From Paracholeplasma vituli (GTDB lineage Bacteria > Bacillota_I > Bacilli_A > Acholeplasmatales > UBA5453), in the NCBI RefSeq assembly GCF_025446935.1, contig NZ_JAOEGN010000008.1:1-64000 (forward strand): 64,000 nt of DNA, written 5' to 3'. The notes below the pieces were generated by a model. That model ran no database searches. It saw only the letters and a program-made list of their open reading frames with translations, and was not told the origin of the DNA. The position numbers and the translations under genes are program-made. Below are positions 1 through 64,000 of the stretch, piece after piece (within the stretch, counting starts at the first letter, position 1; every line of letters begins with the position of its first letter).

Positions 1-131
1 TGGATGAAATGTTGTCTAACATTATAAAGTGCTTGATTGTATAAACTTCTAGAAGCACGCATTAAGGATAAGAGAAAATGATGTTGATTAGGATTCAAAT
101 AGAGTCTAGTTTTTAGGGCTTTATAAGGCAT
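1..131 (-). CDS. TnpB-like (IS200/IS605 family OrfB) protein, N-terminal 43 residues only
   Basis: Seen: a reading frame on the minus strand starts with ATG at 131 and runs off the left edge. An AGGAGG ribosome binding site lies at 141-146, ten bases upstream. The visible residues begin MPYKALKTRLYLNPNQ and continue to a LYNQALYNVRQHF stretch. Known: IS605-type TnpB proteins open with a short beta strand of the form K-x-R-[IL]-Y-P-N-x-x-Q and then the motif LYNxALYxxRQxF; both are visible. TnpB is an RNA-guided nuclease encoded with IS200/IS605 elements. Inference: this is the start of a TnpB gene whose body, omega-RNA and right end lie outside the window. Whether it is intact cannot be judged. 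The uronate island begins 235 bases away, so the element may mark an island border. Confidence 0.62.
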   Translation of the reverse strand, partial: MPYKALKTRLYLNPNQHHFLLSLMRASRSLYNQALYNVRQHFI

Positions 132-230
132 AAATCGTTTCCTCCTTTCTACTTAAATTATACCATAAATGACACATAAAATATATATTTTATGTAAATA
201 TTTAATTATATATAATTATTAGAAACAAGG

Positions 231-245
231 TGGTTTATAGAACCA
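231..245. other. Short hairpin upstream of the tnpB start
   Basis: TGGTT-TATAG-AACCA is a perfect 5-bp stem with a 5-base loop about 100 bp upstream of the tnpB start. IS200/IS605 elements carry subterminal hairpins recognised by TnpA at their ends, so it could be the element's left-end hairpin. Five pairs in AT-rich DNA can occur by chance. The rest of 132-325 is AT-rich with nothing else recognised. Confidence 0.2.
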
Positions 246-320
246 ATTAGCATGAATTTTATAAAACTTATAGAGTCTATATTCGATAAGTGAACAATAA
301 ATGACGAACTTTCCTAATAG

Positions 321-356
321 ATAAAAAACACCTTTGAATTGTCTCAAAAGGTGTTT
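321..356 (-). terminator. Rho-independent terminator after kduD
   Basis: A 10-bp stem pairs 326-335 (AAACACCTTT) with 347-356 (AAAGGTGTTT) around an 11-base loop. On the minus strand it is followed by a short T-rich run and begins 10 bases after the kduD stop. It ends the long leftward uronate operon. Confidence 0.75.
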
Positions 357-365
357 GTGATCTAA

Positions 366-1136
366 TTAACGTGCTAACCAACCGCCATCGACAGCAAGTG
401 TAAAGCCATTGACATAACTAGAAGCGTCACTCGCTAGGAAGACGATTGCGCCCATCATATCTGAGGGTAATCCCCAACGTCCGGCAGGAATTCTTTCTAG
501 GATTTGACCCGCTCTGGTTTCGTCATCACGAAGTTGTTTGGTATTATTGGTTGCCATGTACCCTGGCGCGATCGCATTGACATTGATATTATATTTAGCC
601 CACTCATTAGCCATCGCCATAGTGATGCCTTTTACTGCTGATTTTGATGCTGTATATGAAGGAACACGAATGCCACCTTGGTAAGCTAACATGGAAGCAA
701 CCGAAACGATTTTGCCACCTGATTGTTGTTTGATAAATTGATTTGCACAGGCTTGTGATAAGAAAAATACTGTGCGTGAGTTAATGTTCATAACATCGTC
801 CCAGTTTTGTTCAGAGAATTCTAAAGCATCTTGTCGCTTAATGATTCCAGCATTATTAACAAGAATATCAACTTTTCCCATATAGGCAACCGCTTCATTC
901 ACTAATGCGACTAAATCCGCTTGAGAAGCATGAATTAAATCTTTTTTAATACCTAAAAACTTTCTCCCAAGTGCTTCCACTTGAGCCTTAGTTTCGGGCA
1001 TATCGACGTAATCGACACCAACTACATTTGCCCCAGCATCTGCTAAACCTAAGCACATACCTTGACCTAAACCGGTTGAGGCACCAGTAACTATTGCAAC
1101 CTTACCTGCTAAACTAAATTGATCTAATATTCCCAT
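366..1136 (-). CDS. kduD: 2-dehydro-3-deoxy-D-gluconate 5-dehydrogenase (KduD), SDR family
   Basis: KduD reduces 2,5-diketo-3-deoxygluconate to 2-keto-3-deoxygluconate (KDG) with NAD(P)H, the second step for unsaturated uronates released from pectin. The 256-residue protein is a complete classical short-chain dehydrogenase: nucleotide-binding TGASTGLG at residues 17-24, NNAG at 94-97, and catalytic N117, S148, Y161 and K165. The C-terminal half has the SDR pattern NAIAPGYMATNNT and ends FTLAVDGGW. The start has a GGAG site 8 bases upstream. It is the last gene of the operon, 13 bases after kduI, and a terminator follows. A generic FabG-type SDR would look similar; direct pairing with kduI decides for KduD. 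Confidence 0.92.
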   Translation of the reverse strand: MGILDQFSLAGKVAIVTGASTGLGQGMCLGLADAGANVVGVDYVDMPETKAQVEALGRKFLGIKKDLIHASQADLVALVNEAVAYMGKVDILVNNAGIIKRQDALEFSEQNWDDVMNINSRTVFFLSQACANQFIKQQSGGKIVSVASMLAYQGGIRVPSYTASKSAVKGITMAMANEWAKYNINVNAIAPGYMATNNTKQLRDDETRAGQILERIPAGRWGLPSDMMGAIVFLASDASSYVNGFTLAVDGGWLAR

Positions 1137-1149
1137 GTTCGTAGCTCCT

Positions 1150-1986
1150 TTATTTTAAGTCTTTAGTTTGGATGAAATCCATATCGTCGTACGCTTGATT
1201 TTCCCCACACATTCCCCATATGAAGGTATAATTGTGTGTTGCAACCCCTGCGTGAATGCTCCAACTCGGTGAAATCACCGCTTGTTCGTTTGCCATCACG
1301 ATGTGTCTCGTTTCATCAGGTTTTCCCATTAAGTGGAAAACACGGTGTTGTTCTGGCAAATTAAAGTAAAAATAAACCTCCATGCGGCGTTCATGTGTAT
1401 GACAAGGCATGGTATTCCATGAAGACCCAGGTGCCAATTCTGTTAGTCCCATTTGAAGCTGGCAGGTTTCGAGAATGGCTGGGTGCAGGTATTGATAGAT
1501 GACCCGTTTATTCATAGTCAATTCTTCACCCACTGGTCTAGGGTTTGTGATACTAAATGGAATGTGTTTATTTGGATACGCTTTGTGTGCCGGGCTTGAG
1601 TTAACATAGAATTTAGCTGGATGATTCGAATCCAACGACCCAAATTCTATATGTTTAACACCACGTCCTAAGTACAGACCATCTTTATGTGCCATGGGTT
1701 GTTGAATACCATCGTAAATGATGTAACCTGGACCACCAATATTAATGACACCTAATTCACGTCTTTGTAAAAAATACTCGCTCGCAACTTCTTTTGGTGC
1801 GTCTAATGTAAGATTTTTGTCTACAGGATAAACACCACCGGCGATGATGCGATCAAAGTGTGAATAGGTTAAAGCAATATCATTTTTAATAAAAACATCT
1901 TCAATTAAATAAGTTTCGCGAAGTTTTTGAGTGTCGTAACTTTTTGAGTCTTCCGGACTTGTTGCATAACGGACATTAAATTTCAT
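1150..1986 (-). CDS. kduI: 5-dehydro-4-deoxy-D-glucuronate isomerase (KduI)
   Basis: KduI interconverts 5-keto-4-deoxyuronate and 2,5-diketo-3-deoxygluconate in the cytosol, feeding KduD. The 278-residue length is that of the family. The zinc-binding cupin motif is visible as CHTHERRMEVY near residues 194-204 (two His and one Glu ligand), with a further conserved His in SWSIHAGVATHNY near residue 245. The ATG follows a GGAGGAACAAC site. Its first 11 bases overlap the end of the upstream IclR-fusion gene, suggesting translational coupling. With kduD it forms the branch for unsaturated galacturonates. No separate KdgF cupin, which speeds ring opening before KduI, is found in the window. Confidence 0.95.
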   Translation of the reverse strand: MKFNVRYATSPEDSKSYDTQKLRETYLIEDVFIKNDIALTYSHFDRIIAGGVYPVDKNLTLDAPKEVASEYFLQRRELGVINIGGPGYIIYDGIQQPMAHKDGLYLGRGVKHIEFGSLDSNHPAKFYVNSSPAHKAYPNKHIPFSITNPRPVGEELTMNKRVIYQYLHPAILETCQLQMGLTELAPGSSWNTMPCHTHERRMEVYFYFNLPEQHRVFHLMGKPDETRHIVMANEQAVISPSWSIHAGVATHNYTFIWGMCGENQAYDDMDFIQTKDLK

Positions 1987-3526
1987 GTTGTTCCTCCAAA
2001 ATTGATTTTATATAAGACATACTTTCTTGGATATCCTCACCTGTGATACCTTCAAAAATATAATAGGCTTCTGGATTATTTTTAAGCATCATCGGTAACA
2101 ATTTACGATAATCGAATAACCCTTTATTTAACCCCACTTGAACGAGTTTCCCCTCTTTTAAGATGTAGTTTTTGAGGTGAAATACCGCGATATCATCTTT
2201 TAGAAGATGTAAGGCTTCGGCTAAAATGGCTTCGTGTTGTCGATGGTTTCTCAAATTGAGTAAATTATACAAATCGATGATAACTTTTACATTTTTGCTA
2301 TTTAAATCCGTAACAAAACGTTTTAATGTATGTGGTGAAAAAATAACATGTGCATAGGCTGCTTCAACCAATACTGTTTTTTGATATCTCCTGGCTACTT
2401 TCTCCAAATCCTTAAACACGGACAAGACTTCTTGATAAGCATGTTTGGTATGGTTTTGTTCGTGATAAATCCATTGATCATCGTAATAAGACCCAGTTTC
2501 AGATGCGACATACTCAGTATTAACACAATCTGCTAAAGCAAGCTGAAGTTTAAAACGCTCAATTCCGTTATCGCGTTTTTTTTGATCGCTATGAACGGGA
2601 TTGAAATAACTGCCCAACAATAGCACGGAAACGCCATTTTGTACCAGTGAGATGGATTTAAAATCCTCTTCAGTCAGTTTAGGTTCAACATTTAAGGCTT
2701 TATTTACGACCAATTGAATCCCATCAAAACCATATGACTTCGCACACTCAAACAGTGCTTTCGCTTCCATTTTACCCATGTCGTGTGCGCGAATACCCAG
2801 TTTCATTATAAAATGTCCCCCTAAAAAGCCGAGACGACGTGAAATTTGCTTACCAACTTCAATGAATTGCTTAGCGATATTTTGTGTATCTTCAATAGAC
2901 GTATGGAGTCTAGAAACAGCCACAACACCACATACGCGATTTTCAAAGTTATAAATCGGAATCGCAATATTCATGACGTGGTTTAGATCACCACCGAGTT
3001 CACACGTATACCCTTTAGTAATAATCGTCTTTTTGCGAGCTTCATCGATTTTCACGATACCTTCAATTTTCTTGTCAAATGCTGCGTAGCATTCACCAAT
3101 GTAGTTATCGGAAAAACTAGTATAAATCTGGCCTACTTCGACATGCGATACGATTTGGCTTTGAGGTGCTTGATACGCATGAACAAATACGATTTTATCG
3201 CCATTAATGCGTTTTGTAGCAAATGCATTGCAACCATACTCATCTGAAAATTGCTTGAGCAATGGAGCTGAGGTCGTAATAAAATTAGAATTTTTAGTAT
3301 ATACCGACCCAATTGCATACATTTTTGACCCTATAACATAGGTTTTTCTAAATGGGTCTTTGTAATAAATCGCATCTGCTTTATATAGCGTCTGTAAAAA
3401 ATCATAAGCGGTCGCTTTAGGCATATCTAATTCGCGATAGATTTCGCCTAATGTGAGACCATCTGGATGTTTAGAAATTAATTCGAGTATGGCCAAAATA
3501 CGATTAACCGAACGGTTATCTTTCAT
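1976..3526 (-). CDS. IclR-family regulator fused to a TIM-barrel sugar isomerase/epimerase-like domain
   Basis: The 516-residue frame has two complete parts. Residues 1-236 look like a full IclR regulator: winged helix SVNRILAILELISKHPDGLTLGEI at the N-terminus, then the effector-binding domain with the characteristic IAIPIYNFENRVCGVVAVS segment. Residues 241-516 begin MKLGIRAHDMGK and resemble the AP-endonuclease-2/xylose-isomerase-like TIM barrel (LVEAAYAH, VIIDLYNLLN, HLKN, YIFEG). No stop or frameshift separates them. An AGGGGGA site at 2816-2822 lies ten bases before Met241 (2804-2806), so the barrel may also be made alone by internal initiation. IclR proteins of the KdgR type commonly control pectin genes, and the gene sits between kdgK and kduI. 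Inference: an autoregulated sensor, possibly with its own enzyme. The barrel's substrate is unknown. Confidence 0.82.
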   Translation of the reverse strand: MKDNRSVNRILAILELISKHPDGLTLGEIYRELDMPKATAYDFLQTLYKADAIYYKDPFRKTYVIGSKMYAIGSVYTKNSNFITTSAPLLKQFSDEYGCNAFATKRINGDKIVFVHAYQAPQSQIVSHVEVGQIYTSFSDNYIGECYAAFDKKIEGIVKIDEARKKTIITKGYTCELGGDLNHVMNIAIPIYNFENRVCGVVAVSRLHTSIEDTQNIAKQFIEVGKQISRRLGFLGGHFIMKLGIRAHDMGKMEAKALFECAKSYGFDGIQLVVNKALNVEPKLTEEDFKSISLVQNGVSVLLLGSYFNPVHSDQKKRDNGIERFKLQLALADCVNTEYVASETGSYYDDQWIYHEQNHTKHAYQEVLSVFKDLEKVARRYQKTVLVEAAYAHVIFSPHTLKRFVTDLNSKNVKVIIDLYNLLNLRNHRQHEAILAEALHLLKDDIAVFHLKNYILKEGKLVQVGLNKGLFDYRKLLPMMLKNNPEAYYIFEGITGEDIQESMSYIKSILEEQHEI

Positions 3527-3550
3527 GTGAATCCCTTCTTTCGTTAATAA

Positions 3551-4567
3551 TTATCTTTGAACACGGCCCGAGGCATCACCTTTAGCCAACGTATCGACTT
3601 CTTTTTCATCGACTAGGTTATAATCACCAAATATGGTGTGTTTGAGGGCACTAGCTGCCACTGCAAACTCAAGTGCTTCGCCTGGATTAGCCTTCGTTAA
3701 TAACCCATGGATGAGTCCACCAGAAAAGGCATCTCCTCCACCGACACGGTCTACAATTCGAATATCATACGATTTTGAATAGTAAAATGATTTACCATCA
3801 TAAATCAATGCACTCCAACCATTATCGGATGCTGAGTGTGATTCACGAAGTGTGGTGGCCACATATTTAAATCCAAATGTTTGTTGCATTTCTTTAAAAA
3901 TACGTTCGTAACCTTTATGATCCAAAACACCCTTTGTGACATCGCCGCCAGGTTTGAATCCTAGTGTTAGTTCAGCATCTTCTTCATTACCAATACATAC
4001 ATCAACATATTGCATGAGGTCACGCATGACTTTTTGAGCTTGTTCTGGTGTCCATAATTTCTTACGATAGTTTAAATCGACAGAAACGGTCACGCCGTGT
4101 TTTTTTGCTGCTATGCAAGCTGCTTTAGTGATTTTTGCACCTTGCGCTGAAATCGCTGGGGTAATCCCCGAAAAGTGGAACCATTTTGCATCTTTGAAAA
4201 TGGCATCCCAATCATACTCTTCCGGTTTTGATAGTGCAATTGCGCTATCAGTACGGTCATAAATGACTTTACTTGGACGCATCGATGCCCCATGTTCAAG
4301 GTAATATATGCCAATACGTTCTCCACCTCTTACAATGTATTCGGTATGAACGCCTAATTTTCTAAGTGAGTTTATAGCTGCTTGGCCAATTTCATGTTTT
4401 GGTAATTTGGAAACAAAATATGCATCGTGTCCGTAATTGGCTAGTGATACTGCTACATTGGCTTCACCACCACCATAAACCACATCAAATCCGTCAGCTT
4501 GAACAAATCGTTGTTTATCAACTGGTGATAAACGTAACATGATTTCCCCTAATGTTACAATTTTCAT
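3551..4567 (-). CDS. kdgK: 2-keto-3-deoxygluconate kinase, PfkB family
   Basis: KdgK phosphorylates KDG to 2-keto-3-deoxy-6-phosphogluconate using ATP, the step where both uronate branches have merged. The 338-residue protein has both PfkB signatures: an N-terminal GGGEANVAVSLANYG sugar-binding stretch and a C-terminal DRVGGGDAFSGGLIHG stretch that contains the catalytic Asp. A GGAG site precedes the start. It lies 10 bases after the YhcH-family gene and 24 bases before the IclR fusion. PfkB kinases differ in substrate; neighbours kdgA, kduI and kduD make KDG the natural reading. Confidence 0.92.
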   Translation of the reverse strand: MKIVTLGEIMLRLSPVDKQRFVQADGFDVVYGGGEANVAVSLANYGHDAYFVSKLPKHEIGQAAINSLRKLGVHTEYIVRGGERIGIYYLEHGASMRPSKVIYDRTDSAIALSKPEEYDWDAIFKDAKWFHFSGITPAISAQGAKITKAACIAAKKHGVTVSVDLNYRKKLWTPEQAQKVMRDLMQYVDVCIGNEEDAELTLGFKPGGDVTKGVLDHKGYERIFKEMQQTFGFKYVATTLRESHSASDNGWSALIYDGKSFYYSKSYDIRIVDRVGGGDAFSGGLIHGLLTKANPGEALEFAVAASALKHTIFGDYNLVDEKEVDTLAKGDASGRVQR

Positions 4568-4577
4568 TGGTTTCTCC

Positions 4578-5036
4578 TTATAGTTTTACTTTAAATACGG
4601 CTTTTTTCACTAAATCATTCGTACCATTCGATAGTTTAGGCATATGGAGTTCATCTTTAAACACCATTGCGAACATTCCTTTGGTCAATAAGACTGTAGA
4701 GAAATAACCTAAAGATTGTCCTTTTAGGACATCCTTTTCCACGTTGTATGGATGGCTGATTTGAAACTTTAAATCGTTTGCTTCTAAATAACCGAATATT
4801 TCAGTCCCCTCTAACACCAATTGAATATCACCATACTGTTGATGGGATTCAAAATAGCATTGCATCAAAGGTTTTGGTACATAATCTTCGCGAATTAATC
4901 TTACTTTATCGTTGACAACATGAGTACCTGCTTCAATCTTTGAAAGGTCATTTTGTGCAATGTAATCGATCACTGTTTGAATGTTGGGATTCAACGAAAT
5001 GTACTTTTTGAGATTCGAGATATGGTCAACAATCAT
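4578..5036 (-). CDS. YhcH/YjgK/YiaL family protein
   Basis: This 152-residue protein matches the YhcH/YjgK/YiaL (EbgC-like) family: short length, MIVDHISNLKKY start, an EAGTHVV stretch, central acidic motif and a histidine near the end of the barrel (DELHMPKL). The family has a cupin-like double-stranded beta fold, and members sit in operons for sialic acid, gulonate and galactosides; their reaction is mostly unsettled, with anomerase or isomerase roles suggested. Here it lies between kdgA and kdgK with 3- and 10-base gaps, so a role on a free uronate or KDG is likely. Since no KdgF gene is present, it might help ring opening; that is speculation. Confidence 0.8.
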   Translation of the reverse strand: MIVDHISNLKKYISLNPNIQTVIDYIAQNDLSKIEAGTHVVNDKVRLIREDYVPKPLMQCYFESHQQYGDIQLVLEGTEIFGYLEANDLKFQISHPYNVEKDVLKGQSLGYFSTVLLTKGMFAMVFKDELHMPKLSNGTNDLVKKAVFKVKL

Positions 5037-5039
5037 GGA

Positions 5040-5684
5040 TTAAACTCCTTTTTTGGCCTTGTTAACAGCCTCTACAAACGCTTTTGCATTTGCCTTAACA
5101 CCTTCGAAATTACCCGTTTTGGCTGGTGCAGTAAGTTCACCACCAACACCAACAGCTACGACGCCATTTTTAAACCATTCATGGATGTTATCTAATGAGA
5201 CACCACCAGTCGGCATAATTTGAATATTCGGTAGTGGTCCTTTCACAGCTTTTACAAATGATGGTCCAAACACAGAACCTGGGAAGAGTTTAATCACTTC
5301 AACCCCAGCTTTAAGCGCGGTTAACATCTCTGTAATGGTCATGCATCCAGGCATGTATGGAACATCGATAGATTTGCAGTATTGTGCAGTTTCTAAATCG
5401 AATCCTGGACTTACAATGTATTTCGCTCCAGCTTCAATCGCTAGTTTGGCAGTTTGCACATCTAAAACTGTTCCAGCACCTAAAATGAGTTTTTCTTCAG
5501 GGATATGCAGTTTCAAATGTCTTATGACTTGATCTGCATTTGGTACTGTAAAAGTGAGTTCAATAGCTTTTAAACCCCCTTCAATACAAGCAAGTGCGAT
5601 TTGTGTAGCTTCTTCTTTGTTAGCGGCACGAACTACAGCAACCACACCAGAATCTTTGATTAGTTTAATAATTTTATTTTCCAT
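5040..5684 (-). CDS. kdgA: KDPG/KHG aldolase (2-dehydro-3-deoxyphosphogluconate aldolase)
   Basis: This aldolase splits 2-keto-3-deoxy-6-phosphogluconate to pyruvate and glyceraldehyde 3-phosphate, ending the pathway. The TIM barrel shows the class I motifs: an early Arg in VVAVVRA, the general-base Glu in GLKAIELTFTVP, GAGTVL, and the Schiff-base Lys in AGVEVIKLFPGS, with PTGGVSLDN near the end. The open frame extends to 5714, but GGAGGA at 5691-5696 fits the ATG at 5684 (or the in-frame ATG at 5687), giving about 214 residues, the usual family length. It lies 3 bases upstream of the YhcH-family gene. Confidence 0.95.
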   Translation of the reverse strand: MENKIIKLIKDSGVVAVVRAANKEEATQIALACIEGGLKAIELTFTVPNADQVIRHLKLHIPEEKLILGAGTVLDVQTAKLAIEAGAKYIVSPGFDLETAQYCKSIDVPYMPGCMTITEMLTALKAGVEVIKLFPGSVFGPSFVKAVKGPLPNIQIMPTGGVSLDNIHEWFKNGVVAVGVGGELTAPAKTGNFEGVKANAKAFVEAVNKAKKGV

Positions 5685-5745
5685 CATCTGTCCTCCGTAC
5701 AATATGATAGACATCTACTCATATTGTAGTGTATCCACCTAGTTT

Positions 5746-7296
5746 TTACAAGGTAGAATCCTTAATTTCTTTATTTTTAACATGAAAAAATTCAACTTTT
5801 TCACCGTTTGTATGGCCAATCTTTACACCAGTCAATTTCACTTCATTGACATAGTTAAAGTATAGCCCTTGTTTGGTGCGTGGTTCTTCAAAACTCATCA
5901 TTGCTGGGATACCAGATTCTGGGTTTTCAGCATAATTGAATGTAATATTATCCAGTTCGATTTTTCGAATTGGTTGTTCAGGCAATCCATAAAAGAATCC
6001 TGCTGCCACATGGACATCGTCACAAACCATATTTTTAAACTTGAATTCGCCTAAAAATGGGGTACGATCGTCTAGAGGTAGCGCTTCTTTACTCCAAACA
6101 TACTCTGTTTTTCCATCATCATCACAAAAATAATACATATTCATAACTAAGGGTGTTAAAACACCTTTCATATAAATATCTGTAAATGTAATACCATCGA
6201 TTACCGCGTCTTTACCGCGTCCTCGGCGGGTTTTGATACGAAGCCCTCGATCAGTATCTAAGAAATAACATTGTGACACTTGAATATCTTTCATACCACC
6301 AGACATTTCAGAACCCAATACCACAGCACCATGACCATATTTCATCATACAGTTTCTAATGATGACTCTTTCACAAGGCTGTTTATAGGTTCTTCCAAGC
6401 TCAATTTTGCCAGATTTTAACGCGATACAGTCGTCACCAACAGAAAATTCAACACCTATAATGCGTACATCTTTGCACGATTCCGGGTCACAACCATCGG
6501 TATTTGGAGAATCTTTTGGAGACTCTATTTTTAAATCAATAAAATCTATAAACTCTGAAAAATACGGATGCAGGTTCCAAGATGGGGTATTTTTTACCGT
6601 GACCCCTTGGAGTGCAACGTTCTTAGAATGGACTAAAAATAATCCATTTGGACGCCAAGCCCCGCGCATAATCTTATGTTTAATCCACCAATCCCCATTT
6701 TGGGCATTACCATCAAATACACCTTGACCAATGATCTTCACATTTTCAACATGTAGACCAGTAATCATCGAAGCGAATTGAGGTGCAGGTACACCTTCCC
6801 AAGAAGCCATTTCATGGTAAGTACCATCACGCTTTTGAAATCGTGCAGGTAGAATTGGGTATTGGTTTCGATCGGTTAGATAAATTAGGGTCGCTTCTTT
6901 ATCCAATTCAATTGTGATATCGCTTTTCAAGAAAATAGGCCCCACCAAGTATGTACCTTTAGGGATATAAATCCTGGCCTGTTTAGGTGCTGAATTTATC
7001 GCGGTTTGGATAGCCATGGTATCGAAGGTAATTCCGTCACCTTTCGCACCAAATTCGATAACATCCATCGAAATCGATTCCGAATCGGTTTGATAAATCG
7101 ATTGAGCTTGACCAACTTGAATTGTGTACTTTGTATCAGGTTCAAGTCCGTAAACTGAAAACACGTTGGTTTTAACATTATTTAAAACCAATGTGCCATT
7201 CACGTTTACATCAAAAGGGGCTTTGCTGTAATAAATATCGTTATTTTCTAATTCAAATGTGAAGCTCCTTGAAGACTTAAAGATCAATTTGAACAT
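5746..7296 (-). CDS. Cytosolic glycoside hydrolase family 28 (exo-polygalacturonase-like)
   Basis: GH28 enzymes hydrolyse alpha-1,4-galacturonosyl bonds by inversion. This 516-residue protein opens with a short beta-rich, fibronectin-III-like region (about 1-75) and then the right-handed beta helix beginning VIEFGAKGDGITFDTMAIQTA. The catalytic signatures are present: NTDG (about residue 263), GDDC (about 286), GHG (about 322) and RIK (about 353). There is no signal peptide, so it probably works in the cytosol on imported oligogalacturonides, as proposed for YteR/exo-PehX-like enzymes. It starts at GAGGTAGTTATG, 2 bases after the upstream stop, and lies 61 bases before kdgA. Endo- or rhamnogalacturonan specificity cannot be excluded from sequence alone. 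Confidence 0.9.
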   Translation of the reverse strand: MFKLIFKSSRSFTFELENNDIYYSKAPFDVNVNGTLVLNNVKTNVFSVYGLEPDTKYTIQVGQAQSIYQTDSESISMDVIEFGAKGDGITFDTMAIQTAINSAPKQARIYIPKGTYLVGPIFLKSDITIELDKEATLIYLTDRNQYPILPARFQKRDGTYHEMASWEGVPAPQFASMITGLHVENVKIIGQGVFDGNAQNGDWWIKHKIMRGAWRPNGLFLVHSKNVALQGVTVKNTPSWNLHPYFSEFIDFIDLKIESPKDSPNTDGCDPESCKDVRIIGVEFSVGDDCIALKSGKIELGRTYKQPCERVIIRNCMMKYGHGAVVLGSEMSGGMKDIQVSQCYFLDTDRGLRIKTRRGRGKDAVIDGITFTDIYMKGVLTPLVMNMYYFCDDDGKTEYVWSKEALPLDDRTPFLGEFKFKNMVCDDVHVAAGFFYGLPEQPIRKIELDNITFNYAENPESGIPAMMSFEEPRTKQGLYFNYVNEVKLTGVKIGHTNGEKVEFFHVKNKEIKDSTL

Positions 7297-7298
7297 AA

Positions 7299-7832
7299 CT
7301 ACCTCGACTTAGTATATTTTTTTGAAATCCATGCTTTTGCTTTAATCCATAACCAGTCAATCGAGAAATAGAGTAAACCAAATGTAATCGGGTCAATACC
7401 TTGGTTATCAAATCCAAACATCAACATCCCAATCGATGGGATACCAACCATCATCAAAAGTTCTACAGTGTAATAAATGGCTAATACCATAATAATGACA
7501 TATAGGAAGGATGCTAATAAACTGAGAATGGAGTTTCTCTTAATCTGAAATGGTAAATAATGAAGGGTCGGTTGCTTGTCATTATTCATCCAAACAATCA
7601 CTTTGTTCGATATAAACTCAACTGCCAAAGTGAGGATTAATACAAGTAATACAAAGCGATCTAAAATGTCGTATGTGTCTACAGCCAAAGCTGTAAATGT
7701 GACAAAGAATGCAGCCCCTGAAAACCAAAACTTCATGAAACCAATTTTAATATCTGGTTTGATATTCGCTAATTTATCGATACCATAAGGGTTGAATCCG
7801 TCATGGTTATTATTATTCTTCAATTTTGACAT
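7299..7832 (-). CDS. Unknown small membrane protein 1 of the sugar ABC operon
   Basis: I do not recognise the family. The 177-residue protein has an Asn-rich N-terminus (KLKNNNNHDGFNPYG), then four or so hydrophobic segments around residues 33-50, 58-75, 95-120 and 125-160, and a basic tail (KAKAWISKKYTKSR). No enzymatic motif is seen. The ATG overlaps the last 20 bases of the previous gene and lacks a well-spaced ribosome binding site, so translation is probably coupled. It sits between the transporter genes and the GH28 gene, suggesting a role with the importer or the cell envelope. Confidence 0.72.
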   Translation of the reverse strand: MSKLKNNNNHDGFNPYGIDKLANIKPDIKIGFMKFWFSGAAFFVTFTALAVDTYDILDRFVLLVLILTLAVEFISNKVIVWMNNDKQPTLHYLPFQIKRNSILSLLASFLYVIIMVLAIYYTVELLMMVGIPSIGMLMFGFDNQGIDPITFGLLYFSIDWLWIKAKAWISKKYTKSR

Positions 7833-8313
7833 ACTTCCAATCTACATACACCCATGCAAATATCGTGGCGATTACATAGAATACAAACCCAATTGCGAAA
7901 ATTCCCATGGACATTAAACTGTAATTTTTTAATGTGTAATCTGTTCTTGTCGCTGCTTCAACAAGAAATTCATTTGAATACAAGAATACCAGTAAACCTT
8001 GTATAGCGTTCAATACCGTAAATAGAACTAATGACAGTGGTGAACGTTTGCGAGAAAATGAAATCGAATTAAAGATTTGAACCATCGAGATGATGTACAT
8101 CGCGAATAGATAGAACCCGATAATTTTTGAAGTGAGTTCTGAAATCGCGGAGATATGCGATCTGAAAACGAAGCCTGATGTTCTAAAATCTAAGAATAGA
8201 GTGAAAAATAATGAGCCAATTATTGTAAGAATCACTGGGATTTTGTATTTGTTATACGAATACCACCGATTGATGAATACACCAAACGTTTCTTTAGTCT
8301 TAACATTATTCAT
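7813..8313 (-). CDS. Unknown small membrane protein 2 of the sugar ABC operon
   Basis: The frame is open to 8388, but the ATG at 8313 (MNNVKTKETFG) has a GGAGA site 10 bases upstream and overlaps the ATPase stop by 8 bases, so 166 residues are chosen. About four membrane segments are visible near residues 25-43, 63-82, 92-112 and 133-158. The loop between segments 3 and 4 contains SNEFLVEAATRTDY. No known domain was recognised. Its topology resembles that of the gene at 9838, so the two may be distant paralogues; that is a weak impression. Position within the importer operon is the only functional hint. Confidence 0.72.
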   Translation of the reverse strand: MNNVKTKETFGVFINRWYSYNKYKIPVILTIIGSLFFTLFLDFRTSGFVFRSHISAISELTSKIIGFYLFAMYIISMVQIFNSISFSRKRSPLSLVLFTVLNAIQGLLVFLYSNEFLVEAATRTDYTLKNYSLMSMGIFAIGFVFYVIATIFAWVYVDWKYVKIEE

Positions 8314-9409
8314 AAATCGTCTTCTCCGTTTCTTTATCGAAGAAATAGATGTGTGATGGGTCAAACGAGACCACAACCTCTTCTCCAACTTGATAGACTT
8401 CTCTTGAGTTGATTTTCAAGATGACATTTTTACCACCAAAACGGACATGAACCAGTGCTTCTGCACCTAAGAGTTCATAGAGTTGAACTGTGGTTTCAAA
8501 CCCTTCTACTTTACTATTGACACATTTACGATTAATCCTAAAATTCTCAGGTCTAACGCCAATGATGATTTCTTTACCAAAGTATCCTTTTTGCTTCAAA
8601 ATTGGATGAATTTTGGATTCATCAATGTGCATTTTAACCGCGTCAATTTCGAGTAAACCATCTGAATCGATATCCCCTCTAAAAATATTCATAGGGGGTG
8701 TACCAATAAAGTTAGCTACAAATAGGTTACTCGGTCTTTGATACACCTCAACTGGGGTTCCAATCTGTTGAACATACCCATCTTTCATTACAACCATACG
8801 GTCAGCTAATGTTAAAGCTTCAATTTGGTCATGTGTAACATAAATCATAGTCGAACCTAAACGGTGGTGTAGTTCTTTTAATTCCTTACGCATAACACCG
8901 CGTAATTTCGCATCCAAGTTGGATAATGGTTCATCGAGTAAGAATACTTTCGGGTCGCGAACGATGGCTCTACCTAAGGCGACCCTTTGGCGTTGGCCAC
9001 CAGAAAGTTCCTTTGGTTTACGGTTTAAATAGGGTTTTAAGCCTAAAATATTCGCTGCCCACATCACTCGTTCATGGATATAATCAGAACTTTGTTTACG
9101 AAGTGTTAACGAAAACGCCATATTATGGTAAACCGTCATGTGTGCATAAAGTGCGTAGTTTTGAAACACCATCGCGATATCACGGTCTTTTGGAGCCATT
9201 GTATTGACAACGACATCGTCAATGGTGAGGTTCCCTGATGTGATATCTTCTAACCCTGCAATCATACGGAGTGTGGTTGATTTCCCACAACCAGATGGGC
9301 CTACTAAAACGATGAATTCACCATCTTTGATGTCGATATTGAAATCAAAAACGGCTTGAACACCATTTAAATAGACTTTATTCACATTTTGTAATGACAT
9401 TGTGGACAT
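8306..9409 (-). CDS. Sugar ABC importer ATPase, MsmK/UgpC type
   Basis: This ATPase energises a CUT1-type sugar importer. Walker A GPSGCGKST, signature LSGGQRQRVALGRA, Walker B VFLLDEPLSNLD and the switch His in YVTHD are all present, followed by a C-terminal TOBE/OB region (about 240-360) with IIGVRPENF. The total of about 367 residues is typical for MsmK/UgpC. The start is uncertain: the ATG at 9409 has GGTGA 6 bases upstream, while GTG or TTG at 9418-9421 would add four residues. It overlaps or abuts genes on both sides. MsmK-type ATPases often serve several importers; here the partners are the LplB/LplC-like permeases at 13-15 kb. Confidence 0.93.
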   Translation of the reverse strand: MSTMSLQNVNKVYLNGVQAVFDFNIDIKDGEFIVLVGPSGCGKSTTLRMIAGLEDITSGNLTIDDVVVNTMAPKDRDIAMVFQNYALYAHMTVYHNMAFSLTLRKQSSDYIHERVMWAANILGLKPYLNRKPKELSGGQRQRVALGRAIVRDPKVFLLDEPLSNLDAKLRGVMRKELKELHHRLGSTMIYVTHDQIEALTLADRMVVMKDGYVQQIGTPVEVYQRPSNLFVANFIGTPPMNIFRGDIDSDGLLEIDAVKMHIDESKIHPILKQKGYFGKEIIIGVRPENFRINRKCVNSKVEGFETTVQLYELLGAEALVHVRFGGKNVILKINSREVYQVGEEVVVSFDPSHIYFFDKETEKTIYE

Positions 9410-9410
9410 A

Positions 9411-9851
9411 TTATTCACCAATTTCCTTTAAATGTGTTTTTAATTCGTGATACTTACGTAAAGTAATGAGGGCTGCATAAACCATAAAGAGAATGGTTAG
9501 ACCAATTAAAATCGTGATTTGAGTATATTGAACGCTACTTATTTGTTTTAATTTAAGTAGTTTTAGCGGTTCATTAAAAACTCTAAATAAATGGACAGCA
9601 GAAATTCCAAATAAACCGTAAACATAGCGATTGCTGTATGCCTTGACCTTTTCAGCAGCGAGAAAAGTGACTAATAACAATAGGATGTTGATCAAAATCT
9701 CAACGGCTGTAGACATCGTTGGTATAACTGAACGAGGGGTAATGGTCATGAACAAGGATATGGTTTGAAATACCATAGACAATAGAACAAGCCAATAAGC
9801 TGACTTATTCAATTGATAGCGCATTTTATCGATACGATTAGTTTTGTTCAT
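9411..9851 (-). CDS. Unknown small membrane protein 3 of the sugar ABC operon
   Basis: The 146-residue protein has four predicted membrane segments (about residues 18-36, 47-66, 74-90 and 110-133), basic residues at both ends and no recognised motif. It overlaps the start of the next upstream gene's end by 14 bases and stops almost on the ATPase start, so it is translated as part of the same run. No homologous family was recognised. A role in supporting the importer is inferred from position only. Confidence 0.7.
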   Translation of the reverse strand: MNKTNRIDKMRYQLNKSAYWLVLLSMVFQTISLFMTITPRSVIPTMSTAVEILINILLLLVTFLAAEKVKAYSNRYVYGLFGISAVHLFRVFNEPLKLLKLKQISSVQYTQITILIGLTILFMVYAALITLRKYHELKTHLKEIGE

Positions 9852-10407
9852 AGGACTTCACCACCTTTTGAATCAGTTGTGCACGGTCTTTTTGGACACG
9901 TATTTTATATACTATGAATACCATTAATAGGATAGATACAATGATCATGAAGATGGAAAACATATTGCCAAATTCGAATACGAGATAACTCTTCGTGGTG
10001 TTTCTAACCTGGTACAAGTGTGGTGGAACTTCTAACTCTGTAATCGCACGATACATGGGTTCTAAAACACTATTGTAATAAAGTGTCATAATTGCAGAAA
10101 CCATGAGAATTATCGAAGAAAGTATACTTAAAACAATATTACTGAAGAAAAACGTCTTGCGGTTAAATGAACCGGAGAATATGAGCAGTAATAAAAGGAT
10201 CACACCGGCGAATCCGACTTGTGATAAGGTACGATTGGCCGTTTGTGAAGCCAAATAGAATCGAGCAGCACGGGTCTCTGAGACAATATATGCCCAATTG
10301 GTGCTGTAACCTAATGTATAAATGTAAAATCCAGCTGCTGCGATTAGAAGCAGTATATATACGGTAGGTTGAATATATTTTGAGATTGTTTTAAGCGTAT
10401 TTTCCAT
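9838..10407 (-). CDS. Unknown small membrane protein 4 of the sugar ABC operon
   Basis: The frame is open to 10476, but the first part would cross a strong hairpin; the ATG at 10407 (MENTLKTISKY) has GGAAG 7 bases upstream, giving 189 residues. Four hydrophobic segments lie near residues 15-33, 65-80, 92-115 and 145-170, with a long loop after the first (TNWAYIVSETRAARFYLASQ) that probably faces outside. The C-terminus is basic. The family is not recognised. It is the first gene after the solute-binding protein and is separated from it by a hairpin, so it may be expressed at a lower level. Confidence 0.7.
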   Translation of the reverse strand: MENTLKTISKYIQPTVYILLLIAAAGFYIYTLGYSTNWAYIVSETRAARFYLASQTANRTLSQVGFAGVILLLLLIFSGSFNRKTFFFSNIVLSILSSIILMVSAIMTLYYNSVLEPMYRAITELEVPPHLYQVRNTTKSYLVFEFGNMFSIFMIIVSILLMVFIVYKIRVQKDRAQLIQKVVKSYEQN

Positions 10408-10439
10408 AAAATCACTTCCACTTTCATGTAAATTTTGAT

Positions 10440-10474
10440 GGGATTCTAGAAGGGCAAAACGCCCTTCTAGTCCC
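10440..10474 (-). terminator. Intercistronic hairpin after the solute-binding protein gene
   Basis: CTAGAAGGGC (10446-10455) pairs perfectly with GCCCTTCTAG (10461-10470) around a five-base loop, and GGGA/TCCC extends the stem past a two-base bulge. No T-run follows on the minus strand. Such hairpins after binding-protein genes usually protect the upstream message from 3' decay or give partial termination, raising binding protein over membrane subunits. Confidence 0.65.
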
Positions 10475-10483
10475 AAATTGTGG

Positions 10484-13042
10484 TTATTTATTAACTCTTG
10501 CGTAAGCAGCTTCGAGAGCAGCTTTGTAAATCACTTGATATGTATTGATACCATCTTTAGTCACATAAGTGCTGAAGTAAACTTCTGGAGTCACTGTGCC
10601 ACCTAAACCTGTGAATCCATCACGGACCAATTTAGCAAGTTGAGCATCTGCCCAAATGTCATCATAAGTTAAGGTTTGCATATCTGCTAATTCATCGGCA
10701 GAGAGTGCGAATAGTGATGGAGATAAACGATAGAACGGATTTTCAGATTGATATACACCAGCAAGTCTGAATGTATTCGCTTGAACCGCTACGTTGATTC
10801 TTTCAATACCTGCGACACCTTGATCAGATAATGTTTGGTATTCAAGACCTAGACCACGAATGTGACCAATTGGCATGGTTGCACCAACATAACGTCTTAG
10901 GTAGTTAATCATGTTACCAGATGCAAGGGTTTGCATTTCTGCTAAGGCTGCAGCGGAAATTGCTGGAATCATTTCACCGTTATATTCGATTTGTCCATCG
11001 ATGAAGCCTTGAGGCCCGTATAAATGAATATTACCGATTGAATCGTTAGCAGAATAATCATATAAACCATCAACTAAAGTTAAGATTCTCGCTAATTTCG
11101 CAGTGTCTTGTTCAACGTGTGCTGGAATACCCCATGCTTCATTCTTAAGGGATCTAACGCCTTCAGAGAAATGGAAATATTGACCATCACCTAACCAGTT
11201 ATTTACTGGAGGTAAGATTGCTTCAAAGCGGAATGTAGGGTCAAGTGCTTTAGCTGCAGTGATGTACCCTTGTGGGGTTGAGGATGCATTATAGTCATAT
11301 GTGATGAAACCATATGAACCTTGTAACAATTGTGCTCTGTGGTCTGTGTTTGAACCAGAGTCAAATGTTTGAATGATGAGTTGGTCATCGAATAACTTCG
11401 ATAATTGAGTAACACCGTCAATGGTAGCTTGTTCTGCTCTTGCATCTACGATCTTACCTTGTTGATCAAAGTATGTCCAGTCGTATCTTGAGAACATACC
11501 ACGTAGACCAAACATTTCAAGTCCGCGGAATAAGTTACGGATACGAGAAGCTTGTGATGTTCTTGGGAACATAACTTCTACGGATGTCTTAGGTGCAGTT
11601 AATTCTCTAGTTAAGTATTGTGGGTTTGCTTTAACTACATACATCAATGCAACTAATTCATCGACATCGTACGCAGCGTCTGTTCCAACAAATACGTCAG
11701 AAAGTTTAGCATAACCTTGTGCCCCATAAGTTGCTTGCATATAAGATCTGAATGCGTTTGCCATCGATGCACCAGTCTTATCAGGTAAGTTCTTAAGTGT
11801 AGTTAAAATATTTGCAGTGTGTGCCTTAGTGACATTACGAGTAGTTCCGTTTGGATTCGCAACTTTAACAACAACGTTTAGATTTTCAGGTGTTGTATTC
11901 GCAACAGTGAAACTACCTGTATAAGGTGTAGAGTCAAATGTAGGAGACACAACGTCTAGAATATCTTCAACCCAGTCAATACGAACTAAGAACATTTGTT
12001 CGATTTCACCAAATCCATCAAAGTATGGTGTATAGTAAATACCGCCATTAGAAGCTGTCATGGATGCTCTAACAGAAGGGTTTTCGGTTAGGAATTGGTT
12101 CAAATTAGGCATTGAGTTTAAATACTTAGATAAGTCAACGAAGTTATTACCTTGTACACCATATTGTGTCAGTAGTGCACCAGTTGCATTAATCACATCA
12201 ACAGTTGAGAAACTATTGGTGAGTAATTCGTTGAATTGGTTTGTAGTATTGCTGTTTACTTTAGCATCTTGGAATGTGATGTTTAATTTTTGTCCTAGAG
12301 CTTCCCAAACAGGCATTAACATACCTGAAGTATAAGTTTTACCATTTAACGAAACGTATGGATTGGTTTCTTGGTAAGAAATACCTCTACCTTCGTAGTT
12401 GATTGCAACTTTTAACGTAATTGCTTTTGAAGGGTCGTCTTCAACAAGGTTAGCACTGACATTCACTTGGAATTGTGTAGTTAAGGTTTGATACGTTACA
12501 GTGATCACTTTAAGACCTGCTGATACTGAATCAAAACCAGCGAAAGTAAGTTCTGTGTGTGGAACCGCTTCTTTAGAGCCATCCGAATAAAGCGCTTCGA
12601 CAATTAAACCGTTAATGTTTAAAACACCATTTAGACCATACGTTGTCTTCGAAGGTAAATTCTTAACTTGAATTGCCCATAAAGTTACTGGCGCATCGAC
12701 GTCTTTAACAACGACTTGAAATACATCTGTAAATTTTCCTACAGTTACTGTAATGGTCTTCAATCCTGGAGTCGTAGTCGAGAATCCAGATACTTGGAAT
12801 TGGTTCGCACCCGTACCTTGAGTCAAGATAAGGCTTGAACCATCACTAAATGAACCTTCAACTTGCAAACCTGCTAAGTCGAGTACTGTGTCACCGACTT
12901 CGTAATCAGTTTTAGTAGGCGTTACTTTAACTTGGATAGATTCCAATACTTTTTCGGGTTCAGGCTCATTGCCGCCACCGATACAGCCTGCTAAAACGAA
13001 TAGTGATAATACCGTTAGGATTATCCCAAACATTTTTTTCAT
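10484..13042 (-). CDS. Lipoprotein sugar-binding protein with two N-terminal Ig-like domains
   Basis: This is the extracellular substrate-binding lipoprotein of the importer. A signal peptide ends in the lipobox LAGC (Cys19), followed by a GGGNEPEPEK linker. Two repeats of about 85-90 residues follow (about 35-115 and 118-200), each of the bacterial Ig-like type: IQVKVTPTKTDYEVGD...GLKTITVTVGKFTDVFQV and IQVKNLPSKTTYGLNG...GLKVITVTYQTLTTQFQV. The remaining 650 residues resemble LplA/YtcQ-type family 1 binding proteins for oligogalacturonides or rhamnogalacturonan. At 852 residues it is well above the usual 450-550. The repeats probably lift the binding domain off the membrane or bind polymer. 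A strong AGGAGGA site precedes the ATG. Confidence 0.88.
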   Translation of the reverse strand: MKKMFGIILTVLSLFVLAGCIGGGNEPEPEKVLESIQVKVTPTKTDYEVGDTVLDLAGLQVEGSFSDGSSLILTQGTGANQFQVSGFSTTTPGLKTITVTVGKFTDVFQVVVKDVDAPVTLWAIQVKNLPSKTTYGLNGVLNINGLIVEALYSDGSKEAVPHTELTFAGFDSVSAGLKVITVTYQTLTTQFQVNVSANLVEDDPSKAITLKVAINYEGRGISYQETNPYVSLNGKTYTSGMLMPVWEALGQKLNITFQDAKVNSNTTNQFNELLTNSFSTVDVINATGALLTQYGVQGNNFVDLSKYLNSMPNLNQFLTENPSVRASMTASNGGIYYTPYFDGFGEIEQMFLVRIDWVEDILDVVSPTFDSTPYTGSFTVANTTPENLNVVVKVANPNGTTRNVTKAHTANILTTLKNLPDKTGASMANAFRSYMQATYGAQGYAKLSDVFVGTDAAYDVDELVALMYVVKANPQYLTRELTAPKTSVEVMFPRTSQASRIRNLFRGLEMFGLRGMFSRYDWTYFDQQGKIVDARAEQATIDGVTQLSKLFDDQLIIQTFDSGSNTDHRAQLLQGSYGFITYDYNASSTPQGYITAAKALDPTFRFEAILPPVNNWLGDGQYFHFSEGVRSLKNEAWGIPAHVEQDTAKLARILTLVDGLYDYSANDSIGNIHLYGPQGFIDGQIEYNGEMIPAISAAALAEMQTLASGNMINYLRRYVGATMPIGHIRGLGLEYQTLSDQGVAGIERINVAVQANTFRLAGVYQSENPFYRLSPSLFALSADELADMQTLTYDDIWADAQLAKLVRDGFTGLGGTVTPEVYFSTYVTKDGINTYQVIYKAALEAAYARVNK

Positions 13043-13063
13043 ACTTTTTCTTCCTCCTCTTTC

Positions 13064-13927
13064 TTATTCCTTAACCCCACCAACGTTGACCCCTTTTGCA
13101 AAATACTTCTGCAAGTACGGATAGACAACGATGATTGGGATAATAGACATGACAATCATGGCATACATATACGAATACGGTGAATACGGGGTATTCGTGA
13201 TTGATGCGTTTTCATCCATCAAGTATTCACTCAAATACTTTCTTAAATGGACTTGAAGCGGATGTTCGAAATTCCAGTTAACCAATACAAGGTTCCAGAA
13301 ATACCCATTCCAACGGGATAATGCATAGAACAATGTAACGGTTGCGAGGGCACTTTTGGACATTGGTAAATATACGTTCGTGAGGACTTGGAACTCATTT
13401 GCACCATCGACTATGGCTGCTTCTTCAATTTCCTTTGAGACCCCACTAAAATAGTTTCTGAGTAGAATGACGTTAAAGGCTTGAACTCCGAAACCATAGA
13501 TGATCCCCCAACGGTTATCGACACCAAACATCTTATAATTTAAGAAGGTTGGGATCATCCCTGCTGAGAACCACATCGTAAATACGATAATGAAGTTAAT
13601 TTGTCTTCTAAAGACCAAACGGCTCTTTGATAATGCATAGGCTGCTGCAATCGACATGACCATCGAAAAGATGGTGCCAAAGAATGTGTAGAATAGTGTA
13701 TTGGTATAAGCTATCCAAAATCCTTTATCCGATAATACTGCAATCAGTGCGTCGAGTTGAAAGTCTACTGGCCAAAAGATAACACGGCCTTGTTCGAATG
13801 CGATTTTACCCGATACTGAAGCCGATATCGTATAAATGAATGGATAGAGAGCTGCAATCGCGAATAAGGTAACTAACACATAGGCAGCGACTTTGAAAAT
13901 GACTTCTGTTATATCTAATCTTCGCAT
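13064..13927 (-). CDS. Sugar ABC permease, LplC/YtcP-like
   Basis: The 287-residue integral membrane subunit has six membrane segments and the ATPase-contact EAA loop, seen as EEAAIVDGANEFQVLTNVYLP at about residue 165-185. It closely follows the LplC/YtcP pattern of the carbohydrate uptake CUT1 group, including the C-terminal VVYPYLQKYFAKGVNVGGVKE, a strong hallmark (FxKGxxxGxxKG). AAGGAGG precedes the ATG. It is paired with the LplB-like permease 11 bases upstream and the binding protein 21 bases downstream. LplB/LplC/YtcQ-type systems import oligogalacturonides or related pectin fragments in other Bacillota; the substrate here is inferred from the operon. Confidence 0.93.
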   Translation of the reverse strand: MRRLDITEVIFKVAAYVLVTLFAIAALYPFIYTISASVSGKIAFEQGRVIFWPVDFQLDALIAVLSDKGFWIAYTNTLFYTFFGTIFSMVMSIAAAYALSKSRLVFRRQINFIIVFTMWFSAGMIPTFLNYKMFGVDNRWGIIYGFGVQAFNVILLRNYFSGVSKEIEEAAIVDGANEFQVLTNVYLPMSKSALATVTLFYALSRWNGYFWNLVLVNWNFEHPLQVHLRKYLSEYLMDENASITNTPYSPYSYMYAMIVMSIIPIIVVYPYLQKYFAKGVNVGGVKE

Positions 13928-13938
13928 GGGTAGCCTCC

Positions 13939-14976
13939 TTAGAATAGTGACGTGTCAGATACACGTTTGGAAATGAAATTCGCTCCGAGGACTAAGAACA
14001 TCGCGATGATCGAGTTAAATAAGTCTGCTGCCGCGGCTGTATTCAGCGAAATGGACTGTCCACCCATCAACCCACCGATACGTGTAACGAAGGTTGAAAT
14101 AACATCGGCTGTTCCATAGGTTTGGACATTATAGAGTAAAATGATTTTTTCATAACCAACTGATAGAATTTCGCCGATACGCAGAATGAGCATAATGGTT
14201 AGAGTTGGTGCCATCCCAGGAAGGGTGACATAACGAATTTGTGCGAGTTTATTCGCACCATCAATTCGAGCTGCCTCATAGTTTGTAGGACTGATTGCCA
14301 TAATGGCTGCGAAATAAACGATTGACCCATAACCAGCGCCTTCCCAAATCCCAGAAATAATGTAAATCGACCGGAAGTATTGAGGGTTTCTCATTATCCC
14401 CACAGATTCATCGATCAACCCTAAATTTTGTAATAAAGAGGTAATGACACCTGGTGCTTGATGCGGTTCATTGCCTTCAAATAACATTAAAGTAATGATG
14501 GAGGTAATGACAACCGTACTGATAAATTTAGGTAAGTAGGTTAAGATTTGAGTTAAGCTACGGTAGAAATCTGATTTGATTTCAGAAAAGAATAATGCCA
14601 GAATAATTGGTACAGGAAATCCAAAGATTAACCCATACATCGAAATCGCAAACGTATTTCGAAAAGCTTGCCAGAATTCCTTTGCATAATCCCCTGCAAT
14701 TAAGGATCTAAATGCATAAAACCCAGAGAATGGTGCTTGTCCAACCGAAAGTGTTAAATCATTCTGGTTCTTAAAAGCAGCGAGAATTCCATAGATTGGC
14801 ATGTATCTGAATATAAAGAAATACAAGAGCACTGGAACCAACATCACATAGAGTGGCCAGTCTTTTTTGATGGCTACCCAGTAGCGATGCCATTTATTTC
14901 TTTCTAATTGTTCTAACAGGAGTTCGCGATTCACTTCATCTAAACTCATGTGTTTTACGTCTTGATTAGCTCTCAT
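13939..14976 (-). CDS. Sugar ABC permease, LplB/YtcN-like
   Basis: The 345-residue permease has an unusually long cytosolic N-terminus of about 40 residues (MRANQDVKHMSLDEVNRELL) before the typical LplB opening WPLYVMLVPVLLYFFIFRYMPIYG. The EAA loop appears as NYEAARIDGANKLAQIRYVTLPG. It forms the heterodimer with the LplC-like subunit. Its start overlaps the end of the previous gene by 11 bases and carries AGAGGA upstream. The acidic N-terminal extension is not part of the core fold. Confidence 0.93.
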   Translation of the reverse strand: MRANQDVKHMSLDEVNRELLLEQLERNKWHRYWVAIKKDWPLYVMLVPVLLYFFIFRYMPIYGILAAFKNQNDLTLSVGQAPFSGFYAFRSLIAGDYAKEFWQAFRNTFAISMYGLIFGFPVPIILALFFSEIKSDFYRSLTQILTYLPKFISTVVITSIITLMLFEGNEPHQAPGVITSLLQNLGLIDESVGIMRNPQYFRSIYIISGIWEGAGYGSIVYFAAIMAISPTNYEAARIDGANKLAQIRYVTLPGMAPTLTIMLILRIGEILSVGYEKIILLYNVQTYGTADVISTFVTRIGGLMGGQSISLNTAAAADLFNSIIAMFLVLGANFISKRVSDTSLF

Positions 14977-15538
14977 AAAAGTGTTCCTCTTCGTTTCTTT
15001 CTTTTATTTGTTTCAATAAGTATTTACGCATGTCAACCATAAAATCTGTTTGGTGTCTTGCAATCATGAGAACGACCCATCCGATTAAGACATTAAATGC
15101 ATGTCGTGTAATCAATACCACCCATTCTACTTTGTCATAGAGCACGAATTGAACAATGACTTGGACAAAGAACATAGCCAAATACCCGGTTAAGAAATAT
15201 AAGGTTAATAAGATGACTTCATTTCGAATTTGTCCTTTAGTGGTGATTTTGAACCATACCATAGCACTACCAATCGCAAAGATAGACGCTGCATAACCCA
15301 TCATTTCCATAATTTCATAGTTACGATATAGGATTGTATGTAAAATGACGACTGCCCCATTCACAAACAAACCGTAAGGCCCCCACCTAAAGTAGATAAT
15401 CAAAAGGATCGGTGTAGACAAGGTCACATATAAGAACATAAGGTCTGATTGACTGGCAAAAAAGCCAATTAAATCTACCACTAGAGCAATGATGCCCAGA
15501 AACATCAAGTCCATAAGACGATATTTCGCTATTGTCAA
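14966..15538 (-). CDS. Unknown six-segment membrane protein, first gene of the uronate operon
   Basis: The gene begins at TTG (15538), placed 7 bases after a perfect AAGGAGG, and encodes 190 residues with five or six membrane segments and a charged C-terminal tail (KYLLKQIKERNEEEHF). The pattern of TM segments with a LLIIYFRWGPYGLFVNG stretch is reminiscent of ECF-type S components, but no signature supports that, so the function is left open. It overlaps the LplB-like permease gene by 11 bases and shares a 43-bp divergent promoter region with the pectin methylesterase gene. Confidence 0.72.
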   Translation of the reverse strand: MTIAKYRLMDLMFLGIIALVVDLIGFFASQSDLMFLYVTLSTPILLIIYFRWGPYGLFVNGAVVILHTILYRNYEIMEMMGYAASIFAIGSAMVWFKITTKGQIRNEVILLTLYFLTGYLAMFFVQVIVQFVLYDKVEWVVLITRHAFNVLIGWVVLMIARHQTDFMVDMRKYLLKQIKERNEEEHFYES

Positions 15539-15560
15539 AGTATGACCTCCTTTATATAAT
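15532..15560 (+). promoter_or_regulatory. Sigma-A promoter of the pectin methylesterase gene
   Basis: TTGTCA at 15532-15537 and TATAAT at 15555-15560 are separated by 17 bases. The -35 box covers the TTG start codon of the divergent operon's first gene, and the -10 box lies opposite that gene's leader, so transcription in the two directions must interfere or be jointly controlled. No equally good leftward promoter was found in the 43-bp gap, so it may lie inside the methylesterase gene. Confidence 0.75.
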
Positions 15561-15581
15561 GGATTTACATGAGGTGTTCAT

Positions 15582-16475
15582 ATGATTAAACTTAAACTTT
15601 CCCCAAAAGACAATATTCAAGCAGTTTTGGATGGTTATCCACTCGATACCCATCTTGATGTAACTCTTAGCCCTGGTTTATACAACCAAAAACTTACTTT
15701 GAAGCACGATTACCTAAAATTAACTGGAACATCACACGATACCGTCATTTCTTTTGACGATCACGCTTTAAAATTCCATGCCGATGGGTTATTGATGAAT
15801 ACATTTCGAACCCAGACCGTTTTAATTTTAGGAGACCACATTACACTATCGAATTTAACGATCGAGAATACAAGTGGAACAGGCCCTAAGATTGGACAAG
15901 CGATAGCGCTTTCATCTTATGGAGATGATACAACGATTCAAAATTGTGTCCTTAAATCCACCCAAGATACACTTTTCTTTGGGCCTTTGCCATCGGATTT
16001 AATTTCACGGTACGACCATATATTATCGGTTGAGGAACGCATAAACCGTCCATTGAGACAATTCGTCTTTGATTCCACAATCATTGGAAATGTTGACTTC
16101 ATTTTTGGTAGTAGTGATGCGTTTATCGATCACTGTACGATCATTTCGAATGGTAATGGATACATCAGTGCACCCTCTACACATCCCAAATCATCGTTCG
16201 GGCTGGTATTTAATCAATGTCGGTTTGAATCCTTAGGACAGTACACCATTGTTCTGAGTAGACCTTGGCGTAGCGGAGGAAAGGTCGCATTCATCGATGT
16301 AGATTTTACCGCACCGATTGCTGAAGAACGTTATTTGGATTGGGATAAGCCAGTCTTTGAAAACTACGAACTGCCTTATGTACCGCATCATTTATCAAAA
16401 CCATTGCCCGAAACCATGTTGAAAGCAATTATAGACTGTATCGCTAAGAAGCGTTTGGATTTGAATCGACATTAA
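15582..16475 (+). CDS. Pectin methylesterase (carbohydrate esterase family 8), cytosolic
   Basis: CE8 enzymes remove methyl esters from homogalacturonan. The 297-residue beta-helix protein has the family signatures: SPGLYNQKL near residue 29 (GxYxE-like, with Gln for Glu), GQAIALS, the catalytic Asp of QDTLFFG at about 128, the second Asp of DFIFG at about 171 and the Arg/Trp of SRPW at about 226. No signal peptide is present, so it should act inside the cell on imported methylated oligogalacturonides. GAGGTG lies 7 bases before the ATG. It is the only rightward gene in the uronate island and has its own promoter and terminator. Confidence 0.92.
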   Translation: MIKLKLSPKDNIQAVLDGYPLDTHLDVTLSPGLYNQKLTLKHDYLKLTGTSHDTVISFDDHALKFHADGLLMNTFRTQTVLILGDHITLSNLTIENTSGTGPKIGQAIALSSYGDDTTIQNCVLKSTQDTLFFGPLPSDLISRYDHILSVEERINRPLRQFVFDSTIIGNVDFIFGSSDAFIDHCTIISNGNGYISAPSTHPKSSFGLVFNQCRFESLGQYTIVLSRPWRSGGKVAFIDVDFTAPIAEERYLDWDKPVFENYELPYVPHHLSKPLPETMLKAIIDCIAKKRLDLNRH

Positions 16476-16484
16476 TCGATTCAT

Positions 16485-16506
16485 ATCGCTTCTGGCGATT
16501 TTTTTT
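16485..16506 (+). terminator. Terminator after the pectin methylesterase gene
   Basis: ATCGC (16485-16489) pairs with GCGAT (16495-16499) around TTCTG and is followed by a run of seven T. The hairpin ends against the stop of the convergent uxaC gene. Confidence 0.75.
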
Positions 16507-17896
16507 ACATATTGAAATACTTCTTTGCGTTGTTGTAAGAGATATCTTCGACAATACGCCCTAAAATATCATAATCTAATGGGAATAACCCTTGTTCTAC
16601 CCAACGGCCAATCTTATCACAGAGTAAACGTCTGAAATACTCATGTCTTGGATAGCTTAGAAATGAACGTGAATCGGTTAGCATCCCTACAAATCTAGAT
16701 AATAGACCATTGTTCGCTAAAGCGTCAATTTGACGACTCATCCCATCAATTGTATCATTAAACCACCATGCTGAGCCACATTGAATTTTACCCGGTGTTT
16801 TACCATCTTGAAAGGATTGCATCAATGTCACAACCACATCATGATCACGTGGGTTTAATGCATAGATGATAGTCTTCGGCAATTGATCTTGATAATCTAA
16901 GGCATCTAGAATTCGAGATAACGGTTTTGCAATCAATTCATCGTTAATCGCATCATACCCAGTATCTGGTCCGAGTTTTTGAAGCATACGTTTGGAATTG
17001 TTTCGAAGGGCTCCAATATGGTATTGTTGAACCCAACCTAATTTGTGATAAGCTTTGCCTAAAAAGACCAACATGAATCCTTTATATTTTTCAACTTCAT
17101 CTTTATTAAGTGTTACTTTAGCTCTCGCACGTTTGAAGATCCAGTCAATTTCTTCTTCATTCGTATCTTGGAAATGAATGGAATCTAACCCATGATCTGA
17201 TAAACGGCACCCATTCGCATGAAAATAATCCATTCGAAGTTCCAAAGCTTTTTGAACTTCTGAGATTGTATCGATAGAAAATCCGACTACAGTACTCAAT
17301 TGATTCACCCAATCATTGAACCACGATAACTCGATATTGATTGCTTTATCTGGTCTAAATGCGGGTTTAACTTTAAAGGCATTGTGTTCTTTTTCTAGGA
17401 GTTGGCGATATTTTAAGTCATCGATCGGGTCGTCTGTAGTACAAACTACTTGAACACGACTCATTTCAATGAATTTTTTCGGTGTTAAATCTTTAAGTTG
17501 ACGATTGGCTTCATCGTATATGCTTAAAGCTGTTTTTGGCGATAATAGCGCATCGATATTGAAGAATCTCTTAAGTTCAAGATGACTCCAATGGTATAAC
17601 GGATTGCCCACCAAATATGGCATGACTTCAGCATACTTCATAAACTTTTCAAAATCTGGTTTTGTTCCAGTAATGAATGCTTCATCAACCCCATTGGCTC
17701 TCATTAAGCGCCATTTATAGTGGTCACCACCAAGCCATACCTTAGATAAATTATCAAACGGTTTGTTTTCATATATCTCTTTTGGATTTAAATGGCAGTG
17801 GTAATCGATGATTGGCATCTTCGCTGCGTAATCATGATAAAGTTTTTTCGCAACTTCACTTGATAACATGAAGTCCTTATCCATAAATGTTTGCAT
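16505..17896 (-). CDS. uxaC: Glucuronate/galacturonate isomerase (UxaC)
   Basis: UxaC converts D-galacturonate to tagaturonate (and D-glucuronate to fructuronate). The 463-residue protein is full length (E. coli about 470) and carries the family features: amidohydrolase-like metal site PIIDYHCHLNPKEI at residues about 28-41, VVCTTDDPIDDL, and the C-terminal MLTDSRSFLSYPRHEYFRR. The chosen ATG lies 7 bases after GGAGG; an earlier ATG in that leader is out of frame. It is the last gene of uxaBAC, 12 bases after uxaA. Confidence 0.96.
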   Translation of the reverse strand: MQTFMDKDFMLSSEVAKKLYHDYAAKMPIIDYHCHLNPKEIYENKPFDNLSKVWLGGDHYKWRLMRANGVDEAFITGTKPDFEKFMKYAEVMPYLVGNPLYHWSHLELKRFFNIDALLSPKTALSIYDEANRQLKDLTPKKFIEMSRVQVVCTTDDPIDDLKYRQLLEKEHNAFKVKPAFRPDKAINIELSWFNDWVNQLSTVVGFSIDTISEVQKALELRMDYFHANGCRLSDHGLDSIHFQDTNEEEIDWIFKRARAKVTLNKDEVEKYKGFMLVFLGKAYHKLGWVQQYHIGALRNNSKRMLQKLGPDTGYDAINDELIAKPLSRILDALDYQDQLPKTIIYALNPRDHDVVVTLMQSFQDGKTPGKIQCGSAWWFNDTIDGMSRQIDALANNGLLSRFVGMLTDSRSFLSYPRHEYFRRLLCDKIGRWVEQGLFPLDYDILGRIVEDISYNNAKKYFNM

Positions 17897-17908
17897 CCAT
17901 ATTCCTCC

Positions 17909-19393
17909 TTATAAAATGACACCAGTTTTGAATATACCGATTTCTCTAAAGTGGTTGATTTCATTACGTGTAGGTTTGCCATTCACAACATCAACGATGA
18001 AATCGATAAAGTCTTCTAAAACGGTATCCATGTCAACCCCTTCGGTTAACAGTCCGGCGTTGAAATCAATCCAATTTGGTTTTTTGTGGTAAATCTCGGA
18101 GTTTGTTGAAACTTTGATGGTTGGAATGAATCCACCAAAAGGTGTTCCACGACCAGTTGAAAATAAGACTAACTGACAACCGCTCATACCTAAGGTTGTC
18201 ACTGAAACGAGATCGTTTCCTGGAGCACTGATGAGGTTTAACCCCTTTGTTTTAAGTCGATCTGTTTGCTTTAACACATCACAAACTTTTGATAATCCAG
18301 CTTTTTGAGTACAGCCTAGTGATTTATCCTCTAAGGTTGTAATCCCACCATTTTTATTACCTGGTGAAGGGTTATCGTATATGACTTGATTGTTTTTCTT
18401 ATAATAATCTTTAAAATTGTTAATTAACTCTACTGTTTTTTGAAATACAGATTCGTCTTTGGCCCTTCGCATTAAGATTTGCTCAGCACCAAACATTTCA
18501 GGTACTTCTGTTAATACGCTAGTTCCACCGTGGTGGGTTATATAATCCGAAAGTCTACCAAGAAGTGGGTTCGCCGTGATACCGCTTAAGCCATCACTAC
18601 CACCACACTTTAAACCAATTCGAAGGTTCGATAAGTCAGTTTCGACTCGAACGTCTTTCTTCATATGTTCATATAAGGACTTTAAATGAGTTAATCCAGC
18701 TTCGAACTCGTCAGCAACATCTTGCATCACAAGAAATTGAATACGATTGCTGTCATAATCTCCAAGTGAGGCTTTAAATGCACTAACTTGGTTGTTTTCA
18801 CAGCCCAAGCCTAAAACTAGGACGCCTCCAGCATTGGGATGTTTAGCAATATTTTGAAGTGTTTCTTTGGTATTTTCATGGTCATCACCCATTTGCGAAC
18901 ACCCGAACTGATGGCCAAAGACTTGTATGCCATCAAATGCGACATCTGGATTAACTTCTCTAATGAATAGATCGGCTAATTGACGCGCTTGACCAACGAT
19001 ACACCCGACGGTTGGAACAATCCATAATTCATTACGGATACCGAACTCACCGTTTTCACGTGGGTACATCCTAATCTTACGTGACTTTGATTCAACATCA
19101 TACTTTTCAAACTGTGGTGTATAAGTATAATCGATGACATCGTTTAGTTTAGTAGAAACGTTGTGTACATGAACGTGTGCACCTTTTCGAATATCACACG
19201 TGGCACGTCCGATTGGATAACCATATTTGATAACATCCTCACCTAAGTGGATGTCTTTGATTGCAATTTTATGACCTTTGGATACATCATCCAAAAGTGT
19301 AATCCCATCTATGACATCCCCTTTATTTAAAGGTAATAACGCAATCATGACGTTGTCTATGGGATTAATGATGAGAAATTTTGATTGATCCAA
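17909..19393 (-). CDS. uxaA: Altronate dehydratase (UxaA)
   Basis: UxaA dehydrates D-altronate to KDG, using an iron-dependent active site. At 494 residues it is of full length. It has the N-terminal SAF-type domain (about 1-100, with HKIAIKDIHLGEDVIKYG), then the UxaA catalytic domain with VPTVGCI, FGHQFGCSQMGDD, LGLGCENNQ and GLKCGGSDGLSG, where conserved cysteines lie. It sits 3 bases after uxaB and 12 before uxaC. No truncation is seen. Confidence 0.96.
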   Translation of the reverse strand: MDQSKFLIINPIDNVMIALLPLNKGDVIDGITLLDDVSKGHKIAIKDIHLGEDVIKYGYPIGRATCDIRKGAHVHVHNVSTKLNDVIDYTYTPQFEKYDVESKSRKIRMYPRENGEFGIRNELWIVPTVGCIVGQARQLADLFIREVNPDVAFDGIQVFGHQFGCSQMGDDHENTKETLQNIAKHPNAGGVLVLGLGCENNQVSAFKASLGDYDSNRIQFLVMQDVADEFEAGLTHLKSLYEHMKKDVRVETDLSNLRIGLKCGGSDGLSGITANPLLGRLSDYITHHGGTSVLTEVPEMFGAEQILMRRAKDESVFQKTVELINNFKDYYKKNNQVIYDNPSPGNKNGGITTLEDKSLGCTQKAGLSKVCDVLKQTDRLKTKGLNLISAPGNDLVSVTTLGMSGCQLVLFSTGRGTPFGGFIPTIKVSTNSEIYHKKPNWIDFNAGLLTEGVDMDTVLEDFIDFIVDVVNGKPTRNEINHFREIGIFKTGVIL

Positions 19394-19396
19394 CGT

Positions 19397-20830
19397 TTAT
19401 GCCCCCAGTGCGTTTTGTAATGCTTGACGCATTCCGACAGCGAGAATGGATTCTACGTTTTGTTTTACATAAGTGATGACATCGGCTTGTGTTAATCTGG
19501 TGGTTTCCCAATGAGGAAGCCCTAAGATTGTATCTACAACAGATTCAACATTACCACTCGACCATAAGTTTTGATATAATTCTAAAAACTGTTTGTCATC
19601 TTGTAAACGGATCGCTTCGTTATCACGTTTACCACGGTAGAATACGATATTAGCAGCGAGACTGAATAATTGTAGTTTAGGGAATTTTCCCGTTTCAAGT
19701 TGATTCAGTACACTTGGTAAAATGCGTGTTTTATATTTCGTCATGCTATTTAATGCAATACTCATTAATTCATGTCTTACAAATGGATTTTGATAACGTT
19801 CAAGGACTGCTTTAGCAAATTTATCCATATCAGCTTCTGGTAAATCAATGGTTGGAATTACTTCTTGCCAAATCAATCTTTGAACAAATTCATGAATTTG
19901 CGTATCGTTCATCGCGTCTTTAACTGTGTCAATTCCACAAAGATACGCTACAGGGACCATAGCGGTATGTGAACCATTAAGAATCTTAACCTTACGTTCT
20001 TTATAGGGTTTGAGTTTATCTACAAAGTAAACATTCAAACCAGCCTTATCAAAAGGTAAACGTGTATTCAATCCTTTTTCACCTTCAATGACCCAAAGAT
20101 GGAAGATTTCGCCTTTCACAATGGAATGGTCTAAATAGCCCCAAGTTTGTTCTAAATGACCTGCATCGTTTTTCGGATACCCAGGAACTATGCGATCTAC
20201 AAGGGTGTTATAAAAACGATTCATGGTTGTCATCCAGTGAATGAATGTTTCGCTCATGTTATTGTATCTTGCAAGTTCTACCAATACACGTTTTAAAGTA
20301 TCCCCATTATCATCAATTAATTCACAGGCGAGAATATCTAAGCCAGCTTCATTTGCGCCTGCAAACACTTCGAATCTCATTTTTAGAAATGCTAATAGTT
20401 TCCCAGGAAATGATACAGGGCATTGATTAAAATGAATGGTTTCTGGTTGATAAACAATGCCAGCCTCTGTCGTATTCGAGACAATGGTTGTAATCGTTTG
20501 AGAGGCAGCCAGATCCAAATACTGTCTATATTGTGTATAAGGATCAATAAACTCCTGTAGAACATCGACTATTTTTGTTTCAGTAACCGTTTTGCCCTGA
20601 TCTATACCTTCAAGTATGAGTGTATATAAGCCATCTTGTGCTTCTAAATCTCTGACTCTGCCTTGTGGCATGGGCTGAATAACTGCGACATTGCCATCAA
20701 ATAAACTCTGCTCATTCAACGTTTGAATAAATGGGTCTACAAAAGCACGTAGAAAATTACCCTCGCCGAACTGAACCACTTTGATTGGTCGTTTCGGAAA
20801 AGACCTTAAAACCCTAGATAATCTATCCAT
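19397..20830 (-). CDS. uxaB: Tagaturonate reductase (UxaB), mannitol dehydrogenase family
   Basis: UxaB reduces tagaturonate to D-altronate with NADH. The 477-residue protein shows an N-terminal Rossmann segment (KVVQFGEGNFLRAFVDPFI), an interdomain TIVSNTTEAGI, and the active-site stretch of the polyol-specific dehydrogenases, KVKILNGSHTAMVPVAYLCG (Lys, Asn and His). A GGGGGG site lies 5 bases before the ATG. It is first in the uxaBAC operon, directly behind a strong promoter and palindromic sites. Fructuronate reductase (UxuB) is the closest alternative; pairing with UxaA and the family signature favour UxaB. Confidence 0.94.
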   Translation of the reverse strand: MDRLSRVLRSFPKRPIKVVQFGEGNFLRAFVDPFIQTLNEQSLFDGNVAVIQPMPQGRVRDLEAQDGLYTLILEGIDQGKTVTETKIVDVLQEFIDPYTQYRQYLDLAASQTITTIVSNTTEAGIVYQPETIHFNQCPVSFPGKLLAFLKMRFEVFAGANEAGLDILACELIDDNGDTLKRVLVELARYNNMSETFIHWMTTMNRFYNTLVDRIVPGYPKNDAGHLEQTWGYLDHSIVKGEIFHLWVIEGEKGLNTRLPFDKAGLNVYFVDKLKPYKERKVKILNGSHTAMVPVAYLCGIDTVKDAMNDTQIHEFVQRLIWQEVIPTIDLPEADMDKFAKAVLERYQNPFVRHELMSIALNSMTKYKTRILPSVLNQLETGKFPKLQLFSLAANIVFYRGKRDNEAIRLQDDKQFLELYQNLWSSGNVESVVDTILGLPHWETTRLTQADVITYVKQNVESILAVGMRQALQNALGA

Positions 20831-20873
20831 AAAATCCCCCCGAGATGGTGATTAAAAGTCATCCTCAATTGCC

Positions 20874-20889
20874 GTCCGTATATACAGAC
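20874..20889. promoter_or_regulatory. Palindrome in the uxaBAC leader, candidate GntR-type operator
   Basis: GTCCGTATATACAGAC is a 16-bp palindrome with one mismatched pair and a perfect GTATATAC core. It lies about +12 to +27 from the expected start of transcription, a classical repressor position. The TATAC core and dyad form suit FadR/UxuR-like GntR regulators, which commonly control uronate genes. No such regulator is encoded in the window. Confidence 0.5.
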
Positions 20890-20907
20890 ACCGTTTAATT
20901 ACACCTA

Positions 20908-20936
20908 ATTTTAACATGTAAAACAAAACCTGTCAA
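20908..20936 (-). promoter_or_regulatory. Sigma-A promoter of uxaBAC
   Basis: On the minus strand TTGACA (20931-20936) and TAAAAT (20908-20913) are separated by 17 bases. This is the best -35 match near the island and drives uxaB, uxaA and uxaC. Confidence 0.85.
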
Positions 20937-20969
20937 CGGGTTACAGATAAAAAAATGTAACCGTTTCTA
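20935..20969. promoter_or_regulatory. Inverted repeat and cre-like site upstream of the uxaBAC -35 box
   Basis: AACGGGTTACA (20935-20945) and TGTAACCGTT (20956-20965) form an inverted repeat with one extra G, overlapping the -35 box by two bases. The right arm, read on the minus strand at 20956-20969 (TAGAAACGGTTACA), also matches 12 of 14 positions of the CcpA cre consensus TGWAANCGNTNWCA. Either a dedicated regulator or catabolite control is possible; the HPr in this window retains the regulatory serine. Confidence 0.45.
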
Positions 20970-21081
20970 TAAAACTGATAAAACGCTTTAAAAACCCCCA
21001 CTCAAATGAGATCGTTTACTTAAGCCCTTCTTTAGAAGCAGCTATTTTATAAACGGTATTTACTCATTCTTGGTATTTTTC

Positions 21082-21109
21082 AAAAAAAATGCACCGTTTG
21101 GGTGCATTT
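21082..21109 (-). terminator. Terminator of the EIIB-HPr-DUF368-trmB-M42-AKR operon
   Basis: AAATGCACC (21087-21095) pairs with GGTGCATTT (21101-21109) around five bases. On the minus strand a run of eight T follows. The stem overlaps the aldo/keto reductase stop codon. Confidence 0.85.
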
Positions 21110-21953
21110 AGTGTTGTTTTACAAAAGAATTATTGTCTGGGTCGGTGTAGATGCGTCTACCACGATTTAATTGGTTAATTGCTTTAACTTCGTCATCTGA
21201 TAGTACTAAGTCGAGTGCCCCAAGGTTTTCTTGGATTCTCGATACAGTGACTGATTTTGGAATCATAAGGATACCGCGTTTTAGCCCCCAAGCAATGATA
21301 ACCTGAGCTACAGTTGCGTTATGTATATCTGCAATCTCTTTGAGTACAGGGTAATAAGGGCCAGTTTCTAAGAAAACTTCACCTTTCATGAATGGACCAT
21401 AGGAAATCGTCGCGATGTTCTTTTCATTCAAATACTGTTGTGTCGGTAATTGGTATAATCCCGGGTGTAATTCAATTTGATTAGCCATGGGTTGAATGCG
21501 AGCTGTTTTTAACAACGCATCCATATGGTGGATTTTAAAGTTTGAAACACCAATCGCTCTAGCCATTCTCTTTTCGTAACACACTTCCATGCCACGCCAA
21601 GTAAGTTGATTCAGTGTATTGGATGGGCTCGGCCAGTGTATTAAATATAAATCGACATAGGTTAACCCCATTTTTTCCAATGAAACCTGGAGCTCATTTA
21701 TGGCTTCTTCATACCCTAGGTTAACTGGGGATAGTTTAGTGGTGACAAAAATGTCTTCACGAGGGATTCCAGAATCTTTAATAGCTCTGCCTACAGAAGC
21801 TTCATTACCGTAAACTTGTGCAGTATCGATATGTCGATAGCCCATCTTTAATGCAGCTAAAACAGTATCGTAAGCTTCACCTTCTGTGACTTTAAATGTA
21901 CCTAATCCCAACATCGGCATGTTGATCCCATTCGAAAGTTTTTTATATAACAT
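21108..21953 (-). CDS. Aldo/keto reductase
   Basis: A 281-residue member of the aldo/keto reductase family (AKR5-like), an NADPH-dependent reductase of carbonyl compounds. The catalytic tetrad is visible: Asp and Tyr in RHIDTAQVYGNE (about residues 42-53), Lys in FVTTKLSP (about 75) and His in YLIHWP (about 107). The cofactor region ends with IPKSVTVSRIQENL. AAGGAGG lies before the ATG, 23 bases after the M42 gene. Substrate is unknown; such enzymes often detoxify methylglyoxal or other aldehydes. Confidence 0.93.
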   Translation of the reverse strand: MLYKKLSNGINMPMLGLGTFKVTEGEAYDTVLAALKMGYRHIDTAQVYGNEASVGRAIKDSGIPREDIFVTTKLSPVNLGYEEAINELQVSLEKMGLTYVDLYLIHWPSPSNTLNQLTWRGMEVCYEKRMARAIGVSNFKIHHMDALLKTARIQPMANQIELHPGLYQLPTQQYLNEKNIATISYGPFMKGEVFLETGPYYPVLKEIADIHNATVAQVIIAWGLKRGILMIPKSVTVSRIQENLGALDLVLSDDEVKAINQLNRGRRIYTDPDNNSFVKQH

Positions 21954-21976
21954 GTCAAATCCTCCTTATGGCTATA

Positions 21977-23041
21977 TTATAGTAGGGGGTTCTGTAATTT
22001 TGCAATCTTTTCGTTTGTCAAATCTTTTAGTAATGCTCTAACCATCAACCATGCTGCTTCGTGGTCTCTTAAATCAAACATCGCTACAGTTGAATGGATA
22101 TAGCGTGCTGGTAAGCCAATGGTTGTCGCTATAATGCCATCATTTGAATCCAGTGCGCGCGCTGCGTCTGTACCGCCTTTAGCGATATAAACTTGATGTC
22201 TTACATTGTTGTTGGCTGCGACTTCTTTAAAATAGTTAAAGAGTCTTGGGGCCATGATATTTCTAGGATCATATAAGCGAATGAGGAAACCATCTCCCAT
22301 TTTACCGGAAGCTTTTGGATCTGCTAAATCATTTAATGGGGATGCATCCAATGCAAGAAAAAAATCAGGTTTGAACTTAAACACAGCTGTCCCTGCACCA
22401 CGAAGTCCAACTTCTTCTTGAACAGTCGCACCGACAATAAGATTAAATGGCAATTCAACTTCATGGAAGTCACGAATGATTTCCAATGCCATGCCACAAC
22501 CCCAGCGATTATCCACCGCTTTAGACATGACTTTTGTTTGATCAAAGTTGAATGAAAAATCGTTTTTTGGTAAAACCATATCGCCGATATTTATACCGGA
22601 TTTAAGCACTTCTTCTTTACTGTTTGCACCAATATCAAAAATCAAGTCAGGAAAGTCTGCAGCTTGGTTTTTGGATAAGTGTGGTGGAACAGAACCAATG
22701 ATACCTGGGACTAACCCATTTTTGGTTTCAGCATATAATTTTTGAGAAATGAATACTTCTGCAACCAACCCACCAATTGGGATGATTTTGATGGCACCGT
22801 TTGGTAATATGTCTGAAATCATTAAACCAACTTCATCCATGTGACCTGCTACCATGACTGTTTTTGCATTGGCAACTTTTGATTTTTTGAAAGCAAATAT
22901 AGAACCCATATTATCGACTTCAATTGTATAATTTGGGTATTTTTTCATTTCGGTTAACATGATTTGGAAAACGTTGTGTTCATACGCGGAAATCCCAAAT
23001 GCATTCATTAATTTTTCATAAATCGGATCAATTTTAATCAT
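21977..23041 (-). CDS. M42 family metallopeptidase (glutamyl/deblocking aminopeptidase)
   Basis: The 354-residue protein is a cytosolic di-zinc aminopeptidase of the M42 (PepA/FrvX/TET) family. The metal ligands are recognisable: VAGHMDEVG (His, Asp) near residue 67, SKAVDNRWG (bridging Asp) near 177, VQEEVGLRG (catalytic and ligand Glu) near 209, ALDASP (Asp) near 231 and a late His in ARYIHSTVAM near 318. The ATG overlaps the trmB stop as ATGA. Members process small peptides; some older annotations call them endoglucanases without good reason. Confidence 0.93.
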   Translation of the reverse strand: MIKIDPIYEKLMNAFGISAYEHNVFQIMLTEMKKYPNYTIEVDNMGSIFAFKKSKVANAKTVMVAGHMDEVGLMISDILPNGAIKIIPIGGLVAEVFISQKLYAETKNGLVPGIIGSVPPHLSKNQAADFPDLIFDIGANSKEEVLKSGINIGDMVLPKNDFSFNFDQTKVMSKAVDNRWGCGMALEIIRDFHEVELPFNLIVGATVQEEVGLRGAGTAVFKFKPDFFLALDASPLNDLADPKASGKMGDGFLIRLYDPRNIMAPRLFNYFKEVAANNNVRHQVYIAKGGTDAARALDSNDGIIATTIGLPARYIHSTVAMFDLRDHEAAWLMVRALLKDLTNEKIAKLQNPLL

Positions 23042-23652
23042 TTTAGTATCGCCTTAAACCCAAAGATTGGGCTTTCCTTTCGTTTCTTTTCTTCATACTC
23101 AGAGACAGCTTCACGTGGTTCACACGCAGTAGATGCCCAATATACTTCAAAATGAGATTCTGATAAGTATTCGAGTGAATCTTGATATAACGGTTCAAAG
23201 TCTGATCTAAACTCTAATTCGCCACTTTCACTTAGAATGGATTCATACATATCTAAGAAAGTTTTCGCAGTCAAACGACGTTTGTGATGACGTTTTTTAG
23301 GCCACGGATCACTAAAGTTTAAATACAGTTTTTGAACTGATTTAGGGTTGAAATACTGCAATAATGCGTTCGCATCGTCTTGTACAATCGTTAAATTAGG
23401 TAATTTGAGGTCATTTTGCTTCTCTAATATGCGATAGCACACGTTGATGTCTTTTTCGAATGCTACAAAGTGGAATTCTGGATAGCGTACAGCCAATTCA
23501 GTAATAAATTTACCTTTACCACTACCAACTTCTAATACAATGGGTTTATCTGAAGTGATGATTTTAGGTTCTGTTAGAATCAGTTCTGATTGGTGGATGG
23601 CTTCATAAGCCTGTTTTACTTTTTTAGTTCTCACTGTATTTAATGATCGCAT
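23038..23652 (-). CDS. trmB: tRNA (guanine-N7)-methyltransferase (TrmB)
   Basis: TrmB methylates G46 in the variable loop of tRNA with S-adenosylmethionine. The 204-residue protein has the SAM motif VLEVGSGKGKFITELA, the family signature LNFSDPWPKKRHHKRRLT and the tail GFKAI. The start is uncertain: ATG 23652 overlaps DUF368 by 29 bases without a clear ribosome binding site, while GTG at 23634 (residues VRTKKVKQAYEA) aligns better with the usual MRxRxKPWA start. It ends in TGA overlapping the M42 start, one of the proofs that TGA is a stop here. Confidence 0.94.
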   Translation of the reverse strand: MRSLNTVRTKKVKQAYEAIHQSELILTEPKIITSDKPIVLEVGSGKGKFITELAVRYPEFHFVAFEKDINVCYRILEKQNDLKLPNLTIVQDDANALLQYFNPKSVQKLYLNFSDPWPKKRHHKRRLTAKTFLDMYESILSESGELEFRSDFEPLYQDSLEYLSESHFEVYWASTACEPREAVSEYEEKKRKESPIFGFKAILK

Positions 23653-24481
23653 ACGACATGTATGCAGCTCCTATGGATAAAATGATGCCAGACACAATTT
23701 CAATCCAATGGAATGATGTGAGTGGCGTAGATTGATTTAAAAGGGTTAATATGGAAATCGGACTTGAGACCAGCAATCCGAAAATCGCGGCGTAAAATAA
23801 GGATTCAAATCTAATCATTACGATTTGCATAAGTTTGGAGAATACGACCAAGCCGATAGCTAAACCAAGTACGAACATAATGATTGGTGGAATCAGTTCA
23901 AATAATCTCGGCATATCCATTGTGAAGAATGCTTCAAGGCCATTTTTTGCTAAACCCAATACATGGCTATAGTAGCCCAGTATCAATAATACTAATGAAC
24001 CACTAATTCCAGGCGCAATCATGGTGCCTGCTGCGATAAAACCGACAACAACCAACATGACATAATAAACCCAACCTGTGTGAACAGATAGATTTGAATT
24101 TAAAAGTGGTAATAAAATCATGATTATAAAGGCAATTACAAACGTAATGATGTGTTTATAGTCTTTGGTTTGAATTTTATTATAAATGGTTTTAATGCCA
24201 CCAAGAATTAATCCGACGAATATTAAAGTCGTTAACAATGGTACTTCACGATAACCAAAATCAATGACAAAGACACCAAAAATAATACCAATCCCCAACC
24301 CAATCAGTATCGGTAATAGCGATTTAAATGTTTTATAAGGTGTTTTAAAAATAGATAAAATCCCATTAATTAAGGTGTCATAAACACCAAAAATGACGGC
24401 CATGGTACCGCCACTGACGCCTGGTATGATGTTGGCTAACCCAATGAAAAAGCCGCCAACAATGGTTTTAAACTTATTCAT
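23624..24481 (-). CDS. DUF368 membrane protein (PopT-like polyprenyl-phosphate transporter)
   Basis: The 285-residue protein has about eight membrane segments and both diagnostic motifs of DUF368: NIIPGVSGGTMAVIFG near residue 17 and MIAPGISGSLVLLILG near residue 140. Members of this family (PopT) were shown in other bacteria to return undecaprenyl phosphate across the membrane. Its start overlaps the HPr gene by 8 bases. The divergent neighbour at 25,222 is the undecaprenyl-diphosphatase UppP, so two lipid-carrier recycling genes lie about 1 kb apart. In a lineage that seems to lack wall genes the carrier may serve surface glycans. Confidence 0.9.
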   Translation of the reverse strand: MNKFKTIVGGFFIGLANIIPGVSGGTMAVIFGVYDTLINGILSIFKTPYKTFKSLLPILIGLGIGIIFGVFVIDFGYREVPLLTTLIFVGLILGGIKTIYNKIQTKDYKHIITFVIAFIIMILLPLLNSNLSVHTGWVYYVMLVVVGFIAAGTMIAPGISGSLVLLILGYYSHVLGLAKNGLEAFFTMDMPRLFELIPPIIMFVLGLAIGLVVFSKLMQIVMIRFESLFYAAIFGLLVSSPISILTLLNQSTPLTSFHWIEIVSGIILSIGAAYMSYAIIKYSEN

Positions 24482-24749
24482 GTAATGGTAACCCTAGATT
24501 GTCTTTAATTAATAATTCTGTAATGGCGTCCATCGCTTCAGATTCATCTTCACCTTGAGTGCGAACGATGAATTCAGCGTGGCGGTAAATCCCTAATGAC
24601 ATGACACCCATAATCGATTTCATATCAACGGTTTTTTGGTTGGCCATGAGCCATATATCGGATTTATAGCGGTTAGCTAATGTAACTAAATTGGTTGCTG
24701 GTCTAGCGTGAATACCATTTTCTGCAATAACTTTAAATGATTTTTCCAT
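24474..24749 (-). CDS. ptsH: Phosphocarrier protein HPr
   Basis: HPr carries phosphate from enzyme I to PTS enzymes II and, in Bacillota, is also phosphorylated on Ser by HPr kinase to act with CcpA. This 91-residue protein has the active-site His14 in NGIHARPAT and the regulatory Ser45 in MKSIMGVMSLG. No enzyme I, enzyme II or HPr kinase is in the window. It starts 3 bases after the EIIB-like gene. Confidence 0.95.
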   Translation of the reverse strand: MEKSFKVIAENGIHARPATNLVTLANRYKSDIWLMANQKTVDMKSIMGVMSLGIYRHAEFIVRTQGEDESEAMDAITELLIKDNLGLPLHE

Positions 24750-24752
24750 TAT

Positions 24753-25115
24753 TTATACGCCTCTTTCTAAGTTCTTTTTAATGAGTTTGGGTTCGTAATC
24801 AAAGGCCATTGTGATGACTTTTCCTTTGACAAAAACTCCAGTGTTGGATAAGGTTTTTAATGCTTCAAAATCGACCATTTTAACGTTTCCTACTTCAAAC
24901 TTGACGCGTTCATGTTCGACTGTAATCGTATGAATATTGTCAAATCCAAGTGCATTCTTTAATTTTTGAATGAATTCTGAATCAATTGCTGTACGATCAA
25001 AAGGTTTTGGTTTCCTTTTTCTGAGATAAGCATTAAGGCTGATAAGCACTACCAATGACGCCAGTGCAATCACACCGATGATGGTAAAGGTATCGAGCTG
25101 ATAAAGAGCTAGCAT
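24753..25115 (-). CDS. Membrane-anchored EIIB-like protein lacking the active-site cysteine
   Basis: The 120-residue protein has one N-terminal membrane segment (about residues 10-30), a basic stretch RKRKPKPFD, and a domain (about 45-115) that follows the glucose-family PTS EIIB fold: IQKLKNALGFDNIHTITVEHERVKFEV...DFEALKTLSNTGVFVKGKVITMAF. In true EIIB the region after the first helix reads C-[IL]-T-R-L-R with the phosphorylated cysteine; here it is EHERVKF and the whole protein contains no cysteine. It therefore cannot carry phosphate the usual way. It is first in its operon, directly before HPr, so a regulatory or binding role is inferred. AAGGGGTG precedes the start. Confidence 0.72.
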   Translation of the reverse strand: MLALYQLDTFTIIGVIALASLVVLISLNAYLRKRKPKPFDRTAIDSEFIQKLKNALGFDNIHTITVEHERVKFEVGNVKMVDFEALKTLSNTGVFVKGKVITMAFDYEPKLIKKNLERGV

Positions 25116-25135
25116 GTGAACACCCCTTCACTAAG

Positions 25136-25164
25136 ATTATACGTTGTTGACCTTTTTTTTACAA
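25136..25164 (-). promoter_or_regulatory. Sigma-A promoter of the EIIB-like/HPr operon
   Basis: On the minus strand TTGTAA (25159-25164), a 17-base spacer and TATAAT (25136-25141) are seen, about 20 bases before the start codon. Confidence 0.78.
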
Positions 25165-25182
25165 GTAATTATGCCAAATGTA

Positions 25183-25191
25183 TGGTATATT
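25183..25191 (+). promoter_or_regulatory. Candidate extended -10 promoter of uppP
   Basis: TGG-TATATT fits an extended -10 element, 31 bases before the uppP ATG. No matching -35 box is seen. Confidence 0.35.
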
Positions 25192-25221
25192 TATTATAGA
25201 CAATTTTACGAGGTATTCCAC

Positions 25222-26034
25222 ATGTTTATAGATTGGATTAAATTTATTATTTTAGGTATCGTTCAAGGTATTACTGAGATTTTGCCCATCAGTTCTTCAG
25301 GTCATTTAGTATTGTTTCAATATCTATTCGACTTAAAACAACCCGGTCTAGCGTTTGAGATGTTCACCAACATGGCTTCACTTATCGCGATGGTTGTGCT
25401 ATTTTACAAAGATATTTGGCATTTGATCAAACAAACGTTCATGTTTCTTCTTAAGAAAGACCAATCTGCCAAAAAGGACTTTGAATATGTCCTTAAACTC
25501 GCGATTGCAGTTATCCCTATTGGCATTTTAGGTTTTATTTTGAAAGATTGGGTAGGCTCTATTAAAAGCCTATGGTTCGTCGGTCTAGCACTCATGTTAA
25601 CCGGTACCCTCTTATTACTCATATACCGAAGTCGTAATCAAACGGAAACCCATGATGAAGTGACTTACAAAGACGCACTTACAATTGGATTAACTCAAGC
25701 GGTTGCGATCTTTCCAGGGGTATCTCGAAGTGGGTCAACTATCATTGGCGGATTAACACAAAAGTTATCCCTAAAATCACTATTAAAATTCTCCTTCTTA
25801 TGCTACATCATTGTATCAATTCCAGCTTCCCTTTTATCGATTTACGATTTAACACAGGTCACTGAATCGATTGACTTGATAGGTTATGGATTGGCATTTA
25901 TCACGACACTGCTTGTAACTTATATTACTGGTTATTATGTGATGAAACGTCTTCAAATCAAACATTTACTATATTTTGGAATTTATTGCTTGACTGTTGG
26001 TCTAGTAGCCGTGTTATCCTTTATACTCATTTAA
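25222..26034 (+). CDS. uppP: Undecaprenyl-diphosphatase (UppP/BacA)
   Basis: UppP removes one phosphate from undecaprenyl diphosphate at the outer membrane face to recycle the lipid carrier. The frame is open from 25144, but the ATG at 25222 (MFIDWIKFI) has GAGGT 7 bases upstream, giving 270 residues, the normal length. Both signature loops are present: GITEILPISSSGHLVL near residue 17 and PGVSRSGSTIIGGL near residue 160. About eight membrane segments are visible. A strong bidirectional terminator follows. Confidence 0.95.
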   Translation: MFIDWIKFIILGIVQGITEILPISSSGHLVLFQYLFDLKQPGLAFEMFTNMASLIAMVVLFYKDIWHLIKQTFMFLLKKDQSAKKDFEYVLKLAIAVIPIGILGFILKDWVGSIKSLWFVGLALMLTGTLLLLIYRSRNQTETHDEVTYKDALTIGLTQAVAIFPGVSRSGSTIIGGLTQKLSLKSLLKFSFLCYIIVSIPASLLSIYDLTQVTESIDLIGYGLAFITTLLVTYITGYYVMKRLQIKHLLYFGIYCLTVGLVAVLSFILI

Positions 26035-26040
26035 AATGGA

Positions 26041-26078
26041 AATCCCCAAGCTCGATTGAGTTTGGGGATTGTTTTATT
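26041..26078. terminator. Bidirectional terminator between uppP and queA
   Basis: AATCCCCAA (26041-26049) pairs with TTGGGGATT (26062-26070), with an inner CTC/GAG stem inside. A T-rich run follows on the plus strand (GTTTTATTT), and an A-rich flank lies on the other side. Confidence 0.8.
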
Positions 26079-27090
26079 TAATGAACATCGCGTCTCCGAA
26101 AGAAAAGAAACGGTAATTTTGTAATACTGCATCGTTGTAAGCTTTTAAAATAAGGTCACGGTTCGCGAATGCAGATACCAACATAATCAAAGTTGATTTT
26201 GGTAAATGAAAATTGGTGATTAGCGCACCAATGGTTTTAAATTGATACCCTGGGTAGATAAAAATTTTGGTTCTAAAGATACCTGGAACGAATTGATTGG
26301 TGTAATTACTTTCAAGCGTTCTTACAGTTGTTGTCCCAACCGCAACAATTCTTTTCTTTTGTTTCATCGCTTCATTGAGCCTTTTCGCAGCTGTTTCTGT
26401 AATTTGATAGACTTTTTCATGCATATGATGATCCATAACATCCTCTGTAGAAGTCGGTCTAAATGTGCCAAGACCTACATGAAGTGTGATTTCAATGATT
26501 TCAACGCCTTTAGCCTTTATCGCTTCTAATAGAGGCTTTGTGAAATGTAATCCTGCAGTTGGTGCTGCAGCACTCCCAATTTCTTTCGCATAAACCGTTT
26601 GATAGCGGTCTTTTTCTTCTAATCTTTCATGAATATATGGTGGTAGCGGCATTTCACCTAATTGATCCAAGACTTCATAAAAAATCCCTTCATAACTGAA
26701 GACAAAGGATTTGATACCTTCCTCTTTTTCTTTCACACAGGTTGCGATGAGTTTATCTTCACCAAAACTGATTTTAGTCCCGACTTTTACACGTCGGCCT
26801 GGTTTGACTAAAGCATCCCATGTGGATTCAGTTTGTTCTAATAACAATAACTCAATGACTGCGTTGGTATCGACTTTTGTTCCAATTAAGCGAGCAGGCA
26901 TAACCTTCGTGTTATTTAAGACCAAAACATCGTTTTCAGAAAGTTCATTGATAATGTGGTTAAACTGTGTATGAGTGAAAGACTCATAATGACGATCAAC
27001 AACAAAAAGGCGTGATTCATCACGACTTTTCAGTGGGTGTTGTGCAATTAAACGTTCAGGTAGTTCAAAATCAAAGTCTGCAGTTCTCAT
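26074..27090 (-). CDS. queA: S-adenosylmethionine:tRNA ribosyltransferase-isomerase (QueA)
   Basis: QueA transfers and isomerises the ribosyl group of SAM onto preQ1 in tRNA to make epoxyqueuosine. The 338-residue protein has the family start [16 protein letters not shown], then [25 protein letters not shown] and [17 protein letters not shown]. Its ATG overlaps the ruvB stop by one base. The order ruvA-ruvB-queA is that of Bacillus. No tgt follows here, because uppP faces it. Confidence 0.97.
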
Positions 27091-28100
27091 TATTCAAATA
27101 GTCCTTTTAAATATTTTTTACCCAGTGCTTGGTAACTCTTTTCCATAGCAATTCGGCCACGGGCAGTCCGCTTAATAAAACCTTCTTGTAGTAAATAAGG
27201 TTCGTACACGTCTTCAACGGTAGTAATTTCTTCACCGATTGTTGCAGCAATCGATTCAAGTCCAACCGGTCCGCCTGCAAATTTTTCAATTATAGCTTGG
27301 AGATAACGTTTATCGGTATGGTCAAGACCATTCGCAGAAATGCCTAATTTTTCTAGAGCATGGTGGGTAATGTCGAGTGTAATGATACCATCCCCAATAA
27401 TCTCAGCAAAGTCACGAACACGTCTGAATAATCGGTTCGCAATACGGGGTGTTCCGCGTGAGCGTTTCGCTAATTCCATCACAGCATCTGGTTTAATTTC
27501 GGTTTTATATACAGATGATGTGCGTTTAACAATGAGTGCAAGTTCATCTTGTGTATAAAAGGATAAGCGCATTACGACACCAAAACGATCGCGTAATGGT
27601 GCAGATAAATCTCCAAATCGGGTGGTTGCACCTACGAGTGTAAATGGTGGTAAATCAATGCGAATAGAACGGGATTGTTGGTCTTTTCCAATCACGATAT
27701 CAATCACGAAATCTTCCATGGCAGCGTACAATACTTCTTCGACCACTCTCGGAAGTCTGTGGATTTCATCAATAAATAGAACATCCCCTGGTTCAAGTGA
27801 GGTTAAAATCGCAGCGAGGTCACCACTACGTTCAATCGCAGGTCCTGAGGTTACTTTCATATTGACACCCATCTCATTCGCAACAATTTGCGCGAGTGTT
27901 GTTTTTCCTAAACCAGGAGGTCCATAAAACAAAATATGGTCCAAAGACTCATCACGCTTAAGCGCCGCTTTGATATAGACATCCAACATATCTTTGATAT
28001 CTTTTTGTCCTATATACTCATTCAGTTTTTGGGGGCGTAACGTTTGGTCTTCATCCTCTTTCATTGCTAATGAAGAGATGAGTCGTTCATCTGTTGTCAT
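27090..28100 (-). CDS. ruvB: Holliday junction branch-migration helicase RuvB
   Basis: RuvB is the AAA+ ATPase that drives branch migration with RuvA. In 336 residues it has Walker [10 protein letters not shown], Walker [10 protein letters not shown], sensor [19 protein letters not shown] and the C-terminal winged helix ending [17 protein letters not shown]. It is 7 bases after ruvA and overlaps queA. Confidence 0.98.
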
Positions 28101-28107
28101 AGAATAC

Positions 28108-28662
28108 CTACTTTATCATCATTTGTAATGCCTGTTTAATACGTTTTTCGATTGAAAGTGCGGGGTCTAACTTAGATAGCACTTTTCTGAGTTCAGAGGG
28201 CGAATACCCTAAAGCTATGAGCGCTTCTTGAACCTCATCTTTTTGGTTCACATTAATTTCTAAGGCTTTCTTATCGAGTTTACCCTTCAAATCTAAAATG
28301 ATTTGTTGAGCGCTCTTAGGGCCAATGCCTGGAAACTTCGTTAAGAATTTAACGTCTTGATTTTCAATAGCATATTCGATTTGCTCAGGTTTACCAGAAG
28401 CTAAAATCGAGAGTGCACTTTTAGGCCCGATTCCAGAGACACTAATAAGGTCTTGAAAAAGGCGTCTCGCTTCTTTGGTATCGAATCCGTACAATGTATC
28501 TTGATCTTCACGAACATGATGGTGAACATACATTTTAACCGATTCACCTAAAGTATAAATATATGGGTTTGGAGCAATAATTAAATACCCTACACCTTGA
28601 TTATCCACAACCACGTTGGTAGGTTCAATTTCTGTGATGGTTCCAACTATATATGCATACAT
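28108..28662 (-). CDS. ruvA: Holliday junction DNA helicase subunit RuvA
   Basis: RuvA binds the four-way junction and recruits RuvB. The 184-residue protein has the N-terminal OB domain ([21 protein letters not shown]), the two helix-hairpin-helix motifs ([14 protein letters not shown] and [14 protein letters not shown]) and the short C-terminal RuvB-binding domain ([17 protein letters not shown]). A GAGGTGA site lies before the ATG. It is slightly shorter than the usual 190-205 residues, mainly in the linker. Confidence 0.97.
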
Positions 28663-28688
28663 AAAAAAATCACCTCAATAATATTCAT

Positions 28689-28694
28689 ATTATA
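28689..28694 (-). promoter_or_regulatory. Candidate -10 box of ruvA-ruvB-queA
   Basis: TATAAT on the minus strand lies 26 bases before the ruvA start. No convincing -35 box was found, so this is only a candidate. Confidence 0.4.
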
Positions 28695-28709
28695 ACATAA
28701 AATCTCAGT

Positions 28710-29300
28710 TTACTGGCGTTTTTCTAGTACAATCCGTGATTTATAATCACTATAAATGATCGTAAGCCCTAATAATTTAGATAGGTATTCAAATGACACA
28801 AATTGATAAAAACATACGTGGGTAATATCACGAACATACCACCACGATGGCACTTTATCTAATTCAGGATAAAATTGTGTTTGGATAAGGAGTCTTCCCC
28901 CCGGTTTAAGTAATTCAGTTAGACGTTTAAACTCCGGGATTGGATCTTTAAAGTGTTCCACCACTTCAATGCATATAATTGTGTCGTAGGTTTGAGTTAA
29001 AAGCTTTTGATCATTATGATAGTATAAATCAAATCCAAAAAGGCCTGGAATAAAGTGCTTTTGAATAAGTCCTTCACCACAACCATAATCGAGAATGGTT
29101 CCTTCATGCATATATATACCGATGAACTCATCAAAAATACGTTTATGATATTCAATATATTTGAAGTCATCAGCATCATTATTGTGTGTATCATAGCGTT
29201 TCTTCGCTTCATCGTCCGAAACCCAGTGTTTTAAATCTTTATGCAATATTTGAGTTTCAGGATCGAGATAAAATTGTAAGGGTGTTGTTTTTTTAATCAT
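28710..29300 (-). CDS. Class I SAM-dependent methyltransferase, substrate unknown
   Basis: The 196-residue protein has the Rossmann methyltransferase signature: ILDYGCGEG (SAM motif I) near residue 70, an acidic FGFDLYY segment, TIICIEVVEHFKDP (motif for IV) and LLKPGGRLLIQTQ. A His/Trp-rich part (PSWWYVRDITHVCFYQ) follows the core. Such enzymes often act on small molecules or lipids; none is suggested by the neighbours ruvA and the divergent coiled-coil gene. It has its own extended -10 promoter. Confidence 0.85.
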   Translation of the reverse strand: MIKKTTPLQFYLDPETQILHKDLKHWVSDDEAKKRYDTHNNDADDFKYIEYHKRIFDEFIGIYMHEGTILDYGCGEGLIQKHFIPGLFGFDLYYHNDQKLLTQTYDTIICIEVVEHFKDPIPEFKRLTELLKPGGRLLIQTQFYPELDKVPSWWYVRDITHVCFYQFVSFEYLSKLLGLTIIYSDYKSRIVLEKRQ

Positions 29301-29322
29301 TATTTATTACCTTCATAGATTG

Positions 29323-29331
29323 ATTATATCA
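29323..29331 (-). promoter_or_regulatory. Extended -10 promoter of the methyltransferase gene
   Basis: TGA-TATAAT on the minus strand (TATAAT 29323-29328) lies 23 bases before the start codon. No -35 box is clear, as is usual for extended -10 promoters. Confidence 0.6.
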
Positions 29332-29347
29332 AATCACTGCTTTATTA

Positions 29348-29356
29348 TGGTATAAT
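29348..29356 (+). promoter_or_regulatory. Extended -10 promoter of the giant coiled-coil gene
   Basis: TGG-TATAAT (TATAAT 29351-29356) lies 24 bases before the TTG start codon at 29381. Confidence 0.65.
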
Positions 29357-29380
29357 AAACAAGAATCAGAGGTGGTTTAT

Positions 29381-32300
29381 TTGATTCAAATAAACGCTAA
29401 AAATTACGAATCTAAACAAAAAGAACGTTTCGATACGCTTTTTCGTCGTGTCTTAACGGCTTACGCAATTACCAACGAAACCGCTCACCAATTAAAATCT
29501 ACACGCGTTTCTCTTGAAAGTTTACATGACCAAATTCAAGAACTGAATCGTCAATACGAGAACTCCCTCATTCGCTATACCAAAGATTATTCCAACCAGC
29601 TCTCTGATATCAACCGTAAACACCAAGAATCACTCCATGAACTCGACGAAAACTACGCACAATCCTTAAAACACTTCAAACAAACCATAGTGGATGAAAA
29701 CATCCAAGCTAACAAAAAATTGACTGAAATTCATATAAACTTTCAACGTCAAACCCAACAGACCAATGTCCATATCTACCGTGCGCTTTTAGATATGAAA
29801 CAACAACACCAAGCCATCGATTTTGAATATGATCAAGCTAAAACAGCTTACCAAAAATCGATTGATGAAATCGAAGTAGCCAAAATCCAAAAATTAAAAG
29901 ATATCGATAGTGTGTATGAAAACGAATTAAAGGACAATAAAGCAGCTGACCAAGCCCGTTTGGCACGTTTAAGTTCTGAAAATCAACGTATTCAATCGAA
30001 GCGATCAATAGAACAAACTGATTACGAGGAATCCATTCTTAAAATCAAAACCATATTCAATCGTGTGACTATTAAGTTCAATCAAAAAATTCGGGACATT
30101 CAAAAAAAATACCAGTCCATTATGGGCCAACAAGAAGCGAGTATCCAAAAGGAAATTGATCAGATTCAAGAACTCATGGATGGTTTAAAAGTCACTTTTC
30201 AAGAACAAGAACGATCTACAAGAGATGAATTCGAATTAGAATTAATTAAATATGACAAGCGTTTTGATCAGCTTAAAATTAATTATGAAAGCAATAAAGA
30301 TCAAATCGTTAGGAACTACTCTCGCGACATCACTGTCTCCAATTCTCGTCTTGCACATCAAAAGGAATTACTGAATCAACAAATTATCGAACTTGAAAAA
30401 CATACTAAACAAAGACGGTTAGATTTATCGGTTGAAGACCCAGATTATCGTGAAAAAATGGCGAATATTAACAAGAATTACATTAAAGATTATAACAATC
30501 TCGAACATCAAGCCAAAATCGCGATGCGTGACACAGCAAAACAAAACCTCGAACGAAAGAAACGTTATCAACAAGAACTACTTACCCATGAGTTTGAATA
30601 CATTCGTAATCAGGAAATCTATCGACTCAAGCGTCTATTTTCTGAACGTCACAAGGACCAAGCTCTCAAGCAACATAAATATGCTTTTGATAAAGAGTGG
30701 CTCATACTATCGAACCAAAACAAACTCTTAGAAAAACGCTTATTCATTGAAAACCAAATACTTCGTGAAAAACAGGGTCTTGAAATATATCCTTACGAAG
30801 CGATGGTACTTCTGGCTCGTGAAATTCATGACGCAGAAACCAATTATCGGACATTAGAAAATAACCATTACCGTCAACTGTTCAGCCTTAAAGAACGGAA
30901 ATTAACTTACCTATCAACAATTGATGAGAATACCATCAAACATGAAAAGAATAAAATCATACAAAAACACGAGTTTGATATCAAGCGCACCAACGTGGTC
31001 GCTTATTTAGACATGGAATATGCCAAAAATGAACTTTCTGGTAAAAAAATCATCTTAGAGGAACAAAAGAAATCGCACGAATTACACTATCAAAAACGGG
31101 AAAAGTTCTACTTGTTTGATCAAGACAAAGCGAAAGAAATTCGCATGTTTGATCAAAAGATGATTTCATTTTCCCAAAAGCTTCTAGGACAAATCGTTGA
31201 GGTACAAGAATCTAAAGCACTCATTGAATACGATTCCCATGTTGAACTTGAAAAAAGCCGTTATACGAAGGAAATTGGTATCAGAAAAGCCAAACGAATC
31301 CTAGATACATCCATGAATGAAACCCAGCGTCAAAAACGCTTATTTGACATCTATTTTCAAATGATCTTAGTCATACAAAATGAATTTGAAAACATCTTAT
31401 TATTGTTAAGAGATATCTACCAAACCTCTTCTATTCAACAATGGCGTGCTTCACTTTCATATATTCATGAAATCCTTCAAGAACAAACTGCATTAAAATC
31501 GGATATTATTAAGAAACTAGAATCGGAAACCACCGCCTACTACCAAGAAAAAATCAATGAATTAACCGCTTTTAAATACATGAACTTAAAAGAGTCTATC
31601 ATAAGCGATTATGAGTCTGAGCACAAACTGTATGTCGAACAGATTTCGATGCTCGATGAGCAACTTAAATCCTTACGATCTAAAGGGGCTGATTTGTTTC
31701 AACAAATTGCTCATCTTCAAAATGAAAACGCAAATATCGAAGCGACTAAAGACTTAATCAACGAGCAAATATCTAAGTTAACGACGCGTTTATTGAATAA
31801 ACAACAACGTAAAACGGCACGAAATTTAAAGAATCAAATTTCACAACTGAATAAAGAAATTAATAAGAATAACGATCTCATCAAACACATTAAAGGTCAA
31901 ATTCGTCAAACCAACAAAGAAATGCTTAGTTTAGACAAGAATCATAAACCGCTTGAGCTTATGTTGGTAAAAATTGAAAAGAATCGTGCTTTGCGAGAAA
32001 AGAATCTCGACCGTTCTCAATATGAAGAAGGTCGTGTATACTACGACTCCATCGACGCTATTGAGGCACTGACTAAACTCATTCACGCTAATAATGAGTC
32101 TCTTTTATCAGAAACAAAGGCACTTCTGACTGAACTCGATCGTGATGTTATTCTAGAAAAATCATTCTCAAGTAACTATATTTATTTAACTAAGAAAGCG
32201 ATTAAAACCCGTACGAAATTCTTAGAGTTTCACAAACAAGGTATCGAACTTTGTGATCAACAATTCATCCAAATCCGTAATGAACAACATCGTATTATGA

Positions 32301-33037
32301 GGGAATATGAGAATGCGTTTAGTTTAACCAAACACAACATCGATCATACATTGAATAAGCGAACCCAAAAAATGGAAGAAAAAATCAATGAGTTAGAAAA
32401 GTACCGTATCGCCTTTACACGTGTCCAAAAACGTCAACTCGAGGCTCAAATACGATCCATTGACCAAGCCATGAAACACTTTGATGAACAACATCAAGAT
32501 CAGGTTGCATTAGGACAACAATCGCTTAATAATGCGATTGAAAGACGTGATTCCTTATTACAAGCAACGAAACTTAACACTGAGAATGTAATTGCTGATC
32601 TTGAAATTAAATACAAGACAGCTAACGCTGCCATTGACAGTGAAAATGCCATTGCATATAAAGATTTGTCTAGAAAGATTTCATCCATCGATAGTGAAAT
32701 CAAACAAGCTACCTTAGTCTTTGATGAAAAGATCGCTTTTTACGGTGAAAAGGATAAAGCTGCAAGAACGCGTATATCCGATAATTTAAACCAAAGTCGT
32801 TCAAAATCTAATCGTAAGATTGTTCAATTTCAACTTGAGATTGAAATGCTTAAACTTCAAATGAAACGTCAGGCGAAGCGGGCTGAGGTACTATATACCA
32901 AAAAGATGAACAGGTTGTCATTAAGAGAACGTCTTGCACAATACCCAATACGATTTGAAACATCGAAAACGATTCGTCAACGTAAAACCTTGGCTAAACG
33001 CACTTGGTTACATCGAAACAATCAAATGAAGCAGTAA
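29381..33037 (+). CDS. Giant coiled-coil protein (about 1,218 residues), function unknown
   Basis: TTG at 29381 (LIQINAKNYES) lies 5 bases after AGAGGTGG and is preferred over GTG at 29372. The protein is rich in Gln, Lys, Glu and Asn and is predicted to be coiled coil over nearly its whole length. It has no signal peptide, membrane segment, Walker A motif or hinge, so it is not an SMC or MukB protein. Short non-heptad stretches (YPYEAMVLLAREIHDAE near 475; IYFQMILVIQNEFENILLLLRDIYQ near 660-690) may be kinks or binding sites. The C-terminus is strongly basic (RQRKTLAKRTWLHRNNQMK). It stands alone between obg/ruvA block genes. Inference: a cytoskeletal or scaffold protein, as found in other wall-poor bacteria. 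Confidence 0.8.
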   Translation: MIQINAKNYESKQKERFDTLFRRVLTAYAITNETAHQLKSTRVSLESLHDQIQELNRQYENSLIRYTKDYSNQLSDINRKHQESLHELDENYAQSLKHFKQTIVDENIQANKKLTEIHINFQRQTQQTNVHIYRALLDMKQQHQAIDFEYDQAKTAYQKSIDEIEVAKIQKLKDIDSVYENELKDNKAADQARLARLSSENQRIQSKRSIEQTDYEESILKIKTIFNRVTIKFNQKIRDIQKKYQSIMGQQEASIQKEIDQIQELMDGLKVTFQEQERSTRDEFELELIKYDKRFDQLKINYESNKDQIVRNYSRDITVSNSRLAHQKELLNQQIIELEKHTKQRRLDLSVEDPDYREKMANINKNYIKDYNNLEHQAKIAMRDTAKQNLERKKRYQQELLTHEFEYIRNQEIYRLKRLFSERHKDQALKQHKYAFDKEWLILSNQNKLLEKRLFIENQILREKQGLEIYPYEAMVLLAREIHDAETNYRTLENNHYRQLFSLKERKLTYLSTIDENTIKHEKNKIIQKHEFDIKRTNVVAYLDMEYAKNELSGKKIILEEQKKSHELHYQKREKFYLFDQDKAKEIRMFDQKMISFSQKLLGQIVEVQESKALIEYDSHVELEKSRYTKEIGIRKAKRILDTSMNETQRQKRLFDIYFQMILVIQNEFENILLLLRDIYQTSSIQQWRASLSYIHEILQEQTALKSDIIKKLESETTAYYQEKINELTAFKYMNLKESIISDYESEHKLYVEQISMLDEQLKSLRSKGADLFQQIAHLQNENANIEATKDLINEQISKLTTRLLNKQQRKTARNLKNQISQLNKEINKNNDLIKHIKGQIRQTNKEMLSLDKNHKPLELMLVKIEKNRALREKNLDRSQYEEGRVYYDSIDAIEALTKLIHANNESLLSETKALLTELDRDVILEKSFSSNYIYLTKKAIKTRTKFLEFHKQGIELCDQQFIQIRNEQHRIMREYENAFSLTKHNIDHTLNKRTQKMEEKINELEKYRIAFTRVQKRQLEAQIRSIDQAMKHFDEQHQDQVALGQQSLNNAIERRDSLLQATKLNTENVIADLEIKYKTANAAIDSENAIAYKDLSRKISSIDSEIKQATLVFDEKIAFYGEKDKAARTRISDNLNQSRSKSNRKIVQFQLEIEMLKLQMKRQAKRAEVLYTKKMNRLSLRERLAQYPIRFETSKTIRQRKTLAKRTWLHRNNQMKQ

Positions 33038-33060
33038 AAAAACCCATCATGGGTTTTTTT
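33036..33060. terminator. Bidirectional terminator
   Basis: A run of A, ACCCA, three bases, TGGGT and a run of T form a symmetric hairpin, closing both the coiled-coil gene and the convergent hydrolase gene. Confidence 0.85.
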
Positions 33061-33823
33061 AATGTTGTTCTAACCAGTTGTAAATATCATTCATTACATC
33101 TTCTCGATCAATTTCGTTTAAAATCTCATGCCAGTCATTCGGATAAACTTTCAAACTTTTATCGTTTTTACCTAATAAATCAAATAAACGTTGACTGAAT
33201 TCGACTGGTACAATCTTATCAAGCGCACCATGTAACATCAATATCGGTTTGTTATGGTACATAAGGTGTTTATTTAAGTCTTTGACCCCTTTAATGAACA
33301 TTTCACCTGCTAGGTTAACATAGTAAGACTTTAAAACCAATGGGTCTCTCATATAGTCATCTTCGACTTTTTCAATATGTGATAACATATTTCGAGCTAA
33401 ATTATTCTTAACCTTAATAAATCCATAGTATTTAAATCCAATTCGACGGACGAGTTTAACATCATTAATAAACCAAGTCGGTCCTGCACTGGTAATTGAA
33501 CCTTCAAATTCATTTTCACGTGACATCACTAAATGTGTAATAAGAGCCCCCATAGAATGACCAAGTAGGATGTTGTGCTCGCCTTTATGCGTTTGGAAGA
33601 CTTGGTTGACATCTTCTAGAAAATCTTCATATGAACGGATATAACCGCGCTTTCCTTCTGATCTTCCATGTCCTCTAAGGTCAAATCGAACAACGGAATA
33701 ACCTTTTTCGTTTAAAAATTTCGCAACATGGTCATAGCGACCCGAGTGTTCTGCAATCCCATGAACAATAAAAATGCGTTTTTTTTCATTGGGTATGATA
33801 TTTGTTACAATATGTAGTTTCAT
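33059..33823 (-). CDS. Alpha/beta hydrolase, monoacylglycerol-lipase-like
   Basis: The 254-residue serine hydrolase has an oxyanion HGIAEHSGRYD loop, the RGHGRSEGKRGYI segment typical of monoacylglycerol lipase/lysophospholipase-type Hydrolase_4 proteins, the nucleophile elbow LLGHSMGALI (Ser near residue 91), an acid in LHGALDKIVP (near 200) and a late His in NDWHEILNE (near 230). No signal peptide. Likely acts on glycerides or lysolipids in the cytosol. GGAGA lies before the start. Confidence 0.88.
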   Translation of the reverse strand: MKLHIVTNIIPNEKKRIFIVHGIAEHSGRYDHVAKFLNEKGYSVVRFDLRGHGRSEGKRGYIRSYEDFLEDVNQVFQTHKGEHNILLGHSMGALITHLVMSRENEFEGSITSAGPTWFINDVKLVRRIGFKYYGFIKVKNNLARNMLSHIEKVEDDYMRDPLVLKSYYVNLAGEMFIKGVKDLNKHLMYHNKPILMLHGALDKIVPVEFSQRLFDLLGKNDKSLKVYPNDWHEILNEIDREDVMNDIYNWLEQH

Positions 33824-33851
33824 GTTCGATGTCTCCTATATACTTATTATA

Positions 33852-33886
33852 AAACAAAAACACACTTTCAACTATAGAAAGTGTGT
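33852..33886 (-). terminator. Terminator of the rplU-prp-rpmA-obg operon
   Basis: ACACACTTTC (33860-33869) pairs with GAAAGTGTGT (33877-33886) around seven bases; T-rich DNA follows on the minus strand. It begins 12 bases after the obg stop. Confidence 0.85.
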
Positions 33887-33897
33887 AAAATTAATGT

Positions 33898-35166
33898 TTA
33901 ATCAGTAAATTCAAATTCGTATTCAAAGACTCTAACGTTATCTCCGGATTTGACTCCTGCTTTTCGTAATGCTTCGTCAACCCCGTAACTTCGTAGTTGT
34001 CTCGCAAAACGCTTAACGTTTTCTTCTTTGGTAAAATCAGTTCTCATGAATAAGCGATATAACCCTTCACCTTTAACCACATATACACCATCACTGGCCT
34101 TTTCAATGGTAAAGAACGCTTCTTCTTTGTTTTTGATGTAGTTTTTATGAACTTCACCAATTTCAAATTTAGGGGTTGTTTCTACCAATTCCATCGTACG
34201 ATAAATAAGTTCTTTTAAACCTTGTTTAGTCACAGATGAGATTGGATAGACTTCATAGGAATCACCGATTTGTTCTTTAAACTTTTCTAGATTAGCCCAT
34301 GCATTCGGTAAGTCCATTTTGGACGCCGCAATGATCATTGGACGTTTGAGTAAATCATAATTATAGGATTCGAGTTCCTTGTTGATTTTTAAGAAATCTT
34401 CATATGGATTTTTTTCTTCAAGACCATCCATTTCAACAACGTGAATAATGACACGGCAACGTTCGATGTGTTTTAAGAATTGAATACCTAACCCAGCACC
34501 TAACGACGCGCCTTCAATTAAACCTGGTAGATCGGCCATAACAAAACTTTGATTTTCTCCTACATAGACTAAGCCTAAATGCGGTTCTAATGTTGTAAAG
34601 TGGTATTCAGCAATCTTCGGTTTAGCACGAGAAACGGAAGAAATCAGTGTGGATTTACCAACGGAAGGATAACCAACCAAACCAACATCGGCGAGTACTT
34701 TTAACTCTACACGAAGGTTTTTGGCTTCACCAAGATCCCCTTTTTCACAAATTTCTGGAGCCGGGTTACGATGGGTTGCGAACGCTTCATTACCGCGTCC
34801 ACCACGGCCACCTTTAGCAAGCAATAGAGTTTGACCGTGCATGGTCAAATCACCAATCAACACATTGGTATCTTGGTCGAATACCATCGTTCCGACCGGC
34901 ACTCTAAAATAGGTATGTTCGGCATTACGTCCGTTTTGGGATTTATTTAAACCCGATGTCCCGTCTTTAGCAGTCAGGTGCTTATTAAATGATAAATCTA
35001 ATAACGTTGATATACCTTCATCAGCGACAAAATAGACATCCCCACCAGCACCGCCAGACCCACCAGCCGGGCCTCCATACTCAACATATTTTTCACGGCG
35101 AAAAGCTACGATACCATCGCCGCCTCTGCCACCTTTTACTTTGATAAATACTTCATCTTTAAACAT
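33898..35166 (-). CDS. obg: Ribosome assembly GTPase Obg (CgtA)
   Basis: Obg is an essential GTPase that joins the large subunit during assembly. The 422-residue protein has all three domains: the glycine-rich Obg fold (1-157, with GGRGGDGIVAFRREKYVEYGG), the GTPase domain with G1 GYPSVGKST, switch AEYHFTTLEPHLG, G3 DLPGLIEG and G4 AASKMDLP, and the C-terminal OCT domain (about 345-422). It follows rpmA after a hairpin, in the Bacillota order rplU-prp-rpmA-obg. Confidence 0.98.
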   Translation of the reverse strand: MFKDEVFIKVKGGRGGDGIVAFRREKYVEYGGPAGGSGGAGGDVYFVADEGISTLLDLSFNKHLTAKDGTSGLNKSQNGRNAEHTYFRVPVGTMVFDQDTNVLIGDLTMHGQTLLLAKGGRGGRGNEAFATHRNPAPEICEKGDLGEAKNLRVELKVLADVGLVGYPSVGKSTLISSVSRAKPKIAEYHFTTLEPHLGLVYVGENQSFVMADLPGLIEGASLGAGLGIQFLKHIERCRVIIHVVEMDGLEEKNPYEDFLKINKELESYNYDLLKRPMIIAASKMDLPNAWANLEKFKEQIGDSYEVYPISSVTKQGLKELIYRTMELVETTPKFEIGEVHKNYIKNKEEAFFTIEKASDGVYVVKGEGLYRLFMRTDFTKEENVKRFARQLRSYGVDEALRKAGVKSGDNVRVFEYEFEFTD

Positions 35167-35183
35167 GTGAACCTCCTAAATTG

Positions 35184-35209
35184 AAAAAAAAGGATAAGCG
35201 GGCTTATCC
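35184..35209 (-). terminator. Hairpin between rpmA and obg
   Basis: GGATAAG and CTTATCC (35192-35209) form a stem overlapping the rpmA stop, followed on the minus strand by eight T. It should partly terminate, keeping obg expression below that of the ribosomal proteins. Confidence 0.78.
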
Positions 35210-35482
35210 TTCGTAGACTGAAACTTGTTTTTTATCTCTGCCAAGACGTTCGTATTTGACAATGCCGGTTACTTTAGCAAATAAAGTATCGTCACCACCA
35301 CGACCAACGTTGTTACCAGGATGTACTTTTGTTCCGCGTTGACGGTAGATAATTGAACCAGCAGTGCAGAATTGCCCATCTGATAGTTTAGCGCCTAGAC
35401 GTTGAGCTGCTGAATCGCGTCCGTTACGAGAAGAGCCCGTGCCTTTTTTCGATGCGAATAACTGAATGTTTAATTGTAACAT
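35204..35482 (-). CDS. rpmA: Ribosomal protein bL27 precursor
   Basis: bL27 sits at the peptidyl-transferase centre. The 92-residue product begins [18 protein letters not shown], the Firmicutes-type N-terminal extension that is cut between LF and ASKKG by the protease Prp. The prp gene is directly upstream (1-base gap). The core contains [25 protein letters not shown]. Confidence 0.98.
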
Positions 35483-35483
35483 G

Positions 35484-35795
35484 TTATCCCTCCTTTTGGT
35501 GTTTTATATATTTAGGGTATTGTAGTTCGAGTTCATTGAGCGTTTCGCTTAAGTTGATTAAGACTTGCTCAAGGATAGGATTGGATTTTATGACTTTCAA
35601 ATCGAAGAACCCGTCTTCTACTTGAACTGCATAATCTCCGTTAAAGCCCATTCTTTCTAATAAGTTTGCTGAAAGGATGGTCGCTGTAGATACTGCAGCA
35701 CAAACGATGTCTTCGCCATGTTTTTTATAATTGGCATGTCCACTCACACGAATGGATGTGATCGTTTGGTCCTTACACACATGATACTTAATCAT
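35484..35795 (-). CDS. prp: Ribosomal-processing cysteine protease Prp
   Basis: Prp removes the N-terminal extension of bL27. In 103 residues it has the catalytic His and Cys in the typical spacing: [20 protein letters not shown], followed by a hydrophobic helix. It lies between rplU and rpmA as in Bacillus and Staphylococcus (ysxB). No good ribosome binding site is seen, so translation is probably coupled to rplU, 9 bases upstream. Confidence 0.96.
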
Positions 35796-35804
35796 ATGTT
35801 GTTA

Positions 35805-36113
35805 TTATGCGTTGATGGATTCAACGACTAGTTTAGTATAGCTTTGTCTGTGACCTTGTTTGCGTCTGTAGTCTTTTTTAGGTCTATACTTGAAGACAAT
35901 AATCTTCTTGCCTCTACCTTGCTTAACTACTTTAGCTGTAACAGATGCGCCATTTACCAATGGATTACCAACGATTGTTGATTCACCACCGATGAGTAAA
36001 ACTTCATTAAAGGTAACAACTTCGTCTGCTTGAGCGTCTAGTTTTTCAACGTAGATTTCTTGACCCACTTCAACTTTGATTTGTTTACCACCAGTTTTAA
36101 TCATTGCGTACAT
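35805..36113 (-). CDS. rplU: Ribosomal protein bL21
   Basis: The 102-residue protein is complete: [25 protein letters not shown] at the start and the conserved [19 protein letters not shown] tail that contacts 23S rRNA. It heads the rplU-prp-rpmA-obg operon behind a strong promoter and a structured leader. Confidence 0.98.
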
Positions 36114-36215
36114 TACAAATACACCTCCTTATTATGTTATGAAGACTCACTATCTGAGGTAATGGGTAAACCCATCTTTGAGACCTGTTCTATGTGGTAT
36201 TCTTTGCAACGCTAC
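36114..36215 (-). promoter_or_regulatory. Structured 5' leader of rplU, possible L21 leader
   Basis: About 95 bases lie between the expected transcription start and rplU. They hold a hairpin ATGGGT/ACCCAT (36162-36175) flanked by purine-rich arms and then AGGAGGTG. Bacillota rplU genes often carry the L21 leader, thought to bind L21 for feedback control. I recognise position and hairpin but cannot confirm the consensus without a covariance model. Confidence 0.42.
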
Positions 36216-36216
36216 T

Positions 36217-36245
36217 ATTTTACCTTAGTTATTAACTAATGTCAA
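36217..36245 (-). promoter_or_regulatory. Strong sigma-A promoter of rplU
   Basis: TTGACA (36240-36245), a 17-base spacer and TAAAAT (36217-36222) on the minus strand. Confidence 0.85.
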
Positions 36246-36263
36246 TCGGAACTCTCAATATTC

Positions 36264-37262
36264 TTAAAAATCTGTCGATTCATCTTCTTTATTGCGTTTA
36301 AACATATCGAAGAACTTTTGAGGGAAATGAATAATTGAATCTTTGACAACAATAGGAATCATTTTCAACGATTCCATAAAAGCACCTTTTTGAATGGCTT
36401 TGCGGCTAAGTTCTTTGCTGTCAGCAAATAGATATTTACGCGTAACAACGCCAATTCGAATGGTTAGTAAACCATTAGTAATACCTTGTGCTACAGAAGA
36501 CATAACTGGTTTAATAAGCGGTATTTCTCCAAGCATATTAGCAGTTGAGGTTGGTAATATATCGTTTAAATTGATATTTTCTAATCCTTCAGCAATCAGT
36601 GCTGTTGTAAATACGTTAATTGTTAATTTAGCAAGATTCTTGTAACTCGGTCTGAATCCACACATTTGTACCAATTCTTTAATCATACGAATATTCACAA
36701 CAACAACTGTGAATAAATCAAGGCGACCATTTTGTGAAATCGCGGTTGAAATCAATACCGTTTTCGCATGTCTCATGATGACTTTATTCATCTTCTTTTT
36801 CATGGTCGAACTGTAAATCTCATTCAATACTTTTTGAAGTGCTTCCGGATCATCAATCGCTTCTTTAAGCTTCTCTTTCTCTGTTTGCGAAATTTCATCA
36901 CGATCTAATAAATTTTTAGATACACGTTTGTATGTGAGATATCTTCTACGTGTTGGTTTATTGTCCATTACTGTTTCGATAGAAAAGGCTGGGGATACCA
37001 AAATGATTCGTACAGGGTTAATGACGAGTAGGTAGGTTAATAGGAATGCGACAACATAAAACCCATAGGCTACGTACTCATGGATGTTGGCTAGGCGTTC
37101 CCCAATATCAATAATCGAGGATATTAAGATGAGTAAAAATAAAATGATGACACCAAATGCAATCGCTACCCAAAATCTCGTACTTCCTGATGGCTTTTGT
37201 CTTGGTTCTTTCACTTCAGTTTCGGTTTCAATCATGAGTGGTTCTTTTGATTCTTTTGCCAT
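36264..37262 (-). CDS. DUF697/YcjF-like membrane protein
   Basis: The 332-residue protein has an acidic N-terminus, two membrane segments at about residues 30-52 and 65-88, a charged helical middle (DEISQTEKEKLKEAIDDPEALQKVL), and a C-terminal half that follows DUF697: ISQNGRLDLFTVVVVNIRMIKELVQMCGF...SYKNLAKLTINVFTTALIAEGLE. DUF697 proteins are often partners or fusions of Era-like GTPases; no such GTPase is adjacent. It lies between radC and rplU, where Bacillus has mreBCD and minCD. Role unknown, possibly stress or membrane related. Confidence 0.75.
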   Translation of the reverse strand: MAKESKEPLMIETETEVKEPRQKPSGSTRFWVAIAFGVIILFLLILISSIIDIGERLANIHEYVAYGFYVVAFLLTYLLVINPVRIILVSPAFSIETVMDNKPTRRRYLTYKRVSKNLLDRDEISQTEKEKLKEAIDDPEALQKVLNEIYSSTMKKKMNKVIMRHAKTVLISTAISQNGRLDLFTVVVVNIRMIKELVQMCGFRPSYKNLAKLTINVFTTALIAEGLENINLNDILPTSTANMLGEIPLIKPVMSSVAQGITNGLLTIRIGVVTRKYLFADSKELSRKAIQKGAFMESLKMIPIVVKDSIIHFPQKFFDMFKRNKEDESTDF

Positions 37263-37296
37263 ATTTTCACATCCTTGTTACTATTATATAACAAAT

Positions 37297-37983
37297 CTAA
37301 TCAAAATGATATTTACGATTTTCTTTAATCGAATAACACTGCTTATAGCCCATCACGACATGATCAATCACCATTACACCCATAATTTTGGCAGACTGTT
37401 CAAGCAGTTCTGTGGCTTTATAATCGGCTAAAGATGGGGTAGAGTCCCCACTGGGGTGGTTGTGTACAAATATCACCGATGCTGCAGCCAATTTAACCGC
37501 ATGCTGAAACACTTCGCGTGGGTGAATATTCGATTGATTGAGTGTACCGATATAAAGCCGTTTGGTTGCGATTATTTGATTTTTCATATCTAAATATAGA
37601 GTATAAAAGTGTTCTTGCTCGAGATGACTTAATCTGTGTTTCATATGACTATAGATATCTTTTGTGGCTGCAATTTGAATTCTTTTTTCTTCGTGATTTT
37701 TAGTTATTCGTTTAGAAAGTTCAAGAGCTGCTAAAACTGTACAGGCTTTTGCAGTTCCAATACCAGGCATTTGAATCCATTCTTGAAAACTCACTTTCTC
37801 GAGTTCCTTCAATTGGTCAAAACGGTGTAATACCGATTTTGATAGTTCAATTACAGACTGAGATTTTGTCCCTGTATGGAATAGAATCGCCAAAAGTTCA
37901 TAATTTGACAATGCTTCCACTCCAAGTTCAATTAAACGTTCACGGGGTTTATCATCTGACATCATTTCTTTAATCATTAACAT
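37297..37983 (-). CDS. radC: RadC family (JAMM/MPN+) protein
   Basis: RadC proteins combine a helix-hairpin-helix (here MPGIGTAKACTVLAALELS) with a zinc-dependent JAMM domain. The metal motif is complete: an upstream Glu in QEHFYTLYLD and FVHNHPSGDSTPSLAD, with His-x-His and Asp. Its role in DNA repair is doubtful, though the family name persists. ATG 37983 (MLMIKEM) has GAGGTG upstream; the longer frame to 38010 is not needed. The result is 228 residues, normal for the family. Confidence 0.94.
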   Translation of the reverse strand: MLMIKEMMSDDKPRERLIELGVEALSNYELLAILFHTGTKSQSVIELSKSVLHRFDQLKELEKVSFQEWIQMPGIGTAKACTVLAALELSKRITKNHEEKRIQIAATKDIYSHMKHRLSHLEQEHFYTLYLDMKNQIIATKRLYIGTLNQSNIHPREVFQHAVKLAAASVIFVHNHPSGDSTPSLADYKATELLEQSAKIMGVMVIDHVVMGYKQCYSIKENRKYHFD

Positions 37984-38020
37984 CCTATCACCTCTTTTAA
38001 TACATACCATTACAGCCCTT

Positions 38021-38052
38021 AAAAAAAGAAAAGACCCTGCTTATGCAAGGTC
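38021..38052 (-). terminator. Terminator of the valS-folC operon
   Basis: GACCCTGC (38033-38040) and GCAAGGTC (38045-38052) pair with one mismatch around TTAT; on the minus strand TTTTCTTTTTTT follows. It covers the folC stop codon. Confidence 0.75.
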
Positions 38053-39306
38053 AAATCGTTCGATTAAATATGGTCTTATGTAGGATACAAAATATAAAGA
38101 GCCTGTGATGATTATGACATCATCTGATGTTGCATCACTTAAAATAGATTCGAAAGCTTCTTTTGGATTCTCGATGGCTTTCTTGTTTTTGTGATGGGTT
38201 TGTTCTAGCAAAATAGACAGCTCAGCGGTACGTTTATAATCAAAGTGGGTTAAAGTCACACTATCCGAAATACTCGAAACACGATTTAACATGATTTCGG
38301 TTTCTTTATCCGACATCGCACAGAATAAACTGTGGATGTGCCTATTTGGATACATGGATTCTATACTTTTACATAACGCTTCAATACCATGACGATTATG
38401 TGCCCCATCGAGGATGACAACAGGATGTTTACTAAATACTTCAAAACGGCCAGGCCACGCGGTTTCATGGATACCTTCTTTGATCATTCGAATCGGGGTT
38501 TTAGGAAATAAATAATTCACAACTGAAATCGCTAAAGTAGCATTTTTGGCTTGATATAAACCTTGTAAACGCGGTTGATAATAATGGTATTCATAAATGA
38601 ATTCAAGTGGTTCATTGGATTCAATCACATAGTGTTTATCTGTAATTGAAATTAATGGTGCATTTAAAGATTTACATGTCGCTTCAAATTGAGGAATTAA
38701 TGCCTCATCCACGCTTGTGAAAAGTGGGATATTCGGTTTGACAATCCCCAATTTATTGAATGCAATCGACTCTAAAGTATTGCCAAGTTGTTGCATATGA
38801 TCAAATCCAATGTTTGTGATAACTGACGCAATTGGGTTACAAATATTGGTAGCATCTAGTAATCCACCTAACCCCACTTCAAGGACCACTAAATCGACTT
38901 TTTGATCTTTAAAGTATTTAAAAGCAATCAATGTCACCAATTCGAAGAAAGAGAGCGTTTCACCGTAACTTTGATGGAATGTCTCGTTGAAATCGTGTAT
39001 TTCATTGATATAAACCAATAAATCCGCATCCGGAATCATTTCTAGGTTCACCTGGATGCGTTCATTGAACTTGAGAATGTAGGGACTGGTATAAGTCCCT
39101 ACTTTCATCTGTTTACTTAGAATGGTCGATAGATAGCTCACCACAGACCCTTTTCCATTAGTACCTCCGACATGGATGATTTTATAAGCATCCTGAGGAT
39201 TTCCTAAGGCTAGAGCTGCTGCGCGCATTCGGTTTAAATCGGTTTTAGGTTTGAACTTAACTTGGTGTTCAATCCAAGCGATTGCTTCAACGATGTCTTT
39301 AAACAT
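38041..39306 (-). CDS. folC: Folylpolyglutamate synthase/dihydrofolate synthase
   Basis: FolC adds glutamate residues to folates with ATP. The 421-residue protein has the Mur-ligase fold with P-loop GGTNGKGSVVSYL near residue 47, the omega-loop TSPYILKFNERIQVN, EVGLGGLLDATN and the C-terminal VILDGAHNRHG. It starts 1 base after the valS stop without its own good ribosome binding site. In Bacillus valS-folC is also one operon. Bifunctionality cannot be read from sequence. Confidence 0.96.
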   Translation of the reverse strand: MFKDIVEAIAWIEHQVKFKPKTDLNRMRAAALALGNPQDAYKIIHVGGTNGKGSVVSYLSTILSKQMKVGTYTSPYILKFNERIQVNLEMIPDADLLVYINEIHDFNETFHQSYGETLSFFELVTLIAFKYFKDQKVDLVVLEVGLGGLLDATNICNPIASVITNIGFDHMQQLGNTLESIAFNKLGIVKPNIPLFTSVDEALIPQFEATCKSLNAPLISITDKHYVIESNEPLEFIYEYHYYQPRLQGLYQAKNATLAISVVNYLFPKTPIRMIKEGIHETAWPGRFEVFSKHPVVILDGAHNRHGIEALCKSIESMYPNRHIHSLFCAMSDKETEIMLNRVSSISDSVTLTHFDYKRTAELSILLEQTHHKNKKAIENPKEAFESILSDATSDDVIIITGSLYFVSYIRPYLIERFDLA

Positions 39307-39307
39307 A

Positions 39308-41866
39308 TTAGCCCAATTTCTTCATCAAGGCGTCGTATTGTGCTTGATAATTTGCCATTTTGGCTTGTTCTTCTGCTACTTTTTCAGGTTTTGCACGTTG
39401 AATAAAGTTTGGATTTTGAAGCATTTGTTTGACACGTTCTAGTTCTTTAGTTAACGTTGATAATTCTTTTTCAAGTTTTGCTTTTTCTTCAGATTCACTG
39501 ATGATATCGCTCTTTAAGACGTAGAGTTCATAACCGGTACCAGCTAATAAAATGGTTTCAGCCGTTATGGTTTCCTTTTTAGAAATGATCAACTCTTGTG
39601 TTCTTAAGAAATGACTGAACATAGCCTTTTCGTTGTTTAAGAATGCTAAGTTGCTGATTACTTCAATGGTTAATGGTTTCGAAGGAATGATTTGCATCTC
39701 TTGTCGAAGTTGTCTGACTTTCGTAACCATTTCGAATAACACATTCACTTCTTTAATTGTGGATTCGAATGTGTAGTTTTGATCCTCTGGCCACGAAGCT
39801 ATCATGATTGAGTCTTCACCTGTTAAGTTTTGATATAGACGTTCGGTAACAAACGGCATAAATGGATGTAAGAGTTTAAGGATTTGCTTAATGACATAGA
39901 GTAATACACGTTGGGTGTTTTCTTTACGTTCGTCTTTGAGGGTGACTTTCGCAATCTCAACATACCAACTCGCGAATTCGTCCCAAATGAAGTTATAAAG
40001 CGTTCTAGAAACTTCACCAAACTCATACTTATCATAGTTTTGATCTACTTCATGAATCACTTCATTTAAGCGTGTAAGAATCCATTTATCATAAATAGAT
40101 AATGATTCCATCTCGAAATCATCACGTTTTTCATCAATATTCATGTCAATGAAACGGACGATGTTCCATAATTTATTGATAAAGTTCCAGGAAGATGAGA
40201 CTTTTTCGGTTTCATATCGTAAGTCTTGTCCTGGGGCTGCATTGGTAGATAAGAAATAACGTAATGCATCTGTACCATACGTTTCAGATACATCCATAGG
40301 GTCCACACCATTGCCTAAAGACTTCGACATTTTACGGCCTTGCTCATCGCGAACTAGACCATGCATTAGGACATCTTTGAATGGCGATTGTCCTGTAAAT
40401 TCAACCCCCTGGAAAATCATACGTGCAACCCAGAAGAAAATGATGTCATAACCAGTAACTAAGACATTAGTTGGGTAGTAACGCTTCAAATCATCCGTAT
40501 TTTCTGGCCAACCTAAGGTAGAAAACGGCCAAAGCGCACTGCTAAACCAAGTGTCTAAAACGTCTTCATCTTGACGGTAGTCAGAGCCTGGTTGTGTAAC
40601 AGAGACAACCACTTCATCCCCTTTATACCAAACCGGAATACGGTGACCCCACCATAATTGACGGGAGATGCACCAGTCTTCGATGTTTTCTAACCAGTTT
40701 AAGTATACTTTTTCAAAACGTTTTGGTACGAATTCAGTATCACTCTTCTCAATCGCTTGTTTTACGAGTGGTCCCATCTTAACAAACCATTGTAAAGATA
40801 ATCTAGGTTCAACAACAACACCAGTACGTTCGGAGTGGCCAACATTATTGACATAGTCCTCGATTTTTTCGACTAAATTATGAGTCTCTAAATCCTTAAC
40901 CAATTGCTTTCGACATTCAAAGCGTTCTAAGCCTTCGTACTTAAATGCCATCGCGTTCATATGGCCATCTTCAGTCATACATAATGGCATCGCTAAGCCA
41001 TGACGTTTACCGACTTCAAAGTCATTTGGGTCGTGCGCAGGGGTAACTTTAACGACCCCAGTACCAAAACTCATATCAACATAATCGTCTGCGATAATCG
41101 GAATCTCTACTTTTGTATTTGGAATGTATACTTTTTTACCGATAAATGATTTATAACGTGCATCTTCAGGATGAACCATGAGTGCTTGGTCAGCAAACAT
41201 CGTTTCAGGACGGGTGGTTGCGATAACCATATATCCACTGCCATCAACGAGTGGGTATCTAAAATAGAAGAGTTTGCTCTTGGTTTCGACAAATTCAACT
41301 TCAATGTTTGAAAGTGCAGTCTTTGCTTCAACGTCCCAGTTAATGATTCGGTTACCGCGGTAAATTAAACCTTTATTATAGAGTTCAATAAATACAGTTT
41401 GAACCGCTTCAGATAGTTTTTCATCTAAAGTAAAACGTTCTCTGGAATAGTCTAAAGAAAGACCTAAAACAGCCCATTGACGCTTAATATGACCTGCATA
41501 TTCATCTTTCCAAGCCCAAGCCTGTTCTAAGAATTTTTCTCTGCCGATATCGTATCGTGAAACACCCATTTTCTTTAAACGTTCATCGACTTTCGCTTGA
41601 GTAGCGATACCAGCGTGGTCCATCCCCGGTAAGAACAAAGCGTCATAACCTTGCATACGTTTACGTCTAATGATGATATCTTGCAAAGTGCCATCCCAAG
41701 CATGACCAAGGTGCAGTTTACCCGTGACATTTGGTGGTGGAATCACAATACAAAACGGTCTTTGTTTTTCTCCTGTTGCTTTAAAATAGCCCTTATCGAG
41801 CCAATATTGATATAAATCGGTTTCTACCGCTTTATGATCGTATTTTGTGTCTAGTGTTGTTGCCAT
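39308..41866 (-). CDS. valS: Valyl-tRNA synthetase
   Basis: ValRS is a class I synthetase with editing. The 852-residue protein is complete: HIGH-type motif PPPNVTGKLHLGHAW at the start, editing domain around TTRPETMFADQAL, GWPENTDDL, the KMSKS motif GRKMSKSLGN near residue 520, an anticodon-binding domain and a C-terminal coiled coil (EKAKLEKELSTLTKELERVKQML). AAGGAG lies 12 bases before the ATG within the acetyltransferase gene. A T-box leader upstream controls the operon. Confidence 0.98.
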   Translation of the reverse strand: MATTLDTKYDHKAVETDLYQYWLDKGYFKATGEKQRPFCIVIPPPNVTGKLHLGHAWDGTLQDIIIRRKRMQGYDALFLPGMDHAGIATQAKVDERLKKMGVSRYDIGREKFLEQAWAWKDEYAGHIKRQWAVLGLSLDYSRERFTLDEKLSEAVQTVFIELYNKGLIYRGNRIINWDVEAKTALSNIEVEFVETKSKLFYFRYPLVDGSGYMVIATTRPETMFADQALMVHPEDARYKSFIGKKVYIPNTKVEIPIIADDYVDMSFGTGVVKVTPAHDPNDFEVGKRHGLAMPLCMTEDGHMNAMAFKYEGLERFECRKQLVKDLETHNLVEKIEDYVNNVGHSERTGVVVEPRLSLQWFVKMGPLVKQAIEKSDTEFVPKRFEKVYLNWLENIEDWCISRQLWWGHRIPVWYKGDEVVVSVTQPGSDYRQDEDVLDTWFSSALWPFSTLGWPENTDDLKRYYPTNVLVTGYDIIFFWVARMIFQGVEFTGQSPFKDVLMHGLVRDEQGRKMSKSLGNGVDPMDVSETYGTDALRYFLSTNAAPGQDLRYETEKVSSSWNFINKLWNIVRFIDMNIDEKRDDFEMESLSIYDKWILTRLNEVIHEVDQNYDKYEFGEVSRTLYNFIWDEFASWYVEIAKVTLKDERKENTQRVLLYVIKQILKLLHPFMPFVTERLYQNLTGEDSIMIASWPEDQNYTFESTIKEVNVLFEMVTKVRQLRQEMQIIPSKPLTIEVISNLAFLNNEKAMFSHFLRTQELIISKKETITAETILLAGTGYELYVLKSDIISESEEKAKLEKELSTLTKELERVKQMLQNPNFIQRAKPEKVAEEQAKMANYQAQYDALMKKLG

Positions 41867-42405
41867 AATAGTTGGTTCTCCTTATACATCGTTTTGGTTA
41901 TTTCATATTCAGCCACACGCATGTTCACTGCGATGCCAAACAACTTAAATTCTTTGATTGCTTCATTTTGAAACACAAATCCGCACTTTTCAATAACACG
42001 CTTACTGGGGTGATTTTCAATAAAGTGCCCACAACGGATGGTTTGTAAATCCGTTTGTTCAAATCCATAGAGAATGATAGCTAAAGCAGCTTCTGTCATG
42101 AGACCCTGGTTATGATACTTCGGGTGTAAAACATACCCTAAGGATTTTGTTTCTGCGCCTAAATCTCCTTCAGCATGAAGTCCAATCGTTCCAATTAAGG
42201 TATCCTCACCTTTAAGTGTTATACCCCAAACTTCATTTGAATGCAGCATGTTTTGAATGACGTGGAGTGACTCCTCTACTGTTTTATGGGGTGTCCAGCC
42301 TGCTTTAGGTCCCACTTCATCCAATTTAGCATAATCATACATCGCTTTAGCATCCTCCAGCACTAGTGGTCGTAAAACGAGTCGCTTCGTTACAATACGG
42401 TCCAA
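41851..42405 (-). CDS. GNAT acetyltransferase, RimJ/RimL-like, in the valS operon
   Basis: The 184-residue protein starts with TTG at 42405 behind AAGGGGA and looks like a RimJ/RimL-type GNAT: TKRLVLRPLVLEDAKAMYDYAK, then a central strand and the acetyl-CoA loop GYVLHPKYHNQGLMTEAALAI, and ENHPSKRVIEKCGF near the end. Such enzymes acetylate N-termini, amino groups or small molecules. It is the first gene behind the T-box and overlaps valS by 16 bases, so it is made when charged tRNA-Val is scarce. A link with valine or tRNA metabolism is inferred from that alone. Confidence 0.85.
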   Translation of the reverse strand: MDRIVTKRLVLRPLVLEDAKAMYDYAKLDEVGPKAGWTPHKTVEESLHVIQNMLHSNEVWGITLKGEDTLIGTIGLHAEGDLGAETKSLGYVLHPKYHNQGLMTEAALAIILYGFEQTDLQTIRCGHFIENHPSKRVIEKCGFVFQNEAIKEFKLFGIAVNMRVAEYEITKTMYKENQLLWQQH

Positions 42406-42421
42406 AATATCATCCCCTTAC

Positions 42422-42459
42422 AAAAGAAAAAGTCCCTAAGAATTTGCATTCTTAAGGAC
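42422..42459 (-). terminator. T-box terminator hairpin
   Basis: GTCCCTAAGAAT (42432-42443) pairs with ATTCTTAAGGAC (42448-42459) with one wobble, followed on the minus strand by TTTTTCTTTT. It competes with the antiterminator containing the T-box sequence. Confidence 0.9.
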
Positions 42460-42660
42460 GAATCATCGTGGTACCACCTTAATTCTACCCCTACTGGAGT
42501 AGCACTTCATTACCGATAACGGGGGTCATCCGAATTGAGCTACTTTGCTTTCACTCAATTAACTCCTGGGCTACCTTCAAAGATTCACTGCAGATTTTTC
42601 ACCAACCAATCTGTCTCTATTCACGTGGTTATCTTTTACTCTTCCCATTCTTCGTTTGTT
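42422..42660 (-). promoter_or_regulatory. T-box leader (valine) of the GNAT-valS-folC operon
   Basis: The minus strand carries the conserved T-box AAGGTGGTACCACG (42467-42480), a Stem I with TGGG/CCCA base and apical GGTTGGTGA, and the terminator downstream. The specifier loop holds GAAGGTAGCCC; the triplet GTA (42572-42574), a valine codon, fits the downstream gene, although an alternative phase would read GGT. The T-box TGGT pairs with an ACCA 3' end, as in tRNA-Val. Uncharged tRNA-Val should favour the antiterminator and turn on the operon. Confidence 0.92.
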
Positions 42661-42662
42661 TA

Positions 42663-42691
42663 ATTGTAGCACATTACTTTAGGCTTGTAAA
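42663..42691 (-). promoter_or_regulatory. Sigma-A promoter of the T-box operon
   Basis: TTTACA (42686-42691), 17 bases and TACAAT (42663-42668) on the minus strand, just before the leader and close to the degV stop. Confidence 0.75.
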
Positions 42692-42696
42692 TGGTC

Positions 42697-43548
42697 TTAA
42701 GCTTTAAGGATATATAAAATCCCAATCGTACCTTTACCACAATGTGTCGAGATTACACAGCCAGCTTGGGTTTCAATTAACTGTTTAGGCATACCCATAG
42801 TTTGTAATTTTTCAAGCATATAAGCCGCTGACTTATCCGCTAGTGAGTGGGTCACCATCACGTAATCTAAATCGATTTGATCGTATAAGGATTGATAATC
42901 TTCTAGCATAACATCTAGTGCTCGTGTCATTTTACCAATGGCCTTCTTATATACATCGAGTTTTCCATTGTTTACTTGAATAATCGGTTTAATTGCGAGT
43001 ACACCACCTAAGAAAGCAGATAATGCTGAGCATCTACCACCTTTGTATAAATAGTCCATCGTTTGGATTGCGAATTGACTTCTGACACGTGGTGTAATGT
43101 CATCTAAGGCTCTTTTGATGCTTAAGGCATCTAAACCTTGATCTCTTAAGTCACAACCTTTTAAAACAACTAAACCAACGCCTGAGGATAGGTTATTGGA
43201 ATCGACAATGTGGATACGTTCAGAATCGACCATATCTTTTGCAATCAAAGCACTTTGATAGGTTCCCGATAATTTTGATCCTATGGTAATACAAACAATG
43301 TCATAGCCTTGTTCAATAAATGGTGTGAATTGATTAACGAACTCACCTGGTGAAACTGCAGATGATTTTGGTAAATAACCAAGTTCATCGACTTTATCAT
43401 ACAATTCAGGGGTTGTTAGGTCGATGCCATCACGGTAACTTAAATCACCGAAATTGACATACAGGGGAACAACGTGGATATGTCTAGATTCAATCAAATC
43501 TTTGCTTAAATCACAGGTTGAATCTGTCATAATGATAACTTTATTCAT
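42697..43548 (-). CDS. DegV family fatty-acid-binding protein
   Basis: The 283-residue protein follows the DegV/FakB type: VIIMTDSTCDLSKDLI at the N-terminus, SAVSPGEFVNQF, ITIGSKLSGTYQSALIAKDMV and the C-terminal TQAGCVISTHCGKGTIGILY. FakB proteins hold a fatty acid while FakA phosphorylates it for lipid synthesis. The longer open frame is rejected because GAGGAGG lies 6 bases before the ATG at 43548. It overlaps ysxC by 8 bases. No FakA is in the window. Confidence 0.9.
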   Translation of the reverse strand: MNKVIIMTDSTCDLSKDLIESRHIHVVPLYVNFGDLSYRDGIDLTTPELYDKVDELGYLPKSSAVSPGEFVNQFTPFIEQGYDIVCITIGSKLSGTYQSALIAKDMVDSERIHIVDSNNLSSGVGLVVLKGCDLRDQGLDALSIKRALDDITPRVRSQFAIQTMDYLYKGGRCSALSAFLGGVLAIKPIIQVNNGKLDVYKKAIGKMTRALDVMLEDYQSLYDQIDLDYVMVTHSLADKSAAYMLEKLQTMGMPKQLIETQAGCVISTHCGKGTIGILYILKA

Positions 43549-44128
43549 GTAAGTCCTCCTCAAATAGGGTATGGATTTTTTCGATGCCGCGTTTAGATTC
43601 ACTAGATGTTGGAATCATTTCGACTTCTGCATCATTTAATTGGGCTTTAATCATTTGAATATTTTTTGAACGTTCACTTTGATTTAACTTATCTTGTTTA
43701 GTGAGTAGAATTGTGACGACATAACCGGCATTTCTAATCGATTGATAAACTTCAATATCGTCTTTTGTTGCACCTACTTTCATGTCAACTAACATGAAAA
43801 TACGCTTTAAAGATTCCCTTGTTTGAATATAGTCTAACAACATCGCTTGGAATTGCGCGATTTGCGTTTGGCTTCTTCTGGCATAGCCATAACCAGGGGC
43901 ATCCACTAAGTAGATTTCATCATTGATGTTAAAAAAATTCATCGTAATAGTTTTACCTGGTTCTGAGGAAGTTCTAGCCAAATTTTTACGATTCACGATC
44001 GCGTTAATCAATGAGCTTTTTCCTACATTGCTTCGGCCTAAAAAAAGGTATTCAGATTTTAAAGGTTCGGGGTAATGGGACGCATTGGTTCCACTTTTAA
44101 CGAACTCTGCACTACGAATTATGTACAT
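43541..44128 (-). CDS. ysxC: Ribosome biogenesis GTPase YsxC/EngB
   Basis: YsxC helps large-subunit assembly. The 195-residue protein has G1 GRSNVGKSSL, switch ARTSSEPGKTITMNFF, G3 DAPGYGYA and G4 LTKQDKLN. It lies downstream of lon as in Bacillus, with an extended -10 promoter between them. Confidence 0.97.
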   Translation of the reverse strand: MYIIRSAEFVKSGTNASHYPEPLKSEYLFLGRSNVGKSSLINAIVNRKNLARTSSEPGKTITMNFFNINDEIYLVDAPGYGYARRSQTQIAQFQAMLLDYIQTRESLKRIFMLVDMKVGATKDDIEVYQSIRNAGYVVTILLTKQDKLNQSERSKNIQMIKAQLNDAEVEMIPTSSESKRGIEKIHTLFEEDLHE

Positions 44129-44153
44129 TTAATAAATCACTCATTTCGAAAAC

Positions 44154-44162
44154 ATTATATCA
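44154..44162 (-). promoter_or_regulatory. Extended -10 promoter of ysxC-degV
   Basis: TGA-TATAAT on the minus strand (TATAAT 44154-44159), 26 bases before the ysxC start, behind the lon terminator. Confidence 0.55.
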
Positions 44163-44210
44163 TAGAAATCCGTTAGATTTTGCACGGTTTACTATTTTTT
44201 TTAAATAACC

Positions 44211-44236
44211 CATTAAAAAAGCCCATTGCTGGGCTT
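44211..44236 (-). terminator. Terminator of lon
   Basis: AAGCCCA and TGGGCTT pair around TTGC (44219-44236); on the minus strand a T-run follows. It lies directly after the lon stop. Confidence 0.82.
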
Positions 44237-44239
44237 CTA

Positions 44240-46549
44240 TTAATGTTTGAATGCAACTTCAAATACTTCAGAAATGTTCGCTACGGAAATGATTTTTAGA
44301 GCATTTTTGACTTCAACTGGGATGTCTTCAATGTCTTTTTCATTTTCTTTAGGAATCAAAATGGTTTTTAAACCACTACGGTGTGCTGCAATGGATTTTT
44401 CACGTAAACCACCAATTGGTAAGACATAACCCCGTAAGGTCATTTCACCAGTCATACCAACTTCTTTATCGATAAGCTTACCTGTAATGGCGGATAAAAT
44501 AGCGGTTGTGATGGTAATCCCTGCTGATGGGCCGTCTTTTGGAGTGGCCCCTTCAGGGACGTGCACGTGAATATCGTGTGTATCAAAGAATACTGGATCA
44601 ATGTCAAACTTTTCAGCGTTTGCTTTTACATAGGATAATGCGGTTATAGCACTTTCTTTCATGACATCGCCTAATTTACCAGTTAAGGATAGTGAACCTT
44701 TTCCTTTAAAGTAAGTGACTTCAACAGAAAGTGTATCACCACCAAATTGTGTATAAGCTAAACCTGTAGCCACCCCAACTTGGTCTCTCACATCTGCTAG
44801 ATTGTGGGAGAATCGTTGTTTACCTAAATAGTGTTCCACATTGTCTAAGTTTACATCAATACGTGGTTTCTTCTCCATTAGGATTTCTTTAATGCCCTTA
44901 CGGATTAGAGTTCCAATGAAGCGATTGAGTTCACGAACCCCAGCTTCTCTTGTGTAGTGACGGATGATGTGATAGATGGTTTCATCGGTTACTGAGAATT
45001 CTTTGTTGGTAATACCGTGTGCCTTTAATTGTTTTTCAATTAGGTGACTTTTCGCGATATTGAACTTTTCAAATTCTGTGTAAGACGACAATTCGACTAT
45101 TTCCATACGGTCACGAAGCGGTGCTGGAATATTTTCTAAGTAGTTCGCTGTAGTAATAAATAATACTTGTGATAAATCATAATTTTCTTCTAAATAGTGG
45201 TCAGAGAACTTAGCGTTTTGTTCTGGGTCTAAGACTTCGAGCATCGCTGAAGCAGGGTCACCTTTATAGTCTGAGCTCATCTTATCGATTTCATCTAATA
45301 AGAATACTGGGTTCACTGTTCCAGCATTTTTCATACCAGTTAGAATACGTCCAGGTAGCGCTCCAATATATGTTCTTCTATGTCCACGAATTTCCGATTC
45401 GTCTCTTACACCGCCTAAAGATTGTTTAACAAACTTACGTCCGAGTGCATCTGCAATCGAAATCGCGAGTGAAGTTTTACCAACCCCAGGAGGTCCTACT
45501 AAACAAAGAATGGTTTGTGGATTCTTCTTTGTTGATATTTTGACAGCTAGATATTCCACAATACGGTCTTTAACTGAAGTTAAGCCATAGTGGTTCTTAT
45601 CGAGTTTTTCTTGAACTTTAGAAAGATCATTAGAGTCACGGCTCGCTTTTTTCCAAGGTAGCGCAACTAAGAAATCGAGATAAGTTTTAATAATCCCAGA
45701 TTCTGCCATAGCTGGCGGAGTTGAGGAGTATCGAGCCAATTCTTGAAGGGCTTTTTCTTCAATTTCTTTTGGCATCTTCGCAGCGATGATCTTATTTCTA
45801 AGTTCATCTACTTCATCTTCTTTGCGTGCTTTATCACCTAGTTCATTTTGAATCGCACGCATTTTTTCTCTCAAATAGTATTCCTTTTGAGATTCATCAA
45901 TCGAGCGTTTAACTTCTTCATTGATGTGTTGTTCAAGTTCAGATACCATCTTTTGTTTTGCAACATCCTCTAATACCATTTTGAGTCTGGTATTTAAGTT
46001 TTGTTCCGCAATATAACGGTATTTGTCTTGTTCGTTGCCTTTTAATCCCGCGACAATAGTGTCAACGAGTTTGTCAGTAGTTAATCCAGATTGAACGGTT
46101 CTAACGACTTCTTGGGCATTATTCAATACGATATTCGCATTATTGACCACTTCACTCATGACCATACGCACCAACGTCATTTCTTGATCGACATCCGAAG
46201 TGATGGTTGTGGTTTCTTCATATTCAGCAACAAAGAATGGAGATGTTAAGAAATACTCCTTAACTTTGATACGAGATATGATATTGAATTTTGCTTTGAG
46301 GTTGCCGTTAGGTAACTTTAATTTCATGGTTGTTTTGGCTAAAACACCATACTCTTCTATATCCTCAGGCGTTGGATTTTCGATGAGAGGATTCTTCTGA
46401 ATCAAAATTAAAATATAATTACCAAATGAGTTTTCCGATTCATCCAAAGCTTTAAATGAGATCGGTCTTCCGATTTCAGTCCTAAAATCATTGTTTGGAA
46501 TAGGAACTATGCCCCTAACAACGATTGCAGGTAGGTTTTTTGATTCCAT
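44240..46549 (-). CDS. lon: ATP-dependent protease Lon
   Basis: Lon degrades damaged and regulatory proteins. The 769-residue protein has the N-terminal substrate domain, a long helical linker, the AAA+ module with Walker A GPPGVGKTSLA and Walker B VFLLDEIDKM, and the protease domain with catalytic Ser in PKDGPSAGITITTA and Lys in YVLPIGGLREKSIAA. An AAGAGGTGA site precedes the start. A sigma-A promoter with a short dyad in the leader lies upstream, so a repressor is possible. Confidence 0.98.
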   Translation of the reverse strand: MESKNLPAIVVRGIVPIPNNDFRTEIGRPISFKALDESENSFGNYILILIQKNPLIENPTPEDIEEYGVLAKTTMKLKLPNGNLKAKFNIISRIKVKEYFLTSPFFVAEYEETTTITSDVDQEMTLVRMVMSEVVNNANIVLNNAQEVVRTVQSGLTTDKLVDTIVAGLKGNEQDKYRYIAEQNLNTRLKMVLEDVAKQKMVSELEQHINEEVKRSIDESQKEYYLREKMRAIQNELGDKARKEDEVDELRNKIIAAKMPKEIEEKALQELARYSSTPPAMAESGIIKTYLDFLVALPWKKASRDSNDLSKVQEKLDKNHYGLTSVKDRIVEYLAVKISTKKNPQTILCLVGPPGVGKTSLAISIADALGRKFVKQSLGGVRDESEIRGHRRTYIGALPGRILTGMKNAGTVNPVFLLDEIDKMSSDYKGDPASAMLEVLDPEQNAKFSDHYLEENYDLSQVLFITTANYLENIPAPLRDRMEIVELSSYTEFEKFNIAKSHLIEKQLKAHGITNKEFSVTDETIYHIIRHYTREAGVRELNRFIGTLIRKGIKEILMEKKPRIDVNLDNVEHYLGKQRFSHNLADVRDQVGVATGLAYTQFGGDTLSVEVTYFKGKGSLSLTGKLGDVMKESAITALSYVKANAEKFDIDPVFFDTHDIHVHVPEGATPKDGPSAGITITTAILSAITGKLIDKEVGMTGEMTLRGYVLPIGGLREKSIAAHRSGLKTILIPKENEKDIEDIPVEVKNALKIISVANISEVFEVAFKH

Positions 46550-46575
46550 ATAATCACCTCTTGCTTATATTATAT

Positions 46576-46590
46576 ACAAGAACATCTTGT
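46576..46590. promoter_or_regulatory. Dyad in the lon leader
   Basis: ACAAGA-ACA-TCTTGT is a perfect 6-bp inverted repeat lying about +4 to +18 from the expected lon transcription start, the place for a repressor site. It does not match CIRCE or the CtsR heptad repeat. A short RNA hairpin is the alternative. Confidence 0.4.
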
Positions 46591-46599
46591 AGTGTCATC

Positions 46600-46628
46600 A
46601 TTATACCGAAATATACCACAATTTGCAA
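46600..46628 (-). promoter_or_regulatory. Sigma-A promoter of lon
   Basis: TTGCAA (46623-46628), 17 bases and a perfect TATAAT (46600-46605) on the minus strand. Confidence 0.8.
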
Positions 46629-46652
46629 TCGAAACACATGAGTGCCAATTAT

Positions 46653-46681
46653 GTTTTTAAATAAAGGACACCGAAGTGCCC
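46653..46681 (-). terminator. Weak terminator of tig
   Basis: GGACAC and GTGCCC (46666-46681) pair around CGAA with one G-U on the minus strand; TTTATTT follows. It lies 9 bases after the tig stop. Confidence 0.55.
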
Positions 46682-46689
46682 TAAACTGA

Positions 46690-47973
46690 TTAAACTTCTT
46701 TAACGCTTGCAGTTAATAAATCAATTGCTTTATTGAAAGTGACTTCGTTTGACACAACTTCAGGGTCTAATTGTTTCTTCACATCAGCTACCCCTAATTT
46801 GTACATTTTAGCAATCTCGTCGTATTTAGCTTCGATTTCTGCTTCAGTCGCAACGATGTTTTCTTTTTGAGCAACGGCTTCAATGACTAAGCTTGTAAGA
46901 ACGCGTTCTTTAGCTTGCTTGTTCATTTCGCTGTTGAATTGATCCATAGTCAAACCATTCAATTGAACAAACATTTCAAAGTCGATGTTGTATTGTTTAG
47001 CTTGATTTTCAACGTTTTTACGTAATTGATTGACTTCTGAGTCGATCATTTCTTGTGGAATGTCGACAGTTGCATTATCACAAGCAAACTTAACTGCAGT
47101 ACCTGTGATGCGGTCAGCTTCACTGGATTCTTTTTGGGATTCTAAAGATTTCTTAATATCTGCTTTTAACGCTTCAACCGTTTCAACACCTTCACGTTTT
47201 AATCCAACAACGAATGCGTCATTAAGTTCTTCTAATTTAGCAACTTTAAGTTCATGTAATTTCACTTTGAATACTGCTGGTTTACCGGCTAAGTGTTCAG
47301 CTTGGTATTGTTCAGGGAATACGACATTCACGTCTCTAGATTCACCAATTCGTAGACCTAACATACCTTCTTCAAATCCAGGGATGAATTGTCCAGACCC
47401 GATAACGAGTTCATAGTTTTCTGCTTTTCCGCCATCAAATGGAACATTGTCTACAAAGCCTTCAAAATCGAAGATTGCAGTGTCTCCATTTTCTAGGACA
47501 TCTGTTGTTTTCGCTTCTAATGATGAGTTTTGAGCTAATAACTTTTTGATTTCAGCGTCAATTTCTGCATCAGTTGCAACTAAGTTCTTCTTCGCTACTT
47601 CAACACCTTTATAATCACCTAATGTAACTTCAGGTTTGATAGGAACGATGATGGATAACGAGAATGGTTCGCCTCTTTTAACATTTTTGATGTCTAAATC
47701 AATTTGTGGTTCACCGACTACAGTAACTGATTTTTCATCGAAAATTTGTTGATATAAATGACCGATGACATGGTTTAAAGCATCTTCATATAGTGATTCT
47801 ACACCAAATTTATTTTCAAAAATATTTCTAGGAACTTTGCCTTTTCTAAAACCCTTAATTTCGACGTTTTGAACAGCGTGATCAAACGCATGATCTAAGC
47901 CGTGTTCGAATTCGTGAGGGGTTACTTCAAACGTAAACTTTGCACGATTTGTTGATAGTTTTTCAAATTTCAT
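46690..47973 (-). CDS. tig: Trigger factor
   Basis: Trigger factor is the ribosome-bound chaperone and prolyl isomerase. The 427-residue protein has the ribosome-binding tail with signature GFRKGKVPRNIFENKFG near residues 41-57, the FKBP-type domain (FEGFVDNVPFDGGKAENYELVIGSGQFIPGFEEGMLG) and the C-terminal arms. It is single, with its own promoter and GGAGG site. clpX, which follows tig in Bacillus, is absent. Confidence 0.98.
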   Translation of the reverse strand: MKFEKLSTNRAKFTFEVTPHEFEHGLDHAFDHAVQNVEIKGFRKGKVPRNIFENKFGVESLYEDALNHVIGHLYQQIFDEKSVTVVGEPQIDLDIKNVKRGEPFSLSIIVPIKPEVTLGDYKGVEVAKKNLVATDAEIDAEIKKLLAQNSSLEAKTTDVLENGDTAIFDFEGFVDNVPFDGGKAENYELVIGSGQFIPGFEEGMLGLRIGESRDVNVVFPEQYQAEHLAGKPAVFKVKLHELKVAKLEELNDAFVVGLKREGVETVEALKADIKKSLESQKESSEADRITGTAVKFACDNATVDIPQEMIDSEVNQLRKNVENQAKQYNIDFEMFVQLNGLTMDQFNSEMNKQAKERVLTSLVIEAVAQKENIVATEAEIEAKYDEIAKMYKLGVADVKKQLDPEVVSNEVTFNKAIDLLTASVKEV

Positions 47974-47997
47974 TGATTTTCCTCCTAAGCCTATTTA

Positions 47998-48025
47998 ATT
48001 ATAGCATAATCTTCTTTTTTGTAAA
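47998..48025 (-). promoter_or_regulatory. Sigma-A promoter of tig
   Basis: TTTACA (48020-48025), a 16-base spacer and TATAAT (47998-48003), extended by TGC. A GTAAA-TGTT-TTTAC dyad (48021-48034) overlaps the -35 box. Confidence 0.68.
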
Positions 48026-48079
48026 TGTTTTTACCCACTTTATGTAATAATATGGGGACTACATGTTACTAAAATCTTA

Positions 48080-48088
48080 TGCTATAAT
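48080..48088 (+). promoter_or_regulatory. Extended -10 promoter of the membrane-anchored protease
   Basis: TGC-TATAAT (TATAAT 48083-48088) lies 47 bases before the ATG. Confidence 0.6.
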
Positions 48089-48135
48089 GTTAGTGATAGA
48101 TAATCTATGGTCTTTTAACAAAGGAGTACTACAAA

Positions 48136-49293
48136 ATGAAAAAATTCTTCGGCTATATTCGTAATACCATTGTCATTCTTGCTCTACTTTATGTTACGAG
48201 CCTTTTTGTCGATATCAAGATTGAAGGTATTCCACTCAATTCACTCTATGAGAATGCTGCTAAAGAAACCATTAAATTGGTTGAAGATGTCATTGATAGA
48301 ATACGAAAAGAACCTGAAGTCACTGATTTAACCATCGAACGAACTCAAGAAGGTCAATATATTTTTACAACCACCATCAAGAATGTATCGAAGGATGAAC
48401 TCATTTCGATTACGGTCGATGGGGTAACCTATACCACATTTGAAATCATTGAGCGTCGTAATTTAATCGAGGTTAAATTTCTCACAGACATCACATTTGA
48501 GTCTGGTGAAGCTAATAAGCAATTCACAGTGGAGTCGATTAAATATACTAGAAATGATTCCGAGAAAATCTTGAATACCAATATCATTGGAAATGCGTTC
48601 AAATCTATTGATTTAGCAGTTGTAAATCAAAAGAAAATAAGTGTCGTTGGTATGTATAATTGCAACCCAGGTAATGTTGGTCTTGTATGTACCTCATGGG
48701 GTTCCGGAGTATTGTTCCGTAAAGACACTCGCGAAGTTAGAGACAGCCTAATCCCTTATACTATATTCGATTACTATATCATTTCAAATGCACACGTAGT
48801 TCAAAATGGATCCATTTTTAAAGTCACATATAATGGTGAAGAACTCGATGATGCACGTGCAACCGTCGTTGGAGTCTATACTCAAAATACGGATTTATCC
48901 ATTCTTAAGTTAACAACTACTGCCAATTTAACCGTCTTAGATGATGATCAGTTTGATACCTACGAAGCCGTTCCAGTTTACAAAGATCAAACCGTATTCT
49001 CAATTGGTTCACCGGTTGGACCTATGAATTTCAATACCGTTAAAGAAGGAAAAGTAACTAAACTCGATGTCCCTATCAGTTTGGGTGATGATTCTGCGTT
49101 CTGTATCGCAACCTGTAATTCATTCCAAACGGATGCTGCTTTAGGACCTGGGTCTTCTGGTGGAGCGATGTTTGATAGTGCAGGTAATTTAATTGGTATC
49201 CACTTCGCTGGTAATGAAGACAACACCATTTCATCCGAAATCCCAATGGAAATCGTATTTGACGCGATTAAAGCTATTTTAGGTGAAGACTAA
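48136..49293 (+). CDS. Membrane-anchored trypsin-like serine protease
   Basis: The 385-residue protein has one N-terminal membrane anchor (about residues 9-27) and should face outside. A beta-rich region (about 55-165) precedes a chymotrypsin-fold protease with the triad His220 (SNAHVV), Asp253 (TDLSIL) and Ser341 (GPGSSGG). Two cysteine pairs lie at NCNPGNVGLVC and FCIATC, compatible with disulfides. Unlike HtrA/DegP it has no PDZ domain after the protease. Function is probably surface or secreted-protein quality control. An AAGGAG site lies upstream. Confidence 0.88.
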   Translation: MKKFFGYIRNTIVILALLYVTSLFVDIKIEGIPLNSLYENAAKETIKLVEDVIDRIRKEPEVTDLTIERTQEGQYIFTTTIKNVSKDELISITVDGVTYTTFEIIERRNLIEVKFLTDITFESGEANKQFTVESIKYTRNDSEKILNTNIIGNAFKSIDLAVVNQKKISVVGMYNCNPGNVGLVCTSWGSGVLFRKDTREVRDSLIPYTIFDYYIISNAHVVQNGSIFKVTYNGEELDDARATVVGVYTQNTDLSILKLTTTANLTVLDDDQFDTYEAVPVYKDQTVFSIGSPVGPMNFNTVKEGKVTKLDVPISLGDDSAFCIATCNSFQTDAALGPGSSGGAMFDSAGNLIGIHFAGNEDNTISSEIPMEIVFDAIKAILGED

Positions 49294-49298
49294 AATCA

Positions 49299-49327
49299 AA
49301 CAGGAACTCGACGTGAGTTCCTGTTTT
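49299..49327. terminator. Bidirectional terminator between the protease and copper genes
   Basis: AACAGGAACTC (49299-49309) pairs perfectly with GAGTTCCTGTT (49315-49325) around five bases and is followed by T on both strands. It closes both the rightward protease gene and leftward copZ. Confidence 0.85.
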
Positions 49328-49331
49328 CATA

Positions 49332-49547
49332 TTATAAAGATTCGATTTTAACCGTTTTATAACCGGCTTCGGTAATCGCATTTTGAATGGCATCATTTGA
49401 AACAGCTTGAGTGACTTCCACTAGTGCGTCATTTTGTTTTAAATTGACAACCACATTGGTAATCCCTTCGATTTCGTTAAGTGCATTGGTTACATGCTTT
49501 ACACAGTGCATGCAGCTCATGCCTTCAATTTGAATTCTTTTTTTCAT
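49332..49547 (-). CDS. copZ: Copper chaperone CopZ
   Basis: CopZ hands Cu(I) to CopA. The 71-residue heavy-metal-associated domain has the metal motif GMSCMHC near residue 9-15 and the usual ferredoxin-like beta-alpha pattern. Its ATG overlaps the copA TGA stop. It is last in csoR-copA-copZ. Confidence 0.93.
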   Translation of the reverse strand: MKKRIQIEGMSCMHCVKHVTNALNEIEGITNVVVNLKQNDALVEVTQAVSNDAIQNAITEAGYKTVKIESL

Positions 49548-51997
49548 GCTTGTTCCTCCTTTCTTTGAGGTTTAAATCGCTTTAATCTAAGCGCATTCGC
49601 TACCACACTGACGCTTGAGAAACTCATAGCAGCGCCTGCTAGCATCGGGTCTAATAGAGGTCCACCAAATAAATAGAGGACACCCATTGCGACCGGAATC
49701 CCAAGTGTGTTATAGAAAAACGCCCAGAACAGATTTTCTTTAATATTCGTGATGGTCTTTTTGGAGAGTTCAATCGCTGTTGACACATCCATTAAATCGT
49801 TGCGCATCAATACGATGTCAGCCGATTCAATCGCTACATCCGTTCCATTACCAATCGCAATACCCACATCGGCTAATGCGAGTGCAGGGGCATCATTGAT
49901 ACCATCGCCAACCATCGCGACTTTATAACCTTGGTCTTTAAGTTTGCCTACTTCTTTGGATTTATCTTCAGGTAAAACCTCAGCAATCACATGTTCGATG
50001 CCCACTTCTTTTGCAATGGATTTTGCTGTAATCGCATGGTCTCCAGTCATCATGTATACAATAATACCTTTGGATTGAAGTGCTTGAATTGCCTTTTTCG
50101 ATGATGGTTTAATTGTATCAGCTATTGCGATTAAACCAGCTAGTTTTTGATCAATAACCACATAAATAAGCGTATTTCCATGTTCAGAAAGTTCATCAGC
50201 AAGTTTTTGGAGTTGCCCAATCTTAACTTTTAAACGATTGACAAACTTTAAATTACCAATGTTTATAGATTTACCTTCAATCACACCTTCAACACCAAAA
50301 CCAGGATGATTTAAAAATGATTCTACTGGTTTCAATTTATAATTTCGCATCGTCGCTTGTCTAACGATTGCTTCACCCAATGGGTGCTCGCTCTTTGACT
50401 CAAGGCTCGCAGCAATTTGAAGTAATGCTTCTTCTGAATAATCACTCGTCGACAATACTTGTTTAACCTCAGGTACGCCTTGTGTGATGGTACCTGTTTT
50501 ATCGAGTACCACAACATTAACCTCATGGGCTTTTTCTAATGCTTCACCACTTTTAATTAAAATACCATTCGATGCACCTTTTCCAGTACCGACCATAATC
50601 GCTGTTGGTGTTGCTAAACCGAGTGCACAAGGGCAGGCTATAACTAAGACTGCAATCATATTTTGTAAGCTGAAATCGATACTTTCGCCTTTAATCATCC
50701 AAAAAATAAATGTAAGTGCAGCTAAACCCAGCACAATCGGTACGAAAATACCTGAAATGGTATCCGCTAGTTTCGCAATCGGTGCTTTGGATGATTGGGC
50801 ATCTTCAACAAGTTTAATAATTTGTGAAAGTGTAGAATCTTTCCCAACTTTGGTTGCTTTAATCGTTAGTGCCCCATTTTTATTCATGGAAACGCCAATC
50901 ACTGGGTCTCCAATTTTCTTTTCAACCGGTATGGATTCGCCTGTAATCATGGATTCATCGATAGAGGATAAACCGTCTGTGATAATGCCATCAACCGGAA
51001 TACGTTCTCCTGGTTTAACTAGGATAAGGTCATCCTTTAAAACGTCCTCAACCGGTACTATAGTTGGTTCACCTTGGATGAGAACCAATGCGGTTTTAGG
51101 TGATAGATCGACCAATTTCTTGATAGCTTCCGATGTTTTGCCTTTTGAGATTGTCTCAAAATACTTACCAAGTAGAATCAATGTGATGATGACTGCAGCA
51201 GATTCAAAGTATAAATCAGCCATGTGAACTTGATCAGTGAGGATTAAAATAGTCGAATATATCCCATGTACGAAAGCAGCTCCTGTGCCTAACGCTACGA
51301 GTGTATCCATGTTTGGATTTCGATGGAAAAGGGTTTTAAATCCAATTAGATAGAATCGATATCCAATGATAATGACGGGAATGGTCAAGAATAATTGTAC
51401 TAAAGCGAATGTTTTGGGTGCGCTATGTGGGTCTAACCACATCGGTAGTGGTAAACCAATCATATGCCCCATCGCAACATACAGTAAAGGTATCGAGAAT
51501 ACAGTTGCTAAAATAAACTTGATGAGCATGATTTTGGAAGCTTGATCTTTTTTCTTTTGATGTTCATCGAGTGTTCTTTCGGTTTGTAGTTTGTAACCAG
51601 CAATCATAACTTTTCGTTTTAGAAGGTCTTGGTCAAATAGACTAGGGTCAACCGTAATACGTAATTTTTCTGTAGTTAAATTGACTTCAGCATTGATTAC
51701 ACCAGGTACCTTTTTGGCTGTTTTTTCAACAGCGTTCACACAGGCTGCACACGTCATCCCTTCGACAGAATACTGTTTGGGTTCGGTCATTAGAATCGCT
51801 TTGTATCCTGCTTTTTGAACACTGTTTGTGATATCTGATAGGCTTACTTTAGTAGAATCAAAAGCAACTTCCATTTTATTCGTGACTAAATTGACAGAGA
51901 CTGAACTGACACCCTCCACTTTAAGTGCTGCTTTTTCAACACTCCTGACACAAGCGGCACAGGTCATCCCTTCAATTGTGAATGTTTTTTGATCCAT
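49544..51997 (-). CDS. copA: Copper-exporting P1B-type ATPase CopA
   Basis: CopA pumps Cu(I) out of the cell. The 817-residue protein has two N-terminal metal-binding domains, each with GMTCAAC (near residues 9 and 80), eight membrane segments, the CPC motif in VIACPCALGLATPTA, phosphorylation site DKTGT, the SEHPLGEAIV histidine-proline motif and GDGINDAPALA. It ends in TGA within an ATGA overlap with copZ. It lies 1 base after csoR. Confidence 0.97.
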   Translation of the reverse strand: MDQKTFTIEGMTCAACVRSVEKAALKVEGVSSVSVNLVTNKMEVAFDSTKVSLSDITNSVQKAGYKAILMTEPKQYSVEGMTCAACVNAVEKTAKKVPGVINAEVNLTTEKLRITVDPSLFDQDLLKRKVMIAGYKLQTERTLDEHQKKKDQASKIMLIKFILATVFSIPLLYVAMGHMIGLPLPMWLDPHSAPKTFALVQLFLTIPVIIIGYRFYLIGFKTLFHRNPNMDTLVALGTGAAFVHGIYSTILILTDQVHMADLYFESAAVIITLILLGKYFETISKGKTSEAIKKLVDLSPKTALVLIQGEPTIVPVEDVLKDDLILVKPGERIPVDGIITDGLSSIDESMITGESIPVEKKIGDPVIGVSMNKNGALTIKATKVGKDSTLSQIIKLVEDAQSSKAPIAKLADTISGIFVPIVLGLAALTFIFWMIKGESIDFSLQNMIAVLVIACPCALGLATPTAIMVGTGKGASNGILIKSGEALEKAHEVNVVVLDKTGTITQGVPEVKQVLSTSDYSEEALLQIAASLESKSEHPLGEAIVRQATMRNYKLKPVESFLNHPGFGVEGVIEGKSINIGNLKFVNRLKVKIGQLQKLADELSEHGNTLIYVVIDQKLAGLIAIADTIKPSSKKAIQALQSKGIIVYMMTGDHAITAKSIAKEVGIEHVIAEVLPEDKSKEVGKLKDQGYKVAMVGDGINDAPALALADVGIAIGNGTDVAIESADIVLMRNDLMDVSTAIELSKKTITNIKENLFWAFFYNTLGIPVAMGVLYLFGGPLLDPMLAGAAMSFSSVSVVANALRLKRFKPQRKEEQA

Positions 51998-51998
51998 C

Positions 51999-52253
51999 TT
52001 ACATCATCCTTTCAATTAATGATTCGATTTCTTTGATTTTTGCTTCTGCATCATTGCTTTGAATGGATTCTACCACACAGTGATTTAAGTGTTCGGATAA
52101 TATTTGTTTATTCGCACGTTTGATTAAAGAGATGGTGGCCATCAACTGATTTGAAATATCCATGCAATAGCGACCATCTTCAAGCATTTTTAATGAGGCT
52201 TCTAATTGGCCTTTTGCGTTTTTTAAAGTTTGATATGTGGATCCATGTTTCAT
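51999..52253 (-). CDS. csoR: Copper-sensing repressor CsoR
   Basis: CsoR represses copper genes until Cu(I) binds. The ATG at 52253 lies after GGGAGGG; a longer frame to 52283 would begin inside the operator and is rejected. The 84-residue all-helical protein has the Cys-His-Cys site: YCMD, SEH and NHC in the correct spacing. The first gene of csoR-copA-copZ. Confidence 0.95.
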   Translation of the reverse strand: MKHGSTYQTLKNAKGQLEASLKMLEDGRYCMDISNQLMATISLIKRANKQILSEHLNHCVVESIQSNDAEAKIKEIESLIERMM

Positions 52254-52265
52254 AATTTCCCTCCT

Positions 52266-52280
52266 CCCCCTGGGTGGGGG
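52266..52280. promoter_or_regulatory. CsoR operator
   Basis: CCCCC-TGGGT-GGGGG is a GC-rich palindrome in an AT-rich region, placed between the csoR transcription start and its start codon and overlapping the ribosome binding site. It fits the known CsoR operator type with runs of C and G around a short spacer. Confidence 0.85.
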
Positions 52281-52294
52281 CATTACACATTATC

Positions 52295-52323
52295 ATTATA
52301 ACTCATAAAAACATAAATGTCCA
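52295..52323 (-). promoter_or_regulatory. Sigma-A promoter of csoR-copA-copZ
   Basis: TGGACA (52318-52323), 17 bases and TATAAT (52295-52300) on the minus strand. The operator lies about +8 to +22. Confidence 0.78.
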
Positions 52324-52325
52324 AA

Positions 52326-52357
52326 GAAAAAGACAATCTTATTTAGAAAGACTGTCT
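52326..52357 (-). terminator. Terminator of the SAS-namA operon
   Basis: AGACAATCTT (52331-52340) pairs with AAGACTGTCT (52348-52357) with one G-U pair; TTTTTCTTT follows on the minus strand. Confidence 0.78.
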
Positions 52358-52370
52358 ATTAGTAGAAAAA

Positions 52371-53387
52371 CTATTTTTTTGATTTTTCATATTGGACTGG
52401 CCAAGTGAGGTCATAACGCATGCGTTGTGCGAACTTCAGTGGAAAATAAGGATCTCTCAATGCCAATCTCCCAAAGAAAATCAGGTCTGCCTCTTCGGAT
52501 TCCAAAACACCATTGGCCATAACAGGGTCCTCTATTAAACCACCAGCAATGACAATTTGATGTGTTTCTTTACGGATTTTCTTCGCAAACATCAATTGAT
52601 AACCTGGATAATCATCAATTGGAACTTTGACGAGACCACCGGAGGATACATGAATAATGTCGACATACCCATGCGGAATCCCATTAATAATCTCAGCCCA
52701 TAAAGCTGGATGTAAACCCTCTTTTATATAATCTTCAGCGGATATTCTTAAGGCTAATGGTAGTTCTAATGGCCATTCGCTTCTAATCGCTTCAATCACT
52801 TCATATAAGAATCGGTTTCGATTGACTTGAGTGCCCCCATATTGATCAGTTCTCGTGTTCGACAGGGGAGACACGAATTCATGGATTAAATAGCCATGTG
52901 CGGCATGTATCTCGATACAGTCAAAATTTGCTTCTTTAGCACGTCTCGCAGCTTGACGGTATTTTTCGATGATCTCTTTAATCTCATCTACTGTTAAAGC
53001 GGAAGGCGTAGGATAGCCTTCAAACCCAATTTCTGACGGCGCTTTTGGTCTGTCTGTAGCTCTCGATTTACGTCCTGCATGAGCGATTTGCAAGCACGCT
53101 TTCGCATCATTAGCATGGATTTGTTTGGTAATCCATTTCAACCCTTTGACATGTTCGTCATCCCAAACACCTAAATCATGCGTGGTAATTCTGCCTTCAG
53201 GTTCAATAGCAGTCGCTTCAACGACAATAAAACCGATTTGACCGACAGCTCTAGACGCATAGTGAATGACATGAAAATCTGTAGCCATACCTTCTTCTGT
53301 CGCACTATACATACACATTGGTGGCATCACTATTCGGTTTTTCAACGTCATATTTTTGATTGTTAATGGTGTAAATAGGTGTGTCAT
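52371..53387 (-). CDS. namA: Old Yellow Enzyme family NADPH dehydrogenase, NamA/YqjM-like
   Basis: The 338-residue FMN enzyme reduces activated C=C bonds, often in detoxification. Features of the YqjM type: FTPLTIKNMTLKNRIVMPPMCMYSA at the start with the Cys that tunes the flavin, HAGRK, HAAHGYLIHEFVSPLSNTRTDQYGG, and FFGRLALRDPYFP near the end. It starts in an ATGA overlap with the alarmone synthetase, behind GGAGA. Confidence 0.95.
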   Translation of the reverse strand: MTHLFTPLTIKNMTLKNRIVMPPMCMYSATEEGMATDFHVIHYASRAVGQIGFIVVEATAIEPEGRITTHDLGVWDDEHVKGLKWITKQIHANDAKACLQIAHAGRKSRATDRPKAPSEIGFEGYPTPSALTVDEIKEIIEKYRQAARRAKEANFDCIEIHAAHGYLIHEFVSPLSNTRTDQYGGTQVNRNRFLYEVIEAIRSEWPLELPLALRISAEDYIKEGLHPALWAEIINGIPHGYVDIIHVSSGGLVKVPIDDYPGYQLMFAKKIRKETHQIVIAGGLIEDPVMANGVLESEEADLIFFGRLALRDPYFPLKFAQRMRYDLTWPVQYEKSKK

Positions 53388-54079
53388 ACTTGATCTCCTC
53401 GATCTGTGGATTTTAGTACCTTATCCAGCTCATTCTTGATTTTTTGCATCTGAACATCGGTAGATGCGATGATTTCTGCACATTTTTTGAGTTCATCTTT
53501 CAATTCAATTGGAATTTTTACGTTGTTTTTGTACTTCATGTCATGTTCTAAACTTGCCCAAAAGTCCATTGCGATGGTGCGAATTTGGACTTCAACACGA
53601 ACACGTCTTTTCGAATCACTAAAATAAACAGGGATTTCGATGGTTAAATGAAGACTACGATACCCATTTTCTTTGGGTTTTTTGATGTAGTCTTTTATCT
53701 GTATCAAAGTGATATCATCTTGTGATACGAACATATTTGCAATCTCATAAATGTCGTCTAAGTAGGTGCACACAATTCTAACCCCTGCGATATCGTTAAT
53801 GTGCTTTAGGTTATCTAAGGTTCGATCGAGTCCATACCTATTTAGTTTGTCTAATATACTTTGACTTTTCTTTAATCTGACTTTGATAAACTCAATTGGA
53901 TTACGTGCATAACGCATATTTAGTTCATCATTTAATATTTCAAATTTGGTTTGGACTTCTCTCATTGCCGAGTAGTATGCCATCATTAATCGTTGGTATT
54001 CCGTTTGTTGATTAGAAAACTCAACAGGTGGTTTTAGCGTCGAATCGGTTAAAAGGTTTTTTTCAAGTTCAATAGACAC
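53384..54079 (-). CDS. Small alarmone (p)ppGpp synthetase
   Basis: The 231-residue protein has only the RelA/SpoT synthetase domain: IEFIKVRLKKSQSILDKLNRYG, DIAGVRIVCTYLDDIY with the catalytic region, KENGYRSLHLTIEIP, VEVQIRTIAMDFWASLEHDMKYKN. No HD hydrolase or TGS domain is present. It is of the RelQ/YjbM or RelP/YwaC kind, which make (p)ppGpp from GTP/GDP and ATP. It starts with GTG behind AGGA and ends in TGA, overlapping namA. The namA partner hints at a stress role. Confidence 0.93.
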   Translation of the reverse strand: MSIELEKNLLTDSTLKPPVEFSNQQTEYQRLMMAYYSAMREVQTKFEILNDELNMRYARNPIEFIKVRLKKSQSILDKLNRYGLDRTLDNLKHINDIAGVRIVCTYLDDIYEIANMFVSQDDITLIQIKDYIKKPKENGYRSLHLTIEIPVYFSDSKRRVRVEVQIRTIAMDFWASLEHDMKYKNNVKIPIELKDELKKCAEIIASTDVQMQKIKNELDKVLKSTDRGDQV

Positions 54080-54107
54080 ATTGAAATCCTCACTTTCGTC
54101 TACGTTT

Positions 54108-54116
54108 ATTATATCA
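54108..54116 (-). promoter_or_regulatory. Extended -10 promoter of the alarmone synthetase operon
   Basis: TGA-TATAAT on the minus strand (TATAAT 54108-54113), 29 bases before the start codon; no clear -35 box. Confidence 0.58.
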
Positions 54117-54184
54117 TAATAAGGGATAAAATCGAGTCCAATCCAGGTTTTAACAAGGACTGTTTAATTTTTAAGAAGACATAC

Positions 54185-54222
54185 ATAAAAAAATACAAAA
54201 CTTTGAATTTTGTATTTTTTGT
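54185..54222 (-). terminator. Terminator of the Liv/CoA-transferase operon
   Basis: AAAAATACAAAA pairs with TTTTGTATTTTT around seven bases (54191-54220). It lies 6 bases after the last hydrolase gene. The stem is long but AT-only. Confidence 0.7.
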
Positions 54223-54227
54223 TATTT

Positions 54228-55103
54228 TTAGATGAATTTTAGGATTTCTTCAGCCAATTCGTTTGGTTTATCAACCAGTGGAGAGTGGCCACATTGTTCA
54301 AATTTGATGTATTTAGCCTTCGGTAGTGCAGCTAAATTATCCAAAACCATGTATTCGGGTACGGTTTTATCTAATGTACCCCAAAACATCAAGGTGTCCG
54401 CTTTAATGTGTTTGATTGAACCATCACCTTTAGTATATAAATTCGGTACATCGCTCATATTTAAGCATGCAAGCGCGTAGTCTGCATCTACTAAACAACG
54501 TTGTTTTAGTGTTTCTTTGATGTAAAGTTGGTTAGCTTCAGGTGTTGGTTTGTTGTGCGTATAAATGGTTAAATCGTAGATATAGGACATAAAGAACGCG
54601 TTTTCGGTCGCGATTGCTTCTAAAATAGGCTTCACTTGAAGTGGGTCAGTAGCGAGTTCATCTTTCGATTTATAACCTTCTGTGAGAATTGGTGCGTTAT
54701 TTTTATCTTTTTTAAAGATTGGATAACCTTTATGGGTTGTCGAGTTTATTAAAATCAGTTTATCTACAGAACGTGGGTATCTACTCGCAATTTCCATCGC
54801 GACGCCACCACCTAATGACCAACCGGCAATGCTGGCTTTTTCGATTTTTAGTTCACTCATAAAGAGTTGAACATCGGTTGCGAGATTCGCTAGGGAGTCA
54901 AACTTAGATAAGTATGAGGAATCCCCAAACCCTCTTAAGTCTAACGCAATGACTCGTATATCATCAGGTAAACGTTCAATTAGCGGTAGATAGTAGACTG
55001 ATGAGGATAAATTCCCATGTATTAAAATGAGTGGTTTTCCTGAACCTTTTTCCAAATAAGCATACGTTTCACCGTTCTTGAGTTGAATAAATTTCTTTTC
55101 CAT
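54228..55103 (-). CDS. Alpha/beta hydrolase A of the Liv/CoA-transferase operon
   Basis: The 291-residue cytosolic serine hydrolase has the HG motif LILIHGNLSSS, ALDLRGFGDSS, the nucleophile elbow GWSLGGGVA (Ser near residue 97), an acid in FWGTLDKTVP (near 245) and a His in EQCGHSPLVD (near 273). This is the general esterase/C-C hydrolase pattern; substrate not determined. It is last in the operon, 10 bases after hydrolase B. Confidence 0.88.
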   Translation of the reverse strand: MEKKFIQLKNGETYAYLEKGSGKPLILIHGNLSSSVYYLPLIERLPDDIRVIALDLRGFGDSSYLSKFDSLANLATDVQLFMSELKIEKASIAGWSLGGGVAMEIASRYPRSVDKLILINSTTHKGYPIFKKDKNNAPILTEGYKSKDELATDPLQVKPILEAIATENAFFMSYIYDLTIYTHNKPTPEANQLYIKETLKQRCLVDADYALACLNMSDVPNLYTKGDGSIKHIKADTLMFWGTLDKTVPEYMVLDNLAALPKAKYIKFEQCGHSPLVDKPNELAEEILKFI

Positions 55104-55113
55104 GAATTGCCTC

Positions 55114-55935
55114 CTAGATATGATAATGTGTGTCTTTCGCGTTAATAAAGCCTAAACATAAGGTTGTAAATAAAAGTGGTTTTTCATACATTGACGCGTG
55201 TCCAGCTCCTGGAATTTTAACCCAATGGGATTTTGGAATTCTTTTTGCAACATAGGCTTGATTATCTACTGGTGTCAAATAGTCTTCTTCTGCAGAAACT
55301 ATCAATGTTTCAGCTTCAATCTCATGGATTATATCTTTCACATCATACGATTCACTAGATAGCGTTAAACGTTCCATTTGATCTAAGAACTCTGGATTTG
55401 AGAAGACTGGGACTAAAACCTGTTTACGGTTTTTCATCCATACTTGTTGTTCTTCGTAAAATTTTGGAGAGTATATGACTGGAATAGCAGTATTGTAATA
55501 AGCTTCTCCATTACGGGTTTTACCAGCTGCAATCCAAGCACGACCAATGTCCTTTAACCATGGATTTGTATAAGCAGCGGTATTAAATAATACTAAACGA
55601 TCGACTAAATTTTTATGTTGAAGTGCGAACTGAATCGCAATCTCTCCCCCATAGGATATCCCAACAATGGAAGCTTTTTCAAGTTTTAAATGATCAAATA
55701 ATGATTTTAATAGATCAACTTGAATTTGATGCGTATAATTTTGACCAATTAACTTTGTAGATTGACCTTGATCAAAGAAGTCAACTCGGATTAATCGGTT
55801 ATTCGCTTTGAAACTTTCAACAAATGGTGCCCAACTACGGGTACTCATCATGATGCCGTTTAATAATACAATTGGTGTTCCATAGCCTTCATCCTCGAAA
55901 AATACTTGCTTGTCGTTAATCCAAAAATGACTCAT
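55114..55935 (-). CDS. Alpha/beta hydrolase B of the Liv/CoA-transferase operon
   Basis: The 273-residue hydrolase has LLNGIMMSTRSW, RVDFFDQGQSTKL, nucleophile elbow GISYGGEIA (Ser near residue 94), acid in AEEDYLTPVD and His in PGAGHASMYE. It is only distantly like hydrolase A, so the pair is not a recent duplication. Its start lies 20 bases inside the CoA-transferase gene with AGGA 7 bases upstream. Possible roles are ester, lactone or thioester hydrolysis. Confidence 0.88.
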   Translation of the reverse strand: MSHFWINDKQVFFEDEGYGTPIVLLNGIMMSTRSWAPFVESFKANNRLIRVDFFDQGQSTKLIGQNYTHQIQVDLLKSLFDHLKLEKASIVGISYGGEIAIQFALQHKNLVDRLVLFNTAAYTNPWLKDIGRAWIAAGKTRNGEAYYNTAIPVIYSPKFYEEQQVWMKNRKQVLVPVFSNPEFLDQMERLTLSSESYDVKDIIHEIEAETLIVSAEEDYLTPVDNQAYVAKRIPKSHWVKIPGAGHASMYEKPLLFTTLCLGFINAKDTHYHI

Positions 55936-57238
55936 GGAGATATCCTGCTTGAATCGCTTCTTGGGTTAATTGTTCTCTAAATTTTGGATGGGCTATTGAG
56001 ATTAATAATTTGGCTCTTTCACGAATGTTGGTTCCGCGTAACGCAACCATTCCGTATTCGGTAACAACATAATCCACATCGTTTCTAGATAAGGATACTG
56101 CTGCACCTGGTTTTAACATAGTGACAATCTTAGATACTTCTTCACGTTCACCGGTCACTGGGTTTTTAACCATCGCTGTTGAATATAGAGCGATAAAGCT
56201 TCTACCACCTTTGGCATTTTGTGCACCAACTGCAGTATCACTTTGACCACCAGTACCCGAGAATTGTTGTGTACCAATCGATTCGGAACAACATTGTCCG
56301 CTTAAATCGATTTCGATGGTTGAGTTGATAGATACTTGGTTATCATTTAACCCAATAATTGCTGGGTCATTGACATATTTACCATTTAAAATCCAGCAAG
56401 ACGGGTTGTTATTGATGAAGTCATAGAGTTCTTGTGTGCCTAATGCGAAACAAGCGATGTGTTTGCCGCGATGTAAAGTCTTACGTTTACCATTGATGAC
56501 ACCTGCTTTAATTAAGTTCATCATTTCATTGGTGAACATTTCAGTATGAATCCCTAAGTCTTTTTTGCCATAAAGAGATTTCGCTACCGCATTTGGCATA
56601 CCACCGATACCAAGTTGAATGGTATCTCCATCATGGATTTTATCCGCGATCAAACGACCAATAATCATATCTTTTTCAGTCGGTTCTGCATCTGGAATAG
56701 TTGGAACTGGGTAATCGGCTTTGACTAAGTAATCGACTTCACTGATGTGAACTTCAACATCCCCAATGGTTCGTGGAAAATTAGGGTTCACTTCAAGGAT
56801 GACGAGTTCTGCGGCTTCAACCATCTGTTTTTCATACACATTTGAAGTCGATAGTGAGATAAATCCATGTTCATCAGGCATACTTGCAGCTGTAACGAAC
56901 ATGTGTGGTTTCTTATAAAATAAACGTTTATGCCCTGCTAAGTGTAAATGGTTAGGAATAAACGAGATATTGCCATGGGGATGTACTTTTCTTAGAACAT
57001 TGGTATAGAACCAACCATCTAAATTGAATTTACTGCGGTATTTTTCGTCCATAAAAAAGTCTGCATTGACGATCGGTAAGCAGTTAGTTACCGTAACTTT
57101 TTCGATGCGATCGGCACAGAGGTGTAAATTCGCCATAAAGAGTTGTGGCTCATTGGCCGCCATTCCTACAACGATTTCATCTTTCGGTCCTACTAAATCA
57201 ATCATTTCTTTAACAGTAATGTATCTGGCTTGTTTCAT
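55916..57238 (-). CDS. Acetyl-CoA hydrolase/transferase family CoA-transferase
   Basis: The 440-residue protein is a family I CoA-transferase of the 4-hydroxybutyrate/butyryl-CoA:acetate type. It has IQLGIGGMPNAVAKSL, EMFTNEMMNLIKAGV and the catalytic Glu in SGQCCSESIG, then GTGGQSDTAVGAQNAKGG, and TEYGMVALRGTNIRERAKLLISIAHP. It moves CoA between acetyl-CoA or a similar donor and a carboxylic acid. It sits between the Liv importer and two hydrolases; it may activate the imported acid. AGAGGTC precedes the start. Confidence 0.92.
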   Translation of the reverse strand: MKQARYITVKEMIDLVGPKDEIVVGMAANEPQLFMANLHLCADRIEKVTVTNCLPIVNADFFMDEKYRSKFNLDGWFYTNVLRKVHPHGNISFIPNHLHLAGHKRLFYKKPHMFVTAASMPDEHGFISLSTSNVYEKQMVEAAELVILEVNPNFPRTIGDVEVHISEVDYLVKADYPVPTIPDAEPTEKDMIIGRLIADKIHDGDTIQLGIGGMPNAVAKSLYGKKDLGIHTEMFTNEMMNLIKAGVINGKRKTLHRGKHIACFALGTQELYDFINNNPSCWILNGKYVNDPAIIGLNDNQVSINSTIEIDLSGQCCSESIGTQQFSGTGGQSDTAVGAQNAKGGRSFIALYSTAMVKNPVTGEREEVSKIVTMLKPGAAVSLSRNDVDYVVTEYGMVALRGTNIRERAKLLISIAHPKFREQLTQEAIQAGYLHESFLD

Positions 57239-57250
57239 AAGTGACCTCTT

Positions 57251-57291
57251 TCAAAAAAATAGGAACCTGGAGGAGCGATTTGCTCCCCCAG
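57251..57291 (-). terminator. Intercistronic hairpin after the Liv binding-protein gene
   Basis: CTGGAGGAGC (57267-57276) pairs with GCTCCCCCAG (57282-57291), with one G-U on the minus strand, and a seven-base T-run follows after a short gap. Like the hairpin at 10,446 it lies directly after a binding-protein gene and may give partial termination or message protection. Confidence 0.65.
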
Positions 57292-57303
57292 CCCTAAGTT
57301 TAG

Positions 57304-58677
57304 TTAACGCTTAGCGTTGATTTGTTCTAGTGATTCAATGTCTCTAATTTTTACGAATGCATGTTTAGCTGCTGAAACGACGAAATCTGTTTCAACAACA
57401 CCTTCAGTTGCAGGGTTATCGCCTTTAACTTCAGCTGTGAATGCTAATTTAGATAATGCCATTGAGCTAATACCCCAACGCATACCGTCTGAGAAGTCAA
57501 TTTGACCACCCATTGGGATGTCGATTGGTGCAGATTCCATAGCAGTGATGTAAGATTTGAATGTTAATTCATTTGCGCCTACACGGTCAAGACCAGCTAA
57601 GAATACTTTAGCAGCAACATATCCAGCCATTGCGAATGCGTTCGCAGTGTAGTTGTTAGCAGCGCCGACAGTACCATAACCTGCAGCTGTCATTGTAGCA
57701 ACGAATGCCCAGTATTCAGCGGAGAAACCATATAAACCTTGTGGGTCAACGATGTCAATCCAAGCAGATCCATAAATGTCAAAACCGTAGTCTTTAACAG
57801 TAATGGTAGATGCGTTTGTATTAACATAGGATGTGATAACAGGAGCAGTGTTGCCTAAGTCATCTAAGGAAGTTAATGCTTGGTTGAATGGTGCTTGGTT
57901 ACCAGCAACGATAATTACGTCTGGTTTCTTAGCTAACATAGATTTAACAACAGATTCAGTTGTTTCAGCAAGGAATGACATAACGATTAAGTTCTTTTCA
58001 CGTTTAGCATTCTTAGCTTCTTCAATGATACCAGATGCGATGGATTTACCAGCATCATCATTAGTGTATAATACACCAACTTTAGCGTCTGTAGCTAATT
58101 TAGCATCGCCATTTGGACCAAATAATGATTCAGAAATAGCTCTTGCATAAGCGATTCTACCGTCTGTTTTGTAGATTGGTTGAACAGCCATAACTGGGTT
58201 CCCTGGAGTATCGCCGAAGTATAATTGGTTAATACCTGTAGCTGCATAAACCATTGGAATGTGCTTTTCAAGAATGTAAGGTAAGGTAGCGTTAACGGTA
58301 CCTGTACCAACGTGTCCAACTAATGCGAACACTTTGTCTTCTTCAACTAATTTTTTAGTATTAGTTAAACCGGTTGATGCGTCAGAGCCATCATCGTATG
58401 TAACGAATTCAATCTTTCTAGCGACATCTTGTCTTGCATTGTATTCAGCAAATACAGCTTCGATAGCTGCATTAAACGGAATACCAACTGCTGCGAATCC
58501 ACCTGTTTTAGGTGCTGTGTTACCAACTTTGATGGTGGTAGCTGTGACGCCTTGAACTAAACCAGCAGGTACAGCTGGAACTTTTAGTTCTTCAACGTCT
58601 AGGTTTGGTAGTGAACTACCGCAAGCCGCTAACATAAGTGTTAACGCCATGACGAAAACTAAAACTAATTTCTTCAT
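57304..58677 (-). CDS. Liv-type ABC importer substrate-binding lipoprotein
   Basis: The 457-residue lipoprotein starts at ATG 58677 (MKKLVLV) behind AAGGAGAAG; the lipobox is LAAC. The mature part is a type I periplasmic fold of the LivJ/AmiC-like family: IKVGNTAPKTGGFAAVGIPFNAAIEAVFAEYN, VTYDDGSDASTGLTNTKKLVEEDKVFALVGHVG, GVLYTNDDAGKS. Ligands of the family include branched amino acids, amides, urea and aromatic or aliphatic acids. The metabolic neighbours argue for an organic acid over an amino acid. Confidence 0.92.
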   Translation of the reverse strand: MKKLVLVFVMALTLMLAACGSSLPNLDVEELKVPAVPAGLVQGVTATTIKVGNTAPKTGGFAAVGIPFNAAIEAVFAEYNARQDVARKIEFVTYDDGSDASTGLTNTKKLVEEDKVFALVGHVGTGTVNATLPYILEKHIPMVYAATGINQLYFGDTPGNPVMAVQPIYKTDGRIAYARAISESLFGPNGDAKLATDAKVGVLYTNDDAGKSIASGIIEEAKNAKREKNLIVMSFLAETTESVVKSMLAKKPDVIIVAGNQAPFNQALTSLDDLGNTAPVITSYVNTNASTITVKDYGFDIYGSAWIDIVDPQGLYGFSAEYWAFVATMTAAGYGTVGAANNYTANAFAMAGYVAAKVFLAGLDRVGANELTFKSYITAMESAPIDIPMGGQIDFSDGMRWGISSMALSKLAFTAEVKGDNPATEGVVETDFVVSAAKHAFVKIRDIESLEQINAKR

Positions 58678-58720
58678 ATTCTTCTCCTTATTTTTATCCA
58701 TTTCTGGATTTTAACCCTTT

Positions 58721-59491
58721 TTATTTTTTTTGACCGAGGTAAGCATTGACAAGTTCATCGTTGGTGATGAGGTCAGAAGCTTTACCTTCCATTTTGACTT
58801 TACCAAGTTCTAAAACATAGGCATAGTCAGCAATTTTTAATGTTTGATACGCATTTTGTTCAACGATGAGAATGGATTTCCCTTCATTTTTAATGCGTTC
58901 AACAATCTCAAATATTGCTTTTACGATGAGCGGTGCCAATCCGAGTAAAGGCTCATCTAATAACAGTAATTCTGGGTCGCCCATCAGGGCACGTCCGATG
59001 GCAAGCATTTGTTGTTCCCCACCAGATAGTGTGGAAGCTTGTTGTTTACGACGTTCTTTTAAGACTGGGAAGTATCCATAAACCATATCAAGAAGTTGTA
59101 GGACACGTTGTTTCTTAGAAACTTTAACGATTTTTGAAACCCCATTTTCTGTGATGGTTTGAGAACTACTCTTGAGCCCATACGAACCCACCAGCAAATT
59201 TTCTTCTACAGTCAATCCTCTTAAGATCATACGACCTTCAGGCGATTGTAAGATACCTGTTTTCGCAATCTTGTAGGTGTCCATGTTGGCGATGTTTTTA
59301 CCATTATAGAGGATTTCTCCTGATTGGGCTTTAACTGCGCCTGAGATGGATTTAATCAATGTGGTTTTACCCGCACCGTTCGCACCTAGAATCGCAACAA
59401 TCGAGCCTTTCTCAACTTTCATTGAGACACTCTTGATTGCTTTAACAATACCATAGTCAATGACTAAGTCTTTAATTTCTAATACATTCAT
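58721..59491 (-). CDS. Liv-type ABC ATPase (LivF-like)
   Basis: The 256-residue ATPase has Walker A GANGAGKTT, signature LSGGEQQMLAIGRAL and Walker B LLLLDEPLLGLAP. It carries an insertion near residues 107-125 (SSSQTITENGVSKIVKVSKK) between the Q-loop and the signature, longer than usual for LivF. GGGGGGTGA precedes the ATG. Partner of the LivG-like ATPase. Confidence 0.94.
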   Translation of the reverse strand: MNVLEIKDLVIDYGIVKAIKSVSMKVEKGSIVAILGANGAGKTTLIKSISGAVKAQSGEILYNGKNIANMDTYKIAKTGILQSPEGRMILRGLTVEENLLVGSYGLKSSSQTITENGVSKIVKVSKKQRVLQLLDMVYGYFPVLKERRKQQASTLSGGEQQMLAIGRALMGDPELLLLDEPLLGLAPLIVKAIFEIVERIKNEGKSILIVEQNAYQTLKIADYAYVLELGKVKMEGKASDLITNDELVNAYLGQKK

Positions 59492-59493
59492 CG

Positions 59494-60579
59494 TTATTCA
59501 CCCCCCAAATAAGCTGTTTGAACTTGTTTGTTGGATTGAATTTCGGTTGGAGTCCCAATCGCTAAGCGTTGTCCAAACGACATCGCACAGATGCGGTCAC
59601 AAATGCCCATGACGAGTTCCATATCGTGTTCAACTAAGATGATGGTAACACCAAATGTTTTTTGAATGTTTTGAATGGTTTTCGCAAGTTCAAGTGTTTC
59701 GGTATCGTTGAGACCTGCAGCCGGTTCATCTAAGATAATCAATCGAGGATCACTCATGAGAACACGTGCCAATTCGATTTTCTTAAGGATTCCGTAAGGT
59801 AACCCATAAGGTATTACATTCTTATAAGCAATGATGCCAAGTGAGGTTAGAATTGATTCTGCTTTACTTCTTAAAATCGCTTCTTCCTTTTTAAGTTTAG
59901 GTAAATGTAACATTTGTTCAAAGAAATTCACTGTAAATAACGAATGTGCTCCAACTAAGAGGTTATCTAATACAGTCAATTCCCAAATCAGTTCAACGTT
60001 TTGGAAGGTTCTCGCAATCCCAAGGTCAATGACTTTATGGACAGGATAATCGTTTAAGTTGTGTACATCACCATGGTGGTCTGTGTAATAAACTGCACCT
60101 AAAGTTGATTTATAGAACTGTGTGATACAGTTAAATACGGTTGTTTTACCAGCACCGTTTGGACCTATCAGCCCAAAGATTTCACCTTTTTTAACTGAAA
60201 AACTCAAATCATCTACTGCTTTTAAACCACCAAATCGCATGGATAAGTGGGATAAGGATAAGATGTGTTCTTCATTTGTGATTGCATCTTCTTTATCTTT
60301 AGCAATCGAAAGTGAAACTTCTAGTTCTTTCTTACGATTAACATCGGTTTCTGTTTCTAAGCGTTTTTGAATTTCAACCAATTTGGTTTCATTCTCAACC
60401 TTGATTTTGCCTGAATAGAGGGTTGCTTTCTCGTTAAGTGCTTCAACCTTCTTTTCTAGCTTTTCAATCATAGGTTTGTATTTTTCATTCCCATAAGCGC
60501 GATAGAATTGAATTTTCTTCTCAATCTTGGCCATTTTATGGGTGTAGTGTGTAAGTAGTTTTACGTTTAACTGTTCCAT
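59494..60579 (-). CDS. Liv-type ABC ATPase (LivG-like) with a coiled-coil N-terminal extension
   Basis: The ATPase domain (about residues 103-361) has Walker [10 protein letters not shown], a LivG-type [21 protein letters not shown] segment, Walker [14 protein letters not shown] and the switch His in VEHDMELVM. The first about 100 residues are an additional charged helix-rich part ([31 protein letters not shown]) predicted to be coiled coil; usual LivG proteins have about 250-260 residues. AAGGTGG lies 9 bases before the ATG, so the extension is likely translated. Confidence 0.92.
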
Positions 60580-61599
60580 TTACTTACCCACCTTTTTGCT
60601 TAATGCTCTTTTTTTGTACTTATATTTGAGTTCATTGACTAAACCAGCCAATCCGTTTGGATAAAACATGGTCACAACAATGACTAAAATACCTGAGATG
60701 ACAAACGATAAGTTTGCGTAAGGGGTATTATTGAATACTACCTTAAATACCATTAAGTCTAATCCGAAGATTACAAATGCGCCAGCCAGCACGCCCCAGA
60801 TGGATTTAGATCCACCAATAACAACCGCCGCGAGAATATTTAACGATAACGCTAAACCGAACTCTGCAGGTTGTGCAAATCGGATGAATCCCATGTAAAG
60901 GATCCCAGCCAATACTGCATAGACTGTCGAGACAATAAACGCCATTAAACGGTATTTAATCAAGTTGATGCCCATGGCTTGAGCGGCTGAATCATTGTTT
61001 TTTAAAGACAATAAGGCTCTACCAAATGGACTGTTGATCAAGTTTAATGTTAAAATCATTGCTAACACAACCGCTATAATCACCAGTACAAACGTCATTT
61101 GTGAGTTTAGTTCCATCGTGAAGATACTGATACGGTTGATGAGGGGTGTTCCGGATGGTCCACCAGTGAGTGCATCTAAGTTTGTGAAGATTTCCGTTAG
61201 AATCTCAGACATCCCGAGGGTAACAATCGCGAGATACATACCTTCGATGCGAAGCGATACGATACCAAAGAGTGTCCCTACTACTAAAGCGATGACAACC
61301 CCTAATACTAAAGTAACGATAAACGGTAAGTTCAATACATCGATATTACTATAGGCGATGGTGGTACCAATCAATATGAAGGATGCAGTCCCTAAGGAGG
61401 CTAAGCCGCCATATCCAATAAGTAACGCAAATCCTAGAGCCACAATGTATAGAATCAATGTTCTACCCACAGCATTGATGATGGTAACACTCATGTATTT
61501 AGAGAGAATTGGAATTAAGAGTAAGACTATACCAAATAATAAGAATTGGTATAACGGATTTTTAAGCTTTAATTTAAAGTTTTGTAGGATATTTTTCAT
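60580..61599 (-). CDS. Liv-type ABC permease (LivM-like)
   Basis: The 339-residue permease has about nine to ten membrane segments and the LivM contact stretch SLKNNDSAAQAMGINLIKYRLMAFIVSTVYAVLAG, then LNILAAVVIGGSKSIWGVLAGA. The C-terminus is strongly basic (KYKYKKRALSKKVGK). It lies 2 bases after the LivH-like gene. Confidence 0.94.
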   Translation of the reverse strand: MKNILQNFKLKLKNPLYQFLLFGIVLLLIPILSKYMSVTIINAVGRTLILYIVALGFALLIGYGGLASLGTASFILIGTTIAYSNIDVLNLPFIVTLVLGVVIALVVGTLFGIVSLRIEGMYLAIVTLGMSEILTEIFTNLDALTGGPSGTPLINRISIFTMELNSQMTFVLVIIAVVLAMILTLNLINSPFGRALLSLKNNDSAAQAMGINLIKYRLMAFIVSTVYAVLAGILYMGFIRFAQPAEFGLALSLNILAAVVIGGSKSIWGVLAGAFVIFGLDLMVFKVVFNNTPYANLSFVISGILVIVVTMFYPNGLAGLVNELKYKYKKRALSKKVGK

Positions 61600-61601
61600 G
61601 A

Positions 61602-62561
61602 TTACACCTTCTTCGCAATCTTCTTACCAAACAATCCATAAGGTTTGATCAGAACAATAATCATGACAAACAAGTAAGTGGCTGTTTTACCCCAAGGATT
61701 GAAGTAAACAGCGAACAAGTTATCAAAAATGGTGAATAATAATGCGCCTACTACTGGTCCAAAGAAGGTTGAGAAACCGCCTAGGATTGCTGAGAAAAAC
61801 GCTTGAACTTGAGTAGAAATCATCAAGTATGGTGTGACGTAGAATCCATCACGGTTAGAAGCCATAATAATAGCTGCAACTGCACCAATACCACCTGCAA
61901 TCGCCCAGCTCATCGCTGTGATAAACTTGGTATTGACACCCATCATCGATGCCACTTTTTCATTTGAAGCTGTCGCGCGAACGCCTAAGCCCCATTTACT
62001 GAAGCGTAGCATTGCAAAGATGGTACCTAGAATAATCGCACTGAGGAAGGTGGTTAAGACCATCTCTAGTCTAACAGGAATCCCCATATCACGGAAGAAT
62101 GTGACAAAGATATTTAAGAATTTACCCAAAGATGAGTCCACCAAGTTTTTCCCCATACGTGGTAATGGTAACGCATCGACTCCAAATGTCATTGGTAAGA
62201 CACCGGTAATGATGAGAACCATACCCATAGTAATGATTTGCTTACCCACAGGATTTAAGAAACGTGAGTTTCTGAAGATAAGCACATCGATGATCATCGA
62301 GATGATGAAACTTACCAAGATTCCTGCAAGAATCGCTACTAAGTACTCCATCAAAGTCGGTGAAGGTACCGTTGGATTGGTAAAATCTGGATTGGGTAGT
62401 AATAAATAAGAAGTAATGAAGGCAGCAATCGTACCAATCATCCCTTGAGCAAAGTTCGTTGTGAACGATGTCTTAAAAATTAATACAATCGCAAATGTAG
62501 CTAAGATGAGGGGTGCACTTGTAAATAGAGAGGAAATGAATATGTCAATGAATAAATCCAT
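61602..62561 (-). CDS. Liv-type ABC permease (LivH-like)
   Basis: The 319-residue permease shows the LivH pattern: TTNFAQGMIGTIAAF near the start, then GLGVRATASNEKVASMMGVNTKFITAMSWAIAGGIGAVAAI as coupling region, and SAILGGFSTFFGPVVGALL near the end. GGGGGGT lies before the ATG. One base separates it from the KAS III-like gene. Confidence 0.95.
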   Translation of the reverse strand: MDLFIDIFISSLFTSAPLILATFAIVLIFKTSFTTNFAQGMIGTIAAFITSYLLLPNPDFTNPTVPSPTLMEYLVAILAGILVSFIISMIIDVLIFRNSRFLNPVGKQIITMGMVLIITGVLPMTFGVDALPLPRMGKNLVDSSLGKFLNIFVTFFRDMGIPVRLEMVLTTFLSAIILGTIFAMLRFSKWGLGVRATASNEKVASMMGVNTKFITAMSWAIAGGIGAVAAIIMASNRDGFYVTPYLMISTQVQAFFSAILGGFSTFFGPVVGALLFTIFDNLFAVYFNPWGKTATYLFVMIIVLIKPYGLFGKKIAKKV

Positions 62562-62562
62562 T

Positions 62563-63597
62563 TTATACCCCCCATCTCACCACATTAGCAGCCCATACAT
62601 ATCCGATTCCGGCCGCAAGCATGCAAACTACGGAACCATCCTTCACTTGACCGCTTTGTAAAGCTAAGTGCAAGGATAGGATTTGGTCGATTTGACCGAT
62701 ATGACCATAATTTTCCAAGTAAATGGATTGTTCTGGGGTAAGATTTAAATCTTGAAGTAAGGAGAAATGTCCAGAACGCTTCATATGGAGGATTGCTAAG
62801 AACCCGTCTTTAGAAAACTGTTCTTTAGTGATATTCGATTTACGAAGTGATTCTTCAATACATTTATTCCAGTTTGGCATTGAGACTTCATTCAAACGAT
62901 TTTTCATCTTGATCGGGTCTAATAAACGTAAAGATTTTTTCGCTTCTTCTAGATTTTCTGAAGTAATTGGATTACAAATCCCACCAATTTCAACCCCAGC
63001 GGTTCTAGATAATGAACCATCCCCAATAATGTGAGAGCCTAAAAGTAAATTTTTACCATAGTTCTTCTTCAGGATGATGGCACCGCCACCAGCCGCTAAG
63101 TCATACATCATCGACATGTTGCGGTCTGCATAGTCCACAAAGTCTAGATTACGATAACCACCAACAACCATTACGGTATGTACATCATCATCAGCAATCA
63201 ACATGTCTTTCGCCATTTTAAGTGCTGAAACAGTGGTGCAGCATCGATTTTGAACGTCGATACCCCAAGCATTCACTGCACCAATACGATCTTGAACGTA
63301 AAGTGCTGAGGTCGTTAGAGGATATTCTTTCCATTCTTCAGTTACACAAAGAATGACGTCGATTTCTTTTGGGTCTACCCCAGTATTTTTTAAACAATCG
63401 AGTGCAGCTAATGCACCCATTTCTTGAGAACCATCCATTACAGGGTCGGCTGGAACGATTTTCTCAATAATACCTAATTTTTCTTCAATGGCTTGTTCAG
63501 TCCAAATGCCATTGGTTTTTTCTGCGATTTCTTTCGCAGTCATTCTACCTTTCGGTAAATATATGCCTGTACCGACAATGCCTACAGTTGGTTTCAT
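62563..63597 (-). CDS. KAS III-like condensing enzyme (thiolase superfamily)
   Basis: The 344-residue protein has the FabH/HMG-CoA-synthase-like fold: VGIVGTGIYLP at the start, ILCVTEEWKEYPLT, the active-site Cys119 or Cys120 in IDVQNRCCTTVSAL, then ILHMKRSGHF (His) and ENYGHIGQIDQILSL. The last motif differs from the ANYGN of FabH, so it is probably not the fatty acid initiator. Inside an importer operon with a reductase and CoA-transferase it may make or break a 3-oxoacyl thioester. AAGGA precedes the ATG. Confidence 0.82.
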   Translation of the reverse strand: MKPTVGIVGTGIYLPKGRMTAKEIAEKTNGIWTEQAIEEKLGIIEKIVPADPVMDGSQEMGALAALDCLKNTGVDPKEIDVILCVTEEWKEYPLTTSALYVQDRIGAVNAWGIDVQNRCCTTVSALKMAKDMLIADDDVHTVMVVGGYRNLDFVDYADRNMSMMYDLAAGGGAIILKKNYGKNLLLGSHIIGDGSLSRTAGVEIGGICNPITSENLEEAKKSLRLLDPIKMKNRLNEVSMPNWNKCIEESLRKSNITKEQFSKDGFLAILHMKRSGHFSLLQDLNLTPEQSIYLENYGHIGQIDQILSLHLALQSGQVKDGSVVCMLAAGIGYVWAANVVRWGV

Positions 63598-63635
63598 GTG
63601 TTAAGATCCTTTCTTACCTTATAAAAGGCTTTAAT

Positions 63636-63670
63636 ATTATACGAACGACAAGCCAAACGGGTCGTTTGGC
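63636..63670 (-). promoter_or_regulatory. Candidate promoter and palindrome upstream of the KAS III-like gene
   Basis: TATAAT (63636-63641, minus strand) lies 39 bases before the start. Where the -35 box should be is no consensus; instead GCCAAACG-GGT-CGTTTGGC (63652-63670) forms a perfect 8-bp dyad. It may be an operator or activator site, or an intercistronic RNA hairpin after the reductase gene; no T-run follows on the minus strand. Confidence 0.45.
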
Positions 63671-63685
63671 ATGTTTTCGATTCGA

Positions 63686-64000
63686 TTATAGACGCATACC
63701 GCCGTTGACGTTTAGAGTTTGTCCTGTGATGTATGAGGAGTCGTCGCTTGCTAAGAATAAAGCAGCTTTAGCGATTTCTTCTGGTTGTCCAAGACGACCT
63801 AACATCGTTAATTTAGCGAATCCATCAAGAAGTTCTTGCGGAACGGTCTTTAAAATATCAGTCATAACATAGCCTGGAGCGATGGCATTGACTCTTACGT
63901 TCGCACCTTTACGTGCAAATTCTTTAGCCCAAGTCATGGTTAAACCAATAACCCCTGCTTTAGTTGCCGCGTAGTTTGCTTGTCCAATGTTACCAAATAC
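63686..64000 (-). CDS. FabG-like short-chain dehydrogenase, C-terminal part
   Basis: The frame runs beyond the right edge; the visible 104 residues begin VFGNIGQANYAATKAG with the catalytic Tyr-x-x-x-Lys, followed by VRVNAIAPGYVMTDIL and end SYITGQTLNVNGGMRL. The pattern is closest to 3-oxoacyl-ACP/acetoacetyl-CoA reductases (FabG/PhaB type), for which GNxGQxNYAA(T/S)KAG is typical. It is the first visible gene of the Liv/CoA-transferase operon. The internal ATG at 63937 is not the start. Confidence 0.9.
   Translation of the reverse strand, partial: VFGNIGQANYAATKAGVIGLTMTWAKEFARKGANVRVNAIAPGYVMTDILKTVPQELLDGFAKLTMLGRLGQPEEIAKAALFLASDDSSYITGQTLNVNGGMRL

Follow-up and report, generated by a model that had tools for sequence, protein, structure and literature searches.

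To our knowledge, how free-living wall-less bacteria, having neither peptidoglycan nor MreB, maintain their shape and size is an open question outside Spiroplasma and Mycoplasma pneumoniae. The question is raised here by a single gene between ruvA and obg in the window (the whole stretch of 64,000 nucleotides that was analysed), the product of which is a giant, highly charged helical protein of 1,218 residues, referred to below as the rod protein. In the first-pass annotation it was described as a filament or scaffold that could contribute to cell shape or to chromosome organisation. The evidence on what the protein is, how old it is and what it may do is considered in turn, with bacterial families of the class given by our own handles (f1, f2 and so on).

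The gene and its product

The mechanical ORF at the locus opens at GTG 29372; the ribosome-binding site AGAGGTGG (29368-29375) overlaps that GTG, and TTG 29381 is therefore the likely start (Table 1). The earlier claim that the gene has its own promoter is borne out by the extended -10 element TATGGTATAAT and by the upstream retention of the exact motif TATGNTATAAT in 38 of 76 homologues, as against 0.26% of shuffled sequences. At its other end lies the perfect inverted repeat AAAAAAACCCATCATGGGTTTTTTT, a putative terminator for both the rod gene and the convergent hydrolase gene. The G+C content of the gene (0.35; 0.33 at third positions) resembles that of its near neighbours, and therefore gives no sign of recent transfer. 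Between ruvA and the rod gene lies a methyltransferase gene (28710-29300 of the window, minus strand), which is absent from the f4 loci seen; some genomes of f3 and f1 have relatives of it at this position.

Table 1. Features of the rod gene and its surroundings (window coordinates).
Feature	Coordinates	Strand	Remarks
ruvB	27090-28100	-	Same flank as ruvA
ruvA	28108..28662	-	With ruvB; the rod gene almost always diverges from this flank
Extended -10 promoter TATGGTATAAT	29346..29356	+	Sequence, and conservation of TATGNTATAAT
Ribosome-binding site AGAGGTGG, short 5' leader	29368..29375	+	Sequence
Giant rod protein gene	29381..33037	+	1,218 aa, TTG start, TAA stop
N-terminal straight arm, about residues 46-332	29516..30376	+	Stripe period 3.62, constant phase
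Central region, about residues 366-606	30476..31198	+	AlphaFold helix, no amphipathic periodicity
Canonical heptad coiled-coil stretch, about residues 606-858	31196..31954	+	Period 3.485
C-terminal straight arm, about residues 878-1217	32012..33031	+	Period 3.63
Basic tail, last 60 residues, net +15	32855..33034	+	Positive sign kept across the order
Terminator-like perfect inverted repeat AAAAAAACCCATCATGGGTTTTTTT	33036..33060	.	Sequence; common to rod gene and convergent hydrolase gene
obg	33898..35166	-	Borders the site on its other side in most of the order

Among the 40 ORFs of at least 250 aa in the window, the rod protein is an outlier in composition, with 1.3% Gly+Pro (the next lowest has 7.5%) and 42% EKQRD; in all it contains 4 Pro, 12 Gly and 1 Cys. 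It was said to carry no ATPase, membrane or surface signal, and this description holds. The protein has no Walker A motif, of which a single chance match occurs among 103 rod-family proteins, and no transmembrane-like stretch (maximum KD19 1.19, with a charged N-terminus), KD19 exceeding 1.6 in 6 of the 103 relatives, three times near the start and three times internally; the LPxTG sorting motif occurs in 0 of 103. The C-terminus, on the other hand, is very basic, as the same annotation had it, with a net charge of +18 over the last 80 residues, and the +15 of the last 60 compares with a mean of +9.6 and a minimum of +2 among 65 distinct proteins of the order.

Searches of family libraries do not place the protein. 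Pfam, NCBIfam, PHROG and PADLOC give no family match, the only match in a PDB sequence search (E=0.88) is not significant, the SMC profile TIGR02168 does not match, and the DivIVA-like motif GYDxxEVD is found in 0 of 103 proteins, with no Pfam match to DivIVA. Homology to a phage or secreted protein family, named at first pass as a result that would speak against a cellular scaffold, was looked for in Pfam, NCBIfam and PHROG with no such match; as regards phage tail or tape-measure proteins in particular, the gene context is one of housekeeping genes throughout the order. Two kinds of weak match were rejected: one in Peloplasma to SMC_prok_B (20.9 bits against a cut-off of 567), as coil noise, and those of distant family members to Pfam, as below cut-off. 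A literature search of open-access papers found no description of the protein.

An order-wide family at one site

A protein search of 60 relatives and of the window's own genome finds the rod in 15 genomes, in all of them at the same site. In the order Acholeplasmatales a profile search gives a match for 54 of the 160 genomes. Where no profile match was obtained the ruvB locus was inspected directly, and the loci of f4 outliers, f3, f2 and f5 contain a giant ORF, low in Gly and Pro and highly charged. From the order 65 distinct full-length single rod proteins of 1,002-1,255 aa were collected, the gene being nearly always divergent from ruvAB and usually adjoining obg; its presence in relatives between ruvA and obg, suggested earlier as a check, is seen across the order. 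The carriers, as named by a RuvA-anchored genome scan, include A. laidlawii, A. oculi, Peloplasma aerotolerans, strain zrk7 and Anaeroplasma-type MAGs, among others.

With an HMM built from f1 and core f4, f1/f4 members score from 30 to over 1,400 bits and reversed copies score negatively; most f4 outliers reach 30-357 bits with collinear ends, and the f4 outliers L079 and L103 receive no score. When the f1/f4 and f3 profiles are compared with each other, the score is 294 (reversed control 60) across 1,130 columns in collinear order, such that the rods of f1/f4 and f3 form one family, collinear across their whole length. The comparison of f3 with f2 scores 86 (reversed control 19), and the f5 rod is joined to the family by synteny and composition only. 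Profiles, synteny and structure models find a rod family that is ancient, order-wide, vertically inherited and unnamed. Family libraries miss it, since from one family to the next the sequence has diverged past the point of recognition, and only synteny and periodicity taken together bring it to light.

Some loci depart from the general pattern. Among the complete ruvB loci seen in the order, a single one has no giant rod at this position, that of an f3 genome (G059, L097), in which a charged, Gly/Pro-poor ORF of 484 aa lies about 8 kb from ruvA. Phytoplasma-like genomes (genus g20) have no convincing rod match and no true RuvB. In genome G046 a 1,002-aa ORF is preceded, in shifted frames, by the initial part of the rod gene (L080:10338-10850), which reflects either a broken gene or an assembly error. 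In genera g2-g4 of the window's family a FGGY-type sugar kinase gene adjoins the rod gene (L024:6419-7867, for which the identity was searched, and L025:9207-10655); it is absent in the window's genus.

Constraint on length and register

Lack of conservation would, according to the first-pass annotation, have counted against the scaffold, and the gene is instead kept under purifying selection, with dN/dS of 0.04 and 0.07 in close pairs. What is conserved is of an unusual kind. An alignment of sixteen rods (1,202-1,203 aa; four f4 genera) spans 1,203 columns and contains 0-1 gap, with identity as low as 26.9% in the most divergent pair, and the window protein aligns with the 1,203-aa f4 members at 13-16% identity with about 24 gap columns. 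From these alignments the sequence appears nearly free to drift, with length and helix phase held, an extreme form of evolution in which the register is frozen over 1,200 residues. In eukaryotic rods, too, the register is set by lateral assembly, and for this reason the sequence drifts but takes up hardly any indels; near-zero gaps down to 26.9% identity are expected if lateral assembly likewise fixes the register of the rod protein. SMC is not usable as an indel control, since these genomes do not have it.

A fixed length with a near-free sequence is also what a spacer needs, that is, a membrane- or division-associated ruler which would keep its partners a set distance apart, at the pole or the division site for instance, and would not be a bulk skeleton. 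The N-terminus and the conserved patches of the central region could then be docking sites and the basic tail could bind the membrane. This reading is, however, rather unlikely, given that no partner gene is linked to the rod gene, its neighbours being housekeeping genes, and that f16 and f24 have two rods of unequal length (see below).

Helix periodicity and structure models

The family-averaged hydrophobic profile has its global peak at 3.62 residues, with a power of 35-44 against a shuffle maximum of 7.5, and a stripe of period 3.62-3.63 recurs in families without detectable sequence similarity. By alignment columns, the period is 3.62 over 0-380, absent over 390-590, 3.485 (heptad) over 600-840 and 3.63 over 840-1203, and the phase at 3.625 is constant across columns 45-330 and 990-1190. 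The description of the protein as coiled coil nearly throughout stands, therefore, as regards a long helical rod with a heptad stretch, but not for the arms, which are predicted to be straight and have a non-heptad stripe, nor for the central region, which has conserved patches (Pro471 ... LLAREIHDAETNYR) in place of amphipathic periodicity.

Each turn of an undistorted alpha-helix takes 3.63 residues (PMC9858780). The arm stripe matches this pitch, and the arms should therefore be straight, without supercoil; such near-straight periodicity spans hundreds of residues in the rod family. The core of the arms consists of Leu, Ile, Val, Phe and Tyr with only 2-3% Ala, and dimeric hendecad coils need small core residues (PMC9858780), such that association as a bundle of more than two helices is the likelier arrangement, judged from the sequence. 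Two other interpretations of the stripe were rejected. A repeat unit of 29 residues, the top repeat length in most families, is an alias of the 8/29 frequency, as are the harmonics seen at 2.23, 5.8 and 9.7, so that the claim is confined to a stripe of about 3.625. An amphipathic helix lying on the membrane does not fit the arms, the hydrophobic face of which covers only about 120 degrees with both charges on its flanks.

In the AlphaFold model of the window protein (mean pLDDT 79, pTM 0.41) residues 6 to 1199 are helical apart from short breaks, and the helix map and confidence dips agree with those of the A. laidlawii homologue, which is encoded next to ruvAB, has 1,182 aa and is only 12% identical. 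The monomer is folded back at loops, for example at 173-193, which, if real, would give a compact bundle and not a long rod. Indeed, a multi-helix bundle of equal-length hairpins would accord with the similar helix lengths within pairs, 148/155 and 118/115 in the window protein and 136/155 and 104/100 in the A. laidlawii model, and with the low-confidence turns in both. The phase of the stripe, however, runs on unchanged through the predicted loop 173-193, which for this reason is probably no true hairpin, and across about residue 1080; moreover, the pTM is only 0.41, and spurious bending of long coils is a known fault of AlphaFold (PMC11676326). The compact bundle is very unlikely.

Tandem rods and the age of the junction

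In the class outside the order, 56 ruvB loci were inspected, and two giant tandem ORFs divergent from ruvB occur in f16, f23 and f24, which are Izemoplasma-like and include strain zrk2 (loci L112-L121, L150 and L158). The first, CC1, is about 1,113-1,200 aa long and has the periodicity layout of the order's rod; the second, CC2, is about 925-1,059 aa long and has a basic tail and a well conserved centre. The last 60 residues have a mean net charge of +10.1 in CC2 and -4.0 in CC1. Both profiles are matched in sampled f16 and f24 genomes, CC1 not being found in one f16 genome (G241), and neither has a convincing match elsewhere in the class. In hhalign comparisons with the order's rod, f16 CC1 scores 66 against 59 reversed and pooled CC1 scores 101 against 61, such that homology of sequence is no more than suggestive; the common site and period architecture speak for it.

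In the f16, f23 and f24 genomes ruvA adjoins obg at another place than the ruvB rods, and ruvB, ruvA and obg are close neighbours in f11, f13, f17, f21 and most f22 loci. The rod gene therefore sits in an old junction. Its earlier description as inserted between obg and ruvA is thus correct only in deep time and does not hold as an insertion in this lineage, the gene being at the site order-wide. In the walled family f19, coiled-coil proteins of 608-614 aa without a family match adjoin ffh and ruvA (L144:9679-11505, L145:10394-12238); they were rejected as precursors of the rod, their profile signal not being clearly above the reversed control. An f7 genome contains a 1,279-aa Cas13a near ruvA (L123:7197-11036, minus strand; PADLOC E=6e-49).

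Wall, MreB and SMC

Searches for SEDS (FtsW/RodA), MreB and SMC covered a sample in which f2 and f5 were not included. SEDS was not found in sampled genomes of f1, f3, f4, f16, f23 and f24, and is present in f7, f9, f19 and most other families sampled; f7, f9 and f19, walled sisters, have no giant rod at this site. Among the carriers, Peloplasma grows as wall-less cocci of 0.32-0.65 µm (PMC11122141), and Izemoplasma relatives are also wall-less (PMC8397711). The supposition that the cell has no MreB agrees with the absence of any match at E<=1e-20 in the window's genome, and sampled f1, f3, f4, f23 and f24 give no convincing match; of the matches near E=1e-21, those inspected lie in frames of about 600 aa, about as long as DnaK. 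In f16, by contrast, the majority of genomes have 3-4 MreBs.

SMC (TIGR02168) was found neither in the window's genome nor in sampled f1, f3, f4, f16 and f24, nor in sampled f7, f9, f11, f19 and f21; it was found in Mycoplasmatales and many walled families. It is missing from a whole branch of the class, walled families included, and independently from f11/f21, which poses the question of what organises these chromosomes. A possible answer is the rod protein itself, acting as a chromosome organiser whose headless, SMC-like arms would bind or bridge DNA through a tail that is basic throughout the order. The top Foldseek matches of both models are MukB, condensin, Smc5/6 and JetC, which would suit such a role, but with TM-scores of at most 0.13 they are read as probably reflecting long coils in general. 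Furthermore, the family has no ATPase head and no clearly recognisable hinge; the centre (about 366-606), considered as a possible hinge, is conserved, non-periodic and modelled as helix. The loss of SMC is also older and wider than the rod, extending to f7, f9, f19 and f11/f21, which have no rod at ruvB. Chromosome organisation is an unlikely function but, with SMC missing, a serious rival to the structural reading given below.

In a RuvB/RuvA/Obg tree (FastTree), f7, f9+f19, f16+f24 and f1-f5 fall on one branch, with some deep supports low; the placement of f23 inside f4, on a long branch, was not trusted. The simplest history is that SMC was lost first, after which SEDS was lost and the giant rod appeared, a single event that affords no statistics.

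A possible internal skeleton

The best explanation of the protein, held with about as much belief as doubt, is a cytoplasmic structural rod that is a candidate internal skeleton. Each chain would be helical almost without interruption over its roughly 1,200 residues, with the conserved central region and the heptad stretch connecting two straight, unsupercoiled arms; at 0.15 nm per residue, each arm would measure some 43-51 nm. Chains would lie side by side with their register fixed, in bundles that probably comprise more than two helices, and could be joined laterally into struts or filaments, tethered by the basic tail to the anionic membrane (or to DNA). That the chains oligomerise, form filaments, are tethered and help to shape the cell or to support it mechanically is what we infer from the order-wide occurrence at one site, the fixed length and register, the purifying selection, the basic tail, the sharp stripe and the common map of helices and breaks at 12% identity. 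The family would have become fixed at about the time when the lineage lost its wall, commensurate with carriers that are wall-less cocci, in families where SEDS is absent from the sample, and with walled sisters that have no rod at the site.

Other observations sit less easily with a structural rod. The association with wall loss goes back to a possibly single origin and so carries no statistical weight. Since the SEDS-less Mycoplasmatales f8/f18 and f11 have no detected rod, and phytoplasmas have none, the rod is not indispensable to life without a wall; it is also missing from the site in one f3 genome, and most f16 genomes keep MreB as well. Low conservation of sequence is, besides, odd for a scaffold with many partners. 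It is accordingly a tentative and somewhat doubtful proposal that the skeleton arose around wall loss in the ancestor that Acholeplasmatales shares with the Izemoplasma-like families, with a straight, register-locked rod replacing the support of peptidoglycan, mostly without MreB. The structural rod is directly testable, as cultured species (A. laidlawii, A. oculi, Peloplasma aerotolerans) have the gene.

Comparison with known systems

HMW2 of Mycoplasma pneumoniae, part of its terminal-organelle cytoskeleton, is, like the rod protein, a very long coiled-coil protein of a wall-less bacterium, with 1,257 of its 1,818 residues predicted as coiled coil and its molecules parallel in the organelle plates (PMC4669176). 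By these descriptions it is set apart from the rod by its different length and by a lineage that lost its wall independently (PMC7203096); it belongs to a polar attachment organelle, whereas the neighbours of the rod are ruvAB and obg, and family libraries give no link between the two. Scy/FilP of Streptomyces, of the DivIVA-like superfamily and with a cell-division or cytoskeletal role, is likewise a near-straight, non-heptad rod of more than 1,000 residues (PMC9858780), but its hendecad dimers are rich in Ala, of which the rod core has little, and GYDxxEVD is not found in the rod family. The arms of SMC, MukB and JetC resemble the rod in a length of about 1,200 residues, in long helical arms and in leading the Foldseek matches; they differ in having an ATPase head and a recognisable hinge, and the arms of the rod are not heptad. 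The myosin rod, tropomyosin and lamins, to which the rod is not homologous, have its fixed register; they are mainly heptad, left-handed coils, in contrast to the straight arms, of period 3.62-3.63, of the rod protein.
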